DNA of 64,000 nucleotides, from positions 248,001-312,000 of the forward strand of contig NZ_AHWA01000005.1 in the NCBI RefSeq assembly GCF_000247645.1, in the 5' to 3' direction. The stretch's first letter is position 1; each line of letters begins with the position of its first letter. The notes below the pieces were generated by a model that saw nothing but the letters and a program-made list of their open reading frames with translations, did no database searches and was not told where the DNA came from. The DNA is from Salinibacterium sp. PAMC 21357 (GTDB lineage Bacteria > Actinomycetota > Actinomycetes > Actinomycetales > Microbacteriaceae). Shown one piece after another: positions 1 to 64,000 of the stretch. Position numbers and translations under genes: made by a program.

Positions 1-1
1 C

Positions 2-544
2 ATACTCTTCGAAACCGCATCCACTCTCAACGGCTTCATCGCCGATGAGTCTCACTCTCTCGAGTGGTTGTTTGCGGTTGATGCTGATGAAACACCCGCT
101 GTGGCTCCGACAGCCACGGTGATGGTTGAAGGGGCGACCACCTATGAGTGGGTGCTCGAACACGAAAATCTGATGGCGCAGCCGCATAAATGGACCGAAT
201 TCTTCGGGCAGAAGTCGACCTTTGTGTTCACCACCCGCACTCTCCCCGTTCCTGAAGGCGCCGATGTACGTTTCGTTAGTGGCAGCGTGACGGATGCTCT
301 GCCAACGATTCGCGAAGCGGCTGGCGACGGTGACATCTGGTTAGTGGGTGGGGGAGACCTGGCCGCACAGTTCTTGGAGGCTGATGCTCTTGACCAGATT
401 TCAGTCTCGTTTGCTCCGGCCACGCTGGTTGCCGGGGCACCCCTGTTCCCCCGAGTGCTGGGGTCGGATCGTCTTCGGTTGGCATCAGCGAAAGCGGTTG
501 GTCAATTTGCGCACGTTGTCTATGACGTAGTTCCGCGCAACTGA
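2..544 (+). CDS. Dihydrofolate reductase-like (RibD C-terminal family) protein, 5' partial
   Basis: The frame is open from the first complete codon of the window, so the true start lies upstream. The visible protein of about 180 residues begins with the family's first strand and active-site-like segment (TASTLNGFIADE), followed by MVEGATTYEW, FTTRTLP and the glycine-rich dinucleotide-binding segment DIWLVGGGDLAAQFLEADALDQISVSFAP, which is the hallmark of the DHFR/RibD-C fold. The family reduces pterin- or flavin-precursor-like substrates with NADPH, but many stand-alone members have no assigned substrate. It stops just before the rRNA operon leader and shows no operon partner here. An internal TTG at 68 would cut away the first strand and is unlikely to be the start. 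Confidence 0.85.
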   Translation: MLFETASTLNGFIADESHSLEWLFAVDADETPAVAPTATVMVEGATTYEWVLEHENLMAQPHKWTEFFGQKSTFVFTTRTLPVPEGADVRFVSGSVTDALPTIREAAGDGDIWLVGGGDLAAQFLEADALDQISVSFAPATLVAGAPLFPRVLGSDRLRLASAKAVGQFAHVVYDVVPRN

Positions 545-922
545 GTAGCTGTTTCGAGCACAAGGCACGCCGAGACTGACGGGCCATGGACTACACCCTC
601 CGCTCGCGTGCAACCATCATCTCGCGGCGCGTTTCGCGTGAGCATGATGCGACACGCCCGGGATGAGTGTGATGTTGGCGAGGGGGCTGGAATGCACGTA
701 ATGTTTCCTCTTGTCACCCCAAAGGTGCGGAAGTCCCGGGCAGTTCTGCTGCTAGGTTTCCGGCCTCAAGTGGGGGCCACCATCCTCTAAATCTGTTATA
801 GTTTTAGTCCGGTCGGGTAGCGGAATTCCTCTTGTAGGTTTCGGTATCGGGTCGTTGGATGTTCCCGCTTTATTCGCGTGTTGGTCAGTTGTTGTGTGCC
901 GTTCTGGTGCGGAATTGCTGGT
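545..922. other. Intergenic stretch upstream of the rRNA promoter
   Basis: This interval separates the DHFR-like gene from the rRNA promoter. It contains short open frames on both strands without ribosome-binding sites or recognisable protein features. A TATAGT hexamer lies at 797-802, but I see no good -35 partner for it. Additional upstream rRNA promoters or activator sites could be here; I could not identify any. Confidence 0.4.
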
Positions 923-955
923 TTGACAAGCGCGGTGAAGCTGGTAAGTTAGACA
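923..955 (+). promoter_or_regulatory. Candidate rRNA operon promoter
   Basis: A perfect TTGACA lies at 923-928. The -10 region follows in the string TAAGTTAGACA (945-955); TAAGTT gives 16-bp spacing, while TTAGAC, which resembles known actinobacterial rRNA -10 elements, gives 20 bp. It sits about 340 bases upstream of the 16S 5' end, a normal leader length for this group. Assignment is by consensus only. Confidence 0.55.
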
Positions 956-1048
956 GGTTGCCTTCCGCTTTCGGCGGGGGTTGCCAACACAGGTTTTGAA
1001 AGCCCTGGGGTGAAGCCGTTTTGCGGTGGAGGTCAGGAGCGTCCGATC

Positions 1049-1070
1049 CTTGAGAACTCAACAGCGTGCA
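1049..1070 (+). promoter_or_regulatory. boxA-like antitermination element in the rRNA leader
   Basis: The string TTGAGAACTCAACAGCGTG matches the conserved actinobacterial rRNA leader box (TTGAGAACTCAAyAGyGTG). A second, similar copy occurs in the 16S-23S spacer at 3175-3195. These elements are expected to recruit Nus factors for antitermination and to help in processing. Confidence 0.6.
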
Positions 1071-1290
1071 CAATGTCAAATGCCAAAAACCCGACTGTGT
1101 TTATGGGAATTGTTCTAATCAGAACAGTTTCGTTTATGCAGCGGATTCCTTTGGAAAAAGATATAAACAACAAAGCAAGTCAGTATTGATTTGTTCTGTC
1201 AGTTTCAAACTTGTTGCCTCGACACCCTATTCCGGGTGCGGGTGACACAAGATGTGCTTCTGCAAGCTTGCTTGTGGTTGCAATCAAACA

Positions 1291-6441
<5,151 letters not shown>

Positions 6442-6618
6442 CCCCACCTCACTGGGAGTCCGTAAGGACTTCGAATGGTGAATGAGAAGAATTCTCGCGT
6501 CCACTTTGTGGTTCCCGATTTACGGTCGGGAACTGCGCCCAGCACACACTGCTGAGCACCCACCTCGGTGGAAGCTCTGTGATGTGAACTGGCCCAGACT
6601 GATACATAAATCAATAGT

Positions 6619-6737
6619 GTTTCGGCGGCCATAGCGAGAGGGAAACGCCCGGTTACATTCCGAACCCGGAAGCTAAGACTCTCTGCGCCGATGGTACTGC
6701 AAGGGGGACCTTGTGGGAGAGTAGGACACCGCCGGAC
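6619..6737 (+). rRNA. rrf: 5S ribosomal RNA
   Basis: About 119 nt beginning GTTTCGGCGGCCATAGCG and ending GGACACCGCCGGAC; the two ends pair to form helix I. The internal GAACCCGGAAGCTAAG and GAGAGTAGG segments are typical of actinobacterial 5S. It lies about 180 nt after 23S, completing the standard operon order. Confidence 0.96.
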
Positions 6738-6746
6738 TTAAATTGT

Positions 6747-6780
6747 AAAATAGCCACACCCTTCGGGGTGTGGCTATTTT
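6747..6780 (+). terminator. Rho-independent terminator of the rRNA operon
   Basis: A perfect 15-bp stem (AAAATAGCCACACCC at 6747-6761 pairing with 6766-6780) closes a TTCG tetraloop, and the 3' arm ends in TTTT. It begins 10 nt after 5S. The A-tract at the 5' side also makes it usable from the other strand. Confidence 0.93.
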
Positions 6781-6835
6781 GCGTTAACCACTCGGCAACC
6801 CCGTGCAGAGGCGTCCCGCAACGCCCTCAGCTAAC

Positions 6836-6874
6836 CAGGGCATCCTCGGAACGTAACAGGGCATCCTCGGAACG
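6836..6874. repeat. 18-bp tandem direct repeat upstream of the hibernation factor gene
   Basis: CAGGGCATCCTCGGAACG occurs at 6836-6853 and again at 6857-6874, a period of 21 bp, or two helical turns. It lies between the rRNA terminator and the hpf-like gene, so it could be a regulator binding site, but it may simply be a local duplication. Confidence 0.6.
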
Positions 6875-6979
6875 CCCAGCCTTCCGGCGTAGCGTGACGT
6901 TTACTTGTACCGCCGGCCCTCCCGCGGTTTCCTCGCGTCAGGGCAACTTGCGGCACACCTCAACCGCCAGGAGGCAGCC

Positions 6980-7330
6980 ATGCAGGTCGTCGTGAACACC
7001 GACAACAACATCACTCTCAACGAGAACGCGATCCGTGAAGTTGAAGCCGAAGTGCAGAGCAAACTTTCCCATTTCAGCTCGCACCTCACCCGCGTGGAAG
7101 TCCACCTCAGCGATGAGAGTGCTGGCCGTAGCAGCGGGGGCGACATCCAGTGCCGGCTTGAAGCTCGCCCGGAAGGGCGCACGCCCGAGCTCGCGACAGA
7201 CAATGCTTCGGCGGTCGATGCAGCCCTCAATGGAGCGCTTCGCAAGATGCAGCATGTGCTCGACACGACCTTCGGGCGGATCGATCGTCGCAAGGGCTCG
7301 ACTTCAATGGGCGGCGAGCAAACGCCCTAA
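6980..7330 (+). CDS. hpf: Ribosome hibernation-promoting factor family protein (short HPF/RaiA)
   Basis: A 116-residue protein of the ribosomal S30AE family. Members bind the 30S decoding region and the mRNA channel, shielding ribosomes during starvation. The sequence shows the expected beta-alpha-beta-beta-beta-alpha pattern: N-terminal strand, the helix LNENAIREVEAEVQSKLSHF, strands around TRVEVHLSDES and IQCRLEARPEG, and a second long helix (VDAALNGALRKMQHVLDTTFGRI). The length corresponds to the short form without the C-terminal dimerisation domain of long HPF. The ATG at 6980 is chosen because GGAGG stands 6 bases ahead; the frame is open further upstream (to 6905), but there is no comparable ribosome-binding site. 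Proximity to rRNA genes is suggestive but may be chance. Confidence 0.82.
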   Translation: MQVVVNTDNNITLNENAIREVEAEVQSKLSHFSSHLTRVEVHLSDESAGRSSGGDIQCRLEARPEGRTPELATDNASAVDAALNGALRKMQHVLDTTFGRIDRRKGSTSMGGEQTP

Positions 7331-7435
7331 CGCCGAGGGCGTGCCCCGGCCGGGATCCCCGAAGGCGATCTCCTAAGCGGCGTTGGCAGGCCTCAAGCTT
7401 TGGGGTAGCAACCCGGCATCTTTTCGTTGATTTCT

Positions 7436-7455
7436 GTGATGATACGTATAATCAC
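7436..7455. promoter_or_regulatory. Palindromic operator 1, LacI-type
   Basis: GTGATGATACGTATAATCAC is a 20-bp palindrome with only one mismatched pair, centred on ACGT, as expected for a LacI/GalR dimer site. It lies 67 bp upstream of the chosen start of the adjacent LacI gene. Confidence 0.6.
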
Positions 7456-7467
7456 TTTATTTTGTGT

Positions 7468-7487
7468 ACGGTAATACGCATCATCAC
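7468..7487. promoter_or_regulatory. Operator 2, LacI-type
   Basis: ACGGTAATACGCATCATCAC shares the right half-site (read on the minus strand, GTGATGATGCGTA) with the palindrome at 7436-7455. The two centres are 32 bp apart, close to three helical turns, which suits cooperative binding by a LacI-family regulator. Confidence 0.5.
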
Positions 7488-7521
7488 TTTTTTACTCAAC
7501 GAAGAGAACGGCGGACGACCA

Positions 7522-8586
7522 GTGGCGATCAATCGGCCAGAGCGCGTCACTCAGCGAATGATCGCTGAGCTCGCCGGCGTGAGCCAGGCGACGGTGTCGC
7601 TCGTGCTCAACGGGAAGACCGACTCGACAACGCGCATTCCTGCCGAGACCCGCCAGCGCGTGCTCGAGGTCATCCGCGAGACTACCTATGTCGCCGATCC
7701 CGCCGCTCGCAGCCTGGCCGGGGTGGGAAATAACCTGATCGGCATCTTCACCTACGAGCACGCATTCCCCCACGAAAGCTCAGACTTCTACACGCCGCTG
7801 TTGACCGGTATCGAGGGTGCTGCAGAGCAGATCGGCGTCGATCTGCTGATGTTCACGAGCGCTCCTGTTGTTGATGGGCGTCGCCGTCTCTTTCACGAGA
7901 ACAACCGCCTTCGCCTCGCCGACGGTTGCCTCCTGCTCGGGCGTGAAATGGATGCCGACGAGCTTACGCGCCTCGTCGACAGCCGCTACCCCTTCGTTGC
8001 CATCGGTCGACGAGATGCCGCTGACGGTCGCATTCCTTACGTTGGGGTGGACTACGGGGGAGCGACCGCGCAACTGGCTCGCCTAGCAATAGACCTCGGT
8101 CATAGGGACTTCTACTACCTGCACCTGCCCTTCGCGGCGGAGTCCACCCGCGACCGCAAAGACTCGCTGAGTGCGGAAGTCGAATCCGCCGGGCTTAGTG
8201 TGACCATGGCTGTCACCGAGAGTGCTGAGGGAGCCGACCTCGACCTGGCGTGGGCGGCGATTCGGAAGGCACAGCCGACCGTACTTTTCGTAGAGGATGC
8301 GGGCCAGGCGGAGGCTCTCCGTGACATTGCGGTCGCTGATGGTGTCGCCGTGCCAGAACAGCTCTCGATCATCGCTCTCGGAGAGCGCACGAGGCCTAGC
8401 GGGCATGCTGTCGATTTCACCCGGCTGAGCGCCCCGCGCCAAGAACTTGGGTCGCGCGCTGTAGCGCTGCTCGACCAGATCATGAACGGAACGCGCGACT
8501 CGACCGAGCTCGCCCATCAGCAGCTTGTGAGCTGCACAGTCATCGCGGGCGCCACTGTGGCTGCACCACGAGTAGGGAGTATGTAA
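7522..8586 (+). CDS. LacI-family transcriptional regulator of the first sugar importer operon
   Basis: A 354-residue regulator. The N-terminal helix-turn-helix reads RMIAELAGVSQATVSLVLNGK, with the hinge region (ETRQRVLEVI) and a periplasmic-binding-like sensor domain beginning near LIGIFTYEHAFPHESSDFYTPLL. The GTG at 7522 is chosen; a TTG at 7462 is in frame but would put coding sequence over two operator-like palindromes (7436-7455 and 7468-7487), which are better read as autoregulatory sites. The stop overlaps the next gene's start by one base (TAATG), so regulator and oxidoreductase are translated from one message. It probably senses the importer's sugar or a derivative; the ligand is unknown. 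Confidence 0.85.
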   Translation: MAINRPERVTQRMIAELAGVSQATVSLVLNGKTDSTTRIPAETRQRVLEVIRETTYVADPAARSLAGVGNNLIGIFTYEHAFPHESSDFYTPLLTGIEGAAEQIGVDLLMFTSAPVVDGRRRLFHENNRLRLADGCLLLGREMDADELTRLVDSRYPFVAIGRRDAADGRIPYVGVDYGGATAQLARLAIDLGHRDFYYLHLPFAAESTRDRKDSLSAEVESAGLSVTMAVTESAEGADLDLAWAAIRKAQPTVLFVEDAGQAEALRDIAVADGVAVPEQLSIIALGERTRPSGHAVDFTRLSAPRQELGSRAVALLDQIMNGTRDSTELAHQQLVSCTVIAGATVAAPRVGSM

Positions 8587-10199
8587 TGAAGAAGCTCAAT
8601 GCAGATGTCGTGGTGGTTGGCGGCGGAATGGGCGGAGTGGCGGCAGCGCTTGCCGCTCTGCGCGCCGGTCGAAGCGTCATCCTCACCGAACAGTACGAAT
8701 GGCTCGGCGGGCAACTCACGAGCCAAGCCGTGCCCATGGACGAGCACACGTGGGTTGAACAATTCGGGGTAACCGCGTCGTACCGCGAACTGCGCGACGG
8801 CATCCGCGGGTACTACCGCGACAATTACCCGCTGAACGCACAGGCCCGCGCAGAGCGCCACCTCAACCCCGGTGCCGGTCTTGTCAGCCGCTTATGTGCC
8901 GAACCCCGAGTGGCAGTCTCAGTCATCGACTCGATGCTGGCGCCGTTCACCGGCTCGACCAAGCTCACCCGGATCAACGGCGTGATCCCGGTAAGCGCGA
9001 CCGTCGATGACACGATTGTGCGGTCAGTTACGGTGCGCGACGTCACCACCGCCGAAGAAACCGAATTGACAGCGCCCTACATTTTGGATGCCACCGAACT
9101 GGGCGACCTGCTTCCGCTCACCGGCGCCGAATATGTCACCGGCACCGAAAGCCGTGCCGACACTGGGGAGCCCAGCGCACCCGAGCACGCGGCTCCGGAC
9201 AACGTGCAGGCGTTCTCGTGGTGCTTCGTCGTTGACCACCGCGATGGCGAAGATCACACGATCGACAAGCCGCGCGACTACGACTACTGGAGTACCTACC
9301 AGCCAGACTTTTGGGGTGCACCTCTCGTGAGCCTCACCGCGCCCCACCCGCGCACCCTCGAGATTGTCACGCGAGCCTTTACTCCCACGATCGACGACGA
9401 CCCCTTCGCGCGGATCGCCGACCAGCGAGCCGGTGGTGGCGACGATGAACTCTGGATCTTCCGTCGCATCCTCTCTACGAAGATGTTCGAGCCCGGTCAC
9501 CTCGACAGCGATGTCGTGATGGTCAACTGGCCGATGATCGATTACCTCGACGGGAACCTCATCGATGCCTCCGATGACGATGCTGCCAAGCACCGGGATG
9601 CCTCCCGCCAGCTCTCGCTCGCGATGTTCTACTGGCTGCAAACCGAAGCGCCACGACCCGACGGCGGAAAAGGATGGCCGGGATTGCGCCTGCGTGGCGA
9701 CATAACCGGTACCGCCGATGGACTCGCCCAGGCACCCTACATCCGAGAGTCACGGCGCATAATTTCGGAATATCGCGTGGTGGAAGACGACCTCTCTATC
9801 GCTGTTCGCGGCCATGGTCGCCCCGCAACTTTCCCTGACACCGTGGGCGTGGGCATGTACCGCATCGACCTGCACCCCTCCACAGGTGGGGATAACTACA
9901 TTGATGTCGCTTCGGCGCCATTTGAGATTCCGCTCGGAGCAATGATCCCGGTTCGCCTGGACAACCTGCTTCCGGCGGGTAAGAACGTCGGTACCACCCA
10001 CATCACCAATGGAGCGTTCCGGCTTCACCCGGTGGAGTGGAACATCGGCGAATCGGCGGGCTGGCTAGCGGCCTTCTGTCTAGACCGTGAGGTTGATCCC
10101 CGCACGGTTCGCAACACTCCTGAACTGCTTGAGGAGTTCCAAACCCTGCTAACCCGCCAAGGCGTCGAGCTGCACTGGCCCGACGTAACTGGCTACTGA
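8586..10199 (+). CDS. FAD-dependent oxidoreductase (FAD_oxidored family)
   Basis: A 537-residue flavoprotein. Residues 8-17 form the dinucleotide motif VVVVGGGMGG, and Glu35 at the end of the second strand is placed to bind the ADP ribose of FAD. GGQLTSQAVP follows and is typical of the PF12831 group, whose members are often found in polysaccharide and sugar operons. A C-terminal FAD segment is seen in PVRLDNLLPAGKNVGTTHITNGAFRLHP. No signal peptide is present, so it acts in the cytoplasm. It sits between its regulator (1-base overlap) and the solute-binding protein, implying oxidation or reduction of the imported sugar. The substrate cannot be read from sequence. Confidence 0.82.
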   Translation: MKKLNADVVVVGGGMGGVAAALAALRAGRSVILTEQYEWLGGQLTSQAVPMDEHTWVEQFGVTASYRELRDGIRGYYRDNYPLNAQARAERHLNPGAGLVSRLCAEPRVAVSVIDSMLAPFTGSTKLTRINGVIPVSATVDDTIVRSVTVRDVTTAEETELTAPYILDATELGDLLPLTGAEYVTGTESRADTGEPSAPEHAAPDNVQAFSWCFVVDHRDGEDHTIDKPRDYDYWSTYQPDFWGAPLVSLTAPHPRTLEIVTRAFTPTIDDDPFARIADQRAGGGDDELWIFRRILSTKMFEPGHLDSDVVMVNWPMIDYLDGNLIDASDDDAAKHRDASRQLSLAMFYWLQTEAPRPDGGKGWPGLRLRGDITGTADGLAQAPYIRESRRIISEYRVVEDDLSIAVRGHGRPATFPDTVGVGMYRIDLHPSTGGDNYIDVASAPFEIPLGAMIPVRLDNLLPAGKNVGTTHITNGAFRLHPVEWNIGESAGWLAAFCLDREVDPRTVRNTPELLEEFQTLLTRQGVELHWPDVTGY

Positions 10200-10215
10200 C
10201 CGAGGAGAAAGACCA

Positions 10216-11493
10216 ATGAGATCAGCAAAGTGGCTGACCGCCGCTGGACTGCTAACAACAGCAACTCTGGTGCTAACCGGATGTTCTGCAGCTAGCTCAG
10301 ATGAACAAGCATCAGATGTCGACTTGCGGATGACCGTGTGGACGTCGAACGAAGATCATCTCGCGATGTTCGATTCGATCGCCGACGCGTATATTGCCGA
10401 CCACCCAGAAATCGCGTCGATCACCTTCGACCCGCTTCCCTTCGCGGACTACACGACGACCCTGACGACCCAGGTCGCCGGAGGAAAGTCACCAGACCTC
10501 GCGTGGATTCTGGAAAATACCGCGCCCGATTTTGTTGACTCCGGAGCTCTCGTTCCGATTCAGGAAACCCTCGAAGCTACCGAGGGGTACGAGTACGACG
10601 ACCTCAGCGATGCTGCGACAAAGCTCTGGAAAAGCGACGGGTCGCTTGTTGCTTACCCATTCTCAACCTCACCCCTCGTGATGTTCGTGAACAACGACCT
10701 GCTGGCCGAAGCCGGGCAGCCAACGGCAGCAGAGCTGCGCGGTGAAGGCAATTGGGACTGGGAAAGTGTCTCGGCAGCCAGCAGTGCGGTCAACGCGGCT
10801 ACGGGCAAAGCCGGGTTCGTCATCCGTGACTTCGACTACACCTCCTGGGACAACCTCGCTTCGATCTGGGATGGCTGGGGAGCTCAGCCATGGAGCGATG
10901 ACGGCGCTACCTGCGAGTTCGCTTCAGACGAAATGACTGACGCGTTTACCTTCATCCATGACGCTGCCTTTGAGGCAAGCGCAATGCCTGGCCCCGGAAC
11001 TACAGCCGACTTCTTCGCGGGTGAATCAGCCTTCACGGTGACTCAGATCTCCCGTGCATCGCTGCTCGCGGAGGACGGTTTCAGCTGGGACCTGCTCCCG
11101 CTGCCCGCTGGTCCTGCCGGCGAATACTCGATTGTTGGTCAGGCTGGCATCGGCGTGATGTCTCAGGGCGAAAATCCCGAGGCCGCGACGGGCTTCTTGG
11201 CCTACTTCTCGAACCCTGAGAACTCCGCGCTTCTGGCGCAGTGGTTCCCGCCAGCTCGAAACTCTCAGCTGAATGCCGAGACGCTTGCTGCGGCCAACCC
11301 CGTGCTGTCCGCTGAGCAGATCGACGATGTTGTGGTTCCAGGAATCCTCACCGGTGTCGTTCGACAGGGCCATACAGACTCCGCCAAGATCAGCCAAACC
11401 GTGCGCGCATCGCTCGATGCAATGTGGACAGCGGATGCTGACGTACCTGCAGTGCTTCAGGGCGTATGTGACGCCGTGGATCCGCTGCTCTAA
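10216..11493 (+). CDS. Sugar ABC transporter solute-binding lipoprotein
   Basis: A 425-residue family 1 extracellular solute-binding protein. It has a short positively charged N-terminus, a hydrophobic core and a lipobox LTGC with the lipidated cysteine at position 23, so it is anchored outside the membrane. The mature part starts with the usual LRMTVWTSNEDHLAMFDSIADAYIADHPEI strand-helix unit (shown here only as a pattern of the family). A ribosome-binding site GAGGAG lies 5-10 bases upstream of the ATG. It is followed by two MalF/MalG-type permeases but no ATPase gene, so it must borrow a shared MsiK-like ATPase encoded elsewhere, as is common in Actinobacteria. Confidence 0.88.
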   Translation: MRSAKWLTAAGLLTTATLVLTGCSAASSDEQASDVDLRMTVWTSNEDHLAMFDSIADAYIADHPEIASITFDPLPFADYTTTLTTQVAGGKSPDLAWILENTAPDFVDSGALVPIQETLEATEGYEYDDLSDAATKLWKSDGSLVAYPFSTSPLVMFVNNDLLAEAGQPTAAELRGEGNWDWESVSAASSAVNAATGKAGFVIRDFDYTSWDNLASIWDGWGAQPWSDDGATCEFASDEMTDAFTFIHDAAFEASAMPGPGTTADFFAGESAFTVTQISRASLLAEDGFSWDLLPLPAGPAGEYSIVGQAGIGVMSQGENPEAATGFLAYFSNPENSALLAQWFPPARNSQLNAETLAAANPVLSAEQIDDVVVPGILTGVVRQGHTDSAKISQTVRASLDAMWTADADVPAVLQGVCDAVDPLL

Positions 11494-11503
11494 GGAATAG
11501 ATC

Positions 11504-12454
11504 GTGGCTTCTTCTACCCCAGTGCTGTCGGATCGGGCTCGCGCCCGGTCCGGCGGCACCCGGCCGCGGCGCGCGCTGACCTATCGTCAGCGTGACGCAG
11601 CGGCCGGCTACCTTTTCGTTGCACCCCAAGTTCTTGGTGTGACCGCCTTTGTCCTGGTGCCTCTAGCTCTGGTGGTGTACTTCAGCCTCCATGAATGGAA
11701 TGTGCTCGGCAACAAGTTCACCTACGTGGGCGTCGAAAACTTTGAGCGATTTTTCACCGACCCTCAGATCGTTCCTGTCATGCAGGCAACCGGCGTTTTC
11801 TCTATTGGACTCGTCTTCTTTAACCTAGTAATTGCGCTCCTGCTGGCGGTCATGCTCAACCGATCCATGGCCGGGATCACCTTCTTCCGCACCATCTTCT
11901 TCTCTCCCGTTGTCGTCTCCCTTGTTGCCTGGACGATTGTGTGGGGCTTCCTCTTTCAAGACAACGGTGGCATCAACGGGATGCTCGAAGTGATTGGCAT
12001 CGAGGGCCCCAACTGGCTGCGCGAAGGCCCAACCGCAATGATCAGCGTGATCATCGTTCAGGTCTTCAAGAACGTCGGGCTCAACATGGTGCTCTTCCTT
12101 GCCGCACTGCAGGGGGTACCTCGCGAGCTGACCGAAGCCGCCACGATGGATGGCGCCAACGCCCGGCGACTCTTCACGCGGATCACCATCCCGCTGATTT
12201 CACCAACCATCCTGCTCACCTTCATCATTACGATCGTCGGCTCGCTTCAGGTATTCGCGCAGATTGCGGTGCTCACCCAGGGTGGCCCCGGCATCTCCAC
12301 CACAGTGCTCGTGTATTACCTCTTCCAACAGGCTTTCCTCTTTGGAGAATTTGGCTACGGCTCTGTACTGTCCATCGTTCTATTCGTCATCGTGCTGATT
12401 CTCACAGTTGCGCAATGGCAGCTACGCAAGAGGTGGGTGTTCTATGAAAACTAA
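11504..12454 (+). CDS. Sugar ABC transporter permease (MalF/UgpA type)
   Basis: A 316-residue inner-membrane protein with six predicted membrane segments, the first near residues 37-60. The EAA loop that contacts the ATPase is at about 209-232 (ELTEAATMDGANARRLF and the following ITIPLISP). The start is a GTG 10 bases after the binding-protein stop, with AAGGAA upstream. The following permease starts within its last codons, so the two are translationally coupled. Confidence 0.88.
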   Translation: MASSTPVLSDRARARSGGTRPRRALTYRQRDAAAGYLFVAPQVLGVTAFVLVPLALVVYFSLHEWNVLGNKFTYVGVENFERFFTDPQIVPVMQATGVFSIGLVFFNLVIALLLAVMLNRSMAGITFFRTIFFSPVVVSLVAWTIVWGFLFQDNGGINGMLEVIGIEGPNWLREGPTAMISVIIVQVFKNVGLNMVLFLAALQGVPRELTEAATMDGANARRLFTRITIPLISPTILLTFIITIVGSLQVFAQIAVLTQGGPGISTTVLVYYLFQQAFLFGEFGYGSVLSIVLFVIVLILTVAQWQLRKRWVFYEN

Positions 12455-13334
12455 TGCCGCAACGATCGCCGCACCCGTAGTGGTGCGGCGCATAGCGAAA
12501 AACCAGATCACAGTGAAGCGTGTTCTGTTCTACGTCGCGCTCACCGTAATGGCGGTGCCATTCATCCTTCCTACACTGTGGATGATTAGCTCATCGCTCA
12601 AGCCGATCGGCGAAATCTTCGCGTTTCCGCCGACACTCTGGTCTGCCAATCCGACCCTGGATGGCTATGTCCAAGCGTTCGAGTTGCAGCCGTTCGTTCG
12701 GCAATACTTCAACTCGCTCTACATCGCGCTATTTGTGACGGCGGGCACGATGTTTATCTCATCTCTCGCCGGCTACGCCTTTGCGCGCATCCGCTTTCGA
12801 GGTCAGAACATCCTGTTCATGATTGTGCTTGTTGGGCTTCTCATCCCCAGTGAGGTCACCATTGTTCCGCTGTTCCAAATCTTCAGCGGGATGGGACTCA
12901 TCAACACCCACTGGCCGATCCTGTTGGTCTCGACCTTTGGGGCACCGAGTGTTTTGGCGACGTTCATCATGCGGCAGTTCTTCATATCGCTACCGATCGA
13001 GCTTGAAGAGGCGGCACGACTGGATGGGCTTGGTCGCTTTGCGATCTGGTGGCGCATAGCCATGCCGCTGGCGAAGAGCGCGCTCGCCGCGGTCGCGATC
13101 TTCACGTTCCTCGCTATTTGGAATCTGTATCTCGAGCCGACGGTGTACCTGCAGTCGCCCGAGCTATTCACTCTGCCTCAGGCGCTCACGCGGTACGCGG
13201 ATGCCTACGGCGGGCAACTATGGAACGTGCAACTCGCGGCCGCGACAATGACGGCACTGCCGGTGCTCGTCGTATTCGTTCTGGCGCAGAAGCAGTTCGT
13301 CGAAGGCCTCGCCCAAACCGGGCTGAAAGGCTAA
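12444..13334 (+). CDS. Sugar ABC transporter permease (MalG/UgpE type)
   Basis: A 296-residue partner permease. It carries the MalG-type signature WMISSSLKP after the first membrane segment and the EAA loop ELEEAARLDGLGRFAIWWRI. The ATG at 12444 lies inside the 3' end of the previous permease (11-base overlap) and has AGAGGTGG upstream; a longer frame from 12408 has no such signal. It ends the operon, which is closed by the inverted repeat at 13342-13390. Confidence 0.88.
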   Translation: MKTNAATIAAPVVVRRIAKNQITVKRVLFYVALTVMAVPFILPTLWMISSSLKPIGEIFAFPPTLWSANPTLDGYVQAFELQPFVRQYFNSLYIALFVTAGTMFISSLAGYAFARIRFRGQNILFMIVLVGLLIPSEVTIVPLFQIFSGMGLINTHWPILLVSTFGAPSVLATFIMRQFFISLPIELEEAARLDGLGRFAIWWRIAMPLAKSALAAVAIFTFLAIWNLYLEPTVYLQSPELFTLPQALTRYADAYGGQLWNVQLAAATMTALPVLVVFVLAQKQFVEGLAQTGLKG

Positions 13335-13341
13335 CGCTTCA

Positions 13342-13390
13342 GCCGAAGAGCCGGCGCATCTCGTTACTCGAGGGCGACCGGCTCTTCGGC
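13342..13390. terminator. Inverted repeat between convergent operons, likely bidirectional terminator
   Basis: GCCGAAGAGCCGG (13342-13354) is perfectly complementary to CCGGCTCTTCGGC (13378-13390), with a 23-nt loop and no T tract. It begins 7 bases after the sugar permease stop and ends 44 bases before the stop of the minus-strand symporter partner gene. Confidence 0.65.
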
Positions 13391-13434
13391 GATGGGAAAC
13401 TGTGCAGGGGATCAGTCAGGGCTGACAGCGGCAA

Positions 13435-13563
13435 CTAAATGATGCTGCGGCCCTCAGCGCGGGCTTCACGCCAATCCTTGACGAATCCGCGCACGAGCAC
13501 GAAGAGCACGCCGGCGACGATGACTGGCCAGACGAGCATGTAGATAGCAATGATGATTTCCAT
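13435..13563 (-). CDS. Tiny membrane protein, likely small partner of the SSS symporter
   Basis: A 42-residue protein with one membrane segment (IIIAIYMLVWPVIVAGVLFV) followed by a charged tail ending RAEGRSII. It starts 9 bases after the stop of the symporter gene, and its ribosome-binding site AGGAG overlaps that stop, so the two are coupled. Small single-pass subunits accompanying sodium symporters are known (for example with SSS and NSS transporters), and position, size and topology all fit. It is too short to be found by a length-filtered gene search. Function by inference only. Confidence 0.75.
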   Translation of the reverse strand: MEIIIAIYMLVWPVIVAGVLFVLVRGFVKDWREARAEGRSII

Positions 13564-13572
13564 GGTGGTCTC

Positions 13573-15249
13573 CTAGCGCGTGGTCGGGGTAGATTTGCGG
13601 TCAAGGTCGGCAGCAGCATCCGACACAACATCGAAGTCACCGGTGCGATCGCTGATGACCTTGAAGTCGAAGTTCTGCGTGCTGCGGAACGACATGAAGT
13701 AACAAATAACGGTGCTCACGGCGTACGCGACCAAAGATCCGCTCAGCACGGCGTAGTCGTGAAGGAACCCGATGGCGAAGGGCGCTGACGCGAGGGAAGC
13801 CACAATGCCGACAGTCACGCCGACCTTCTTGCCGAAGAAACCGAATGCCATGATTCCGAGAACCACTCCGATTCCGATGACGGACAAGACGTCGATAGCG
13901 ATTCCGTAGGCTCCCGTGAGTTCGATCCATTCGAACCGCACGACGATGAAGACGACGAGTGCGACCAGCACCGATGTCGTGAAGGCTGCGTTGGTGACCT
14001 TCTTCCAATAGAAGCTGGCGATTACCGGGAACACCAGCGCGCCCCAGAGTGCGCCTACAAAGACCAGCAGGTCGAGAATGTTGAGTGCGCCGCTCGCAAA
14101 GTACAGCCCCGCACCGGTCGCGACGACCATGGAGATGCGCCCGACGAGCAACATCGTCTTGGGGTTGGCCTTGCCTTTCTTGGCAATGTTCTGGCCATAG
14201 ATATCCGCCATCATGATCGATGACAATGCGGAAAGGTCGGAGTCTGCCGTTGAGGCAAGTGAGCCGATGATCATGATGAAGAGAACACCGAGCAGAACCG
14301 GGCCGAGGAAGGTGCTCGCCAGCTGGGGGATGAGGTTGTTGGTGTCACCGTCAACGGGCTCGATGCCGAGGTAGAGGGCCATGACGCCGAGCATCCCGAT
14401 GCCGATGATTGTCGCACCGTAGCCGATTGTCGCCGTAATGAAGGTGGGCTTAATGAGGTCTTCGCGCACAGCAAAGAGTCGCTGGGCGATTGTCTGATTG
14501 CCGATGGCGTACGCCAGAACCGCGGCAATATAGGGAGCGCCCTGGTTGAGGAAGGCATCCGAGGAGAAGAAATTCGACTGCTGCGGGGTGAGGTTTGACG
14601 CCCCCGCGATGAACATGTCGGTGCCACCAGCAGTGAAGAACACGGCGGGGACGATGATGATGACCGCACCCAACATCGCCACTACCTGCGCGAAGTCAGT
14701 GAGCACGGACGCGCGGAAGCCCGACCACAGCGTGTACAGCAGGACACCGCCGGCAACAAACAAGATGCCCTGAGTGAAGCTAAACGGCGAGAGCATCGAA
14801 ATGAGTGCTCCTCCCGCGATGAAGTTTGAGGTGAGGCTGATGACGCTGCCCAGCACGTTAGAACCAGCGAGCATGAGTTGGCTCGAGCGACCATGACGCG
14901 CGCGCATGACCTCAGCGAGAGTGTGGGCGCGCGGGGCGACAGCACGAATGCGTTTGCCGAAGGGATAAATGAAGAGGATCATCAGGGCGCCCCACAGCCC
15001 GTAGTGGATGGGGCCCGAAATGCCGTACGTGTAGCCCGACGTTGCGGAGGCGTACATGGAGGAGGCCCAGATCCACGTTGCCGTCATCGAGGCTGCTGAA
15101 ATGCCAAAACCAATCTTATGGCCGGCGTTCATATAGCCGTCAGCGTTCTCTTTCTTCTTGCCGATCATGATCGACATGATCAGGGTACCGCCGAAGAATA
15201 CGACGAGGAGTCCGATCACAATCGGCGCTCCCAGTTGTTGCATTTCCAT
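13573..15249 (-). CDS. Sodium:solute symporter (SSS family)
   Basis: A 558-residue integral membrane protein with about 13 hydrophobic segments. Family features include the early WIWASSMYASATSGYTYGISGP region in TM2-TM3, YPFGKRIRAVAPRAHTLAEVM in the following loop, and the sodium-site segment containing SLASTADSDLSALSSIMMADIYG, which matches SSS urea/proline-type carriers. GAGAGG precedes the ATG at 15249; an ATG two codons later is the alternative. The substrate is not determinable; the closest architecture is the proline/urea/short-organic-acid group. The gene heads a two-gene unit with the 42-residue protein. Confidence 0.86.
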   Translation of the reverse strand: MEMQQLGAPIVIGLLVVFFGGTLIMSIMIGKKKENADGYMNAGHKIGFGISAASMTATWIWASSMYASATSGYTYGISGPIHYGLWGALMILFIYPFGKRIRAVAPRAHTLAEVMRARHGRSSQLMLAGSNVLGSVISLTSNFIAGGALISMLSPFSFTQGILFVAGGVLLYTLWSGFRASVLTDFAQVVAMLGAVIIIVPAVFFTAGGTDMFIAGASNLTPQQSNFFSSDAFLNQGAPYIAAVLAYAIGNQTIAQRLFAVREDLIKPTFITATIGYGATIIGIGMLGVMALYLGIEPVDGDTNNLIPQLASTFLGPVLLGVLFIMIIGSLASTADSDLSALSSIMMADIYGQNIAKKGKANPKTMLLVGRISMVVATGAGLYFASGALNILDLLVFVGALWGALVFPVIASFYWKKVTNAAFTTSVLVALVVFIVVRFEWIELTGAYGIAIDVLSVIGIGVVLGIMAFGFFGKKVGVTVGIVASLASAPFAIGFLHDYAVLSGSLVAYAVSTVICYFMSFRSTQNFDFKVISDRTGDFDVVSDAAADLDRKSTPTTR

Positions 15250-15650
15250 CCAGTTCCTCTCAATGGCAGGACAGACCCCAATAGGAAGGATTCGTCCCGA
15301 ATTATGTGGCGCGCGTCGACCGTCAGGAACCCCGCCGGTCTGTTGTTCTCAGCGATTACCGCTAGAGATCAGACGCTGCGTAGGCCTTACGCCCTCGCCG
15401 TAGGTCAGCCAACCCGGCGCTCAGGCGCGATCCGCGACGTCCCTCCTGGGGAGCTCAAGCGTGAAAGGCGAGCGACGAGGGACAACGACCTCGAACTCAT
15501 CGACACTATCAAAGCTCTCAGTCAAGCTTGACCATTGTGAGTGTAGAGCGGTTGCAGGGCGCCGCCGAGAGCTGCCCGATCGGGCGATGCTCGCGCTAGC
15601 GGGATCGTGACTCGAGGGCCGCTTCGGGTTGGGCTTGGCAGCGCTGGACG
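15250..15650. other. Intergenic region between ApbE end and symporter start
   Basis: About 400 bases with no supportable gene. It must hold the minus-strand promoter of the symporter. Two perfect 12-bp palindromes are visible: GTCAAGCTTGAC at 15521-15532 and GCCCGATCGGGC at 15574-15585. The second lies 66 bases past the apbE stop and could aid termination; the first could be a regulator site. A plus-strand open frame crosses part of the region but has no ribosome-binding site or protein-like composition. Confidence 0.4.
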
Positions 15651-16385
15651 CTATCGCGTAGCTAGTGAACGCAGCAGTCCTTGAGTCGTGCGCAGCGCGC
15701 CCGCGCGGTCGACGGTGATGACGTCAACATCCCAGCGATCAGTGATGTCGTCGAGAGCATCCCGGCCGCCGGCAACGATCGCCGTGGCGAGCACATCTGC
15801 CGTGACGATGTCGGCCGCCGCAACGCTCACCTGGATGAACTGCGGAGGGGCGGTGCTGCCTCCGCGCCAAATGTGGTCGCCCCGGTGGGCACTACCCGAG
15901 GTCGCGAGAGCGAGCAGCGAACCGCCGAGGGTGATCGCGCAGAGTAGAGCCGAGCTATCCGCGGGGTCAACGATGCCGGTGGGCTGGGCTCCGCCGGTGG
16001 GGGAGATGAGAATGTCGCCACCAACGTTGATGCTCCAGCTCGGGCATCCGACAGTCTGCAGGTGTTTGCCGGCACGTTCGATTGCTTCGGCTTTGACGAT
16101 GCCATTGAGGTCGATCACGCCATCGGGGCGGTGCGGGCTGAAACTGCCGCCAGTGGACGAACGCCATTCGAGAGCGCGGGCGTAGCTGGCCAGAAGCTCG
16201 TCGCTCGCCGCTGACAGCGACAACTGGCCGGAAGCAATGCGGCTCAGCTCCGACTCGGGGCGGTACAAACTAAAGCGCTGCTCGATCTCGTCGAAGATCG
16301 CACGCATTGGCCTGAGCTCGGCTTCCCACCCGTCGGGCAGCTCAATCGACGCAACAGTGCCCATCGTCTCTAGCGTGTACCTCAT
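15651..16385 (-). CDS. apbE: FAD:protein FMN transferase (ApbE)
   Basis: A 244-residue ApbE-family enzyme, somewhat shorter than typical (about 300) because it lacks a lipoprotein signal. It transfers FMN from FAD to a threonine of an acceptor protein. Visible motifs are TMGTVASIE at the N-terminus, FSLYRPESELSRI, VDLNGIVKAEAIERA-like segment (DLNGIVKAEAIERAGKHL), the glycine-rich SINVGGDILI, and the C-terminal metal/FAD motif TADVLATAIVAGG. It overlaps the upstream FMN-binding protein gene by 4 bases. That neighbour carries the threonine acceptor motif, so enzyme and substrate are co-encoded. Confidence 0.9.
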   Translation of the reverse strand: MRYTLETMGTVASIELPDGWEAELRPMRAIFDEIEQRFSLYRPESELSRIASGQLSLSAASDELLASYARALEWRSSTGGSFSPHRPDGVIDLNGIVKAEAIERAGKHLQTVGCPSWSINVGGDILISPTGGAQPTGIVDPADSSALLCAITLGGSLLALATSGSAHRGDHIWRGGSTAPPQFIQVSVAAADIVTADVLATAIVAGGRDALDDITDRWDVDVITVDRAGALRTTQGLLRSLATR

Positions 16386-16909
16386 GACGCTCCGGCCTGA
16401 TCGAGTGCCGACTGCACGGAAGCCAAGTACGCCTGCGTTGTATAGGTAGCGCCGCTCACATTGGAGACGGCAGTGGATTGAGAGGCAATGATTTCACTGC
16501 GCAGCACGGGCGCTGCACGGTTACTGATCTGAATCGACCGGCCATCCTCGTCAGTCAAGTGCAGGGCGGTTACTTCGCTGATGCTGCCACCGGCGATAGT
16601 CAGCTGCACTTGCACAGCACCAAACCGTGTGTTGATGCTCGAACCGGTGTAGGTTCCATCGGCCGGGCCGGAGGCTACAGTTCCGCTGGTCTCTGTGCCC
16701 GTGTTTGTGCTGGTGGTTGGAGCCGTGGATGTTTCCGGCGTCGTTGCACCGGAAGAGGTTGAACCGGATGTCGAACCGTTCGTCACTTCGCCGACGGGCA
16801 GCGTCAGTGACGAGCCGTTCGCGGTCGTGACCGCGGTTCCCGCTTGGTAGCCAACAATGAGCACGCTGGCCGAAGCCAAGATGCTGCCTAATATCGCTCG
16901 TGTTCTCAC
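16382..16909 (-). CDS. Exported FMN-binding domain protein, ApbE substrate
   Basis: A 175-residue protein with an N-terminal membrane anchor or signal (residues 5-25), a long Ser/Thr/Gly-rich linker (about 30-85) and a C-terminal FMN_bind domain. The domain ends with VSNVSGATYTTQAY, the SGAT(Y)T motif whose last threonine is the expected site of covalent FMN attachment. The architecture resembles NqrC/RnfG-like and NosR-like FMN domains acting outside the membrane. It overlaps both neighbours by 4 bases (ferric-reductase-like upstream, apbE downstream), so the three form a compact electron-transfer operon. Confidence 0.88.
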   Translation of the reverse strand: MRTRAILGSILASASVLIVGYQAGTAVTTANGSSLTLPVGEVTNGSTSGSTSSGATTPETSTAPTTSTNTGTETSGTVASGPADGTYTGSSINTRFGAVQVQLTIAGGSISEVTALHLTDEDGRSIQISNRAAPVLRSEIIASQSTAVSNVSGATYTTQAYLASVQSALDQAGAS

Positions 16910-18339
16910 CAGTCGAACCTCTCTGCGTGAATCTGATGGGGGCGGATGCCGGTGGCGCGAACATCCGCTTCGACGAGGTCAAGCCACGCGGTGGGCCCGC
17001 ACAGGTAGACGTCGGAGTCGGTGATGTCGGGGAAGGCCGTGCTGAGGCTGACCCCGCGGGCGGCGTCGGCGTGCGACATCCAACTTTCGATTCCGCGTGG
17101 GCGGTGGCCGATCATTGTGTAGCAGGTGGCGCCCTTGGCGGCAGCGATTGCCTTGATTTCATCCCAGTGGTAGGCCTCGTCGGGGGTGCTTGCCCGCAAC
17201 AGAATTGTTGCCTCCCCGGGAGCAAAGGACGCGTGCTCGAGTAGCGCGCGCACGGGAGTGACACCGATGCCGGCCGCAATGATGGTGAGTTTCGGTGAGG
17301 TGCGCGCGGTTGATGAGAACAAGCCGTAGGGGCCCTCAATACTCACCCGGGTTCCGACAGGAACAGCGCTGAGTTGGGCGCTGCCCGTGCCGAGGTCGCG
17401 AATCGTGATGCGGGCCGAACTGTTGGTTGGCATTGCCGAAAGCGAGATCGGGTGCGAATGCCACCAGGTGCGCGGCGCCCAGAAACGCCAGATGAAGAAC
17501 TGACCACCGGATGCTTCGAGCCCGCGCAGGTCGTTGCCCGCGAGGTGAATCGTGGTGACCCCGGGCGCAATCGTGGTGACCGCGGCCACACGCATCCGAT
17601 GGCGCAGGCTCGAGACGAGTGGCTCGACGAAACGGAACGTCACGATGCTGCCGAGGGCGACGACGTAGAGCGCGATCCAGTACACGCGCTGAAGGGTGCC
17701 GTCGGCGAGCACGCCACCGACGCTCAGCTGATGGGGGAGAGCGAAAGCCACCGAAACATAACTGAGCAGGTGGACCAGGTGCCAGCCTTCGTAGCTGAAC
17801 CGGCGGCGCACCGCGACAACCGAGGTCACGACTACCGCGATCAGTAGGCCCAGTGCGATGAAAGCCAGAGGCATATCGGGCAGAGAAAGCATCGGCCCGA
17901 TTTCGGCAATCGGGTTGATGCCCGAGCTGAGCCCGTAGCCGGTAAGCAACAGGGCGCCGTGGGCGAGAAGAAGGTAGAGCGCGGGCTTGCCGAGCGAACG
18001 GTGCACGGCGATGGCGCGGTCGTGGCCGATGGTGCGATCGATGAGCGGGATACGGGCGGCGAGCACCAGCATCACCAGAATGAAGTCGGTGCCGATCAGG
18101 CCGGCGACGATGCCGATGCTCGTGACGGTCTCGGCGACGGAGGAGAACTGGTCGACCCCGCCGGACGCCAGAAAGAGGGCGGCCGCTGCTGCCCCCGAAG
18201 CCCAGAGGGCGGTGACGAGTAGGTCAGAGAGTCGTGCCCGCCGCGCAAAATTGCGGCGGTATTCGTAGGCGGTAGCGACGGCCGCTCGGGCAGTGCGGGG
18301 CCTGGCCGTAGCGGCGCGAGGGCGAACCTGAGTGGACAT
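16906..18339 (-). CDS. Ferric reductase-like transmembrane flavoprotein oxidoreductase
   Basis: A 477-residue protein. Residues about 35-240 form six membrane segments of the ferric-reductase-like heme domain, with candidate heme histidines in the segments HRSLGKPALYLLLAHGALL and EGWHLVHLLSYVSVAFALPH. The C-terminal half is a ferredoxin-NADP reductase module: FAD motif near HSHPISLSAMP, NAD-binding GIGVTPVRALLEH, and the terminal VYLCGPTAWLD. Electrons would pass from NAD(P)H via FAD and heme to the outside, probably to the FMN-binding protein encoded next. The terminal acceptor (iron, fumarate-like compound or quinone) is not evident. Confidence 0.86.
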   Translation of the reverse strand: MSTQVRPRAATARPRTARAAVATAYEYRRNFARRARLSDLLVTALWASGAAAAALFLASGGVDQFSSVAETVTSIGIVAGLIGTDFILVMLVLAARIPLIDRTIGHDRAIAVHRSLGKPALYLLLAHGALLLTGYGLSSGINPIAEIGPMLSLPDMPLAFIALGLLIAVVVTSVVAVRRRFSYEGWHLVHLLSYVSVAFALPHQLSVGGVLADGTLQRVYWIALYVVALGSIVTFRFVEPLVSSLRHRMRVAAVTTIAPGVTTIHLAGNDLRGLEASGGQFFIWRFWAPRTWWHSHPISLSAMPTNSSARITIRDLGTGSAQLSAVPVGTRVSIEGPYGLFSSTARTSPKLTIIAAGIGVTPVRALLEHASFAPGEATILLRASTPDEAYHWDEIKAIAAAKGATCYTMIGHRPRGIESWMSHADAARGVSLSTAFPDITDSDVYLCGPTAWLDLVEADVRATGIRPHQIHAERFDW

Positions 18340-18404
18340 GTCCCTACTGTGCTGGCTTCAGCTATGGGATCGCTAAGAAAAACCGCCCATTTGCGTGAGC
18401 GAAT

Positions 18405-19793
18405 TCACATGTTGGGGATCAGCACCGTTGCACGCAAGCCATCGCCGGTGTTGTCGACCGTGGCCGACCCTCCCGCCGCAGTCGCGATGGCCTGAACGAG
18501 AGCAAGCCCGAGTCCGCTGCCCCCAGTCGCGCCCGTGCGTGAGACGTCGGGGCGCGAGAAGCGATCGAACGCGATCGGGATGAACTGCTCAGGCATGCCG
18601 GGACCATCGTCGGTGACCTCGAGATGGAGACCATCCACTTCGATACTCAGGGCCGCAAGAATGCCACCGCCGGTCGAGATCGCGGCAATCGCGTTGGAGA
18701 GCAGATTGTCGACGAGGCGACCGAACGATTGCGCCCCGATTCGAAAGCGCGCCTCCTCATCGACGGTGGAACACGTGAAATCGACTCTCGCCGCCTTCGC
18801 CATACCGAGAAGACGAGCGCGGTCAATGCTGCCCGTGAACTCATCAACAAGTCGTCCGGCGCTCGCCGTCGCCGTGCTCGCCTCCGTCTCGATGCGACTC
18901 AGCTCGAGAAGGTTGGTAGCCAATGACGTCAGGCGATCCACGGATGCTTCCGCCGCGGTGACCTGGGCGGCGAGAGCCTCAGCATTGCCAAAGTCGGCGT
19001 GTGCGAGCTCAAGCTGGGTGGTGAGCGCCGCCAGCGGCGTGCGCAACTCGTGGGCGGCATCCGACACCATCTGTTTTTCGCGATCGGTGGAGGCTCGCAG
19101 GCGGGCGAGGAAAGCGTTGAGCGTGGTGGCGAGGGCCGCGAGCTCGTCATCCGCAGCACCTACGGGGAGGGCGGTAGCGGTATCGCCGCTGAGCTGTTCC
19201 GCTTTGCGGCGCATCGCGGTGACCGGGCGCAGCGCAGCGCTGGCGAGACCCCACGAGGCAAGGCCGAAGCCGAGCAGCAACACGACCCCCGCAACGATGA
19301 GGATGCGATCGAGGCCGTGAAGCGCGAGCTGGCTCGCGGCGGTACTGCGTGCCGCCCACAACTGCCAGGTGCCCGCGTCGGTGGTGAGGGTGCGCCCGGC
19401 AACGACAAACGATTGGACATCGTCGTCGTCGGCGGCTTTTCCCTCGTGGTCGCTGCGGTCATCCTGCACGACAATCGAGGTGTCGCTGGGGTCGGTGCGC
19501 GTGACTTCCGTGGTAATGCCCCGGGGAAGAGTGTTCACTTGCACGTCGCCGTTGGGGTCGGTGATGTAGACGAGAACCCCGGTGCCCGGGTCATCCACTG
19601 ATTCATCGGGGTTCGCCGTGATGTCGGCAACAAACGGTGTGAGGTCACTGGTGGCGAGGGAACGATCAGCTTCGGTAAGAATGTCTTGCACCGCAATGCG
19701 CACCACGACGAGCGCGATCAACAGCAGGATTGTTGCGGCGGCAACACTGCCGAGAGTGATGCGGGCGCGAATCGACAGCTTCGAGAACATCAC
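18405..19793 (-). CDS. Two-component sensor histidine kinase
   Basis: A 462-residue kinase. Membrane segments lie near residues 12-34 and 163-187, enclosing an extracytoplasmic sensor of about 130 residues rich in acidic residues (EGKAADDDD). A HAMP domain follows (about 185-235). The phosphoacceptor His248 is in SDAAHELRTPLAAL. ATPase boxes are N (VDNLLSNAIAA), G1 (DDGPGMP), and G2 (GGSGLGLAL). The gene overlaps the upstream response regulator by 4 bases. The flavin electron-transfer operon begins 65 bases downstream on the same strand, so it is a candidate target of the pair. Confidence 0.93.
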   Translation of the reverse strand: MMFSKLSIRARITLGSVAAATILLLIALVVVRIAVQDILTEADRSLATSDLTPFVADITANPDESVDDPGTGVLVYITDPNGDVQVNTLPRGITTEVTRTDPSDTSIVVQDDRSDHEGKAADDDDVQSFVVAGRTLTTDAGTWQLWAARSTAASQLALHGLDRILIVAGVVLLLGFGLASWGLASAALRPVTAMRRKAEQLSGDTATALPVGAADDELAALATTLNAFLARLRASTDREKQMVSDAAHELRTPLAALTTQLELAHADFGNAEALAAQVTAAEASVDRLTSLATNLLELSRIETEASTATASAGRLVDEFTGSIDRARLLGMAKAARVDFTCSTVDEEARFRIGAQSFGRLVDNLLSNAIAAISTGGGILAALSIEVDGLHLEVTDDGPGMPEQFIPIAFDRFSRPDVSRTGATGGSGLGLALVQAIATAAGGSATVDNTGDGLRATVLIPNM

Positions 19794-20467
19794 TCCACCG
19801 CCGCCAGCGAGTAGCCAACACCGCGAACCGTGCTGATGGTGACGCCCGCCACTATCGGGTCTAGTTTGCGCCGCAAGTAACTGACGTACTGGTCGACAAC
19901 CGTGGCATCAATGTGGGCGCTCGTGCCCCACACCTCCTCCAAGATCTCGGCGCGGCTGAGCGTCTCGCCGGTGCGAGAGCTGAGCATCCAGAGCAGAGCA
20001 AATTCTTTGGAACTCATCGGCAATGCTGTGCCGCCGGATGTTGCCCGCACGGTGGCGGCGTCGAGCACCAGGTTGCCAATTTTGCGGCTTGCTTTCGCGG
20101 CAGTCGTATCGCGGCGAACGAGCGCTCGGATGCGGGCCGCGAACTCTGCAAACGCGAACGGTTTGGTGAGATAATCGTCGGCGCCAGAGTCGAGGCCGAG
20201 CACTCGATCCTCTACCGCGTCGCGCGCCGTGAGAAGCAGCACAGGCAGGTGGTTGCCCTGTTCGCGCAGGTGCCGACAGATTTCGAAGCCCGACATTTCG
20301 GGGAGCATGACATCGATGGCGGCCGCCGAGAAGTCGTCGCTGGCTACCGCAATGAGAGCATCCATGCCGTTAGCGACCAGAGTGACCGTGTAGCCCTCAG
20401 CTTCGAGACCGTGCTGAACGAGCGCGCCCATGGTCTCGTCATCTTCCACGACCAGGATGTTCGTCAT
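19790..20467 (-). CDS. OmpR-family response regulator
   Basis: A 225-residue regulator. The receiver domain has the acidic pair Asp9-Asp10, phosphoacceptor Asp52 in AIDVMLPEMSG, the switch threonine in LLLTARDA and the lysine in DDYLTKPFAF. The C-terminal winged-helix (about 125-222) contains SSKEFALLWMLSSRTGETLSRAEILEEVWG and VDQYVSYLRRKLD patterns. It is transcribed first in its operon and overlaps the kinase gene by 4 bases. The divergent neighbour at 20567 shares the 99-base promoter region. Confidence 0.94.
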   Translation of the reverse strand: MTNILVVEDDETMGALVQHGLEAEGYTVTLVANGMDALIAVASDDFSAAAIDVMLPEMSGFEICRHLREQGNHLPVLLLTARDAVEDRVLGLDSGADDYLTKPFAFAEFAARIRALVRRDTTAAKASRKIGNLVLDAATVRATSGGTALPMSSKEFALLWMLSSRTGETLSRAEILEEVWGTSAHIDATVVDQYVSYLRRKLDPIVAGVTISTVRGVGYSLAAVE

Positions 20468-20566
20468 GGTGGCCAGACTACGCCCGTGAATGGGGAACTC
20501 GACGACGTTGCGCGGGCAGACGCCGCGATACCATTGGGCCTGCAGGTGTTGAGAGAAGGGGCATCA

Positions 20567-21565
20567 ATGTTCGAGCAGAATTCACCGGTCGTGCCCCGCT
20601 CTGAAACCCCTATTTCGAGCAGCGCAATGACGCCCGCCTACCTCGACGACGCAGCCGTGCGGGCAGCGATTAGCCCCGGCGCCGCGGTGGCTGCCGTTCA
20701 GGATGCGCTGAGGTCAGGCTTCGATCCCGGCACAGACCATGCGCGGGTTTTTGAGAAGCTGACGCGCGGCGACTTTCTGCTGATGCCCTCAGAAGTTGGT
20801 CCGTATGCGGGAATCAAGGTGCTCACCGTTGCTCCGGATAATCCGGGCATCGGATTGCCCCGCATCCAAGGTCTCTACATTCTCTTCGACTCCGAGACTC
20901 TTACGCCGCGACTGTTGCTCGATGGTGCTGCGTTAACGAGCATCCGCACCCCAGCGGTGTCACTGGCCGCCACGGCAGGGGCACTGCTGCGCTCCTCGGA
21001 TCCGCTCGACGTTGTCATCTTTGGGGCGGGGCCCCAAGCGGTCGACCACCTCGCGACCCTGCGTGCTGTTATTGGAGATCGTCGGCACCTCGCCTCGGTC
21101 ACCGTGGTCGTGCGCACGCTGCGCTCGGTTGAGCTGCCCGATTCGCGGGTCGTGCAGACCGGAAGTGCCGAGGCTGCGGCTGCTATCGCCGCGGCCGGGG
21201 TCATCATGTGCGCCACGACCGCGCGAACTCCGTTATTCGACTCCGCTGCCGTGCGCGCGGACGCCGTGATCATTGCGGTTGGCTCTCATGAACCGGATGC
21301 TCGTGAACTCGATAGTGCGCTGATGGGACGATCTCAGGTCGTTGTCGAAGATGTTCCGACAGCGTTGCGCGAATCGGGAGACGTGGTCATGGCGATCGCG
21401 GACGGCGCTCTCACTGCGAGCGACCTCATTCCGCTGGCGGACGTCATCCGAGGCACGACAGCGCTCGATGCCACTCGCCCGGTGCTCTTCAAGAGTTCGG
21501 GCATGAGTTGGGAAGACTTGGCCATCGCGGCCGCCATCGCGCGCAGCATCGACGCACCGCAGTAA
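20567..21565 (+). CDS. Ornithine cyclodeaminase/mu-crystallin family protein
   Basis: A 332-residue NAD(P)-dependent family member. Typical sites are visible: Lys84 in GIKVLTVAP, Arg127 in TSIRTPAVS, and the nucleotide motif FGAGPQAVDH at about 152-161. The family includes ornithine cyclodeaminase, alanine dehydrogenase and imine reductases (ketimine or pyrroline reduction), so the precise substrate is open. The ATG at 20567 has GAGAAGGGG upstream; a second ATG at 20627 is possible. It is followed 64 bases later by an aminopeptidase P gene, suggesting proline or related amino-acid metabolism. Confidence 0.8.
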   Translation: MFEQNSPVVPRSETPISSSAMTPAYLDDAAVRAAISPGAAVAAVQDALRSGFDPGTDHARVFEKLTRGDFLLMPSEVGPYAGIKVLTVAPDNPGIGLPRIQGLYILFDSETLTPRLLLDGAALTSIRTPAVSLAATAGALLRSSDPLDVVIFGAGPQAVDHLATLRAVIGDRRHLASVTVVVRTLRSVELPDSRVVQTGSAEAAAAIAAAGVIMCATTARTPLFDSAAVRADAVIIAVGSHEPDARELDSALMGRSQVVVEDVPTALRESGDVVMAIADGALTASDLIPLADVIRGTTALDATRPVLFKSSGMSWEDLAIAAAIARSIDAPQ

Positions 21566-21629
21566 CGCTCCGCGGGGCCCACGGCCCACCACGTTCTCAC
21601 TTCCGCACGCCACAACGAAAGGCAGCCCC

Positions 21630-23099
21630 ATGCACTCGAATTCAGATTCCGACCAGCACGCGACATTCACGCCCTCAACGCCCTCAACGCCGCATCCCGA
21701 TCGAGGAGACCCGCGGCTGCCCCACTTGCGAAACGCAACCGGGTTCGTTAACTACATGGAAACGGGATGGGCGACCCCCGACCGCACGCCTGACACGGTG
21801 CCCGGCATCGCGGCCGCTACCGCCGCCCACCGAGCTCGTCTCAGCCCTGCCTTCGCCGGGCGTACCATCGTGCTGGCGGGCGGCAAAGCTCCCGTTCGGG
21901 TGAACGACAATTACTACGGTTTCCGCCCCGACAGCAACTTCTTCTGGTTGAGTGGATGCTCGGCCGAAGACGCCGTGCTCGTGATGAGCCCGACAGCCGG
22001 CGGCCACGATGCAACGCTATTCATTCCCGCACCGGCATATCCCGGAGAAGCAGACTTCTTTGCGGATGCCGCCCACGGTGAACTCTGGGTCGGCTCGGCA
22101 CCGGGCATGCCCGAATGGACCGCCGCGCTGCAGATTGAGACGCGTCCATTGGCTGAGCTAGAGGCCGCCTTGGCTCGCGCGACAGACATCGCGCTTACGG
22201 GATCGTTGCTCGGCGCGAACCCGTTGCTGCACTCGATCCCCGTTTCGAACGACCTCGGCCGCGTGCTCTCGGAGATCCGCATGGTCAAAGACGAGTGGGA
22301 AATCGCCGAACTGCGCGGTGCGGTGAATCACACGATCGAGGGTTTCAAGGCGGTCGCCCGGGAGATTCCGCAGGCCATTCAATTCGGTGGAGAGCGCTGG
22401 TTGCAAGGCACCTTCGACCGCTACGCGCGCACCGTCGGCAACGGCACCGGGTACACGACGATCGTCGGCAGCGGCAAGAACGCCCCGGTGCTGCACTGGG
22501 TGCGCTGCGACGGCCCCGTGCAACCCGACGCCGCCGTGCTGCTCGACATGGGAGTGGAAGCCCGCTCCCTGTACACCGCGGATGTCACGCGCACGCTTCC
22601 GGCATCCGGAACGTTCTCTGCCGCCCAGCGTCAAGCGCACGACCTGGTTGAGAAGGCACACCGGGCGGGACTTGCGGCGGTCGGCCCCGGCAAGATCTTC
22701 AGCGACTTTCACCTCGCCGCGCTCGAAGTGATTGCGACCGGGCTGCACGACTGGGGCATGCTTCCTGTCTCGGTCGATGAAGCCTTGAGTGCTCAGGGGC
22801 AGCACCACCGTCGCTACATTGTGTGCGGCATCGGCCATCACCTCGGACTCGATGTGCATGACTGTGCCCAGTCGGGCTACTCCGCCTACCAGAGCGGAGA
22901 ACTCGTGCCCGGAATGGTCATGGCGGTTGAACCCGGACTGTACTTTCACGAGTGGGACATGACCGTGCCGCCTGAGTTGCGCGGCCTCGGCGTGCGCATC
23001 GAAGACAATGTGCTCGTGACCCCGACCGGCCACGAAGTGCTCTCAGATGCGCTGCCAATTACAGCGGATGGCATCGAAGGGTGGATGCGCGCGCTGTAA
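21630..23099 (+). CDS. pepP: Xaa-Pro aminopeptidase (aminopeptidase P, M24B)
   Basis: A 489-residue enzyme releasing N-terminal residues next to proline. The N-terminal domain (about 60-210) is the creatinase-like fold with YYGFRPDSNFFWLSG. The catalytic pita-bread domain shows all five metal ligands: Asp in LLDMGVE, Asp in YTADVTR, His in GIGHHLGLDVHD, Glu in MAVEPGLYF and Glu in RIEDNVLVT. The first 30 residues (STPSTPHPDRGD) look disordered. AAAGGCAGCC precedes the ATG. The protein is cytoplasmic. Confidence 0.93.
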   Translation: MHSNSDSDQHATFTPSTPSTPHPDRGDPRLPHLRNATGFVNYMETGWATPDRTPDTVPGIAAATAAHRARLSPAFAGRTIVLAGGKAPVRVNDNYYGFRPDSNFFWLSGCSAEDAVLVMSPTAGGHDATLFIPAPAYPGEADFFADAAHGELWVGSAPGMPEWTAALQIETRPLAELEAALARATDIALTGSLLGANPLLHSIPVSNDLGRVLSEIRMVKDEWEIAELRGAVNHTIEGFKAVAREIPQAIQFGGERWLQGTFDRYARTVGNGTGYTTIVGSGKNAPVLHWVRCDGPVQPDAAVLLDMGVEARSLYTADVTRTLPASGTFSAAQRQAHDLVEKAHRAGLAAVGPGKIFSDFHLAALEVIATGLHDWGMLPVSVDEALSAQGQHHRRYIVCGIGHHLGLDVHDCAQSGYSAYQSGELVPGMVMAVEPGLYFHEWDMTVPPELRGLGVRIEDNVLVTPTGHEVLSDALPITADGIEGWMRAL

Positions 23100-23145
23100 C
23101 CAAGGACAATGGGTGGTGATAGCTCATTTTCTGAAAGGTGCATAC

Positions 23146-24624
23146 ATGGAAATCTTCGCCACTGGCGGACTCGTCCTCCTCATCGGGATCGGGGTGGTCG
23201 TTCTTGTTGTACTGTTCTTGGTCATGTTGCTGATCGCTCGCGCCTGGTTCAAGGTCGCGCGCGCTGACGAGGCCCTCGTTGTTTCGGGTCGTTCGCAAAA
23301 GGATGGTGCGGGCAACGATTCCGCCGTCACCGTTATCGTCAATGGCAAGGCACTGGTCAACCCGATCACGCAGCGCCACGAGACGATTTCGCTTCGTTCG
23401 CGCCAGGTGTCAATGACTGCAGAGGCGCAGTCGGCTGACAACGTAACGCTTCAGGTTGAAGCTGTGGCGATCGTGAAGATCGGTTCTGACCCTGCCCTGG
23501 TTCGTCGTGCTGCCGAGCGTTTCGCTTCGCAGGATGCCGCCATCGAGCAGTTCACAACAGAGCAGCTTGAAGGTGCTCTTCGTGGTGTTGTCGCAACTCT
23601 CTCCGTTGTTGAGCTCATGCGTGAGCGCAAGAAGTTCTCTGACCAGATCGCGACGGATGTCTCGACCGAACTGTCGGAGCAGGGATTGATTCTCGACTCC
23701 TTCCAGATAAAAGGCATCGGCGACAAGGTCGGCTACATCCAGTCGCTCGGAACTCCGCAGATTGAGTCGAAGCGTCGCGAAGCAGAACTCGCCACGGCCG
23801 ACGCCAACCGCGAAATCTCCAAGCGCAACATCACCGTTGCCGAGGCGAACCTGATCGAGCAGACCGCGCTCGACAAGAACACCGCAGACTCCAAGGCCGA
23901 GGTCGGTAAGGCCAACGCGGAAGCTGAGCAGGCTGAAGCGCTCGCTCGAGCCACCGCCGAGCAGGGCGTTCTGCAGCAGCGTGCCGAGAACCGTCAGGCA
24001 GAGCTCGACGCTGACGTGAAGCGTGTAGCCGACGCCAACCTGTACAAGGCTCAGAAGGATGCCGACTCCGATGCCTACCGTCTGGTCAAGGGTGCCGAAG
24101 CTCAGGCCCAGATCGCGGCTGTCGAAGCTGAAGCAGTGCGCGTTCGCGCCGCTGCTGACGCGGATGCCGTGCGTCTTTCCGGTGAAGCACGCGCAGCAAG
24201 CATCGAGGCAGAAGCTGCGGCTCTCGCCAAGCACCAAGATGCGCTCCTCGCCCAGCGTGCCCTCGAATCACTGCCGCTCGTCATGGAACAGTGGGCCAAG
24301 GGCTACGGCCAGATCGGTTCCGTCACCGTCATCGGTGGCAACGGATCAAGCGCAGCTGACACCATCGGAAATGAAAGCTCAATCGCCCTGCGTAGTTCGT
24401 TCGAGTCGATCAAGGCAGCTACCGGACTCGACCTCGCGTCGATCATCCAGGGCCGCGCCGTCGGTCAAGCCGTCGGTGAAGGTGCTCGCGGTGCCTCGAA
24501 GGGCGACTCGAAGGGCAACTCGAACGAGAGCTCAGCCGACAGCATTCTCGCCGCTAAGCTCGCAGAAGTTGCGCTCAGCGAGACCTCTGCGGGAAACGCC
24601 GAAGGCAACGAAAGCGCCGAGTAA
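23146..24624 (+). CDS. Flotillin-like SPFH/band 7 protein
   Basis: A 492-residue membrane scaffold protein. One N-terminal hydrophobic segment (IFATGGLVLLIGIGVVVLVVLFLVMLLI, pattern of residues 2-30) anchors it. An SPFH domain follows (about 35-200), then a long Ala/Glu-rich coiled coil (about 200-390, with repeats such as KAEVGKANAEAEQAEALARATAEQ), and a Gly/Ser-rich tail. The family forms oligomers that organise membrane microdomains. The ATG at 23146 is chosen since GAAAGG stands upstream and the membrane segment directly follows; the frame is open from 23047. No NfeD partner gene is adjacent. Confidence 0.9.
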   Translation: MEIFATGGLVLLIGIGVVVLVVLFLVMLLIARAWFKVARADEALVVSGRSQKDGAGNDSAVTVIVNGKALVNPITQRHETISLRSRQVSMTAEAQSADNVTLQVEAVAIVKIGSDPALVRRAAERFASQDAAIEQFTTEQLEGALRGVVATLSVVELMRERKKFSDQIATDVSTELSEQGLILDSFQIKGIGDKVGYIQSLGTPQIESKRREAELATADANREISKRNITVAEANLIEQTALDKNTADSKAEVGKANAEAEQAEALARATAEQGVLQQRAENRQAELDADVKRVADANLYKAQKDADSDAYRLVKGAEAQAQIAAVEAEAVRVRAAADADAVRLSGEARAASIEAEAAALAKHQDALLAQRALESLPLVMEQWAKGYGQIGSVTVIGGNGSSAADTIGNESSIALRSSFESIKAATGLDLASIIQGRAVGQAVGEGARGASKGDSKGNSNESSADSILAAKLAEVALSETSAGNAEGNESAE

Positions 24625-24652
24625 CAGCATGATGCGCTAATCGAATTGCGCG

Positions 24653-24687
24653 AAGGGCGGGTATCCACGGTGGATGCCCGCCCTTTT
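24653..24687 (+). terminator. Rho-independent terminator after the flotillin gene
   Basis: GGGCGGGTATCC pairs with GGATGCCCGCCC (one G-U pair) around a 5-nt loop and is followed by TTTT. It lies about 30 bases after the flotillin stop; the 5' AA and 3' TTTT let the stem extend. Confidence 0.88.
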
Positions 24688-24768
24688 ACGTGTCGCCTGC
24701 GGCGAATTGTGAGGCTCGGCCAGAAAGCGAACGCCGTGCGTTGATCGCGAACCTGTAGGCAGCGGGTA

Positions 24769-24912
24769 CTAGTCGTCGTCACTCACGAGCTCTGAGCCCT
24801 CGGGATACACGTCGAGCTGGGGTTTGCGCGCAAGGAAGATGATGCTCGCGATGAGGCCGCCCCAGACGAGTACGGCGGCGACGAGGAAGAACGTGATGGC
24901 GATGCCGCTCAT
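24769..24912 (-). CDS. metS: MetS-like small subunit of the NSS transporter
   Basis: A 47-residue protein with one membrane segment (IAITFFLVAAVLVWGGLIAS, then IIFLARKPQ) and an acidic tail ending SDDD. Its ATG overlaps the stop of the NSS transporter gene by 4 bases (ATGA). Corynebacterial MetP needs the tiny MetS protein for methionine/alanine uptake, and size, topology, position and tail charge all agree with that family. Confidence 0.87.
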   Translation of the reverse strand: MSGIAITFFLVAAVLVWGGLIASIIFLARKPQLDVYPEGSELVSDDD

Positions 24913-26492
24913 TTCTTGAGCTCCTTTAGCGCTTGAGTGCTGGGCCAGGCGGTGAAGTCGTCGGGGTCATGCTTCCAGCGCAGAGCCGTCATGGTGATCG
25001 CACCGATGAGGATCACGGCGACGGTTCCCCAACCCGCAACCGCGAGGTACCAGAGCGGGTAGCCCTCGTAGCCTTCTGTGACGAGCACGATCACTCGTTG
25101 GATGAGCATGTAGAGCAGCACGACGGGGGCGAGAACTCCGACGAGAATTTGCCAGATCGGGCCGACCTTGAAGGTGGAGACAGCGTTGAGATGGCCGGCC
25201 AGTTCGGGGCCCTTGCGGAACACCCAAATCACGAGAATCGTGGACGCGATCGCGGCAACGACGATGCCGATATTGTTCGCCCACTGGTCGACGGTGTCGA
25301 GAGTGATCAGGCCGGTAGTGGTCGAGAACAGCAGCACGGAGACTATCGCGAGAGCGGAACCCACTCGAATCGAAGCCTGACGGGCGGTGATCCCGAATTT
25401 GTCTTGGAACGCGGATGACACGACCTGAAGCACTGACAGCAGGGAGGTGAATCCGGCCATGACGAGCGAGCCGAAGAACAGCGCACCGAAGAGCGGACCG
25501 CCGGGCATCTGCGAGACGATCGCCGGGAATGTGATGAACGAGAGCCCGACGCCGGTGATGCCTTCGAGCTCGTCAACGCCGACGCCCTGCTGGAACGCGA
25601 AGTACCCGAGAGTCGCAAAGACTCCGATGCCGGCAATGATCTCGAATGACGAGTTCGCGAACGCGACGACCAGCGCCGGCGCGGTCACGTTTGCCTTGCG
25701 GCTGCGGTACGACGAGTAGGTGATCATGATGCCGAACGCGATCGACAGCGAGAAGAAGATTTGGCTGTAGGCCGCGATCCACACGCTGGGGTCGCCGAGC
25801 GCTGAGAAGTCTGGGGTGAACAGAGCATCCAACCCAGTCATTGCACCATCAAGGAACAGCGCGCGCACCACCAAGATGAGAAAGGCCACGACGAGTAGCG
25901 GCAAGAAGATGACGTTAGCGCGCTGCACACCCTTAGCAATGCCGGAGCCGAGCACGGCAAGCACAGCAACCCAGACGAGTACGAGTGGGATGAGAACAGC
26001 GGGCACGAACTGCGAGCTGAAGCCGGCATCCGAAGTTTGCAAGAATTCGTTGACGAAGAATCCGGCAGTGTCATCGCCCCAGCGCAGGTCGAAGCTGAAC
26101 GTGAAGTAGCTGGCAGCCCACGCGACGACGGCCGCGTAGTACACGGCGATGACGATGCAGATCCACACTTGGAACCAGCCGAGCGACTCGAGCCACTTGC
26201 CGGCTTTGCCGCCGAGACGACGGAACGCAGTCGGTGCTGAGCCGCGAAAGCGGTGGCCAATCGCATAGTCGAGAAACAGAATCGGGATGCCGGCCGTGAC
26301 CAACGCGATCAGGTACGGGATCAGGAATGCCCCGCCACCGTTCTCGTAGGCGACACCGGGGAAGCGCCAAATGTTGCCGAGACCCACGGCGGAGCCGATG
26401 GCCGACAGGATGAACCCCAGCTGGCCCGACCACTGTTCACGCGGTCGTGACGCGACCGTTCCGTTTTCTCCCGAATGCTGTTTCGTTGCCAC
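24909..26492 (-). CDS. metP: Sodium-dependent amino-acid transporter (NSS family, MetP-like)
   Basis: A 527-residue neurotransmitter:sodium symporter homologue with about 12 membrane segments. The unwound TM1 with sodium and substrate sites is clear in GSAVGLGNIWRFPGVAYENGGGAF (residues about 33-56; key motif GLGNIWRFP). Further signatures are the TM6 region SQIFFSLSIAFGIMITYSSY and the TM8 region ALFFGSLVMAGFTSLLS. Pairing with the MetS-like gene suggests methionine and/or alanine uptake. A leader of roughly 100 bases upstream holds a small hairpin (GGTCATTTGGGTGACC on the minus strand near 26509-26524), without a known riboswitch pattern that I recognise. Confidence 0.9.
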   Translation of the reverse strand: MATKQHSGENGTVASRPREQWSGQLGFILSAIGSAVGLGNIWRFPGVAYENGGGAFLIPYLIALVTAGIPILFLDYAIGHRFRGSAPTAFRRLGGKAGKWLESLGWFQVWICIVIAVYYAAVVAWAASYFTFSFDLRWGDDTAGFFVNEFLQTSDAGFSSQFVPAVLIPLVLVWVAVLAVLGSGIAKGVQRANVIFLPLLVVAFLILVVRALFLDGAMTGLDALFTPDFSALGDPSVWIAAYSQIFFSLSIAFGIMITYSSYRSRKANVTAPALVVAFANSSFEIIAGIGVFATLGYFAFQQGVGVDELEGITGVGLSFITFPAIVSQMPGGPLFGALFFGSLVMAGFTSLLSVLQVVSSAFQDKFGITARQASIRVGSALAIVSVLLFSTTTGLITLDTVDQWANNIGIVVAAIASTILVIWVFRKGPELAGHLNAVSTFKVGPIWQILVGVLAPVVLLYMLIQRVIVLVTEGYEGYPLWYLAVAGWGTVAVILIGAITMTALRWKHDPDDFTAWPSTQALKELKK

Positions 26493-26650
26493 AGTTGCTC
26501 CTCTGCGTGATGGTCACCCAAATGACCGTCGCTGGGGCCGCCCCGAATGCGTGGCCCGCTGCCCCCACAATGGGGTGATCTCACGTTAACACTGTGGGGT
26601 GCCCGATTGCGACAAGTGACAGCTCGCGTTTGTGGGCCCGCGCGGCGCGA

Positions 26651-27727
26651 TTATCGGCGAGCGGCGACCAATCGGATGGTCGTTTCGGCGGTGGCATCTT
26701 TGGGGGAACCCGGCGAGACGGTGATTGCTCGTGCTGCGGCATCCAGAGTAATCGTGGCCAGTGTCGACCAACGGTCGCCAAAGACCGCGCCGATCGCGGG
26801 AACGCAGCAGAGTTGCGCCTCATCGCCGGGTTCGGAGAACAGATACGGGATGAGGGCGCTCGCCGCGGTAGGCAGCGGTGCGGCTGCAGCACGCTCGACG
26901 AGAACGTCGTACCGTGCTTGAGTATCGGGATCGTAGAGGCCGAGTTTCTCGCCGCGGCTCAACTGGGGATCGACGAAGTGGTTGGTGTGAACAAGCACCC
27001 CGTCGGTGGGTTCCAGCATGGCGGCGCCTTCAGGGTTTAGCTCGACGATGACGGCACCTTCGGGGCTCACTACGGTGATGGCGCTTGAGGTGCTCACGGG
27101 AGCAGATCGAAGAATCTCAACCGCCTCAGCCAACGTCGATGCTTCGGCGAGTACGCGGGCTGCAACGAGGTGAACGGGCACGCCATCCGGCCGGTCGGCT
27201 TGGTGGCCAAGAATGTTGAGCATGATGCCGACTCCGGCGTCATTGATCCCAATCTTGCCGAGGATGCCGTGCTCCGTCAGCCCCACGAAGGTGCGTGGCG
27301 TGCCGGAGACTCTGTGCAGGTGCCAGCATTCCTCGAGGTCTTCATGCCAGTCCCAGGTCTGCGCGCCGACGGGATTCACGCCAGCATTGACGATGGTGGA
27401 ACATTCGCCGGGTTTTGTGCCGACGGCTTGCGAGAGGATCTCGGTGCGCGCATTGATGGCAGCAATTTTCCACAGTGGGGTGGCACTTCCCTCGGCGAGA
27501 CCCTTGAGTTCATCAGCCAGAGCGGGGCTCCATTTTTCGGTCGCGACTAAAGCCTGCTCGGCATACCGGCGCACATCGTCGATGCTGATTGCGGATGCTT
27601 CGAAGAGTTCCAGGTAGATCGCGATGCCCTTCGTGAGGGTGTCGGCGATAGCGCGACCGCGGTCGACGCCCCGCTGGAAGGCATCGGTCGAATCGATGTG
27701 AATGATCTCCGGTGTACTGCGACTCAT
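26651..27727 (-). CDS. C45-family acyltransferase-like hydrolase (isopenicillin N acyltransferase fold)
   Basis: A 358-residue Ntn-hydrolase homologue. The conserved INARTEIL segment lies at about 91-98 and the predicted nucleophile is Cys109 in GECSTIVNAG, matching the position of Cys103 in fungal acyl-CoA:6-aminopenicillanate acyltransferase, where self-cleavage before the cysteine activates the enzyme. TWDWHEDLEE and GLTEHGILGKIGIND follow as in the family. The ATG at 27727 overlaps the upstream ATPase stop by 4 bases (ATGA) and is preferred over an upstream frame extension to 27778. No signal peptide is seen, so it acts on substrates after import by the ABC system. The likely chemistry is amide hydrolysis or acyl transfer on an acylated amino acid or peptide. 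Confidence 0.82.
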   Translation of the reverse strand: MSRSTPEIIHIDSTDAFQRGVDRGRAIADTLTKGIAIYLELFEASAISIDDVRRYAEQALVATEKWSPALADELKGLAEGSATPLWKIAAINARTEILSQAVGTKPGECSTIVNAGVNPVGAQTWDWHEDLEECWHLHRVSGTPRTFVGLTEHGILGKIGINDAGVGIMLNILGHQADRPDGVPVHLVAARVLAEASTLAEAVEILRSAPVSTSSAITVVSPEGAVIVELNPEGAAMLEPTDGVLVHTNHFVDPQLSRGEKLGLYDPDTQARYDVLVERAAAAPLPTAASALIPYLFSEPGDEAQLCCVPAIGAVFGDRWSTLATITLDAAARAITVSPGSPKDATAETTIRLVAARR

Positions 27728-28563
27728 GATGCGATCTCTTCTCGGAGTTTTTGGATCATTCCTCGCTGGGGCTTCCAACCGGGGCGAGGAGCGCAGGCCA
27801 GCAGGAGTTGGGTGTACGGATGCTGCGGGTTGGTGAGCACTTCGGCGGTTGTTCCGCGCTCTACGATCTGCCCGCGGCGCATCACGACGACCTGATCGGC
27901 AATCATCTGCACGACCGAAAGGTCGTGGGTGATGAAGAGGTAGGTCAGGTTCTGCGATTGCCGCAGCTCTGCCAAGAGTTCGAGAATCTGGGCTTGTACG
28001 GTCACGTCGAGTGCTGCCACTGATTCGTCGAGCACAATGACGGCGGGGTTGGCGGCCAGCGCGCGCGCAATTGCTACTCGCTGTTTCTGGCCTCCCGACA
28101 GTTCGCTCGGCAATGCGTCGAGGAATCGCTCTTCGAGTCCCACGAGAGTGAACAGCTCGATGCAGCGCGCTCGTCGCTCGGCTCGGCTGAGGTGCGAGTG
28201 GGCTTTGAGCACTTCGTCCACCGCAACGCGCACGGGGAGCCGGCGGTTGAGCGAGCTTTGAGGGTCTTGGAACACCATCTGGATGTCACGGGCGCGGCGA
28301 CGCAGTTCACGTCGGTTCGCGCGGGCGGCGACCGGCTCGCCGCTCACCGACACTCTGCCCGAGTCTGGTTTTTCGAGCCCGACGATGATGCGGGCGAGCG
28401 TGGTCTTGCCCGAACCGGACTCTCCGACGACGGCCAGGCACGAGCCTTTGTCGACGCTCAGAGTGACATTGTCGAGCGCCTTTACGTGCTGTTTAGCTCC
28501 GGTGTGGAAGGTCTTAGTGAGCGCTTCGACCGTGATTTCTGGGGTGTGTGCCGCGGTGGTCAT
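27724..28563 (-). CDS. Peptide-type ABC transporter ATPase (DppF/OppF-like)
   Basis: A 279-residue ATPase. Walker A is GESGSGKTTL, the signature is LSGGQKQRVAIARAL, Walker B is VIVLDESVAALD, and the switch histidine is in ITHDLS. A serine stands where the usual Pro follows DE (DESVAALD), a common variant in DppF-like proteins. The start ATG overlaps the previous ATPase stop by 4 bases. The C-terminal stretch TNPQHPYTQLLLACAPRPG is the oligopeptide-ATPase extension. Confidence 0.92.
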   Translation of the reverse strand: MTTAAHTPEITVEALTKTFHTGAKQHVKALDNVTLSVDKGSCLAVVGESGSGKTTLARIIVGLEKPDSGRVSVSGEPVAARANRRELRRRARDIQMVFQDPQSSLNRRLPVRVAVDEVLKAHSHLSRAERRARCIELFTLVGLEERFLDALPSELSGGQKQRVAIARALAANPAVIVLDESVAALDVTVQAQILELLAELRQSQNLTYLFITHDLSVVQMIADQVVVMRRGQIVERGTTAEVLTNPQHPYTQLLLACAPRPGWKPQRGMIQKLREEIAS

Positions 28564-29357
28564 GATGTGGCCTCGCTTTCCGGGGTCCAGGTGAGCCCCG
28601 CAGGGCGTGACTCCATCAATGCTCTGGTGTACGGATGCTGGGGGTTGTCGCGCAGCTGCTCCGGTAGTCCGATTTCCACAATTTCGCCGTCTTTCATCAC
28701 GGCAATTCGGTCGCAGACTGCGGCAGCGAGGTCGAGGTCGTGGGTGACGAACAGCATTGCCATGCCGAGCTCGTGACGGCACTCATCGAGGATGGCCATC
28801 ACTTCTGCTTGGGTGGTGACGTCCAGCGCGGTGGTTGGTTCGTCGGCGAGCATCAGCCGCGGTCTGCCCGCAATTGCGCCCGCAATGACGACCCGCTGAA
28901 GCATGCCGCCCGAGAGCTGATGCGGGTACGAGCGCAGCACGCGATCAACGGCATCGATGCCTACTTGCTCGAGCAGCTCGCCGGCGCGAATCTTCGCGGT
29001 CTTCGTGGGCTGTCCCTGGGCGTCGTGCATTCCCTCGATGAGGTACCGCTCAACAGGGAGCACCGGGTTCAACACGGCGTGCGGATTCTGAGCGATCATC
29101 GATACATCGTTGGCCCGCATCCGGCGTAACGCTTCACCAGTGAGACCGCGAACGTCGACATCGTCGAAAGTGATCGTGCCGGTGACCTCGGAGCCAGCCG
29201 GTTCGATCTGGAGGATGGAACGCAGGGTCATGGACTTGCCACTACCCGATTCGCCGACCAGACCGACTGCTTCGCCCGCCGCCACGGCGAGAGAGACGTC
29301 GCGCAAAATCTGCAGGTCCGGCCCGATGGTGAGCGAGAGGTTGTCAATGTTAAGCAT
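28560..29357 (-). CDS. Peptide-type ABC transporter ATPase (DppD/OppD-like)
   Basis: A 265-residue ATPase with Walker A GESGSGKSMTL, signature LSGGMLQRVVIAGAI, Walker B LMLADEPTTALD and switch VTHDLD. The ATG shares its A with the TGA of the upstream permease (TGATG). It ends with the family extension DNPQHPYTRALMESRP. It is shorter than many DppD proteins, which carry an iron-sulphur cysteine motif at the C-terminus; none is seen here. Confidence 0.92.
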   Translation of the reverse strand: MLNIDNLSLTIGPDLQILRDVSLAVAAGEAVGLVGESGSGKSMTLRSILQIEPAGSEVTGTITFDDVDVRGLTGEALRRMRANDVSMIAQNPHAVLNPVLPVERYLIEGMHDAQGQPTKTAKIRAGELLEQVGIDAVDRVLRSYPHQLSGGMLQRVVIAGAIAGRPRLMLADEPTTALDVTTQAEVMAILDECRHELGMAMLFVTHDLDLAAAVCDRIAVMKDGEIVEIGLPEQLRDNPQHPYTRALMESRPAGLTWTPESEATS

Positions 29358-30184
29358 CAGGCTTTCCTCCCTGCGGCGGCACGGCCACCGAGTCGTTCTC
29401 CGACGTAACCGAAGGCTGCCACGGTGATGACAATGCTGAGTCCAGCGAGAACACTCTCTGCCGGATAACCGTTCAAGAGTGACTGTTGTCCGCTTGACAC
29501 CATGAGCCCCCAATCGGCTTCCGGCGGTTGCACGCCGAGGCCGAGGAAGGACAGCGCGGCGAGCTCGATCATTGCGAACCCGAAGTTGATGGTGGCGCCG
29601 GTCACGATGAGCGGGGCGACGTTCGGCAACAGGTGTCTGCCCGTGATCACAATTCCGGGGATGCCCTGCAATTCGGGGGAGCGAATGTAGGGGAGGTTGC
29701 GTTCGCGCATCGCCATGCTGCGAACCACGCGAGCGGAGTACGGAATGTACGCCACCGAGAGTGCCAGTGCCGCTGTCGTGAGGCTGGGACCAAAGACCGC
29801 AATGGCGAGCATCGCGAGCAGGAGGTTGGGAAAAGCGAAGAGCAGATCCAGAACTCGGCTGAGGAAAGAGTCGACAATGCCGCCCCACCAGACGGCAGTG
29901 AGAGCGATCAGGGTTCCAAAGACAGCCGTGATCCCCACGACGATCAGCGGACCAGTCAAGCTGGAGCGTGCGCCCCACAGCAGTCGAGAGAAGATGTCGC
30001 GGCCAGCCTGATCGGTGCCAAACAAGTGCTCGAAGGACATGCCCTGGTAGCGCTGCGTGACAGATCCAATGGTCGGATCGTAGGGGGCAATGAGGGGAGC
30101 AAAGAGCGCACCAAGCACCACGACGGCGATGACGCCGCAGGCGATGAGGCCGAGGGCGCCCATCCGTTCAGCAAATTGTTTCAT
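29357..30184 (-). CDS. Peptide-type ABC transporter permease (DppC/OppC-like)
   Basis: A 275-residue membrane protein with about six segments. HLFGTDQAGRDIFSRLLWGAR near residues 53-73 is the DppC signature, and the EAA-like ATPase-contact loop covers the region LQGIPGIVITGRHLLPNVAP. The C-terminal SFLGLGVQPPEADWGLM motif is also conserved. It overlaps the upstream permease by 4 bases. Confidence 0.92.
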   Translation of the reverse strand: MKQFAERMGALGLIACGVIAVVVLGALFAPLIAPYDPTIGSVTQRYQGMSFEHLFGTDQAGRDIFSRLLWGARSSLTGPLIVVGITAVFGTLIALTAVWWGGIVDSFLSRVLDLLFAFPNLLLAMLAIAVFGPSLTTAALALSVAYIPYSARVVRSMAMRERNLPYIRSPELQGIPGIVITGRHLLPNVAPLIVTGATINFGFAMIELAALSFLGLGVQPPEADWGLMVSSGQQSLLNGYPAESVLAGLSIVITVAAFGYVGERLGGRAAAGRKA

Positions 30185-31122
30185 CGGTTTGTCTCCACTT
30201 TCACTCGCGGATCGATGGAGGCATAGAAGAGGTCAACGAGAAGGTTGATGACACCAAAAGCGGCGACAAGAACAATGGCGATTGCTTGCACAACGGCGAA
30301 GTCCTTGCGTTGAACAGCGTGCACGAGCAGGGTGCCGATGCCGTCAAGCGTGAACGCGTACTCAACAACAAAGGAACCGGCAATCAGCCCGGCGATGTGA
30401 ACTCCCACGATGGTGCTCACGGGGAGCATCGAGTTGCGGATGACGTGACGTCGCATCACGAGGCTCTCGGCAACGCCGCGCGCTCGGGCCATTACCGAAT
30501 GCTCAGAGTCACGTTCCTCGCGAATGGAGGTGCGGGTGATGCGTGCCACGACGGCGGATGACGGCAACGCTAGAGCAAATGCGGGAAGCGTGAGGTGCCA
30601 GATTCGGTCGAAGAACCCATCTCCGGAGCCGAAGACAGGAAACCAGCCGAGCCCGACGCTGAAGATGCTCATCAGGATGAGGGCGGCGAAGAAGGTGGGG
30701 ATCGCGAAGCCCAGGTTGGAACCCAAGAGGATGATCTTGTCGACAACGCCACCGCGCGTACCCGCAACGATGCCCATGCCGATGCCCAGCACGATGATGA
30801 TGATGGCCGCGAGCGTGACCAACATCAGTGTGGTCGGCAGCCGACCGGCGAGCAGCTCGCCGACATCCTGCTGGTTGGCGAGGGAGCGGCCGAAGTCGCC
30901 ATGCAACACGTTGGTGAGCCAGTTCCAGAACCGCACGAGGAAGGGGTCATCGAGAGAATACTGTTCGCGGATGGCCGCGAGAACTTCTGGGCTTACCGTT
31001 CGTCCTTGAACGAGAAAGTTTTCGGGGCTTCCCGGCGCCGCATACATCGCGGCAAAAACGAGAAAGCTTGACGCGATGAGCACCCCGACGAGGGCGGCTA
31101 AGCGTCGCAATATGAAAGTCAC
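30181..31122 (-). CDS. Peptide-type ABC transporter permease (DppB/OppB-like)
   Basis: A 313-residue membrane protein. It opens with the DppB pattern FILRRLAALVGVLIASSFLVF and APGSP, has FGRSLANQQDVGELLAGRLPTT typical of the periplasmic loop, and the ATPase-contact region ARARGVAESLVMRRHVIRNSMLPVST. It is separated from the binding-protein gene by 69 bases containing a strong hairpin, probably tuning relative expression. Confidence 0.92.
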   Translation of the reverse strand: MTFILRRLAALVGVLIASSFLVFAAMYAAPGSPENFLVQGRTVSPEVLAAIREQYSLDDPFLVRFWNWLTNVLHGDFGRSLANQQDVGELLAGRLPTTLMLVTLAAIIIIVLGIGMGIVAGTRGGVVDKIILLGSNLGFAIPTFFAALILMSIFSVGLGWFPVFGSGDGFFDRIWHLTLPAFALALPSSAVVARITRTSIREERDSEHSVMARARGVAESLVMRRHVIRNSMLPVSTIVGVHIAGLIAGSFVVEYAFTLDGIGTLLVHAVQRKDFAVVQAIAIVLVAAFGVINLLVDLFYASIDPRVKVETNR

Positions 31123-31151
31123 TGGATGAGCCGTTTCCTTAGAGACGAAGG

Positions 31152-31184
31152 CCGGGGGCCGTGTGCGAACACAGCGACCCCCGG
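31152..31184. promoter_or_regulatory. Intercistronic hairpin between binding protein and permease genes
   Basis: CCGGGGG (31152-31158) pairs with CCCCCGG (31178-31184), and inside it GTGTG and CACA can pair. There is no T tract on either strand. Such hairpins after binding-protein genes commonly act as partial terminators or mRNA stabilisers, keeping the binding protein more abundant than the permeases. Confidence 0.6.
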
Positions 31185-31191
31185 GAGTGAG

Positions 31192-32826
31192 CTATTCGCC
31201 CGAAGCGCCGAGGTCGGCAGCCCAGGGGTAGTAGAGATACACGAAGGATGCGGGAGCACCCGTGACGCGGTCATTCATGAACAGTCGCACTGCAGGATCG
31301 ACGATCGGGATCCACGGGAGATCCTCCATCGCCGCAGCCTGCGCCTCGTTCACGAGTTCAGCGCGCTCGCCGTCGTCTTCGGTGGCAGCGGCTTCGTCAA
31401 GCAACGAGTCAATTGTTGAGTTGCTGTACTCGTTGTAGTTCTGAGATCCACCGGTTCCCACAATTCCGCGGAGGAACGCAAGCGGGTCAGGAACATCCAT
31501 GTAGTTGTAGGTGACAAACGCGTCGTGACCTTCCCGTGCAGCGGGGTCGGAGAAGAACGCTCCGAATTGTGCGCTCGGCACACCTTCTGGCTCAACGGTG
31601 AGTCCAATAGCGCGGGCGCCGTTGGAGATTTCCGAGATGATGTCGGCATAGTAGGTGCGCTCTGAGGGGTAGACAATCTTGATCGGCGCGGTCAGATCGA
31701 CCGTGGCGTCCTTGAGAACTTCTTTGGCGCCTTCGATGTCGGTTGTTGTCGGTGCAAGTTCTTCGCGACCATCGGTGAACTCGCTGTCGCCGTAGGCCCA
31801 TCCGTTATCGGGAACGAGCGAGCGTGATGCGCTCGCGGTGCCCTCGAAGACGGTAGCCGCAATGGCGTCACGGTCGGTGGCCATCATGAGTGCTTGACGA
31901 ACGGCAGGATCAGCGAAGACTCCGTTTCCGGTGCCGATGATCGCCACCAGCTGCAGTGAGTTGCCGAGGTAAAGACTTCCCTCGGTCGAACTCTGAAGTG
32001 ACTTCAAAGCGCCAAGGGGCACATCGTAGGAGCCGTCGATTGCGCCAGTGTCGAGAGCGGTAGCGATAGCTGCTGCATCAACGATGAAGTTGATGTCGAC
32101 CTGAGCGGCCTGCGCCTGCTTGTCGCTGTTCCAATAGTTGTCGTTCTTGATCAACGAGATCGACTGACCTTGATCCCAGTCGCCAACGGAAAATGGGCCG
32201 GTGCACATGACCTTGCCGGTCGGGTTTCCGAAGGATTCTCCAGCGGCTTCGCGGAAGTCCTGCTGAATGACGGTACCGACGGGCGTGACCATGTACGAGT
32301 TGAACGCTGCGTCAGGCTTGGTGAGCGTGACGGTGACTTCCCAGTCGGCGGTCTTCTCGATGGAGGCGATGTTGCTAACGAGCCCTCCGGCCCAGTAGCT
32401 TCCTTCGCTGGCGTCTTGGTGACGACTCAGGCTGTAGACGACATCATCGGCGGTCATTTCTTGACCGTCCCAGAACTCAACGCCCTGGCGAATTGTGTAG
32501 ATGTAGGTCAGGTTGTCTGGGGTTTCAACCTTTTCGGCCAGCCCCGGTTCGATGGTGAAGTCAGGCTGCAGCTGCATGAGACCTTCACACAGGTTTGCCA
32601 CGACAGTGTTTTCTGCGTAGTTGAACGATTTGATGGGGTCGAGCGAGGCTGGCTCGCCAAACGGGAGGTTCCACGTCACCAGGTCGAGCTCGCCGGTCGC
32701 GGCGGGGGTGAGAGTGAGGAGGTCGTTTGTGTCGACCCCAACTGTCGTGTCGTTGCCTGCGCCTGAAGCGCAGCCGGTCAGTGCGATGGCCAGAATACTG
32801 GCGATCGCGATTGCTTGTTTCTTCAT
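31192..32826 (-). CDS. Peptide/oligosaccharide ABC transporter solute-binding lipoprotein (family 5)
   Basis: A 544-residue family 5 binding protein. The signal ends in a lipobox ALTGC with Cys19 lipidated. The mature protein shows the family pattern WNLPFGEPASLDPIKS, CEGLMQLQPD, YTIRQGVEFWDGQEMTADDVVYSLSR and the C-terminal LPWIPIVDPAVRLFMND. The family binds di- and oligopeptides, nickel chelates, opines and some oligosaccharides. Divergent LacI control is more usual for sugars, while the C45 hydrolase at the operon end points to an amide, so the ligand may be an acylated amino sugar or peptide conjugate. It is first in the operon; AGGAGC lies upstream of its ATG. Confidence 0.9.
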   Translation of the reverse strand: MKKQAIAIASILAIALTGCASGAGNDTTVGVDTNDLLTLTPAATGELDLVTWNLPFGEPASLDPIKSFNYAENTVVANLCEGLMQLQPDFTIEPGLAEKVETPDNLTYIYTIRQGVEFWDGQEMTADDVVYSLSRHQDASEGSYWAGGLVSNIASIEKTADWEVTVTLTKPDAAFNSYMVTPVGTVIQQDFREAAGESFGNPTGKVMCTGPFSVGDWDQGQSISLIKNDNYWNSDKQAQAAQVDINFIVDAAAIATALDTGAIDGSYDVPLGALKSLQSSTEGSLYLGNSLQLVAIIGTGNGVFADPAVRQALMMATDRDAIAATVFEGTASASRSLVPDNGWAYGDSEFTDGREELAPTTTDIEGAKEVLKDATVDLTAPIKIVYPSERTYYADIISEISNGARAIGLTVEPEGVPSAQFGAFFSDPAAREGHDAFVTYNYMDVPDPLAFLRGIVGTGGSQNYNEYSNSTIDSLLDEAAATEDDGERAELVNEAQAAAMEDLPWIPIVDPAVRLFMNDRVTGAPASFVYLYYPWAADLGASGE

Positions 32827-32893
32827 TGAATATTGCTCCTAGGTAGGTGACACCTGAACGCCAAGATGCATGCTGTGTGGGAAAACCTAGTTG

Positions 32894-32933
32894 ACCAAAA
32901 CGTTTTGGTGGGAAAAAGCCCAAAACGTTTTAC
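32894..32933. promoter_or_regulatory. Twin LacI-family operators in the divergent promoter region
   Basis: A perfect 16-bp palindrome ACCAAAACGTTTTGGT (32894-32909) and a second site CCAAAACGTTTTAC (32920-32933) share the core AAAACGTTTT (32897-32906 and 32922-32931). The centres are 25 bp apart. The central CG and A/T arms match LacI/GalR operators such as CcpA-like sites. They lie between the peptide-type ABC operon and its divergent LacI gene and could control both. Confidence 0.75.
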
Positions 32934-32962
32934 ATTTCCGTAACCTGCGGTACTCTGCCTCT

Positions 32963-34012
32963 GTGAGCAACGGTCTGGCGCGGCGACGAGCGACAATCCA
33001 TGACGTCGCCAAGCAGTCCGGCGTCTCGATCACTACGGTTTCTCATGCTCTGAACGGCAAAGGGGTCATCGCAAAAGCGACCCGTCAGCGCGTTATCGAT
33101 ACCGCTGCCGACTTGGGGTATAGCCCCGATGCGATCGCCCGCGGGTTGCGCAGCCGTCGCTTAGGAATTCTCGGGCTCGTGATCCGCCCGCTCGACACGC
33201 TCGGCTCCTACCAGCCAGAAGGCGTCGACTACTTTTTGCGGTTCGCGGGAGCCGCCGCGGTCGAGGCATTGGATCGTGGCTACGGTCTCGCACTGATGCG
33301 AGACCCCACCGTGGGAAACGCGCCCGGGATTGCTCTCGCGGCCGATGGTTTCATCATTTCCGACCCTGTTGCAAACGATCCCGTGATCGCTTTGCTCGAC
33401 CGCAATGGGATCCCGGTTGTCGCCGTTGGCCGCGATATTGAGCGGCCAGACTTCACCGCCTGGCTGGGCGCAGGCACCGTCACCAATACGGATGCCGTTG
33501 TTCGTCACCTTGCCGAGCGCGGTGCCGAACGCATCGCGCTGGTAACCGGCGAAGACAACAACTCGTGGAATGCCGATAGCGAGAAGACCTACCGAGAATG
33601 GGCAAAAAAGTCTGGACAGCCAGCGCTCGTTTATCACCAAGATGAGGGCTTAGGTGAAGCCGGTGGCCGGGCACTGGCCGAGGAAATGATTGCGTCTGAC
33701 GCGTCGCTTCCCGACGGCATCTACTGTTTGACCGGCCGACACGCGGCCGGGGTTCAAGCAGGCCTGCAGGCTGCCGGGTACCAAGTACCGGGCGACATCA
33801 TGATTGTGGCCGGATCTGACTCCGAGCAGACTCGCAACAGCGCGCCCCCGATTACCTCTATTGATCTGGCACCCGAGGCGACGGCCAAAGCAGCTGTAGC
33901 GTTCTTGGTAGAACTGATCGACGCCGACAGCGATGCGGAGGTTCTGCCGCCCGCGGTCAGCTACCAAATCCGGGATCGGGCATCAACGCGTCGAGTCGCT
34001 GCCCTCTCGTAA
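32963..34012 (+). CDS. LacI-family regulator of the peptide-type ABC/C45 operon
   Basis: A 349-residue regulator. The HTH is RATIHDVAKQSGVSITTVSHALNGKG, followed by the hinge helix and a sensor domain with LGILGLVIRPL. The GTG at 32963 is chosen because longer in-frame starts (TTG at 32891) would place coding sequence across the two operators at 32894-32933. No clear Shine-Dalgarno precedes it. Divergent placement and operators imply control of the importer at 26651-32826 and of itself. Confidence 0.85.
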   Translation: MSNGLARRRATIHDVAKQSGVSITTVSHALNGKGVIAKATRQRVIDTAADLGYSPDAIARGLRSRRLGILGLVIRPLDTLGSYQPEGVDYFLRFAGAAAVEALDRGYGLALMRDPTVGNAPGIALAADGFIISDPVANDPVIALLDRNGIPVVAVGRDIERPDFTAWLGAGTVTNTDAVVRHLAERGAERIALVTGEDNNSWNADSEKTYREWAKKSGQPALVYHQDEGLGEAGGRALAEEMIASDASLPDGIYCLTGRHAAGVQAGLQAAGYQVPGDIMIVAGSDSEQTRNSAPPITSIDLAPEATAKAAVAFLVELIDADSDAEVLPPAVSYQIRDRASTRRVAALS

Positions 34013-34044
34013 CCACGCTCACTCCCGCCCACGTGGCTGCCGAG

Positions 34045-35412
34045 TCAGAGCGGGCTCGTTAGTCCCTCAAACAGGAGACCGCGGCCCAGAATGTTCTCGG
34101 CGGCGCGATGACCGGAGCGCAGCGCCGCGGTGACGGTGGCGGGGTCATCCGTCCAGGTTGCTTCGCCCGCAAAGTGCAGCACGTTCTCCACCGGGGTGGC
34201 CATCAGGTCGTGGTCTTCGGGCGTGGATCCCGGGGCCATGTAGGCGTACGACCCGTACGAGTAGGGATCGTCTTGCCAGCGCGTTACGAGCACGTCGTCG
34301 GGTTGCTCAACGCGCTCGCCGTAGAGGCCGCGCAGGGCATCGAGAACGGAGGAGTTGATTTGCTCGTCGCTCCAGTCGCGCGCTTCGATGGCGCTGGGGC
34401 CGGCCGCGAACGTGAGCAGGGTGGGGACACCGTGCAGGTCAGTGAGGTCGTACCAAGAGTGCCACCACTTGCCGGCCTCGCCCTGCTGGCGAATCGCATA
34501 GACGTTCTCATCCCAAAAGCGAGTGGGGAAGCGCAGAAAAACCTTCTCAAAGTTGTTCATTTCGAAGCCATCAATGGCGTGGGTGAGCCACTCGGGTAGT
34601 GCTGGCTCGAACGCGAGATCGCCGCTCTTGAGCACCCCGATCGGCACCGTTACGACCACGCGGTCCGCAGTGAACTCGCCCTGCGCGGTGGCAACCGTGG
34701 CGCCCGTCTGCGACCAGCGGATGCCGGTGACCACATGCTCGAGACGCACGTCGAGCCCCGCCGCGAGATTGGTGGCCAGCTCGTCATAGCCGTTAGGGAA
34801 AACAACCTCGTCGCCCTCGACCGTGTCATCGTCGAGACCGTGCGCATCGAGAAGCCCGGCATGCACGCCATACTGCTCCTCAGAGCGGTGCAGCACGAAC
34901 TCGCGCACGCGCTCCGCCCGATCAGGGTTCCAGCCGAGGGCGGAAAGCGCGACGTCGGCCGCCTGCTCATAGGTTGAGCCGAGAGTGGAAGCCTGCACCG
35001 CCGTCGCAAGATGGGCGTCGAAGGTGCGTACGTCATCCGCGAACTGGGCGACAGCGTCGTCGCTGAGGCGCTCGCCGGTGGGGCTGTAGTACGCGATGGG
35101 GCGGCCGGTGGGCTGGTAGCTGCCGACCGTGAACTCGACCGTGCGCATGCCGAAGGCGTTGACGATGTCGGTGAGGGGGTTGTCGTCGACGCCGTGAATC
35201 CAGGATGCTCCGCGGTCGGTGGCGACGTCGCCGGAGCGTTCGGTGTGGGTGCGGCCACCGGTGCGGTCGCGGGCTTCGAGCACGAGCACGCGTTGGCCAG
35301 ACTGGGCCAGAAAGCGCGCCGCGGTGAGGCCGGAGACTCCGGCGCCGACGACGATGGTGTCGAAGGCTGTCGCGGCAGGGTCGACGGTGGGCGCGCTAGC
35401 GAAGTCGGTCAT
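34045..35412 (-). CDS. Flavin-dependent amine oxidase (monoamine oxidase family)
   Basis: A 455-residue FAD enzyme. The dinucleotide motif is VVGAGVSGLTAARFLA (GAGVSG at 23-28), with Glu46 in LVLEARDRTGGRTHT. The C-terminal FAD motif LHFAGEATWTDDPATVTAALRSGHRAAENIL is clear. The family oxidises amines, polyamines or tryptophan-like substrates with release of hydrogen peroxide. The ATG at 35412 is chosen because it begins just before the flavin fold; the frame runs further upstream to 35478 without protein-like sequence. It is convergent with the LacI gene, 32 bases apart, and has no operon partner. Confidence 0.87.
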   Translation of the reverse strand: MTDFASAPTVDPAATAFDTIVVGAGVSGLTAARFLAQSGQRVLVLEARDRTGGRTHTERSGDVATDRGASWIHGVDDNPLTDIVNAFGMRTVEFTVGSYQPTGRPIAYYSPTGERLSDDAVAQFADDVRTFDAHLATAVQASTLGSTYEQAADVALSALGWNPDRAERVREFVLHRSEEQYGVHAGLLDAHGLDDDTVEGDEVVFPNGYDELATNLAAGLDVRLEHVVTGIRWSQTGATVATAQGEFTADRVVVTVPIGVLKSGDLAFEPALPEWLTHAIDGFEMNNFEKVFLRFPTRFWDENVYAIRQQGEAGKWWHSWYDLTDLHGVPTLLTFAAGPSAIEARDWSDEQINSSVLDALRGLYGERVEQPDDVLVTRWQDDPYSYGSYAYMAPGSTPEDHDLMATPVENVLHFAGEATWTDDPATVTAALRSGHRAAENILGRGLLFEGLTSPL

Positions 35413-35575
35413 GAGGTCACAGTAGCAACGTGGTGCTGGGTTCGGCTGACCTTGAGATCGGCGCAGGGTGTAACTCACCTGCGCAGACTCTCCGCCGCGG
35501 ATAACTAGCAGAAAAGTAGATCTCTGATTGCCCGAGTGGACGCGCTAGTAGGCGGTCAGCGATCTCAGCGCACTC

Positions 35576-36235
35576 TCAGTCGAGGGGTGCGTCGTCAAGG
35601 TACCGCAATGAGAACTCATTCAAGTGCCCCGCCAATACTTCTCGGACTCGGTCAAGGTCTCCGCTGGCGATGGCGTCGGCGATGACGGCGTGATCCGCAT
35701 ACCTCATGCGGGCGGATGCGCGTGCGGGGCCTACGGCGATGATCATCATCTTGATCTGGCCGCTGAGCTGGCGCCAGGATTTTGTGAGCGTTGCGTTGCC
35801 GGTCAAACGGCAAATGAGTTCGTGAAACCCGAGGTCGGCCTCGATCTGGGCGGCGAAACTAAGTGATTCATCCTTCAGCGGCATCAGTGCATCGCGGAGA
35901 CGAGCGGCAACGGCCTCGCGGTCGGGACGCGCCGCGAGAAGTGACGCCGCCAGCGACTCTAGTGCGCCGCGCACTTGAAACACTTCGGCGATTTCCTTCG
36001 CCGTCATTCTGCGAACGCTGAGGTGCCCCTTGCCATCGCCGACAAGGAGACCCTCCGCTTCAAGGGGGCGTAGCGCTTCGCGCAACGTGCCTCGGCTCAC
36101 GTTAAGTTCTTCGGCAAGGCGCATTTCAACGATGTGCGCGCCAGGCTCAAGCGAGCCGGCAATGATCGCTTCGCGAACATGGGCAGAACAGCGCTGTCGC
36201 AGGGTGCGCTTGTCGAACTTCACCTCAAGACTCAT
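35576..36235 (-). CDS. GntR/FCD-family transcriptional regulator
   Basis: A 219-residue regulator. The winged helix covers about 10-75, with EMRLAEELNVSRGTLREALRPLEAEGLLV, and the FCD sensor domain covers about 85-215, where the histidine-containing segments DLGFHELICRL and YADHAVIADAI supply likely metal ligands. The ATG at 36235 follows TTGACA and a perfect palindrome AATGTTAACATT (36241-36252); no Shine-Dalgarno is visible, so the mRNA may be nearly leaderless. It is divergent from the catabolic operon at 36472, the probable target. Confidence 0.87.
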   Translation of the reverse strand: MSLEVKFDKRTLRQRCSAHVREAIIAGSLEPGAHIVEMRLAEELNVSRGTLREALRPLEAEGLLVGDGKGHLSVRRMTAKEIAEVFQVRGALESLAASLLAARPDREAVAARLRDALMPLKDESLSFAAQIEADLGFHELICRLTGNATLTKSWRQLSGQIKMMIIAVGPARASARMRYADHAVIADAIASGDLDRVREVLAGHLNEFSLRYLDDAPLD

Positions 36236-36252
36236 TGTCAAATGTTAACATT
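36236..36252. promoter_or_regulatory. Candidate autoregulatory operator of the GntR gene
   Basis: TTGTCAA (plus strand, 36236-36242) abuts the perfect palindrome AATGTTAACATT (36241-36252). TTGTCAA is the complement of TTGACAA, the motif found twice in the promoter of the divergent catabolic operon. Confidence 0.45.
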
Positions 36253-36385
36253 ATTTAGCGCTTACGAAAACTATTTCGAAACAGCCTTTAGTGACCCGAT
36301 GTCGCGCTCGGGGCGCATCTGGCGCGGCCGGGCGGGATGATCGACGTCGCCATCAGGGCTCCCGGAAAATTGCGTGGGGTAAAAT

Positions 36386-36415
36386 TGTTGACAAAACTTG
36401 CATAAGTGTTGACAA
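36386..36415. promoter_or_regulatory. Candidate promoter and GntR operators of the catabolic operon
   Basis: TGTTGACAA occurs at 36386-36394 and 36407-36415, a 21-bp period equal to two helical turns. The first copy contains a -35-like TTGACA (36388-36393) with GACAAT (36411-36416) at 17-bp spacing as a possible -10, so a bound regulator would cover both elements. TTGTTGACAA is close to the inverted-repeat form of GntR/FCD sites. Confidence 0.5.
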
Positions 36416-36471
36416 TAATAACTATTGGTTCGCGAACAACGGCGACCAGACAGACTTACGAAGAGGTAAGA

Positions 36472-37392
36472 ATGACATTCGAAACGAATGACCGCACAAG
36501 CTCGGTGGGTTTCATCGGCGTCGGCGCAATGGGCCTACCCATGGCACGCAATGTCTTGCGAGACCGTCCTGTCGTCCTGTACGACGTCGATGCAGAACGA
36601 ATGAGCGAGCTCGCGAACTTAGGCGCCGTTGTCGCGTCATCTCCCGAACATGTTGCGCGACTGGCTGCAACCGTGGTCGTCATGGTGGCTACCCCGGCGC
36701 AACTACACGCAGTCCTGTTCGGCCCGGGAGGGGCAGCTTCTGCTCTCACTGCTGAGCACACCCTGATCATTACTAGTTCAGTGGGCATCGGAGCGATAAA
36801 GGACGTCGAGACCGCCCTTGCCGGTCACGGCGTGGGCATCATCGACGCGCCAGTCACCGGGGGAGTCGCTCGAGCAACGACGGGAGACCTCACCATCCTT
36901 GCTGGCGGCAGCCCCGAACTCCTTGAGCGGGCACGCCCCGTACTCGAAGCAATGTCCGGCCGCATCGCCATCTGCGGAGATGCCGTTGGGGACGGCCAAG
37001 CTGTGAAGTTGGTCAATCAACTACTGTGCTCGGTACACCTCGCCGCCGCCGCTGAAGCGCTCGCTTTTGCTCGTGCTCTCGGCCTCGATCCGGCGGCGGT
37101 GCTCGATGCCGTCGAGACGGGCGCGGCTGGTTCATTCATGCTCAGCGACCGAGGACCGCGCATGGTCTCGGTTGATGACCCGCCCGTGTTGAGTGCTGTC
37201 GACATTTTCGTCAAGGATACGGAGCTCGTACTCACCGCCGCGCGCGCCGCCGGCTTGGATGTGCCGTTTGCAGAACTCACCGCAACTCGTTTCTTAGCGG
37301 CACGCGAGCGTGGGTGGGGCCGCCGCGATGATGCCACGATCATCGAGCTGTACACGACCCCCACCCCACAACTAGAGGAGATCTCGTCATGA
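36472..37392 (+). CDS. NAD(P)-dependent beta-hydroxyacid dehydrogenase family protein
   Basis: A 306-residue member of the 3-hydroxyisobutyrate/tartronate-semialdehyde dehydrogenase family. Nucleotide motif GFIGVGAMGLPMA is at 13-25. The substrate motif DAPVTGGVARATTG is at 125-138, and the catalytic Lys179 lies in GQAVKLVNQLL. AAGAGGTAAG provides the ribosome-binding site for the ATG at 36472. It is first in an eight-gene operon and overlaps the aldo/keto reductase by 4 bases. In the pathway it would oxidise a hydroxy-acid intermediate of the sugar being degraded, but the substrate is unknown. Confidence 0.86.
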   Translation: MTFETNDRTSSVGFIGVGAMGLPMARNVLRDRPVVLYDVDAERMSELANLGAVVASSPEHVARLAATVVVMVATPAQLHAVLFGPGGAASALTAEHTLIITSSVGIGAIKDVETALAGHGVGIIDAPVTGGVARATTGDLTILAGGSPELLERARPVLEAMSGRIAICGDAVGDGQAVKLVNQLLCSVHLAAAAEALAFARALGLDPAAVLDAVETGAAGSFMLSDRGPRMVSVDDPPVLSAVDIFVKDTELVLTAARAAGLDVPFAELTATRFLAARERGWGRRDDATIIELYTTPTPQLEEISS

Positions 37393-38369
37393 AATACATC
37401 AATATTGGGCGCAGCGGACTTCAAGTTTCCGCCGTCACTCTGGGGTGCATGAGCTATGGCGACCCCGGCCAAGGCGCTCACGGGTGGAGCTTGCCGGAGG
37501 AGGAAAGCCGAAAGTTCATCCGCCTCGCGCTTGAACGGGGAATTACGATGTTCGACACCGCGAACATCTATTCCATGGGTCACAGCGAGGAAATTGTGGG
37601 GCGCGCCCTCAATGACTTCGCGTCTCGCGACGACGTCGTCATCGCGACGAAAGTCCACGGCGCTATGCGCCCTGGTCCGAATGGTGGTGGCCTCTCTCGC
37701 CGCCACATCATGGAGCAAGTCGACGCTAGCTTGCGCCGTCTTGGCACCGACTACATTGACCTCTACCAGATCCATCGCTTCGACCCGGCAGTGCCGATAG
37801 AGGAGACTCTCGAAGCGTTGCATGATGTCGTCAAGGCCGGCAAAGCTCGCTACCTCGGCGCCTCGTCCATGTATGGGTGGCAGTTCGCCAAGCTCCAATA
37901 CACCGCACGATTGAACGGTTGGACTCCCTTCATCTCGATGCAGGCGCAATACAACTTGCTCACTCGCGAAGACGAGCGTGAGATGTACCCGTTCTGCCTC
38001 GACCAAGGCATCGGCGCGCTCCCGTGGAGCCCCCTTGCCAGAGGCAAACTCACCCGCGATTGGGACGAAACATCGAGCCGGATCGACTCCGATCCGCTTT
38101 TCCCCAAGCTGTACAACCAGTTCGAGTCTGAGGACCGCAAGATCGTTGAGTCCGTGGCCGAAATCGCCGCCGAACGCGGCGTCACGCGCGCCCAAATTGC
38201 CCTGGCATGGGTCATGAGTCGACCCGTTGTCACGTCGCCCATCGTCGGGGCGACGAAACTGTCCCACCTCGAAGATGCCGTTGCGGCCGCAGAACTCACC
38301 CTTACCGACAGTGAGATTTCGCGCCTCGAAGAACACTACGTGCCCCACGCTGTTGAGGGTTTCGTCTAA
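37389..38369 (+). CDS. Aldo/keto reductase
   Basis: A 326-residue TIM-barrel oxidoreductase. The catalytic tetrad is visible: Asp56 (MFDTANIY), Tyr61, Lys88 (IATKVHG) and His129 (LYQIHRF). NADPH-binding segments lie at PWSPLARGKL and PIVGATKLSHLEDA. The sequence resembles the YdjG/Tas-like group acting on sugars, aldehydes and glyoxals. It starts within an ATGA overlap with the dehydrogenase gene. An enzyme of this type could act on a keto or aldehyde sugar within the operon. Confidence 0.9.
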   Translation: MKYINIGRSGLQVSAVTLGCMSYGDPGQGAHGWSLPEEESRKFIRLALERGITMFDTANIYSMGHSEEIVGRALNDFASRDDVVIATKVHGAMRPGPNGGGLSRRHIMEQVDASLRRLGTDYIDLYQIHRFDPAVPIEETLEALHDVVKAGKARYLGASSMYGWQFAKLQYTARLNGWTPFISMQAQYNLLTREDEREMYPFCLDQGIGALPWSPLARGKLTRDWDETSSRIDSDPLFPKLYNQFESEDRKIVESVAEIAAERGVTRAQIALAWVMSRPVVTSPIVGATKLSHLEDAVAAAELTLTDSEISRLEEHYVPHAVEGFV

Positions 38370-38424
38370 GCCAGCACAATCCGCTTTCCCACTCATTTCA
38401 AAGAAGAAATCAGGAGAACATCAC

Positions 38425-39741
38425 ATGTCATTCGACCTCACTCGCCGCTCGCTCCTTACTGTGGGGATGGGCGGCCTCACACTGGCCGCTCTAGCCGCCT
38501 GCAGTGGTGGCGGTAACACCGGTGCGCTGCCCAAGCCTGGCGAGACTCCAACGTTCGGCGGTAGCCTGCGCATGTCGCAGTACGGCACCGCGGAACGCAA
38601 GGCGCGCCTCGATAAAATGTTTGCTCTTTACACGAAACAGTTCGGCGGAGAGGTCAAAGTATCTGCCGTCGAGAGCGCCAGCTATGGCGAGAAACTCGCG
38701 ACAGAGATGGCAGGCGGTGCCGCGGCTGACATCGTCCCGATGTACCAGTCCCTCGTCGCCGAATACGCCCGCAAGGACCTATTGGCCGACCTTGATGGGT
38801 GGCCAACCATCACCGACGTATCCGGGCTGGACCAAGTCTCGATCACCTCTGGGGTCATCGACGGCAAGCGCACGGCTCTGCCGCTCGGCGATAACTCGTA
38901 CGCTGCCTTCTACGACCGCACCCGACTGAAGCAACTCGGCTTCGAGCCGCCCGAGCCGGGCGACTCCTGGGAAGACTTCATCCGGTTCTCGAACGACGTC
39001 AGCACCAAGTCGGGTGGTAGCTACTTCGGCACGATGGATGCCGGCGCCGACATGAATCTCTTCGAAGTGTTTCTCCGTCAGCGCGGCGTCTCGCTCTACG
39101 ACGGTAGCGCCCTCGGGTTCACCGCCGCTGACGCGGAAGCGTGGTTGGGGATGTGGGAAGACCTCCGCAAGTCTGGAGCAGCACCTTCCGCCGATCGTAC
39201 GGCTGAGGCCGCAATTGGTGGATACGGCACCACGCAACTCGTCACGGGACAGGCCAGCAACTTCTTCATCTTCGGCAATGTTTTCAAAGCCTTTTCGGAT
39301 CTGACGGCAAGCGAGCTCGCCATCACGAGTCCCCCGATGCCGTCGGCGTCGGACTCCGGCCTCTACGTGCGTGCGTCGAACTGGGCCGCGGCCTACGCCC
39401 GTGGCAAGAACGTGGGCGACGCTGTTAACGTCATCCAATTCATGCTCAACGACCCTGAGGCCGTTGAAACGCTCGGCACTGAGTTTGGCGCACCGCCGAA
39501 CCTCGACCTGCGCGCTTCTCTCACCTATGACGCCGCCGACCAGGCGTTCGTCGACTACCTCGACCTCGTGGCCTCGGACTTCGCGCAGCCCATCGCCGAC
39601 CTCGCCGCGACGTTCCCGGCGGGGGCGACCAAGTCGGGGCAGGCTCTCAAGACGGTAAGCGAGACGGTCGCGTTCGGTGACCAGTCAGTCGTGGACGGTG
39701 CGGCTTCGCTCGTTGCTCAGATGGAAGGATTTCTTAAGTGA
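38425..39741 (+). CDS. Sugar ABC transporter solute-binding lipoprotein (Tat-type signal)
   Basis: A 438-residue family 1 binding protein. The signal contains a twin-arginine motif (LTRRSLL, Arg7-Arg8) followed by a hydrophobic core and lipobox LAAC, with Cys26 lipidated, so it is probably exported folded by Tat and anchored outside. CAGGAG precedes the ATG at 38425, which is preferred over the open frame from 38227. The mature protein has the usual MYQSLVAEYARKDLLADLDGW and YDRTRLKQLGFEPPEPGDSWEDF patterns. It is followed by two permeases coupled by stop-start overlap. Confidence 0.9.
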   Translation: MSFDLTRRSLLTVGMGGLTLAALAACSGGGNTGALPKPGETPTFGGSLRMSQYGTAERKARLDKMFALYTKQFGGEVKVSAVESASYGEKLATEMAGGAAADIVPMYQSLVAEYARKDLLADLDGWPTITDVSGLDQVSITSGVIDGKRTALPLGDNSYAAFYDRTRLKQLGFEPPEPGDSWEDFIRFSNDVSTKSGGSYFGTMDAGADMNLFEVFLRQRGVSLYDGSALGFTAADAEAWLGMWEDLRKSGAAPSADRTAEAAIGGYGTTQLVTGQASNFFIFGNVFKAFSDLTASELAITSPPMPSASDSGLYVRASNWAAAYARGKNVGDAVNVIQFMLNDPEAVETLGTEFGAPPNLDLRASLTYDAADQAFVDYLDLVASDFAQPIADLAATFPAGATKSGQALKTVSETVAFGDQSVVDGAASLVAQMEGFLK

Positions 39742-40682
39742 CTGCTCTCTCCACTGAGCCAGTCACTGCAACGCTTAAGACCGGGTCGGCACGCAAGGTT
39801 CGCCGACCCGGCGACGGACGCTGGGCTGCAGTTTTCTTGGGTCCGTGGGCGATTGGGTTGGTGCTGCTCACAATCGGCCCGATGATGGCCTCGCTTTACC
39901 TGGCCTTCACTGATTACGACCTGCTGACCACTCCCACATGGACGGGATTCGATAACTTCACCCGGATGTTCACTGATCCGCTGTGGCAGAAGGCGATGAC
40001 AGTCACGATCATGTACGTCGCTGTGTCAGTTCCATTCCAGCTCGCATTCGCGCTAATGCTCGCGTTAGCGCTCAATAAGGGCGTCTGGGGTGTTGGCTTC
40101 TTTCGCTCGGTTTACTACATTCCGAGTCTTGTCGGCACGAGCGTGGCCATCGCCATCTTGTGGCGTCAGGTATTCGGCAGCGCAGGCCTGTTCAATCAAG
40201 GCCTCGGGCTGCTTGGCATCGAAAGCACCACAAGCTGGATTGGTGACTCGTCGACCGCTCTCTGGACACTTATCCTTCTGCGTGTATGGGAATTCGGTGC
40301 GCCCATGGTGATCTTTCTCGCGGGTCTACGCCAAATTCCGACCGAGCTCTACGAATCAGCGTCGCTTGACGGTGCCGGGCCATGGCGCCAGTTCTGGAAG
40401 ATCACCATGCCCTTGTTGACGCCAGTGCTGTTCTTCAACCTCGTACTTCAGATCATCAACGCATTTCAGGTATTCGGGTCGGCGTACATCATCGGCGGCA
40501 ATGGTGGAGGTCCCGCCAACTCGCTTCTTCTCTACTCGGTGTACCTGTATCAGGCCGCCTTCGCCAATTTCGAAATGGGATACGCCGCGGCCATGGCCTG
40601 GGTGCTGCTCATCCTCATTGGGGTCGTCACCGCGCTCAACTTCTGGGTCGGCCGCTTTTGGATCACTTACTCTGATGATTGA
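39738..40682 (+). CDS. Sugar ABC transporter permease (MalF/LacF type)
   Basis: A 314-residue membrane protein. A hydrophilic N-terminus of about 30 residues precedes six membrane segments. The EAA loop is in ELYESASLDGAGPWRQFWKITMP. Start is GTG in a GTGA overlap with the binding-protein stop. No ATPase gene is present in the operon, so a shared ATPase is expected. Confidence 0.9.
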   Translation: MTALSTEPVTATLKTGSARKVRRPGDGRWAAVFLGPWAIGLVLLTIGPMMASLYLAFTDYDLLTTPTWTGFDNFTRMFTDPLWQKAMTVTIMYVAVSVPFQLAFALMLALALNKGVWGVGFFRSVYYIPSLVGTSVAIAILWRQVFGSAGLFNQGLGLLGIESTTSWIGDSSTALWTLILLRVWEFGAPMVIFLAGLRQIPTELYESASLDGAGPWRQFWKITMPLLTPVLFFNLVLQIINAFQVFGSAYIIGGNGGGPANSLLLYSVYLYQAAFANFEMGYAAAMAWVLLILIGVVTALNFWVGRFWITYSDD

Positions 40683-40689
40683 GGCTCAC

Positions 40690-41571
40690 ATGACTACCAA
40701 CACCAGGTTGGCTGCCGTCGCAACTCGCAGACGCCGCCCTGTGCCCATCTCGAAGATCGTTCTCACTGTCGTCATATCCGTCGGCGCGTTCGGCATGCTC
40801 TACCCGCTGATTTGGCTCCTCTTCGCTTCGTTTAAACCGAACAACGAAATCTTCGCCGTGTCACAGCTATTGCCGCAGATATGGGAGTTCGGCAATTATG
40901 CCGAGGGATGGTTTGCTGCCGGCACCCAAACGTTTGGTCGCTATTTCGGCAACTCCGTCGTCATCGCGTTAGCCTCCGTCGTTGGCAACCTCATCTCTTG
41001 CTCGCTCGCGGCCTTCGCCTTCGTTCGGCTCAAATTCCGCTTCAAGAAACCGTTGTTCGCCCTGATGCTGATGACGGTGATGCTGCCCGCTCAAGTGACG
41101 ATCATCCCGCAGTTCATCTTGTTTCACTCGTGGGGTTGGGTGAACACGTACTGGCCGCTCATCTTGCCGAAGTTCTTCGGGGTCGAGGCCTTCTTCATCT
41201 TCCTGATGATCCAGTTCATTCGCGGCATCCCGCGGGATCTCGATGACGCAGCGCAGTTGGATGGGTGCAATCCGTGGCAGCTATTCTGGCGAATCATCCT
41301 TCCCCTTCTGCGCCCCGCGCTGGTCACCACGGCGATCTTCTCGTTCCTGTGGAGCTACAACGATTTCTTCTCACCGCTCATCTATTTGACGGAGTCGGAT
41401 CTCTTCACAGTCCCATTGGCGCTGCGTCAGTTCCTGGACTCATCCGGTGAATCCGCCTTCGGCCCGATGTTCGCCATGAGCACTCTGTCGCTGCTGCCGC
41501 CCATCATCATGTTCGCGATCTTCCAACGTCAAATCGTCGACGGAATCGCTACCTCCGGTTTGAAAGGTTGA
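40690..41571 (+). CDS. Sugar ABC transporter permease (MalG/LacG type)
   Basis: A 293-residue permease with the MalG signature IWLLFASFKPNNEIF after its first membrane segment and the EAA loop DLDDAAQLDGCNPWQLFWRIILPLL. The ATG at 40690 has TGAGG 6 bases upstream, formed by the previous stop; an alternative ATG at 40675 would overlap the upstream gene. It ends with the conserved GIATSGLKG, which also closes the first importer's MalG homologue (GLAQTGLKG). Confidence 0.9.
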   Translation: MTTNTRLAAVATRRRRPVPISKIVLTVVISVGAFGMLYPLIWLLFASFKPNNEIFAVSQLLPQIWEFGNYAEGWFAAGTQTFGRYFGNSVVIALASVVGNLISCSLAAFAFVRLKFRFKKPLFALMLMTVMLPAQVTIIPQFILFHSWGWVNTYWPLILPKFFGVEAFFIFLMIQFIRGIPRDLDDAAQLDGCNPWQLFWRIILPLLRPALVTTAIFSFLWSYNDFFSPLIYLTESDLFTVPLALRQFLDSSGESAFGPMFAMSTLSLLPPIIMFAIFQRQIVDGIATSGLKG

Positions 41572-41573
41572 CG

Positions 41574-42203
41574 ATGCTCTCGCGAATGACTCAGCACGCT
41601 CTCGACCTCGGTGCCCGCGCCGACGTGGTTGTGCGTTATCTGTGGCTCAACGTGTTGTGGCTTGCGGTCGCACTCACAATCGTGGGTGCACCCGCAGCCA
41701 CGGTCGCCATGCACGCCGTCACCGCAGAGTGGGCGGAGGGCGACGAGCGCCCCGTCGCACAACGCTTTTTCGCAGCCCTGCGCGCAACCGGTTTACGCGC
41801 GACCGCCGTCGGCGCCGCCCTAGCTATCGTCGCGTCACTCGTCACCATGAATGTCGTCATCGCGGCCGAAATGGGGCCACAGGCTCCCTTCGTACTGGGC
41901 GGGCTGGGGGCAGTGACGCTGGTGACTGCCCTTCTGGCAACCGGCGCACCGCTCGTGATCACCCAAGGCGCTCGTGGCATCGGCGGCATCGCCCGCGCGG
42001 CGGCCTACCGTGTTGCCACCCAGCCGGCGGCAGCAGTGGTGTCGCTCGGCTTGGTCCTAGCGATTGCTTTGGCCGCTCTCTCCTTTCCGCCATCGCTACT
42101 CATGCTGCCCGCACCGTGCGCGCAGCTCGTCCACTCCATCCGCTCCAAGCGACGGGTGGCATTCCATCTTCCGCGCACTCGCTCCGAAAGGACTTACGCA
42201 TGA
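41574..42203 (+). CDS. DUF624/YesL-like membrane protein
   Basis: A 209-residue protein with about five membrane segments and almost no soluble domain. Features include WLNVLWLAVALTIVGAPAATVAMHAV near residues 25-50 and the C-terminal LSFPPSLLMLPAPCAQLVHS. YesL-type proteins occur with sugar importers that take up pectin or plant-wall fragments, but their role is unknown. The ATG at 41574 lies 2 bases after the permease stop with AAAGG upstream; it overlaps the glycosidase gene by 4 bases. Assignment by pattern and context. Confidence 0.65.
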   Translation: MLSRMTQHALDLGARADVVVRYLWLNVLWLAVALTIVGAPAATVAMHAVTAEWAEGDERPVAQRFFAALRATGLRATAVGAALAIVASLVTMNVVIAAEMGPQAPFVLGGLGAVTLVTALLATGAPLVITQGARGIGGIARAAAYRVATQPAAAVVSLGLVLAIALAALSFPPSLLMLPAPCAQLVHSIRSKRRVAFHLPRTRSERTYA

Positions 42204-43273
42204 CTATTCTCAGCATTGAAAAAACCCACTTCTTGATCGACGGAAAAGTGGTGAACGCCGGACGCCGGCTCGGCGACATTCCACTCGACGGGCTACTGCT
42301 CAACAGCCGCATGATCAACGGCATCTTTGATGATCTGACTCCTGAAACCCGCAAGAACTGGGTCTACCCTGACACCGGGGTGTGGGATCCAGACCGCAAC
42401 ACTGACGAGTTCATCGCCGCTATGCCGCAGTGGCGCGCAGATGGCTTGGATGCCTTCACCGTCGGCGTGCAGGGCGGCAGCCCGTTCGGGTACAGCAAGG
42501 AACAAGCGTGGGACTCCGGTGGATACGATCCCGATGGCAGCCTGCGACCAGCATCGTTTGAGCGACTTCGCCGCATCCTCAACGCGGCCGACGACCTCGG
42601 CTTCGCCGTCATCCTCGACCTGTTCTATCAAGGACAAGAGATGCGACTCATTGACGATGCCGCAGTACGCCGTGCGGTAGTCGCTAGCGCGGATTTCATC
42701 CTTGAGGGAGGATGGCGCAACGTCGCGATCGAGATCGCGAATGAGTGCAACCTCCCGCACGAGTACACGCACAGCCGCCTCATGCGGGCAGAGAACGTGC
42801 ACGAGCTCATCTCACTCGCTCAGTCCGTCGAACGCGAAGGCCGTCGCCTTCTCGTGTCGTCGAGTTTCGTCGACATGAGACACGCGAAGGACAACCCCGA
42901 GGTCGTCTTCGTGACAAACGAGACTCTCGCGGTAGCCGACTTCGTGCTGCTGCACGGCAACGGTACGAAAACACCTCACGTCGTCGTGGAGGGTGCGGAA
43001 GAACTGAAAGCGATGCCGGGATATCGCGAAGTGCCGATCATCATCAATGAGGACGACCACTTCGAGTTCGACGCCGACGACAACCACATGAAGGCCGCGC
43101 TGCGGGCCGGTATCTCGTGGGGCTACTTCGATCCCGGTTCGGAGACCACGTGGCCAGACCCGCAGTCAACGCCTGGCGACTACGAAAACGGCTTCCAATC
43201 TGTTCCCATTAACTGGGGCGCGTCATCCGAATTGAAGCGCCGCTTTTTTGGAGAGCTTCGTTCGGTGCGTTGA
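42200..43273 (+). CDS. Glycoside hydrolase, clan GH-A (GH5-like TIM barrel)
   Basis: A 357-residue protein without signal peptide, so it acts on imported oligosaccharide. The clan-A acid/base is Glu182 in AIEIANECN (the Asn-Glu pair ending strand 4), and the nucleophile is probably Glu284 in PIIINEDDHF (strand 7). Strand 8 then gives GISWGYFDPG. Between them, VLLHGN carries a conserved-looking His252. The N-terminal part LLNSRMINGIFDD resembles GH5-like families acting on plant or bacterial polysaccharides. I cannot assign the family number or sugar. The ATG overlaps the previous stop (ATGA), and AAAGG stands ahead. Confidence 0.78.
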   Translation: MTILSIEKTHFLIDGKVVNAGRRLGDIPLDGLLLNSRMINGIFDDLTPETRKNWVYPDTGVWDPDRNTDEFIAAMPQWRADGLDAFTVGVQGGSPFGYSKEQAWDSGGYDPDGSLRPASFERLRRILNAADDLGFAVILDLFYQGQEMRLIDDAAVRRAVVASADFILEGGWRNVAIEIANECNLPHEYTHSRLMRAENVHELISLAQSVEREGRRLLVSSSFVDMRHAKDNPEVVFVTNETLAVADFVLLHGNGTKTPHVVVEGAEELKAMPGYREVPIIINEDDHFEFDADDNHMKAALRAGISWGYFDPGSETTWPDPQSTPGDYENGFQSVPINWGASSELKRRFFGELRSVR

Positions 43274-43334
43274 CGCCACACGGGAGAGGGCCGGCCGCGA
43301 CGCGCCTCAACCACTCATTTCGAAGGGGAATTTA

Positions 43335-44279
43335 ATGAGCATCGACCACCGTGTGAGCTGCAGCACAATTACTCTCCGGCACCTTCCTCTCAGGGAAGCG
43401 CTGACGGCCATCTCGGAGGCGGGTTTCACTGAGATTGACCTCGGTGCACTGCCCGGAGTTTGCGACCATGTGCCGTACGTTCTTGATCACGCCGCCGTCA
43501 GCGAGGTCTCGCGGATTGTGACGCTGTCGGGCCTAAGCGTGCGCTCAATCAATGCCGACGTCGGTGACCTCAACGTTCCTCTGGATGATCGAGCGACGGT
43601 CGCTCGAGCCGAACACGTCGACCGCCTCATCGACCTCTGCGTCGCTGTCGGCTCCCGTGCGTTGGTTCTCCCCAATGGACGCCAGCAACACGACCCGGTC
43701 GAGGGCTTGGAAAGCGACCTTGAATTGGTCGCCCGCGAACTCGCCGCCATCGACGCGAAAGCACGGGGGCGCGGCATCGAGTTGTGGGTCGAGGCACCGC
43801 ATTGGTTCCGATTGGTTTACGACCTGGACCGCACAGCGGCTCTGCTGGATCTGCTGCCCCCTACCGTGGGTGTTGTGTGTGATGTCAGCCACATCACGGC
43901 CAGCGGCTCCACTCCGCGAGCCTTTCTTGCTCGCTTTGGACGAAGAACGCGACATGTGCACATTCGGGATGCCGAGCCCGGGTACATTCACCACTCCGTG
44001 GGACAGGGAGTGGTCGATTTTCCCGATCTCGTTAGTGCTTTACATGACATTTCTTATGACGGCGTCATGGCGCTCGAACTGGAGACCCGAGACACCGCAG
44101 ACGCCGAACGGGCGCACGAAGCTCAACGAGTCGCGACCTACCTGTCCGGTCTTCTCAGCGTCAATGCTGACCTAAGGCAACAGTTGGATTCCACTGCCGC
44201 TGTCGAGCGATCAGCCGCGGTGACGACGATCGTGTCGGAGGGTGTCGCAGCAGGGTCGACAGTGTCAAGCGAGCTCTAA
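43335..44279 (+). CDS. Sugar phosphate isomerase/epimerase (AP endonuclease 2 fold) with chimeric C-terminus
   Basis: A 314-residue protein; the family normally ends near residue 275. The TIM barrel shows metal ligands Glu in LWVEAPHW, Asp in VVCDVSH, His in HVHIRDAEPG and Glu in MALELETRD. AAGGGG precedes the ATG. From about residue 278 the sequence (RQQLDSTAAVERSAAV) copies a segment of the HEAT-repeat protein encoded at 45825 (TQQLDSTDPVERSAAV), in the same frame and with about 50 of 57 identical bases (44166-44222 against 45906-45962). The last 20 residues after this are unmatched. The tail is therefore likely foreign to the enzyme. Confidence 0.82.
   Translation: MSIDHRVSCSTITLRHLPLREALTAISEAGFTEIDLGALPGVCDHVPYVLDHAAVSEVSRIVTLSGLSVRSINADVGDLNVPLDDRATVARAEHVDRLIDLCVAVGSRALVLPNGRQQHDPVEGLESDLELVARELAAIDAKARGRGIELWVEAPHWFRLVYDLDRTAALLDLLPPTVGVVCDVSHITASGSTPRAFLARFGRRTRHVHIRDAEPGYIHHSVGQGVVDFPDLVSALHDISYDGVMALELETRDTADAERAHEAQRVATYLSGLLSVNADLRQQLDSTAAVERSAAVTTIVSEGVAAGSTVSSEL
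44166..44222 (+). repeat. Segment duplicated between the isomerase 3' end and the HEAT-repeat gene
   Basis: Bases 44166-44222 match 45906-45962 with about seven mismatches over 57 bp, including an uninterrupted 21-base identity over the part encoding VERSAAV. Both copies are read in the same frame. It looks like a remnant of a partial gene duplication or a recombination junction. Confidence 0.8.
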
Positions 44280-44500
44280 GAGCTTGATGGAGGTGTGTCA
44301 AGAAATGAAGCCTACGGTGTCAGGATGACGCATGAATGCCGGGGAGCGTTGGCGCACCTTGACGTTTATTTAGGGTGTACCCCACTTGGGCGGTTCGCGA
44401 CCGCGAACGTCCGTAAGGGGAACCTCGAACGGAACGGCGGGTCAAAGAAGTCCACGGTGACAACGCGAAAGGCACCAGTCAGGACCGATACGGATCGCAC
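44280..44500. other. Intergenic region after the catabolic operon
   Basis: About 220 bases between the isomerase stop and the twin operators. A 73-codon plus-strand frame (44295-44516) is present but lacks protein-like composition or a convincing start and runs into the promoter, so I do not call it. No strong terminator hairpin is visible. Confidence 0.4.
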
Positions 44501-44544
44501 GTCAATCCATGGTTGACAAAAGACTTAGTCAATCTATGATTGAC
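44501..44544 (+). promoter_or_regulatory. Leaderless promoter covered by two identical-type palindromes
   Basis: Two 17-bp palindromes of form GTCAATCYATGRTTGAC lie at 44501-44517 and 44528-44544, period 27 bp. The promoter is near consensus: TTGACA at 44513-44518 and TATGAT at 44535-44540, spacing 16. The first palindrome overlaps the -35 and the second covers the -10. The ATG of the next gene at 44547 is 7 bases past the -10, where transcription should begin, so the mRNA is predicted to be leaderless. The most likely binder is the HTH protein encoded second in this unit. Confidence 0.82.
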
Positions 44545-44546
44545 AC

Positions 44547-44759
44547 ATGGTTCCTGAAAATTCGGCCCTGAAGTCGCGGGCAGCGTTCGTATCTACATTT
44601 CTCGCGCTTGCTTCCGTTGGTCTCGCGCTGTCCTCGCTTCTTGTGGCTTCCATTGCGATCAAGGTCGTAGTACTCGTTGTCGCCGTGTTGCTGATCGGCG
44701 CAGCTGGGGCTTACTTGGCCGTGGTGATCGCACGTCCCAAGCCACCCCGCGACCGGTGA
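44547..44759 (+). CDS. Small two-pass membrane protein, leaderless
   Basis: A 70-residue protein with two adjacent hydrophobic segments (about 13-36 and 37-61) and a basic tail (ARPKPPRDR). The start ATG coincides with the predicted transcription start. It overlaps the HTH gene by 4 bases (GTGA), so both are made together. I do not recognise the family; pairing of a small membrane protein with this type of HTH protein suggests a membrane-linked regulatory unit. Confidence 0.75.
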   Translation: MVPENSALKSRAAFVSTFLALASVGLALSSLLVASIAIKVVVLVVAVLLIGAAGAYLAVVIARPKPPRDR

Positions 44760-45349
44760 GCCAAGAACCCGAGCGGGCCGACGATATTCTGCGCCGCGCC
44801 CTGTCCGAGGCGCTTGCGTCGGTTGACCCAGCACTGGCGGGGCGCCTGGAACACGACCCCGACTCCTATCTGGACCTCATTGATCTGACATCCCGAAGCG
44901 CGGCGGAGATCAGTCAGCTTCTGCATTTTGCCGTCACGTCCGCTCGTCAGGCGGGCGTTAGCTGGGAGCGTATCGGGCAACGACTTGGCATGAGCCGGCA
45001 AGCAGCCCAGCAGAGGTTCGGACGGGCAATAGACAGCATCGACGTTCATGACGCTGGGGACAAGCGTCGCCTCTTTCCCCTGACCGCGTTCAACGAGATG
45101 GACGCGCTTGACGAAGCTGGACGCACGGGGTGGCATTCGATTGACTATGGAATGTACTTCCACGACGTCATCCAGTCCGATGAGCAATGGGAACACCGAC
45201 GCGTTGCCGCATTCGGATCCAGCCGACACAGCCTCGAGAGCGACGGATGGCACCGAATAGGAACAATGTGGTTTCCGTGGGCCTACTACGCGCGCCCCAC
45301 AGGGAAGCCAATCGAAGCAGCCAAACCACCCGCTGGTTCAAAGCCCTAA
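44756..45349 (+). CDS. HTH protein with conserved C-terminal WFPWAYY domain
   Basis: A 197-residue protein. A helix-turn-helix of the type common in Actinobacteria lies near residues 68-92 (GVSWERIGQRLGMSRQAAQQRF). The C-terminal half (about 105-185) contains FNEMDALDEAGRTGWHSI, WEHRRVAAFG and GWHRIGTMWFPWAYYARPTGKP, a pattern that looks conserved but which I cannot name. Start is GTG overlapping the previous stop. It likely binds the twin palindromes at 44501-44544 and represses its own operon; the C-terminal part may sense a ligand. Confidence 0.78.
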   Translation: MSQEPERADDILRRALSEALASVDPALAGRLEHDPDSYLDLIDLTSRSAAEISQLLHFAVTSARQAGVSWERIGQRLGMSRQAAQQRFGRAIDSIDVHDAGDKRRLFPLTAFNEMDALDEAGRTGWHSIDYGMYFHDVIQSDEQWEHRRVAAFGSSRHSLESDGWHRIGTMWFPWAYYARPTGKPIEAAKPPAGSKP

Positions 45350-45421
45350 CGGACGTCGTTACCTCAGCCAGGATCCGGACGCGACAGCGGGTGGGGTCTC
45401 TTTGTTCGCAAGGGGAACCTA

Positions 45422-45589
45422 TTACGGTCGGTAGTCTTCGCGGTCTTCGCGGTCTTCGCGGTCTTCGTAGAGTGAGCGAGCGCTGGGATCCGCGCTTCGG
45501 CCACCGTTGGCCGCTCCGCCTAACTGGGTAAACACGAATGCCAGGCGCTTAGCGACCCGACCCATCACATTGAGAAACCGTCTGAACAT
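45422..45589 (-). CDS. Small hypothetical protein with acidic/arginine repeat tail
   Basis: A possible 55-residue protein beginning MFRRFLNVMGRVAKRLAFVF and ending in repeats of Arg-Glu-Asp (YEDREDREDREDYRP). GGGA lies 7-10 bases ahead of the ATG. The N-terminus is a basic amphipathic helix and the tail is encoded by tandem 9-bp units, as seen in small Microbacteriaceae proteins, but I cannot confirm a family. It may equally be a chance frame across a repeat. Confidence 0.4.
   Translation of the reverse strand: MFRRFLNVMGRVAKRLAFVFTQLGGAANGGRSADPSARSLYEDREDREDREDYRP
45425..45467. repeat. 9-bp tandem repeat
   Basis: The unit CGGTCTTCG occurs three times in direct succession within 45440-45467, preceded by a variant copy (GTAGTCTTCG). 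Read on the minus strand it encodes Arg-Glu-Asp repeats of the small predicted protein; on the plus strand it would encode Gly-Leu-Arg repeats. Confidence 0.75.
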
Positions 45590-45824
45590 CGTTGGTCCCT
45601 TCTCGATTAGCTCAACTATATTCAGCACCGCAGTTCGACTGCAATACTCGCCTCCGCATCCCGGAGTTCGAACCGGGTCACAAGCGGAGCGCCGAATGCG
45701 CTGATGTCATCACACAGGCTTCGGTCACCCACTACGAGATGCCGATGCCGATGTCAGGTGTGAGGTCGCAGTAGCAGTGCGCCACCGCATCCGGCTGACC
45801 CGCTCGGGATAAAGTTGCGGTCAC

Positions 45825-46556
45825 ATGAAGAGCTCAGTGAGTCAGTTGCGTGGTCGTGGATTTTTGCGCGACGAGGACCTCGATGCGTCCCGCCACTTGT
45901 CGGCGGCTGAGCTGACGCAACAGTTGGACTCCACTGACCCTGTCGAGCGATCAGCCGCGGTGCGGTTACTTTCGCGTGCTGCGCCTCCGGATGCTTCGCT
46001 GAATCAGCTTTTCGTGGAGCGACTCATGCGAGAGACCAAGCTCTATACCAAGCTCGAACTGTGCGAAGCGCTCCAAGCGGGCGGCCACGAAACCGCCCAG
46101 CTGCTCATTCCGCTGCTCGGTGCTATCGGGCGGAATCAGCACGAAAAGCCCTCCGCCGAAGCGTTCAAGAAGACTAGCTACCCGCTTCCGCGAGACATCG
46201 TGGCGCGGATTCTCGCGCGTATGGGCCCTGTGGTGTTGCCGCCCTTGATCGCGGCCGTTGTCGACGGATCGCGGACGCAGGCGGTTGAGGCGATCGATGC
46301 CGTTGGCTTCCTCTGTTTCTATTCGGCGGCGACAACGACGGATCGGCTGGCTGCGCTTCACGCGCTCACCGAGAAGCTTCGCGGCAACCCTGATGACGAG
46401 CTCATGCAGTGGAAAATCGCGCGTGCGCTCGAGAGTTTCAATCATCCGGATGCCACGCTCATCCTTGAGCTAATCGTCGAGGAAAATGCCAATCCGGTGA
46501 TAGTTCAGGAAGCTCAGCGGTCGCTCGCGTTGGGTGCCGAACGGCCTGCGCTGTAG
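45825..46556 (+). CDS. HEAT-repeat domain protein
   Basis: A 243-residue all-helical protein built of HEAT-like repeats. Characteristic pairs are PVERSAAVRLLSRAAPPDASLNQLFVERL, LYTKLELCEALQAGG, LPRDIVARILARMGPVVLPPLIAAV, LMQWKIARALESFNHPDATLILELI and NPVIVQEAQRSLALG. HEAT proteins are protein-interaction scaffolds; a few act as lyases on phycobilin chromophores or as DNA glycosylases, but no such motif is seen. Residues about 28-46 (ELTQQLDSTDPVERSAAV) are duplicated at the end of the isomerase gene 1.7 kb upstream. It is monocistronic, ending in the hairpin at 46571-46599. Confidence 0.8.
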   Translation: MKSSVSQLRGRGFLRDEDLDASRHLSAAELTQQLDSTDPVERSAAVRLLSRAAPPDASLNQLFVERLMRETKLYTKLELCEALQAGGHETAQLLIPLLGAIGRNQHEKPSAEAFKKTSYPLPRDIVARILARMGPVVLPPLIAAVVDGSRTQAVEAIDAVGFLCFYSAATTTDRLAALHALTEKLRGNPDDELMQWKIARALESFNHPDATLILELIVEENANPVIVQEAQRSLALGAERPAL

Positions 46557-46570
46557 AGGGGCTTGTGGCG

Positions 46571-46599
46571 TTCTCCTGCGCCAATCATGCGCAGGAGAA
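46571..46599 (+). terminator. Hairpin after the HEAT-repeat gene
   Basis: TTCTCCTGCGC pairs perfectly with GCGCAGGAGAA (11 bp) around a 7-nt loop, 15 bases after the stop. There is no T tract on the plus strand. Confidence 0.75.
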
Positions 46600-46635
46600 A
46601 GATCCGCAACTATTACCGATCGTTGAGGTTTCACG

Positions 46636-46657
46636 CTAACTACGTCTCAACGTAGTT
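46636..46657. promoter_or_regulatory. MntR-type operator upstream of the metal importer
   Basis: AACTACGTCTCAACGTAGTT (46638-46657) is an inverted repeat with perfect 8-bp arms and a 4-bp spacer. Eighteen of 22 bases recur in the promoter of the DtxR-family gene at 50146-50167 (opposite strand). It lies 35 bp ahead of the importer's first gene. Confidence 0.78.
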
Positions 46658-46691
46658 TCTTAAAGAGGCTCTCCCAACATAGGATCAGAAC

Positions 46692-47654
46692 ATGGGAATG
46701 AGAGCTGCAACAGGGCGCCGGCACACCACGCGCGCGACGACGATTGCCGCTGCGGCATCCGCCCTTCTTATCGGTCTCACCGGCTGCACTGCGGTGTCGG
46801 ATGCTGGTGCCACGACCGACCCAGACGACGACCGCCCCGTCGTGCTCACCACGTTCACGGTGCTCGCCGATATCGCCGAGAACGTGGCCGGCGACAACCT
46901 GCGGGTGGAATCCATCACCAAGGTGGGTGCTGAGATTCACGGCTACGAACCAACGCCCGGCGACATCGCCAAAGCCGCCGAAGCCGACCTGATTCTCGAT
47001 AACGGTCTCAATCTCGAGGTGTGGTTTGAGCAGTTCGTCGATGGTCTCGACGTTCCTCATGTTGTGGTTTCTGACGGGGTGGAGCCGATCGATATCACCG
47101 AGGATGCCTACGCTGGTTTGCCCAACCCGCACGCGTGGATGAGCCCCCTCAACGCACAGATTTACGTCGACAATATGGAGGCCGCGTTCGCCAAGCTCGA
47201 CCCTGATAATGCCGCCGACTACGCCGCCAATGCCGAGGCCTACAAAGCCGAACTGCAGCTCGTGAACGATGAACTCACGGCCGAACTCGCCGAGTTGCCG
47301 GCGTCACAGCGCGCGCTCGTCTCGTGCGAAGGAGCGTTCTCTTACCTGGCGCGCGACGCAGGGCTCAGCGAGCATTACCTCTGGGCGGTTAACGCTGAGC
47401 AGCAGTCGACGCCGCGCCAGATTGCCTCTGTGATCGAGTTCGTGCGGGCCAACGACGTTCCCGCCGTCTTCTGCGAATCCACGGTCTCTGACCGCGCGAT
47501 GCAGCAGGTCGTTGAAGCCACCGATGCCAGCTTCGGCGGAACCCTCTATGTTGACTCGCTGTCGGAGGAAGGCGGCCCGGTGCCCACCTACCTCGAGTTG
47601 CTGCGCCACGACGCCGAGACCATCATCGCCGGTTTGACCGGGGTGTCGGAATGA
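46692..47654 (+). CDS. Metal ABC transporter solute-binding lipoprotein (cluster 9, Mn/Zn type)
   Basis: A 320-residue lipoprotein of the ZnuA/MntA/PsaA group. The signal ends in lipobox LTGC with Cys32 lipidated. Metal ligands can be placed in EIHGYEPTPGDI (His), NPHAWMSPLNA (His), SCEGAFSYLA (Glu) and YVDSLSEEGG (Asp); a two-His, Glu, Asp set as in manganese binders. No His-rich loop, which zinc-specific ZnuA often has, is present, favouring manganese. AGGATC is a weak ribosome-binding site; an ATG two codons later is an alternative start. It overlaps the ATPase gene by 4 bases. Confidence 0.88.
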   Translation: MGMRAATGRRHTTRATTIAAAASALLIGLTGCTAVSDAGATTDPDDDRPVVLTTFTVLADIAENVAGDNLRVESITKVGAEIHGYEPTPGDIAKAAEADLILDNGLNLEVWFEQFVDGLDVPHVVVSDGVEPIDITEDAYAGLPNPHAWMSPLNAQIYVDNMEAAFAKLDPDNAADYAANAEAYKAELQLVNDELTAELAELPASQRALVSCEGAFSYLARDAGLSEHYLWAVNAEQQSTPRQIASVIEFVRANDVPAVFCESTVSDRAMQQVVEATDASFGGTLYVDSLSEEGGPVPTYLELLRHDAETIIAGLTGVSE

Positions 47655-48469
47655 GTGGCGAGCGCGCCGGCGCTGCACGAGACGGCGGGGGAGCCGCGTC
47701 ATCCGTCCCGCTCGGTTCAGCGCCCGCGATGATCGTGCCCGCCATCGACGTGCGCAACGTCACCGTTCATTACGGTGACGTTCTCGCGCTCGACAACGTG
47801 AGCCTCAGCCTCGCGCCCGGCCGCATCTACGGCCTCATCGGCATGAATGGCTCGGGCAAGTCCACGCTCTTCAAGACCATTACCGGGATGCTGCGCCCCG
47901 ACCGCGGAACGGTCGCGCTGGCCGGTCAGCAGCCTGCACTCGCGCGCAAGGCCGGAGCAGTTGGATACGTTCCGCAGAGCGAAGACGTTGACTGGGCGTT
48001 CCCGCTCTCGGTGCGCGATGTGGTGATGATGGGCCGCTACGGGCATATGGGCATCTCCCGCCGCCCGAAGGCTGCAGACAAAGCTGCCGTTGCCGCGGCG
48101 CTCGCCCGCGTCGAACTGACCGACCTCGCCGACCGCCAAATTGGCCAGCTCTCGGGCGGCCAAAAGAAGCGGGCATTCGTGGCGCGCGGCATTGCCCAGG
48201 GCGCGACGATCCTGTTGCTCGATGAGCCATTCGCCGGCGTCGACAAACGCTCCGAGGGAACAATCACGACACTCCTGCGCGAGCTCGCCGCCGAGGGAGC
48301 CACCGTGCTCGTCTCCACCCACGACCTCAATGCGCTGCCGAAGCTCGCCGACGAAGCGATCTTGCTGATGCGCACGGTGCTGCTGCAATCCACTCCCGCC
48401 GAAGTGCTGAAACCCGAAAACCTTGCACGGGCCTTTGGCCTCGATGTCACGGCGGGAGACGCCGCGTGA
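47651..48469 (+). CDS. Metal ABC transporter ATPase (Mn/Zn type)
   Basis: A 272-residue ATPase with Walker A GMNGSGKSTL, Q-loop VGYVPQSEDVDWAFPLSV typical of MntB/ZnuC-like proteins, signature LSGGQKKRAFVARGI, Walker B ILLLDEPFAGVD and STHDLN. Roughly 25 extra residues (GAARDGGGAASSVPLGSAPA) precede the domain; an ATG at 47729 (MIVPAIDVRN) might be the true start. It overlaps both neighbours by 4 bases. Confidence 0.9.
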   Translation: MSGERAGAARDGGGAASSVPLGSAPAMIVPAIDVRNVTVHYGDVLALDNVSLSLAPGRIYGLIGMNGSGKSTLFKTITGMLRPDRGTVALAGQQPALARKAGAVGYVPQSEDVDWAFPLSVRDVVMMGRYGHMGISRRPKAADKAAVAAALARVELTDLADRQIGQLSGGQKKRAFVARGIAQGATILLLDEPFAGVDKRSEGTITTLLRELAAEGATVLVSTHDLNALPKLADEAILLMRTVLLQSTPAEVLKPENLARAFGLDVTAGDAA

Positions 48470-49338
48470 ACCCTCTCGACTTTCTCCTCGAACCCCTCAG
48501 TTACGACTTCATGGTGCGGGCTCTCGCCACGAGCGTGACCGCCGCGATTGTGTGCGCGGTGCTCTCGTGCTGGCTTGTGCTCGTGGGCTGGTCGCTCATG
48601 GGCGATGCCGTTTCGCACGCCGTGCTGCCCGGCGTCGTGCTCGCCTACGTTGTCGGTGCCCCGTTTGCTGTGGGCGCGGTCATCTTTGGCTTCCTTGCCG
48701 TCGCCCTCATCGGCATCGTAAGAAACACGAGCCGGATCAAAGAGGATGCCGCGATCGGCATCGTCTTCACCACCCTGTTCGCCCTCGGAATCGTGCTCAT
48801 CTCGATAACCCCGTCGCAGACCGACCTGAACCACATCATCTTCGGCAACCTGCTCGGAGTCTCCTGGGCCGACCTCGCCCAAGTGCTCATCCTCGGTGCG
48901 ATCACGCTCACGATCCTTCTCGTGAAGCGCCGCGATTTCACCCTCTACGCCTTCGACGCCACCCACGCTCACGCGATCGGCCTCAACCCCAAGGTTCTCG
49001 GCGCTGCCCTCCTCGGGCTCCTCGCCCTCACGGCGGTCGTTGCCCTTCAGGCGGTCGGCGTCGTTCTCGTCGTGGCGCTGCTCATCATCCCCGGCGCCAC
49101 CGCCTACCTACTCACCGATCGCTTCTCGCGCATGCTCGTGATCGCCCCGGCGATGTCGGCGCTCGCCGCAGTCACCGGGCTCTACCTCAGCTACTACCTC
49201 GACACGGCATCCGGCGGCATGATCGTGCTCGTCGAAGGCTGCATCTTCGCGCTCGTTTACCTGTTTAGCCCCACGCAGGGCGTGATCGGTAAGCGCCTCG
49301 GTGCTAGGAAGCGGCAGCGGATGCTCGCCGCCCAGTAA
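48466..49338 (+). CDS. Metal ABC transporter permease (ABC-3 family)
   Basis: A 290-residue ABC-3 permease with about eight to nine membrane segments. LLGWSLMGDAVSHAVLPGVVLAY-like sequence (SLMGDAVSHAVLPGVVLAY) carries the conserved GDA-SHA pattern of the family. The start GTG overlaps the ATPase stop by 4 bases. It completes the importer and is convergent with the regulator gene. Confidence 0.9.
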   Translation: MNPLDFLLEPLSYDFMVRALATSVTAAIVCAVLSCWLVLVGWSLMGDAVSHAVLPGVVLAYVVGAPFAVGAVIFGFLAVALIGIVRNTSRIKEDAAIGIVFTTLFALGIVLISITPSQTDLNHIIFGNLLGVSWADLAQVLILGAITLTILLVKRRDFTLYAFDATHAHAIGLNPKVLGAALLGLLALTAVVALQAVGVVLVVALLIIPGATAYLLTDRFSRMLVIAPAMSALAAVTGLYLSYYLDTASGGMIVLVEGCIFALVYLFSPTQGVIGKRLGARKRQRMLAAQ

Positions 49339-49385
49339 AGGCAAAAACACCGCCAGCGCGCCGAACCCGCGCGGTGCGCCTCACG

Positions 49386-50120
49386 CTATTCGGTGAGGGT
49401 GCCGCCCGATACGTAGAGTGCGTCGGTCGCGCTCCGGCCCAGGCTGATCGGCCCGGCGGATTGGCGCCCGCCGTTGTTGCTCGCCCCACTGGTTTCGCCG
49501 TCGACGCCACCCAGCACCACAACCTCGAGCGCATCCGAATACGGCGCCCCGGCGTTCACGCTGAGCTTCGCTTCGAACACGATGCCGCGCTCTTCGAAGA
49601 ACTTGAGCAGCTCGGGGTCGTCGTCAGAGATGCGTTCCACGACCACGGTGCTGCCGGGGGCGACGCGGCTCAGCTGCACGGCATCCGGAATCGTGATCAC
49701 GCCGTCGGCGCTGGGGATCGGGTCGCCGTGCGGGTCGCGGGTGGGGTGTTCGAGAAACTCATCGATGCGCTCGACCATGAAGTCGGAGACGGCATGCTCA
49801 AGGTTCTCGGCTTCGTCGTGCACCTGGTCCCAGCTGTAGCCGAGCACGCTCACGAGGAACGATTCGATGAGGCGGTGGCGGCGAACCATTGCCACGGCGT
49901 GAGCGCGTCCCACATCAGTGAGCGCGATGGAACCGTAGCGGGCGTGGTCGAGGAAGCCTTGATCGGTGAGGCGACGCACGGCATCCGAGACGCTCGAAAG
50001 CGTGTAGCCGGTGCGTTCGGCGATCACGGTGGCGGTGACGGGGGCATCTGACCATTCGGAAAGACTCCACACGGTCTTCAGGTAGTTCTGGGTGCTGACC
50101 GAGAGCTCTGTAACCGACAT
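49386..50120 (-). CDS. mntR: DtxR-family metal-dependent repressor (MntR-like)
   Basis: A 244-residue three-domain repressor: winged helix (about 1-70, VTATVIAERTGYTLSSVSDAVRRLTDQGFL), metal-binding/dimerisation domain (about 70-140, with HR in VRRHRLIESFL and AENLEHAVSD) and an SH3-like C-terminal domain (about 155-225). Compared with IdeR/DtxR, the position of the Met10 ligand is Asn12 and the Cys102 ligand is Glu (AENLEH); manganese-specific MntR also has Glu there. This favours manganese over iron. An operator matching that of the metal importer lies 26 bp upstream of its ATG. The C-terminus after about 225 (GETSGASNNGGRQSAG) is low complexity. Confidence 0.88.
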   Translation of the reverse strand: MSVTELSVSTQNYLKTVWSLSEWSDAPVTATVIAERTGYTLSSVSDAVRRLTDQGFLDHARYGSIALTDVGRAHAVAMVRRHRLIESFLVSVLGYSWDQVHDEAENLEHAVSDFMVERIDEFLEHPTRDPHGDPIPSADGVITIPDAVQLSRVAPGSTVVVERISDDDPELLKFFEERGIVFEAKLSVNAGAPYSDALEVVVLGGVDGETSGASNNGGRQSAGPISLGRSATDALYVSGGTLTE

Positions 50121-50145
50121 GCGCCCAGTCTAGAGCCGAAGATTG

Positions 50146-50167
50146 AAGTACGGCGAGACGTAGTTAA
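50146..50167. promoter_or_regulatory. MntR-type operator in the regulator's own promoter
   Basis: On the minus strand this reads TTAACTACGTCTCGCCGTAC and two more bases, matching the importer operator (46636-46657) at 18 of 22 positions, including AACTACGTCTC unbroken. The right arm is degenerate, so it should be the weaker site. Its edge is 26 bp upstream of the mntR start. Confidence 0.7.
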
Positions 50168-50221
50168 CGACGCTTGCCCTCGCCCGGAGAACATCAGGCG
50201 AGGGCAAGCGGGTGAAGAAAG

Positions 50222-50800
50222 TTAGTTGAACATTCCGTCGAGACCAAGGTCACCGGTGATGCCACCGATGAGGTCGTCGGTGTCAATAACACCGTCGAGG
50301 ATGTCGTCAACGTTCACAATGTCGCTGACGTTGTCGGTGACATCGGTAACCACGTCGGTAACTTCGGTGACGTTGTCAACAACGTCGGTTACCTGAGTCG
50401 CGTTGTCGACGACGTCAGACACGTTGGCGTCGTTCGCAACGTCGCTGACGTTGGCCGAGTCGCTGATGTTGCCGATCGCAGTGTCGTTGCCGGAAGCAAC
50501 GGGGGCGTTTACTTCGTTGCCCGACGCGATCGCGTTTCCGTTGAGGAGGTCACCGTTGAGAATTCCGCCGCCGAGAATGTCCCCGCCCAGGATGTCGCTG
50601 CGCAGGAGGTCAACATCGCCAACCTGAGGTGCGATCAGTACCGGGATGTCGGTGCTGCTGGAGGATGAGTAGGAGTAGCCCTTCGTCGAGGAGTCGCTGT
50701 CGCCGGTTGCTGCCATGGCGGGAGCTGCGGCTCCAACTGCGATCAGTACTACTGCAGTAGCGGTTGCGCCGATCGTGGTCTTCTTCGTGAATGCGTTCAT
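50222..50800 (-). CDS. Secreted Asp/Val-rich repeat protein
   Basis: A 192-residue protein with a clear Sec signal (KKTTIGATATAVVLIAVGAAAPAMA, cleavage after AMA at about residue 30). GGAG lies 8-11 bases ahead of the ATG at 50800; the frame's longer extension is not protein-like. The mature part has two repeat zones: a five-residue period (SDILG, GDILG, GGILN, GDLLN) and then a ten-residue period around VxDVVDNxTx (NVSDVANDA, NVSDVVDNAT, QVTDVVDNVT, EVTDVVTDVT). It ends with VDDILDGVIDTDDLIGG. No cysteines and no catalytic motif are seen. A surface or matrix role is possible; family unknown to me. Confidence 0.75.
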   Translation of the reverse strand: MNAFTKKTTIGATATAVVLIAVGAAAPAMAATGDSDSSTKGYSYSSSSSTDIPVLIAPQVGDVDLLRSDILGGDILGGGILNGDLLNGNAIASGNEVNAPVASGNDTAIGNISDSANVSDVANDANVSDVVDNATQVTDVVDNVTEVTDVVTDVTDNVSDIVNVDDILDGVIDTDDLIGGITGDLGLDGMFN

Positions 50801-51053
50801 TACTGAACTCCTTCTAACATTTTTGGCCCGGTGGGGCCGTGCGTCTCGAGTCTTTCCCGAGCCGCAATGAGTACTCCGGAGCGAGGCTGTGACCGGTTTG
50901 GGGGTCATTCCAAGAAACGCGAAATTCAAGCAATCTGGCATGCGGATGCGGGCAACTCTCGCCCTCAGATCCGCATGATTCCGGGGCTGTGAGAGCAAGC
51001 TGGCAGTCAACTGAGTGGAGTCTGGCGAAGTGCCGAGTGGTGCATCCAGCGGC

Positions 51054-52510
51054 CTATTCCGCCGCCGCGGCCTTCACGGCCGTGTACGCCTCGAGGGCTT
51101 CGCGGCGGGTTTCGGCGAGATCCACAATCGGTTCGGGATACGCGTCGGTGCCGAGTTCCGGAATCCAATATGAGACATAGGCGCCCGTAGGGTCGAACTT
51201 TTTCTGTTGCAGCACCGGGTTGAACACACGGAAGTAAGGCGCGGCGTCCGCCCCGGATCCCGCGACCCACTGCCAGTTGGCGGGGTTGCTGGCCTCGTCG
51301 GCGTCAACGAGGGTGTCCCAGAACCACTGCTCGCCCGCGCGCCAATCGATGAGCAGGTTCTTGATGAGGAAGCTTGCGACGACCATGCGCACGCGGTTGT
51401 GCATCGTGCCGGTGTGCCAAAGTTCGCGCATCCCGGCATCGACGAGGGGGATGCCGGTGCGGCCGCGACGCCACGCTTCGACTTCGCTGACTCCCGCGGG
51501 TTCGTCCACGCCGCCGAGTTCGTCGACCGTGTATCCCCAGGGGAACGCGTTGTAGGCGGGGCGGTAGCTGTCGGTCGCAAGGCGAGGGTTCTCGAAGAGC
51601 AGGGCGGTCGAGAATTCGCGCCAGCCGATCTCGCTCAGGAACTTGGCGACGTTCTTGCGGGCCGCGGTGGGGATGCCAGCCGAGCCCGAGCCTGCGCCGT
51701 TGCCCGAACCAGAGCCCGATCCACGCAGCCGGTGCCAGATTTGCGCAGAACTGATCTCGCCAAACCGCAGGTGCGGGCTGAGGCCACTCGTGGCATCCAC
51801 GGAGGGCTCGTCACGGCGGTGGTAGTCGGCAAGGCGGTCGGCAACGAAGCTTTCGAGGCGATCGAGCGCGCCCGCTTCACCGGGAGTCCACGTCTCGCGC
51901 AATCCCTCGGCCCAATCGGGGCGCATCGGCAGCAGCGACCAGTCGGCGAGGTCGTCGCTCGCGGGGGAGTCGGCGGGCCAACTCAGCGCACTCGCCTCAG
52001 GCGACGGAAGCAACTCGCGCACCGGGGCTCCTGCGCCGCACGCCAATACGGGGTGAAAACCTTGTACGGCTCGCCCTGCCCGTTGCGAATCTGCCACGGC
52101 TCGTTCAATAGATTGCCCTGATGGCTTTCGACCGTGAGTCCCTGCTCGCGCAGACTCGTTTTGAGGCCAGCGTCAATATCGCGGGCTGCCGTGTAGCGGC
52201 GGTTCCAGTGCACCGAGGCGGCGCCGAGCTCGTCCACGAGCGCCGGCAGCACCTGCGCGGCGGGGCCGTGACGCAGGGTCAGTTGGCCGCCCAGATTCTG
52301 CAGGGCGGCATCCAGAGCAGTGAGGCTGTGATGCAGCCACCACTTGCTTGCCGAACCCAGCGGCCGGATGCCGTCGCCGGTTTCGTCATGAATGTACACA
52401 ACCACGAGTGGTCGGCCTTCACTCACGGCCGCCGTCAGGGCTGGGTTGTCGGCTAGTCGCAGGTCGTTTCGCAACCACACGACGGAGGGCTGATTCTGGT
52501 TTGCGCTCAC
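51054..52510 (-). pseudogene. phr: Deoxyribodipyrimidine photolyase with a frameshift
   Basis: Two overlapping frames form one photolyase. The N-terminal part (52510 down to about 52025) has the photolyase alpha/beta domain: VVWLRNDLRLADNPAL, VYIHDETGDGIRPLGSASKWWLHHSL, and ends YKVFTPYWRAAQEP. The C-terminal part (from about 52030 to 51054) continues with PVRELLPSPEASAL and the FAD domain, including GLSPHLRFGEIS, IGWREFSTALLF, MHNRVRMVVASFL and SNPANWQWVAGSGADAAPYFRVFNP, ending in Trp-rich YWIPELG. One base is missing at a C-run (G4 on the plus strand, 52024-52027). It may be a true mutation, a slippery site or a sequencing error. A Gly/Ser-rich insert (RGSGSGSGNGAGSGSAG) is unusual. Enzyme class: light-driven repair of UV dimers. 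Confidence 0.85.
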
Positions 52511-52610
52511 CCCGCCACTCTACGTTTCGCGCCTGAAAAGAGCAGGCGTAAAATCGCACCTCACAGGTCGCGTTGCCGATGGTGGCGATGCGCGAGAGGG
52601 GTGACCGGCT

Positions 52611-53507
52611 ATGAGTTTCTTCGGTGTTCGTTACGAGACTGCTGACTTCGGCGATGTGCTCGACCGGGTGCAGGGCATTTTCACGGACCTCTTCTTGGCG
52701 CTGCCGAATGTGATTCTCGGCGTGCTGGCCTTTGTGATCTTCTGGGGTATTTCGTGGCTCGTGGCGAAGCTCGTGCGGTCGGCAGCGCGGCGAGCAGGGC
52801 AGCCGCGCGGACTGCAGGTCGTGCTGAGCCGCTTGGTCGCGTGGTCGATTCTCGCGTTCGGGCTGCTGGTGGCGCTGACGATCATTTTTCCGACGATCAC
52901 GCCGGCGTCACTCTTCGGCACCCTCGGCGTGAGCGGTGTGGTGATTGGGTTCGCGTTCCGAGACATTTTTCAGAACCTGCTGTCGGGCATCCTGATCCTG
53001 TTCACCCGTCCGTTTCGTATCGGCGATCAGATCGTGTCGAGCGATCACGAGGGTGAAGTTATTGACATTCAGGTGCGGGCTACGCGGGTGCGCACCTACG
53101 ACAATCGGGTGGTCGTGATCCCCAATAGTCAGCTCTATACCGAGCGTGTTGTCGTCAACACGGCCTTCGACAAGCGGCGGCTGAGTGTGGCGGTCGGCAT
53201 CGGCTATGACGACAGCATTGCGGATGCTCGTGCCGCTATCGTCGACGCCATCACCGCGTTGCCCGGCATCATCGACGACCCCGCCCCGACCGTTTTGGTG
53301 ACGTCGCTCGGTGACTTCAGCGTGAATCTTGAGGTGCGGTTCTGGATCAACCCGCCCAACCGCCGCGAAGCCGTCGAGGCGCAAGATCAGGTGCTTGAGG
53401 CGATCAAGAAGGCGCTCGGCGATGCGAACATCGAGATCCCGTTCCCCATTCAGCAGCTCAAGATCGAAGACGGGTCGGCGCGGACTCGCGAGAGCGACGC
53501 GGAGTAG
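52611..53507 (+). CDS. mscS: Small-conductance mechanosensitive channel (MscS family)
   Basis: A 298-residue channel protein. Three membrane segments lie near residues 28-50, 78-98 and 103-128; the pore helix TLGVSGVVIGFAFRDIFQNLLSGILIL is the MscS signature. The cytoplasmic beta domain contains FRIGDQIVSSDHEGEVIDIQVRATRVRTYDNRVVVIPNSQLY, with the PNS motif. The C-terminal alpha/beta domain follows to residue 285. It gates on membrane tension to release solutes during osmotic downshock. It is divergent from the photolyase (100 bases between starts) and monocistronic. Confidence 0.93.
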   Translation: MSFFGVRYETADFGDVLDRVQGIFTDLFLALPNVILGVLAFVIFWGISWLVAKLVRSAARRAGQPRGLQVVLSRLVAWSILAFGLLVALTIIFPTITPASLFGTLGVSGVVIGFAFRDIFQNLLSGILILFTRPFRIGDQIVSSDHEGEVIDIQVRATRVRTYDNRVVVIPNSQLYTERVVVNTAFDKRRLSVAVGIGYDDSIADARAAIVDAITALPGIIDDPAPTVLVTSLGDFSVNLEVRFWINPPNRREAVEAQDQVLEAIKKALGDANIEIPFPIQQLKIEDGSARTRESDAE

Positions 53508-53577
53508 ATCGCGGGGGCGGCTGGCGGCGCTGGTTCGTTGCGATCGGCACGGTCGTCGCATCCGGCATCCGGCATTC

Positions 53578-54039
53578 TCAGCGTCCGCTGAGCGGGTGAA
53601 AGTGCTCGCACTGCCAGCGCTGGGTGTTCTGCGCTTGACGATTGCGGGTGTCGGCCCAGGGCGGGTACACGCGAAAGCCACGTTTGCCGCCATGGCCGTC
53701 GACCGAAACGATGCCGCGGGCGACTAGCACTCTGAGCGGAAAGACGAAGGCGCCGAAGCTGTTGCTGTCGCGGGTGACGACGACGAGGTGCTGCGTGTCA
53801 TCGTCGCTGGGGAATGGTTGCGTAGTGCCATCGGCGTCTCGCCGCCAGACCGTGACGAAGAACCCGGGTTTGGTGGGGGTGAGTTTCGCGACCCGAAACC
53901 GGGTTGCAGCGGGGAGCGTGGTGACGGCCCCGTATTCGGCATTGTCGGGCTCAGGCACGAGTTGGTCGTGCTCGGGCAGCGCGTCGCCGAGGCTGTGGAT
54001 GGCGTGGTCGACATCCGGATGTAGCGCGGCGGCGGTCAC
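53578..54039 (-). CDS. MepB-family protein
   Basis: A 153-residue protein of the MepB family (PF08877-like). Characteristic segments are EYGAVTTLPAATRFRVAKLTPTKPGFFVTVWRR, DTQHLVVVTRDSNSFGAFVFPLRVLVARGIVS, GGKRGFRVYPPWADT and the terminal NTQRWQCEHF. In Staphylococcus, mepB lies in the mepRAB multidrug operon, but its biochemical role is unknown. The start is GTG without a strong ribosome-binding site. It is monocistronic and convergent with mscS. Confidence 0.85.
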   Translation of the reverse strand: MTAAALHPDVDHAIHSLGDALPEHDQLVPEPDNAEYGAVTTLPAATRFRVAKLTPTKPGFFVTVWRRDADGTTQPFPSDDDTQHLVVVTRDSNSFGAFVFPLRVLVARGIVSVDGHGGKRGFRVYPPWADTRNRQAQNTQRWQCEHFHPLSGR

Positions 54040-54491
54040 GGTGTCCGTTCGATTCGGTGGTCGTGCCAGCCTAGATCGTGCCTGCCTAGGTCGTGCCCGC
54101 CCCGGGATTCGGGCATCCGTTAAATAGTTAGAGGGCCGGTTTCAGAGGCATGAAACCGACCCTCTCCCTTTGCACCAAGAGTGTCCTGCAATCACATTCC
54201 GCAGTAGCTGCCACAGCAAACAACTTCTGCCCTATGAATGTATAACGGAAACATAACGCTGTCTAGTTACCAATCCGTTATTTTTAGACATTTTTCAGAA
54301 AACTTTGTCTACCCCCAGTCTTTTGGCCGAAACTGCAGTGAACCGACAGCACCGCTTGCGGCTGCACGGCGGGGGTTCGGGCGTCGATCGACACCCCCTC
54401 AACCCCGCAGCCATTGCTCTGATCAAATTTGGCATAACCTCAATAAACAACCTCGAACTACTCCGGCCGCAATGAGAACGAAGAGATCACT
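54040..54491. other. Intergenic region with orphan hairpin and A/T-rich promoter zone
   Basis: A 452-base gap between divergent genes. It holds the hairpin at 54131-54164 and an A/T-rich zone (54236-54310), unusual for this genome, containing the inverted repeat ATAACGG (54242-54248) and CCGTTAT (54275-54281). An 85-codon frame (54238-54495) lacks start signals and protein-like sequence. The promoter of the LRV membrane protein gene is probably in the A/T-rich zone. Confidence 0.5.
54131..54164. terminator. Orphan terminator-like hairpin
   Basis: GAGGG and CGGTTTCA (54131-54144) pair with TGAAACCG and CCCTC (54151-54164), with one C-A mismatch and a 6-nt loop. It lies upstream of both flanking genes rather than after one, with no gene reading into it. 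Confidence 0.6.
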
Positions 54492-55433
54492 ATGACTGCA
54501 CCTGAACCAGCAAGCTTCACTCTTGCGGACCTCGCTGATCCCTCCGTGCCCGCGGCGACGCTGGGCCAGCTCGCAGGGTCTCGACCCGATTTGTGGAACG
54601 CGATCGTTGCGCACCCCAACTGCTATCCCGGTCTCGCCGAATGGATCGGCCAGCAGACGCAGAACCCCGCTCCGCCGCCCACGGCCGCCGAACAATCCCC
54701 TCAGCCGGTGCCGGAAGCTGAGTGGACCGCGCGGTTCAGCCGAGAACAAGGCCGCGAGCCGCTGTTGAGTGAGTATCACGCCGCCGTCGCAGCGGGAGAG
54801 ATCATCACGGAACGTAAAGCAAGCGATGTCTCGGTGGAGCAGATGGCTGCGGGGGCGAAGCAAATGGCCTCGGGGGCGAAGCAGTACTTCACAAAGACTG
54901 TCGCGCCGGCGGCAAGCGGAGCAGCTAAGTCGATCCACAATGCGGTGAACGAGCGGTCAGCGCAATCGCCGAGCTCCGCGATGTGGCCGACCGTGACCCA
55001 AATTACGATCCTCGTCGCGGCCTTCATCGGCCTCTTTAGTCTGTTCCTGCCGCTCGCTTCGGTATCGGGGTTTGGCATCTCGGCCAGCATCAACTTCTTC
55101 TCCGATGAACTTGCCGCGGAGCTCGGCAGTGACAGCAAAGGGGGAGAGGGTGTCATTCTGGTGCTCTTCATGCTCGCCCTGATGGCGCTCACCGTGATCT
55201 CGTTGGTCTTTCGCAAGCGGTGGGCGCGCATCGCCGTCAGCGTGGTTGCGATCATCGTCGGACTCGTCTGCATGTTCGACGGTTTCGTGATGATGGTAAA
55301 CTTCAGCCGCATGAGCTTTGTCACGCTCGGCGCGGGACTGGTACTTCTCGCTTTCGTCGGCATCGTGCTTGTCGTTGCCGGCACTCTGACGCTCTTGCTC
55401 AAGAAGCCAACTCCCGTCTCGCCGGCGGTCTAG
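54492..55433 (+). CDS. Membrane protein with N-terminal leucine-rich-repeat-variant domain
   Basis: A 313-residue protein. Residues about 8-52 (TLADLADPSVPAATLGQLAG, LWNAIVAHPNCYPGLAEWI) match the LRV-type repeat often fused to membrane proteins in Microbacteriaceae. A Pro/Ala-rich linker and a helical stretch (VEQMAAGAKQMASGAKQYF, tandem AGAKQM/SGAKQ units) follow. The C-terminal part (about 170-308) has four membrane segments with loops. AAGAGATCACT lies before the ATG, a weak ribosome-binding site. Function unknown; the soluble N-terminus is predicted to be cytoplasmic. Confidence 0.72.
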   Translation: MTAPEPASFTLADLADPSVPAATLGQLAGSRPDLWNAIVAHPNCYPGLAEWIGQQTQNPAPPPTAAEQSPQPVPEAEWTARFSREQGREPLLSEYHAAVAAGEIITERKASDVSVEQMAAGAKQMASGAKQYFTKTVAPAASGAAKSIHNAVNERSAQSPSSAMWPTVTQITILVAAFIGLFSLFLPLASVSGFGISASINFFSDELAAELGSDSKGGEGVILVLFMLALMALTVISLVFRKRWARIAVSVVAIIVGLVCMFDGFVMMVNFSRMSFVTLGAGLVLLAFVGIVLVVAGTLTLLLKKPTPVSPAV

Positions 55434-55486
55434 CAGCAACGCAACTCTGAACTGCCACCAATCTCATTTTTGGCTTATTCTCAAAT

Positions 55487-56143
55487 ATGGCCCTAACGGA
55501 TGTTGTCGACCACCAGCGTGCTCAGGTCGCCTACGTCATCGGTGCCGGCGTCATTGCGCTGGGGGCCGCATCGTTCGCTGTCGCCAGCGACATTCCTGCG
55601 TGGATGCTCGCGCCGGTAGCCCTTCTTTATCTGGGGCCACTCGGGCTCGCCGCCTTCATCCTGGCAAGCACTATCGCGCTTTTTGCTGTTGAGCTCCCCG
55701 CTGGAGTCGTTCTCTCGCTCTCCGTCATCGGGTCGGTGGGCATCGCGTTCGTGAACGTGATCAGTGCGCGCCAATGGCGCCTGCGAAAGCACGCTGATCC
55801 AGCCATTGTGGGCAGTGCGCTCCGTCAGCGGGGGTGGGATCGGCTGTATGGAAGCATTCTCTTCGTGCTGGCGGGTGGCGCGTTCATCGCCCTCTCCATC
55901 GCCGCAGGCTATGCAGCGTTCTTCGCGGAATACGAGGTTAACGCGTCGAACACGGTGGATCGCTCCGACGAGGTCGAGCTCGTCACCTCGGTCGCCTGGT
56001 GGCTGGGGCTCCTCGTCGCGGTCGTCGGGCTTGTGCGGTGGCGAGTGCGCCTAGGGCAACACCAGCGAATCTTCTCGTGGGGCGCCCTCGACTTCGCGGC
56101 GATGCTCGGGCTCATCGCTGCGGTCGTGCACGTCTCGCGGTGA
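55487..56143 (+). CDS. Hypothetical membrane protein
   Basis: A 218-residue protein with about six membrane segments: two near 17-40 and 45-65, others near 75-92, 120-148, 165-185 and 197-215. A basic loop (SARQWRLRKHADP) lies between TM3 and TM4, and an acidic extracellular stretch (EYEVNASNTVDRSDEVEL) lies before TM5. It begins 53 bases after the LRV membrane protein, on the same strand, so they may be co-transcribed. I do not recognise the family. Confidence 0.65.
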   Translation: MALTDVVDHQRAQVAYVIGAGVIALGAASFAVASDIPAWMLAPVALLYLGPLGLAAFILASTIALFAVELPAGVVLSLSVIGSVGIAFVNVISARQWRLRKHADPAIVGSALRQRGWDRLYGSILFVLAGGAFIALSIAAGYAAFFAEYEVNASNTVDRSDEVELVTSVAWWLGLLVAVVGLVRWRVRLGQHQRIFSWGALDFAAMLGLIAAVVHVSR

Positions 56144-56189
56144 TCCCTCGTCGAAAGGCCGCAAGCGCTAAACCTGCACCGAGAAACGT

Positions 56190-56513
56190 TTAGTTCGCAG
56201 AGTCGACGAGCTTGAGCCCCACCACGCAGCCGACGAGCCCCATGAGCAGCAGTACCTTGACCCACGAGACGGGTTCTCCGCCGAAGATCATCGCATAGGT
56301 GACGGTCAGCGCGGCGCCGATGCCGACCCAGATTGCGTAGGCGGTGCCAATGGGGATCTCGCGCATGGCATAACCGAGGCCACCCATGCTGGCGAGAATC
56401 GCAACGCCGAAAATTACGGTAGGCCAGAGCTTCGTGAAGCCCTCCGACTTGCCGAGGGCGGTGGCCCACACGGCTTCGAGCACGCCAGAAAGAATCAGAA
56501 TAAGCCAGTACAC
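56190..56513 (-). CDS. gdx: SMR-family guanidinium exporter (Gdx/SugE)
   Basis: A 107-residue, four-helix small multidrug resistance protein. The essential Glu13 sits in GVLEAVWATALGKSEGFT; Trp16 and the LGKSEGFT sequence mark the SugE/Gdx branch rather than EmrE, and it continues with the SMR pattern PIGTAYAIWVGIGAALTV. It works as a dual-topology homodimer exchanging guanidinium for protons. Start is GTG with AAGGAG 6 bases ahead. A guanidine-III riboswitch candidate overlaps the leader immediately before this ribosome-binding site. Confidence 0.92.
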   Translation of the reverse strand: MYWLILILSGVLEAVWATALGKSEGFTKLWPTVIFGVAILASMGGLGYAMREIPIGTAYAIWVGIGAALTVTYAMIFGGEPVSWVKVLLLMGLVGCVVGLKLVDSAN

Positions 56514-56525
56514 AACAGTCTCCTT

Positions 56526-56567
56526 GGCCAGTCTTGTCGCATACCCGGTACTGATCCGTCGTCGGGA
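56526..56567 (-). ncRNA. Guanidine-III riboswitch (ykkC-III) candidate
   Basis: Reading the minus strand, CCCGACGACGG, ATCAGTACCGGG, TATGCGACAAGA and CTGGCC follow in order. This reproduces the ykkC-III layout: a P1 stem (CCCG with CGGG), conserved ACGA in its loop, a UCAG element able to pair with CUGG downstream to form the pseudoknot, and the conserved GACAAGA. AAGGAG of the gdx ribosome-binding site begins right after the last pairing segment, so ligand binding could control translation. The known class occurs in Actinobacteria upstream of SMR exporters. Confidence 0.72.
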
Positions 56568-56692
56568 GCCGACTATCGCGGCTACCCTCTCACCGTATCA
56601 AATCAGGGCTAAATTGGCAGGGATGTTGGCGGCAGCGCAGCGCTGAACGTCGTTCGGAGGCTAGAGAACGGGCTCGCCTCTCCGCTTCGGCC

Positions 56693-58723
56693 CTAGCGCT
56701 CGAGGGTGCGGCGAGCTGCGGCCACCACTGCCTCCAGCGTGATCCCACGTCGAGCCATCACTTGAGCACCCGAACCAGATTCGCCAAACTCTTCGACGCT
56801 CACTACTTCGCCGTCGAGCCCGACCCAGCGGTACCAGCCGTCACCGCGTCCAGCCTCAACGGCAACACAGGCGGCAATAGCTGCAGGGAGAACGCTCTCG
56901 CGGTACGCAGCATCGCTCGCCGCAAACCACTCGACGCTCGGCATCGAGATAACCCGAACGCCGACGCCGTCCGCGGCCAATGCTTCGGCTGCCTCAAGGG
57001 CGAGTGAGACCTCGCTGCCGGTGGCAATAAGTGCGAGATCGAGGCCGTCGCCGTGCTGCCACGCAACATAGCCGCCGTGGGCGACCTTGGCATCCAAGTC
57101 GTCGCGTTCGTGCAGCACGGGAACATCTTGGCGAGAAAACACGAGAGCCGTGGGGCCAGCGGGTTGCGCGATCAGGCGCTTCCACACGGAGACGACCTCT
57201 GCGGCATCCGCGGGGCGCACAACATCAAGCCCGGGCACGGTGCGCAGTGAGGCAATCTGCTCAACGGGCTGATGCGTCGGCCCGTCCTCACCAACCGCAA
57301 CACTGTCGTGAGTGAACACATAAACGACAGGCAACTGCATGAGAGCTGCGAGGCGGATGCTCGGCCGCATGTAGTCGCTGAACACAAGGTAGGTCGACGC
57401 AAACGGTCGCCATGGCCCCTGAATCGCGATGCCGTTGAGTATCGCTGCCATGGCGTGCTCGCGTATCCCGAAGCGGATGAATTCGCCGCCGGGGTTGCTC
57501 GCGGTCACGGCGGAGCCGGGCACATCTACTCCCGTAGAGCCGGCGAGGTCTGCTGATCCGCCCCACAGCGATGACGTGCCCTGCAGTGCCTTGAGAGCGA
57601 CGCTGTTGAGTTTGCGGGTGGCCGATGGGGCGCCAACCGCGGGGAGTTTGATCGCCTCGAGTGCGCTCAGTGCTGCTGTCGCATCGGGCTTGCGGAAGGA
57701 GTGCCAGGCGCTCGCCGCGGCGGGCTCTGCAGCTTTCCACGTCGAGAGTGCCGCGTTCCATTCGTCTTCTGCGGCTTGGCCGCGAGTGAGGGCGCCGCGG
57801 GCAAAGGCGAGCCCGTCGTCGGTGATGAGGTCGTTGAGAGGGGCATCCGGAGCAAAACCGAGTGCACTTTTGATGGCCGCAACTTCGTCGTCGCCGAATC
57901 CGCCAGAGTGGGCAGCGGGCTTGCCAGAGAACTGCGCTGATGGTGCGCCAATCACGCTGCGCAGAGCGACGAATGTTGGCCGACCATCGCGTGATTGCGC
58001 GTCAGCGAGCACGGACTCAATCTCGTCAAGATTGCTGGCGTCGGCGATGTCGAGCACTCGCCAGCCGTAGGCGGCATAGCGTGCGCGCACGTCTTCGCTG
58101 AAGGCTGCTTCGCCGGTGGAGTCGATGGTGACGTTGTTGTCATCCCAAATCACGACGAGGTTGTCGAGGCCGAGAGTGCCGGCCAGGCTCGATGCTTCGC
58201 CGCTTACTCCTTCTTGCATACAGCCGTCGCCGGCGATGGCCCAAATGGTGGTGTCGAGCAGGTCGTTGTTTGGAGAGAAGAGGGCGCGCTCGCGGCGGGC
58301 GGCCAATGCCATGCCCACGGCAGAGGCGACTCCCTGGCCGAGGGGCCCGGTGCTCATTTCGATGCCGGGGGTGTGCTCGATCTCTGGATGCCCGGGGGTG
58401 CGGCTGTCGAGGGTGCGGCTTTTGGTCAGTTCGTCGAGCTCAAGCCCGTAGCCCGTCAGAAATAGCTGCACATACAGCAGCAGGCTGGCGTGGCCGGCGG
58501 AGAGCACGAGGCGGTCGCGGCCGAGCCAGGCGGGGTTGTGGGGGTTGTGGCGCAGGATCCGCTGGTAGAGCACGTGGGCGAGGGGCGCCAGCGCCATGGC
58601 TGTTCCGCCGTGGCCGTGGCCTTTGGCTTGCACGACGTGGGCGGGGATTGCGATGGCTGCGCGCAGGGAATCCGCTTCAGCGGGAGTGATGTTTCCTGAA
58701 AAGGGGAGGCCGGTTTCTGACAT
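56693..58723 (-). CDS. tkt: Transketolase
   Basis: A 676-residue, full-length thiamine-diphosphate enzyme. The N-terminal domain shows GHGGTAMALAPLAHVLY, LSAGHASLLLY, GPLGQGVASAVGMA and the ThDP motif GDGCMQEGVSGEA...NN (WDDNN). The middle domain has the catalytic Glu in RFGIREHAMAAILNG and VFTHDSVAVGEDGPTHQPVEQ. The C-terminal domain runs from about 555. The ATG at 58723 is preferred to a GTG at 58732, which lies in the operator. It converts ketose and aldose phosphates in the pentose phosphate pathway. Divergent from a ROK repressor, it likely serves the PTS substrate as a pathway-specific copy. Confidence 0.93.
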   Translation of the reverse strand: MSETGLPFSGNITPAEADSLRAAIAIPAHVVQAKGHGHGGTAMALAPLAHVLYQRILRHNPHNPAWLGRDRLVLSAGHASLLLYVQLFLTGYGLELDELTKSRTLDSRTPGHPEIEHTPGIEMSTGPLGQGVASAVGMALAARRERALFSPNNDLLDTTIWAIAGDGCMQEGVSGEASSLAGTLGLDNLVVIWDDNNVTIDSTGEAAFSEDVRARYAAYGWRVLDIADASNLDEIESVLADAQSRDGRPTFVALRSVIGAPSAQFSGKPAAHSGGFGDDEVAAIKSALGFAPDAPLNDLITDDGLAFARGALTRGQAAEDEWNAALSTWKAAEPAAASAWHSFRKPDATAALSALEAIKLPAVGAPSATRKLNSVALKALQGTSSLWGGSADLAGSTGVDVPGSAVTASNPGGEFIRFGIREHAMAAILNGIAIQGPWRPFASTYLVFSDYMRPSIRLAALMQLPVVYVFTHDSVAVGEDGPTHQPVEQIASLRTVPGLDVVRPADAAEVVSVWKRLIAQPAGPTALVFSRQDVPVLHERDDLDAKVAHGGYVAWQHGDGLDLALIATGSEVSLALEAAEALAADGVGVRVISMPSVEWFAASDAAYRESVLPAAIAACVAVEAGRGDGWYRWVGLDGEVVSVEEFGESGSGAQVMARRGITLEAVVAAARRTLER

Positions 58724-58730
58724 ACCTGAC

Positions 58731-58756
58731 ACTTTGGTCTACAAGTGTACTAAAGT
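58731..58756. promoter_or_regulatory. ROK operator between transketolase and repressor
   Basis: A 26-bp imperfect palindrome with arms ACTTTGGT (58731-58738) and ACTAAAGT (58749-58756) and inner AC/GT pairs. A related 26-bp site with the same layout is found upstream of the PTS genes at 60033-60058. It starts 8 bases from the transketolase ATG and 78 bases from the repressor ATG. Confidence 0.7.
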
Positions 58757-58833
58757 CAATGTGTGCAGAAAGATCTGCGCAGTCACGAAGTAGACTTTCC
58801 GTCACGGTCGGTCACAATGCGGAGGACAAAGCT

Positions 58834-60030
58834 ATGGCGCACGTGATCTCGACGGGTTCTGGCGTCGTGCTTGATCTCATCCGTTCAGCCCAGGCGACCA
58901 CCCGCTCGGATCTCATCGCGCAGCTGGGCTGGTCGCGAATCACGCTCGCGCGTCGCCTCGACGAACTGCTCAACGCCGACATCATTGTTAGCGCCGGCCA
59001 GTCTGACTCCCGCGGCGGGCGCCCGCCCGAAGAGTTTGTCGTCAACAAAGATGCCGGTCTGCTGCTCGCGATGGATATCGGTGGCTCGCACTCACGCCTC
59101 GCCATCACCGACCTGGTGTCGAACATCCTTCTCGAAGACGAAGCCGATATCGGGCTCAGTCATGGCCCCGACGACATCTTCGACTGGAGCTGTCAGGTTT
59201 TCGATCACCTACTCGCCAGACTCGGCAAGTCGCGCGCAGATGTGCGCGGAATCGGTGTCGGCGTTCCCGGCCCCGTCGATCCGACTAGCGGCCGAATCGC
59301 CTCGCCGCAGGTCAATGCCCAGTGGGCGGATGTCATTGTCAAAGATTATTTCCCGGACGATTTTCGGGCGGTGTTCGCTGTTGATCGCGACGTCAACATT
59401 CTCGCGATCGCTGAGCATCGCTTGGGGTGGCCGGAGCACGCTGATGCCATCGTTCTGAAGGTCGGAATGGGCATCGGTTGCGGTCTTGTTCTTGACGGCC
59501 GTGTTTATCACGGTGGTCGTGGTGGGGCGGGAGATCTTGCGCACTCGCCCGTCGGCGGCGACGAGGAGTGCCTGTGCGGACGAGTCGGATGCCTCGATAC
59601 GGTGGCCAGCGGCCGTGCGATCAAACGCGAGCTGCACGCGCGGGGAACTTCGGTGCGCACGAGTGCTGACATTGTGGAGCTGGCCTCCAGCGACCATCCG
59701 GGAGTTGCCCAAATTTTGGCACATGCTGGAAGCCAAATCGGTGAGGCGCTGCTCGATCCTGTCGCGTTGCTGAACCCTTCTGCTGTGGTCGTGGGCGGCA
59801 ATATCGCGCACGCGGGAGCAATCTTCCTTGACCCCATCCGCGAGCGACTGCTGCAGGACGCTACCACCTTCTCTCGCCGTGATCTCGTGGTGATTCCCGC
59901 CAAGTTGGGGCATCAGGCAGGTGTCATTGGGGCGTCGCTTATTGCGCAGGACGCACTTTTCGAGCCGGATCGCATTAGCCGGTTGACCAGAGAAGACGAT
60001 GCTTCTTTGGCGAAATACGGCGAGAAATAG
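58834..60030 (+). CDS. ROK-family transcriptional repressor
   Basis: A 398-residue ROK protein. The N-terminal winged helix (about 15-60) has TTRSDLIAQLGWSRITLARRLDELL. The sugar-kinase-like sensor domain starts with LLLAMDIGGSHSRLAITDL (ATP-like phosphate loop) and contains the ROK zinc/cysteine motif DEECLCGRVGCLDTV and the GGRGGAGDLAHS signature. The ATG at 58834 follows GGAGG by 8 bases. Divergent from transketolase and upstream of a PTS on the same strand, it is likely to repress both through the paired 26-bp operators, relieved by the sugar or its phosphate. Confidence 0.9.
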   Translation: MAHVISTGSGVVLDLIRSAQATTRSDLIAQLGWSRITLARRLDELLNADIIVSAGQSDSRGGRPPEEFVVNKDAGLLLAMDIGGSHSRLAITDLVSNILLEDEADIGLSHGPDDIFDWSCQVFDHLLARLGKSRADVRGIGVGVPGPVDPTSGRIASPQVNAQWADVIVKDYFPDDFRAVFAVDRDVNILAIAEHRLGWPEHADAIVLKVGMGIGCGLVLDGRVYHGGRGGAGDLAHSPVGGDEECLCGRVGCLDTVASGRAIKRELHARGTSVRTSADIVELASSDHPGVAQILAHAGSQIGEALLDPVALLNPSAVVVGGNIAHAGAIFLDPIRERLLQDATTFSRRDLVVIPAKLGHQAGVIGASLIAQDALFEPDRISRLTREDDASLAKYGEK

Positions 60031-60032
60031 CC

Positions 60033-60058
60033 ACTTAGGGATATTCGTAGACATAAGT
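60033..60058. promoter_or_regulatory. Second ROK-type operator upstream of the PTS
   Basis: A 26-bp imperfect palindrome with arms ACTTAGGG (60033-60040) and ACATAAGT (60051-60058). It matches the site at 58731-58756 at 16 of 26 positions in the same register. It begins 3 bases after the ROK stop and lies about 80 bp before the EIIA start. Confidence 0.55.
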
Positions 60059-60139
60059 CCTGTTGGGGGACTAGGCTCACAAGCGCCCAGCGCGCTCATT
60101 AAGTGAGTGCGTGAACGACCGGTGAGAGAGCAGGATGCA

Positions 60140-60592
60140 GTGAGCGACACCTTGGCCGACGAACTCAGCGACGACGCGATCGTCTTGCACGCTGACGCGA
60201 GCGACTGGCGTTCCGCCGTTCGCATTGCCGGCGATGCCCTCGTCGCCACCGGTTCAACCACCGACGAATACACCGCCGAAATGATCCGCGCCGTCGAAGA
60301 ACTCGGGCCATACATCGTTATCGCACCGTCAATCGCACTGGCACATTCGCGACCGTCGCCTGCCGTGCTTAAGACGGGACTCAGCTGGGTCAGTTTGGCG
60401 ACTCCGGTCGAATTTGGCCACTCGGCTAACGACCCCGTTCGACTCATCGTTGGCCTTGCGGCCGTCGACCACGATTCACACCTCGCCACCATGTCGAACC
60501 TCGCTGGAGTGCTCAGCGGCGATCTCGACCGCCTCCTTGAGGCGACCTCCGCAGAACAACTCCGGGAAATCATCCGAGAGAACACGCAGTAA
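60140..60592 (+). CDS. PTS EIIA component, ascorbate/fructose-mannitol type
   Basis: A 150-residue EIIA of the PTS_EIIA_2 family. The phosphorylated histidine is His69 in APSIALAHSRPS. LLEATSAEQLREII forms the last helix. The GTG at 60140 is chosen because AGCAGGA is well placed before it; the frame is open from 60107. It is the phosphate donor to EIIB encoded 28 bases later. Confidence 0.85.
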   Translation: MSDTLADELSDDAIVLHADASDWRSAVRIAGDALVATGSTTDEYTAEMIRAVEELGPYIVIAPSIALAHSRPSPAVLKTGLSWVSLATPVEFGHSANDPVRLIVGLAAVDHDSHLATMSNLAGVLSGDLDRLLEATSAEQLREIIRENTQ

Positions 60593-60620
60593 ACCACTCT
60601 CGAAATCGAAAGGCAAAGAC

Positions 60621-60896
60621 ATGAAGATCGTTGCGGTCTGTGGAATGGGTATCGGTACCTCCGTGCTCTTGAAGATGAATGCAGAGAAAGTTCTTCGCAC
60701 CCTCGGTGTCGACGCCGATGTCGAGGCTGCCGATATCGGTGTGGCTCGCGGCATGGCTCGCGACGCACAGATCGTACTGACCTCGGAAGAGTTTGCCGAC
60801 GAGATCGGCGAGGTTCCTGCGAACGTCATCATTATCGACAACTTCTTCGACCTCGAAGAGATCACAGCAAAGCTCAAGGCAGCGCTGCCCGAATAA
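60621..60896 (+). CDS. PTS EIIB component, UlaB-like
   Basis: A 91-residue EIIB of the lactose/ascorbate fold. The active cysteine is Cys7 in VCGMGIGTSVLLKM, the CGxGxGTS loop. It receives phosphate from the EIIA histidine and passes it to the incoming sugar in the EIIC channel. AAAGGC precedes the ATG at 60621. Size and sequence correspond to the ascorbate-type (UlaB) rather than the fructose-type. Confidence 0.9.
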   Translation: MKIVAVCGMGIGTSVLLKMNAEKVLRTLGVDADVEAADIGVARGMARDAQIVLTSEEFADEIGEVPANVIIIDNFFDLEEITAKLKAALPE

Positions 60897-60940
60897 CGCT
60901 TCATCTTTTCGCCTAACCAACAAACTCAAGGGAGAACACA

Positions 60941-62473
60941 ATGGAGTGGCTTGTTGTAGTCCTGAATTTCCTCGGACAACAGATCCTCAACGTTCCGGCC
61001 TATCTCGTCGGAATCATTACCGCAGTGGGGCTCATCGCTCTCAAGCGGCCAGCCGGAGCCGTTATCGGCGGTGGCCTTAAGGCCGCGCTCGGCTTCCTGA
61101 TCTTGGGCGCCGGCGCCGGAGTTGTGGTTGGTTCGCTCAACCCACTCGGTGACCTGATCCTTCGGGTCACGGGGGCGCAGGGTGTCATCCCCACCAACGA
61201 GGTCATCACAGCCCTCGCCTCGGTCGAGTACGGCGCCACTAGCGCTTACGTTCTCACCCTTGGCTTCATCGTGATGCTCGCCCTTGCTCGGTTCACGCCG
61301 CTCAAGTACGTGTTCCTCACCGGCCACCACATGGTGTTCATGGCGCTGCTGCTCAGCGTTGTGCTTTCTGTTGGTTTCGGCCCCGACCTTAACTGGCTCG
61401 TCATCCTGATCGGCGCACTGCTGCTCGGCGTAATCATGGTCGTCATGCCGGCGTTCGCTCATCCGTGGACCAAGAAGATCACGGGTGACGACACCATCGC
61501 TATCGGCCACTTCGGTACCCTCGGCTACATTGCCGCCGGTGCTGCTGGTCAGGCAACCGGTCAGAAGAGCCACTCCACGGAGAAGATCAACTTCCCGCAG
61601 GGCCTCAAGTTCCTGCGTGACTCGATGGTCGCCACCGCAATCTCGATGGTGCTCATCTACCTGGTCTTCGCCGTCTGGGGCCTCATCGCCCTGCCGCAGC
61701 AAGAAGCGTTCGACGTCTTCGGATCAGCGGATGCCGGTGCCTACATCATGGCCGCATTTGCTCAAGCACTGCAGTTCGGCGTTGGTGTCGCGATCATCCT
61801 TTACGGTGTGCGCACGATCCTCGGCGAGCTTGTTCCTGCGTTCCAGGGAATCGCCGAAAAGGTTGTTCCTGGTGCCAAGCCGGCCCTCGACATCCCGCTG
61901 GTATTCCCCTTCGCCGCGAACGCTGTGCTGATCGGATTCCTCGCATCGTTCCTCGGTGGGCTCATCTCGCTCGCACTCCTGGCAACGTGGCTTGGCCCGG
62001 TCTTCGGCCTTGCGCTGATCCTGCCCGGCATGGTTCCCCACTTCTTCACGGGTGGTGGTGCTGGCGTTTACGGCAACGCGACCGGTGGACGAATTGGTGC
62101 GGTAATCGGTGGTTTCGTCAACGGTGTTCTCATCACGATCCTGCCCGCGATCCTGCTGCTGGTGCTCGGCGAGCTTGGCTTCGCCAACAGCACCTTCGGC
62201 GATGCTGACTTCGGTTGGTTCGGAACCCTCATCGGCGTCAGCCTGCTGAGCGGCGTGCCGGCAGTGGGAGTGGTTCTGACCATTCTTATTGCGGTCGTGC
62301 TCGTTGTTGTGGCATCCATCTTCCAGATCCGTGTCGTCAACACGGGTTGGGTGCCGGGAGCCAAGCGTGATGCGTGGCTCGCTGTCGAGGCTGAGAAAGC
62401 TGAAGCAGAGAAGGCAGCTGAGAAAGCGGCGGCAAAGGCTGCTGCTGAGCCTGCTGCAGAAACAAAAGCTTAA
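60941..62473 (+). CDS. PTS EIIC permease, UlaA/SgaT-like
   Basis: A 510-residue membrane transporter with 11 or so segments, resembling UlaA of the L-ascorbate PTS (LGQQILNVPAYLVGIITAVGLIALKRPA, and SGAxGNATGGRxGAVIGGF-like GAGVYGNATGGRIGAVIGGFVNG). GAGAACAC lies upstream. The last 30 residues are a charged Ala/Lys/Glu-rich tail (EKAEAEKAAEKAAAKAA). UlaABC-like systems carry ascorbate or other sugar acids and pentitols. The ascorbate-catabolic genes (UlaG/UlaD/UlaE/UlaF) are absent here; transketolase is present instead, so the substrate may be another five-carbon compound. Confidence 0.9.
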   Translation: MEWLVVVLNFLGQQILNVPAYLVGIITAVGLIALKRPAGAVIGGGLKAALGFLILGAGAGVVVGSLNPLGDLILRVTGAQGVIPTNEVITALASVEYGATSAYVLTLGFIVMLALARFTPLKYVFLTGHHMVFMALLLSVVLSVGFGPDLNWLVILIGALLLGVIMVVMPAFAHPWTKKITGDDTIAIGHFGTLGYIAAGAAGQATGQKSHSTEKINFPQGLKFLRDSMVATAISMVLIYLVFAVWGLIALPQQEAFDVFGSADAGAYIMAAFAQALQFGVGVAIILYGVRTILGELVPAFQGIAEKVVPGAKPALDIPLVFPFAANAVLIGFLASFLGGLISLALLATWLGPVFGLALILPGMVPHFFTGGGAGVYGNATGGRIGAVIGGFVNGVLITILPAILLLVLGELGFANSTFGDADFGWFGTLIGVSLLSGVPAVGVVLTILIAVVLVVVASIFQIRVVNTGWVPGAKRDAWLAVEAEKAEAEKAAEKAAAKAAAEPAAETKA

Positions 62474-62505
62474 CCGCGGAGTCGAGCCATTCGGGTAGCT
62501 CGGCT

Positions 62506-62537
62506 GGGCGCCATTCCTTCGGGGGTGGCGCCCTTTT
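62506..62537 (+). terminator. Rho-independent terminator after the PTS operon
   Basis: GGGCGCCA (62506-62513) pairs with TGGCGCCC (62526-62533) and TTTT follows at 62534-62537. The loop region can extend pairing (TTCC with GGGG-like bases around TTCG). It is 33 bases after the EIIC stop. Confidence 0.9.
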
Positions 62538-62576
62538 CTGTTGGCCGCCTATTTTCTGCAACTCGCCTGTTGTCGG

Positions 62577-63212
62577 TCAGCCGCGGTCATGCAGCGCTCG
62601 AACCGACTCTGGTGCGTGGATGCCGGAGCGCAGGTCAGGCGCGTCAACGACGGTCGCAGCTCTTGTTCCCCATCGCACCTGTCCGGCCCACGCATCATCG
62701 GCGATATCGTCGTCGGTGTCTTCCGGCCAGCCATCGGAGACGCGGAGAGACCACTCGTCAACGGGAAGGGCGAGCACGAGTGTTGCTGCGAGCTCTTTCT
62801 TATTGTTCGGGCGAACTTCGCGCAGGCGCCCCGGGATCAACTTCTCGGTCAGTGCATCGAGCGCGGCGGACTTCTCGTCTCCGTGGAGTACCTGAAACGA
62901 CCCGAACAGCACGGCGCTGCTATAGATCAGCGACGACTCAAATGCCGATCGGGCGACAACGATCCCGCCGAGCGAGGTGACGGACACTGCCGCTGGGACT
63001 CCGGAGACGAGGCGCATCCACCGCGAGCCGGTCGATCCGTGCACGATGAGCGAATCACCAAGCCGGGCAACTGCTGTTGGCAGTAGCCCTGGGCTGCCGT
63101 CGTCATTGACGTAGGCGACGTTCCCGACGATCTCCGAATCGAGCAGCGCGTCTAACGCTTCGCGCTCGTGTGACATCAGTTCGGGCATCCGGGTGGCGTT
63201 CGTTCTGCTCAT
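62577..63212 (-). CDS. Pyridoxamine 5'-phosphate oxidase-like flavin-binding protein
   Basis: A 211-residue split-barrel protein of the PNPOx-like (FMN-binding) superfamily. Visible patterns are EREALDALLDSEIVGNVAYVNDDGSPGLLPTAV and DSLIVHGSTGSRWMRLVSG, then the strand SSAVLFGSFQVLHG. The C-terminal region (about 140-205) has a tryptophan-rich stretch with DDAWAGQVRWGTRA. Such proteins bind FMN or heme and reduce or degrade xenobiotics, but their function cannot be fixed from this. AGC-rich upstream, no clear Shine-Dalgarno; monocistronic and convergent with the PTS operon. Confidence 0.75.
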   Translation of the reverse strand: MSRTNATRMPELMSHEREALDALLDSEIVGNVAYVNDDGSPGLLPTAVARLGDSLIVHGSTGSRWMRLVSGVPAAVSVTSLGGIVVARSAFESSLIYSSAVLFGSFQVLHGDEKSAALDALTEKLIPGRLREVRPNNKKELAATLVLALPVDEWSLRVSDGWPEDTDDDIADDAWAGQVRWGTRAATVVDAPDLRSGIHAPESVRALHDRG

Positions 63213-63258
63213 TCGATCAGTGTGACAGGCAAGCCCGCGTAAGCCTAGAGGCGCATAA

Positions 63259-63305
63259 TGACAAGCCCGCTTGACACCAGCCGAGTGTGTAAAGGATGCT
63301 TGTCA
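63259..63305. promoter_or_regulatory. Candidate XRE operator with overlapping -35
   Basis: TGACAAGCCCGCTTGACA (63259-63276) is an 18-bp palindrome with one mismatched pair. It includes a TTGACA (-35-like, 63271-63276). A third half-site GCTTGTCA is at 63298-63305, immediately before the ATG at 63307. Candidate autoregulation by the XRE protein. Confidence 0.45.
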
Positions 63306-63306
63306 C

Positions 63307-63504
63307 ATGGAATCTGAGATTAGAGATAGGCGCCAGGCTGCTGGGCTTTCGCAGGCAGCTCTAGGCGAAGCGCTCGGCGTTTCTCGCCAGACCATAAATG
63401 CCATTGAGACAGGGCGTTACGACCCATCCCTGATTCTCGCTGTTCGGCTTGCCCGGTTCTTTGGGTCGACGATTGAGGAAGTGTTTCACATTGAAGACAA
63501 TTAG
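63307..63504 (+). CDS. XRE-family HTH regulator (YozG-like)
   Basis: A 65-residue regulator that is almost entirely a Cro/C1-type HTH: LSQAALGEALGVSRQTINAIETGRYDPSLILAVRLARFFGSTIEEVF. AAAGGA lies 9-14 bases ahead of the ATG. It overlaps the membrane-protein gene by 14 bases. This two-gene arrangement of a tiny XRE regulator and a small membrane protein is widespread in Gram-positives. Confidence 0.88.
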   Translation: MESEIRDRRQAAGLSQAALGEALGVSRQTINAIETGRYDPSLILAVRLARFFGSTIEEVFHIEDN

Positions 63505-63889
63505 TCGTTTGAAGATTTCAGCCATCAACGTGGTGTTGCTGTGCGTTCTCGTTGCCGCAGCAGTCGTCACAGGAGTCACCGGCAACTGGTTCGAAATGAC
63601 CCTCCTGCTCCTCGCGGCGGTATTCATCTTCGCCAGTGCCGTATACGCGCGAGGCCAGAAAGCCAGCGATGTCCTCCGGCTTAATGCGATCGAATACCGC
63701 GACGAACGCGACCGACTCCTCGCGAAGAGCGGGTTCGCCGTTGTTGGTATCGTCGCGCTCATTCTCGCGATCGCCGAGTTCATTCTCGCCGCAGTGTTTC
63801 AGGAACTGCTCGCTCTTGCCTCAGCGCAAGTACTTGTGCTGAGCGCGGTGTGGGGTGTCGCCAATTCCGTTGCAGCCAAGCGCGGTTAG
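63491..63889 (+). CDS. Small membrane protein paired with the XRE regulator (DUF2178-like)
   Basis: A 132-residue protein with four membrane segments (about 8-28, 32-52, 80-100, 104-126) and a loop with AIEYRDERDRLLAKSGF, the acidic/basic DERD motif seen in DUF2178-like proteins found beside small XRE regulators. Start is TTG at 63491 with GAGGAAG 9-15 bases upstream, lying inside the XRE gene; this overlap suggests translational coupling. The exact start is uncertain, function unknown. Confidence 0.72.
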   Translation: MKTISRLKISAINVVLLCVLVAAAVVTGVTGNWFEMTLLLLAAVFIFASAVYARGQKASDVLRLNAIEYRDERDRLLAKSGFAVVGIVALILAIAEFILAAVFQELLALASAQVLVLSAVWGVANSVAAKRG

Positions 63890-64000
63890 GCGCGGCTAAG
63901 CGACCGCCGTTCGCTCGTGCATCCGATTTCTCGAAAGACGCGCAGCGAGGCGAGCGGTTGCAGCTGCGCCCTAGATGAAGTCAGGGCTGGGCGTCGAGGC
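63890..64000. other. Terminal non-coding stretch
   Basis: Bases 63890-63970 hold no gene that I can support. From 63971 on the minus strand there is a TAG preceded by nine open codons (ASTPSPDFI), which may be the end of a gene continuing past the window. Confidence 0.3.

Follow-up and report, generated by a model that had tools for sequence, protein, structure and literature searches.

Guanidine-III riboswitches and the control of translation

The closest described relative of the leader studied here is the guanidine-III riboswitch (RF01763) of Thermobifida fusca, whose structure (5NWQ), as presented in parts of PMC5696562, combines a P1 helix and a P2 pseudoknot with the segments ACGA, GUACC and GACAAGA. 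The leader studied here shares these features and likewise stands in front of an SMR exporter gene. In sections of the same paper, ligand binding is proposed to disfavour competing structures and to make the ribosome binding site accessible. They also cite in-line probing by others in which P1 and P2 are paired without ligand, the RNA used being one that may or may not have included the start region (PMC5696562). According to passages of the review PMC12186494, guanidine-II acts as a translational ON switch, and guanidine-III combines translational ON control with protection from RNase E. The logic proposed for guanidine-II, in which the ligand-bound aptamer favours translation initiation, is the one considered below for guanidine-III. 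A helix at the start codon was not found for guanidine-III in the titles and abstract openings listed by literature searches, and may still have been published.

The leader of gdx in Salinibacterium sp. PAMC 21357

The window, that is the whole stretch of 64,000 nucleotides that was analysed, contains on its minus strand a match to the Rfam Guanidine-III model RF01763 at 56587-56523. With a score of 47.4 bits, this match exceeds the cut-off of 36 (E 9.7e-7 in a search of 64 kb with 4227 families), and it covers the full length of the model (positions 1-67 of 67). Besides Guanidine-III, only three rRNA genes of the window reach their Rfam cut-off; a rRNA operon (16S, 23S, 5S) lies near the window start (1291-6737, plus strand). 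A search of the whole genome, which is 99.8% complete, gave one guanidine-III match in total and no second one. The earlier note had read a ykkC-III (guanidine-III) pattern in front of an exporter gene and had proposed a covariance-model search, which now bears the reading out. All the segments it had named are present in the order that it gave, including an AAGGAG directly after the aptamer. Its range, 56526-56567, is slightly short, the match beginning at 56587 and including a further hairpin, P0.

Read on the minus strand, the leader consists of P0, CCCG, ACGA, CGGAUCAGU, ACC, GGG, UAUGC, GACAAG, ACUGGCC, AAGGAG, ACUGUU and GUG. Its features, taken from the sequence and the Rfam match unless another basis is given, are as follows.

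56567-56583, minus strand: P0, a 5-bp hairpin AGCCG-CGAUAGU-CGGCU adjoining P1 (within the Rfam match)
56563-56566, minus strand: 5' arm of P1, CCCG, the partner of 56547-56544
56559-56562, minus strand: ACGA, which includes the guanidine-pocket bases C6 and G7
56550-56556, minus strand: 5' strand of P2, GAUCAGU, with G17 of the pocket at 56551
56554-56551, minus strand: UCAG (read from the sequence)
56549-56544, minus strand: ACCGGG (read from the sequence)
56544-56547, minus strand: 3' arm of P1, CGGG
56533-56538, minus strand: conserved core GACAAG (consensus GACAAGA at 56538-56532)
56526-56532, minus strand: 3' strand of P2, ACUGGCC
56531-56528, minus strand: CUGG (read from the sequence)
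56520-56525, minus strand: Shine-Dalgarno motif AAGGAG (sequence), placed apically in the hairpin proposed for the OFF state (fold)
56190-56513, minus strand: gdx, SMR exporter of 107 aa with a GTG start at 56513-56511 (Pfam PF00893)

The three pocket bases C6, G7 and G17 are all present, at 56561, 56560 and 56551 (roles and numbering after parts of PMC5696562). The leader can form an H-type pseudoknot with 4/4 pairs in P1 and 6/7 in P2, and the 3' strand of P2 ends 12 nt before the start of gdx, placing the aptamer in the context of an export gene. Compared with the T. fusca RNA described in portions of PMC5696562, P1 is CCCG/CGGG, with a compensated pair 3-22, and P2 keeps the A.C mismatch. 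In T. fusca the ribosome site is 16 nt from the 3' end of the aptamer, whereas here AAGGAG follows directly. The leader is almost certainly a guanidine-III (ykkC-III) riboswitch, a further member of the known class.

The gdx product reaches 75.9 bits against PF00893 (cut-off 23.7). With the NCBIfam SugE equivalog NF008512 it scores 82.2 bits, below the curated cut-off of 126; this is nonetheless the best of the 21 NCBIfam models listed for it. Its closest named relative is that of Salinibacterium amurskyense DSM 16400 (94% identical). Among solved structures it is closest to 6wk5 and the sister entries of 6wk5, and to 8vxu; 6wk5 is Gdx-Clo, a guanidinium/H+ antiporter. The alignment to 6wk5 is gapless over residues 2-103 (107 aa in the window, 105 aa in Gdx-Clo), and E13, W16, S42, Y59 and W62 occupy the same positions in both. 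These positions are given for Gdx-Clo in parts of PMC7695847, according to which Qac-type proteins carry Gly or Ala instead of W16. The product is thus supported as a Gdx-type SMR protein and putative guanidinium exporter, as the earlier note had held. A search of the whole genome for SMR genes revealed none other than gdx.

A proposed second fold across the start codon

What the earlier note had overlooked is a complementarity between 56544-56535, a strand of the aptamer, and 56517-56508, which spans the start codon. In the minimum-energy fold of the leader, calculated with ViennaRNA, in which pseudoknot and hairpin cannot be weighed against each other, the two segments pair across GUG:

56535-56544, minus strand: 5' arm of the proposed OFF helix, GUAUGCGACA (aptamer strand; minimum-energy folds)
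56508-56517, minus strand: 3' arm of the proposed OFF helix, UGUUGUGUAC, containing the GUG start (minimum-energy folds)

In the predicted ensemble, the start codon pairs with the strand formed by the core and the 3' side of P2 with a probability of 0.996. The minimum-energy fold has no anti-Shine-Dalgarno pairing of CUCC (56568-56565) with GGAG. When 189 other gene starts of the genome were grafted on the window strand, 3 paired their start codon as fully. In total energy, 38 of the same 189 grafts fold at least as low; the energy of the window hairpin is unremarkable, and this measure was rejected as a weak discriminator. With other leaders, grafts pairing as fully numbered 1/189 for L008, L009 and L010, 14/189 for L002 and 35/189 for L004, and 30/121 each for L104 and L106. 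In view of these weaker counts, the grafting test is sharp only for leaders of the window's own type.

In many relatives, the fold brings GCGACA-A-GACUG together with CAGUC-A-UGUCGU or something close to it, A33 facing the A of AUG. A strong match in other letters is retained by several leaders whose core differs, as judged by folding (L289, GACUGACU/AGUUAGUU; L183, GACGCACC/GGUGCGUC; also L076 and L098); by the same means no such match was seen in L005, L059, L097, L218 and L285. The 29 loci with other cores were read by eye and by folding, and some of their starts are doubtful (e.g. L138, L166).

It is fairly probable that this helix masks the start codon. A broader proposal is, on balance, also somewhat favoured by the sequences: actinobacterial guanidine-III riboswitches would share a second, conserved fold, with the ligand-core strand (GCGACAAGAC and the 3' arm of P2) doubling as an anti-start strand. 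Its partner would be the first gdx codons, the A of AUG facing an A as the single mismatch (A.A). Codon 2 and the surroundings of the ribosome site would then be selected by the switch, the two partners of the P2 3' arm would change together, and the genus of the window would have shifted the helix by about 5 bases onto GUG.

Comparative analysis of leaders

The leaders compared were picked by pattern (ACGA, GUAC, GACAAGAC, at least 3 P1 pairs and an M-x-W start): 289 loci were parsed, of which 243 had the canonical core and 227 a usable start, giving 210 distinct leaders. This choice fixed letters 17-20 and 34-36, together with at least 3/4 P1 pairs. The OFF-helix pairs A32-U+2, C31-G+3 and n27-U+7 (mostly G27) are therefore partly built in; columns -3 to -1 and +4 to +6 are free of selection.

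Within the aptamer, several pair types occur at 1-24, 3-22, 16-37, 15-38 and 14-39 across the 210 leaders, as expected of covarying helices. Pair 16-37 is A-U in 129 leaders and C-G in 81; 15-38 forms in 208, where three pair types occur, and 14-39 in 182. Pair 13-40 is formed in only 31 leaders and is A.C in 90, so the P2 mismatch of the window is usual. Pair 3-22 is G-C in 203/210 leaders and C-G in six, the window included, and all six are headed by loci of its genus.

The agreement between aptamer strand and start region was assessed on whole hairpins, given that single columns were mixed: among 20 column pairs, 38 with -5 was strong (1/5000) and 37 with -4 was not (511/5000), and a proof by covariation in a fixed register was dropped. 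Over 88 leaders less than 80% alike, native combinations of strand and start fold at -13.94 kcal/mol, against -13.14 kcal/mol for swapped ones (0/2000 permutations); over all 210 leaders the values are -14.34 and -13.44 (0/500 permutations). This swap test controls relatedness in part, and a comparison by family serves as a coarse control for it. With hand-assigned labels for 149/210 leaders (excluding 61 led by named loci, and with f1, the family of the window, cut from 62 leaders to 25 in the swap energies), 12/16 families show an interaction of the expected sign, with a mean of -0.49 kcal/mol, as do 10/11 of the families with at least 4 leaders. The sign is opposite in 4/16, three of which are single leaders. 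The hairpins of families f9, f10 and f14 are themselves weak.

Codon usage at the second position gives a partly concordant picture. Where codon 2 is a UCN serine codon, it is UCG in 77/129 cases, against 139/436 further on in the same genes. UCA is also enriched (19/129 vs 26/436); its third base does not pair, and this is a point that the helix does not explain. Alanine at codon 2 has no GCG bias (20/54 vs 245/723), which fits a helix that the G of an alanine codon would break.

Proposed control of gdx expression

It can be proposed that, without guanidine, 56544-56535 would pair with 56517-56508, enclosing GUG in a 10-bp helix with the Shine-Dalgarno motif in its apical part, and that ribosomes would initiate poorly. 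Guanidine would stabilise the pseudoknot (P1, P2 and triplex), which is built from the same strand; as the pseudoknot takes this strand from the helix, the start codon would be released and the exporter made. Translational ON control of gdx is very probable from the sequence. That the guanidine-III riboswitch turns on translation of a guanidinium exporter specifically through the freeing of the start by the pseudoknot is likely. Transcription termination was rejected as the output, no terminator-like site being present in 56400-56720. The pairing of P1 and P2 without ligand, as reported in the cited portions of PMC5696562, has to be counted against an OFF fold that masks the start.

A different reading places the effect on mRNA stability: the folded aptamer, close to the 5' end, would block scanning by RNase E, and the pairing of the start would be secondary. 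It is a possibility of some weight, albeit an unlikely one. Passages of PMC12186494 credit RNase E protection by guanidine-III to Richards and Belasco 2021, and the genome has one RNase E/G match. The position of a likely -10 box points the same way, as it puts the 5' end of the RNA close to P0:

56592-56597, minus strand: candidate -10 hexamer TACGGT with a TG one base upstream (TGATACGGT), from the TANNNT position in relatives

This TANNNT begins 31 nt before P1. A TANNNT beginning 48-21 nt before P1 occurs in 129/210 distinct leaders (shuffles: mean 31.5, maximum 45), and in 80/210 it lies at -30 or -31. A stem of at least 5 bp ending at P1 is found in 90% of the 210 leaders and in 18% of shuffles. 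Together, the stem abutting P1 and the placement of TANNNT suggest that the RNA would start within a few bases of P0. A sigma-70 scan gave another pair, TTGATA/GATAGT. Taken alone, however, RNase E protection leaves unexplained the GUC before the start (below), the UCG bias and the outcome of the swap test; it can also coexist with masking of the start.

If switching does act through translation, the hidden element may be either the start codon or the Shine-Dalgarno motif. The latter, in which competing structures would hide AAGGAG without ligand and pairing of the start would be incidental, follows the general proposal of exposure found in parts of PMC5696562. Predicted accessibilities make it improbable. 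When P0 and the aptamer are held as a block, the unpaired probability of the window's start codon rises from 0.004 in the free ensemble to 0.62, and that of the 210 leaders from 0.37 to 0.65, with a gain above 0.3 in 101 and a loss in 5. Grafts of unrelated starts under the same constraint go from 0.43 to 0.54, with a gain above 0.3 in 141/600. Holding the aptamer alone gives 0.37 to 0.59, with such a gain in 79/210 leaders and 78/480 grafts. The start is paired at 0.63, of which 0.48 is with the core/P2 3' strand; it is at least half paired with that strand in 127/210 leaders, in 95/600 unrelated-start grafts and in 73/600 grafts whose starts come from SMR genes lacking the aptamer pattern. 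In contrast, the accessibility of the Shine-Dalgarno motif falls when P0 and the aptamer are held, from 0.58 to 0.36 over the 210 leaders (down by more than 0.3 in 81, up in 8) and from 0.62 to 0.37 for the window leader; if only the aptamer is held, the value for the leaders drops to 0.44. The folds thus give no support to a freed Shine-Dalgarno motif, and this motif was rejected as the masked element. If the helix is real, the element that it masks would be the start codon, which, in these models, is most likely masked more than the Shine-Dalgarno motif. In its view that translation is a plausible level of switching, the earlier note is in this way supported and sharpened, the comparative data pointing to the start codon instead of AAGGAG as the hidden part.

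There remains the question of whether the start-region motif could belong to gdx genes as such, or to translation starts of these bacteria, independent of any switch. Codon 2 is coding sequence, and an Arthrobacter gdx (L039) carries GUC-AUG-UCG where a search up to E 1 finds no guanidine-III; it is possibly a case of a lost switch whose start region was left behind. Yet GUC precedes the start in 127/210 leaders, against 0/31 SMR genes without the aptamer pattern and 8/310 other genes of two genomes, and GUC-RUG-UC occurs in 81/210 leaders and in none of the SMR controls or other genes. The 31 SMR controls (40 fetched, 1 without an M-x-W start, 8 set aside as matching ACGA..GUAC) are mostly distant relatives, some near-identical, with 11 from one genus. 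Among the 8 set aside, the five that look aptamer-like (L344, L349, L350, L351 and L363) all have GUC and the other three do not. Independence from the switch accordingly has little chance of being right.

Distribution of guanidine-III leaders and their genes

A decayed or chance match can be given practically no weight: nothing in the window favours it, and against it stand the E value, the presence of the pocket bases and the recurrence of matches in related genomes. Counting matches at E <= 0.001, in genome sets that overlap, guanidine-III is found in 18/27 genomes of the genus (of which 17 exceed the cut-off), 146/299 of the family (138), 144/297 of the order (136) and 51/396 of the phylum (42). 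Among 80 named gdx loci, the GACAAG core is present by pattern in 68 and 5 others reach the Rfam cut-off. Four, all Agromyces gdx leaders (L087, L088, L089 and L093), stay below it at 30.1-32.6 bits, with a core lacking two bases (GAC--GAC). The remaining three, L039, L081 and L099, are without a match even when E values up to 1 are allowed.

In two genomes of the genus, guanidine-III is matched twice (G007, with L020 beside L011; G025, with L006 and L019). The second match of G007 scores 36.5 bits and has GUAGC for GUACC; the gdx frame downstream stops after about 18 codons, and this copy looks like a decaying one.

Other genes are found behind the aptamer. In L005 (gene at 1242-1490, minus strand) and L016 (1236-1490, minus strand), matches of 49.4 and 43.8 bits with the core GACACGAC precede, in place of gdx, a membrane protein of 82-84 aa of the CBU_0592 family (NCBIfam NF047864), a possible further guanidine-linked gene; by eye, L270, L281 and L285 have similar starts. 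A putative small multi-drug export protein (PF06695) follows the match in L184 (1017-1484, minus strand), which L166 resembles by eye. An arginase-family enzyme (PF00491) follows it in L161 (1577-2728, plus strand) and L172 (217-1410, minus strand), in line with speB, which is named in a portion of PMC2864571.

The five aptamer-like SMR leaders set aside above have a divergent-looking guanidine-III with the core GCACGAC or GAACGAC and score 21.5-28.1 bits (E 0.016-0.73), under the Rfam cut-off. As a score of 21.6 bits is also found at an unrelated place in L088, the weakest of them are not proof; guanidine-III may be under-called in these lineages.

Implications of the proposed start-codon helix

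Both the aptamer class and the exporter were already known, and the match itself is ordinary. What is new, and can be put to the test, is the anti-start helix proposed here, which would give guanidine-III switches a concrete OFF state. As judged from passages of PMC12186494, the guanidine-II aptamer is unrelated; the masking helix proposed here would be made of the ligand-core strand and the first codons. If true, the proposal names the bases to mutate, and it would explain why many of these gdx genes begin with GUC-AUG-UCG: in them, coding sequence would have been recruited into an RNA switch.
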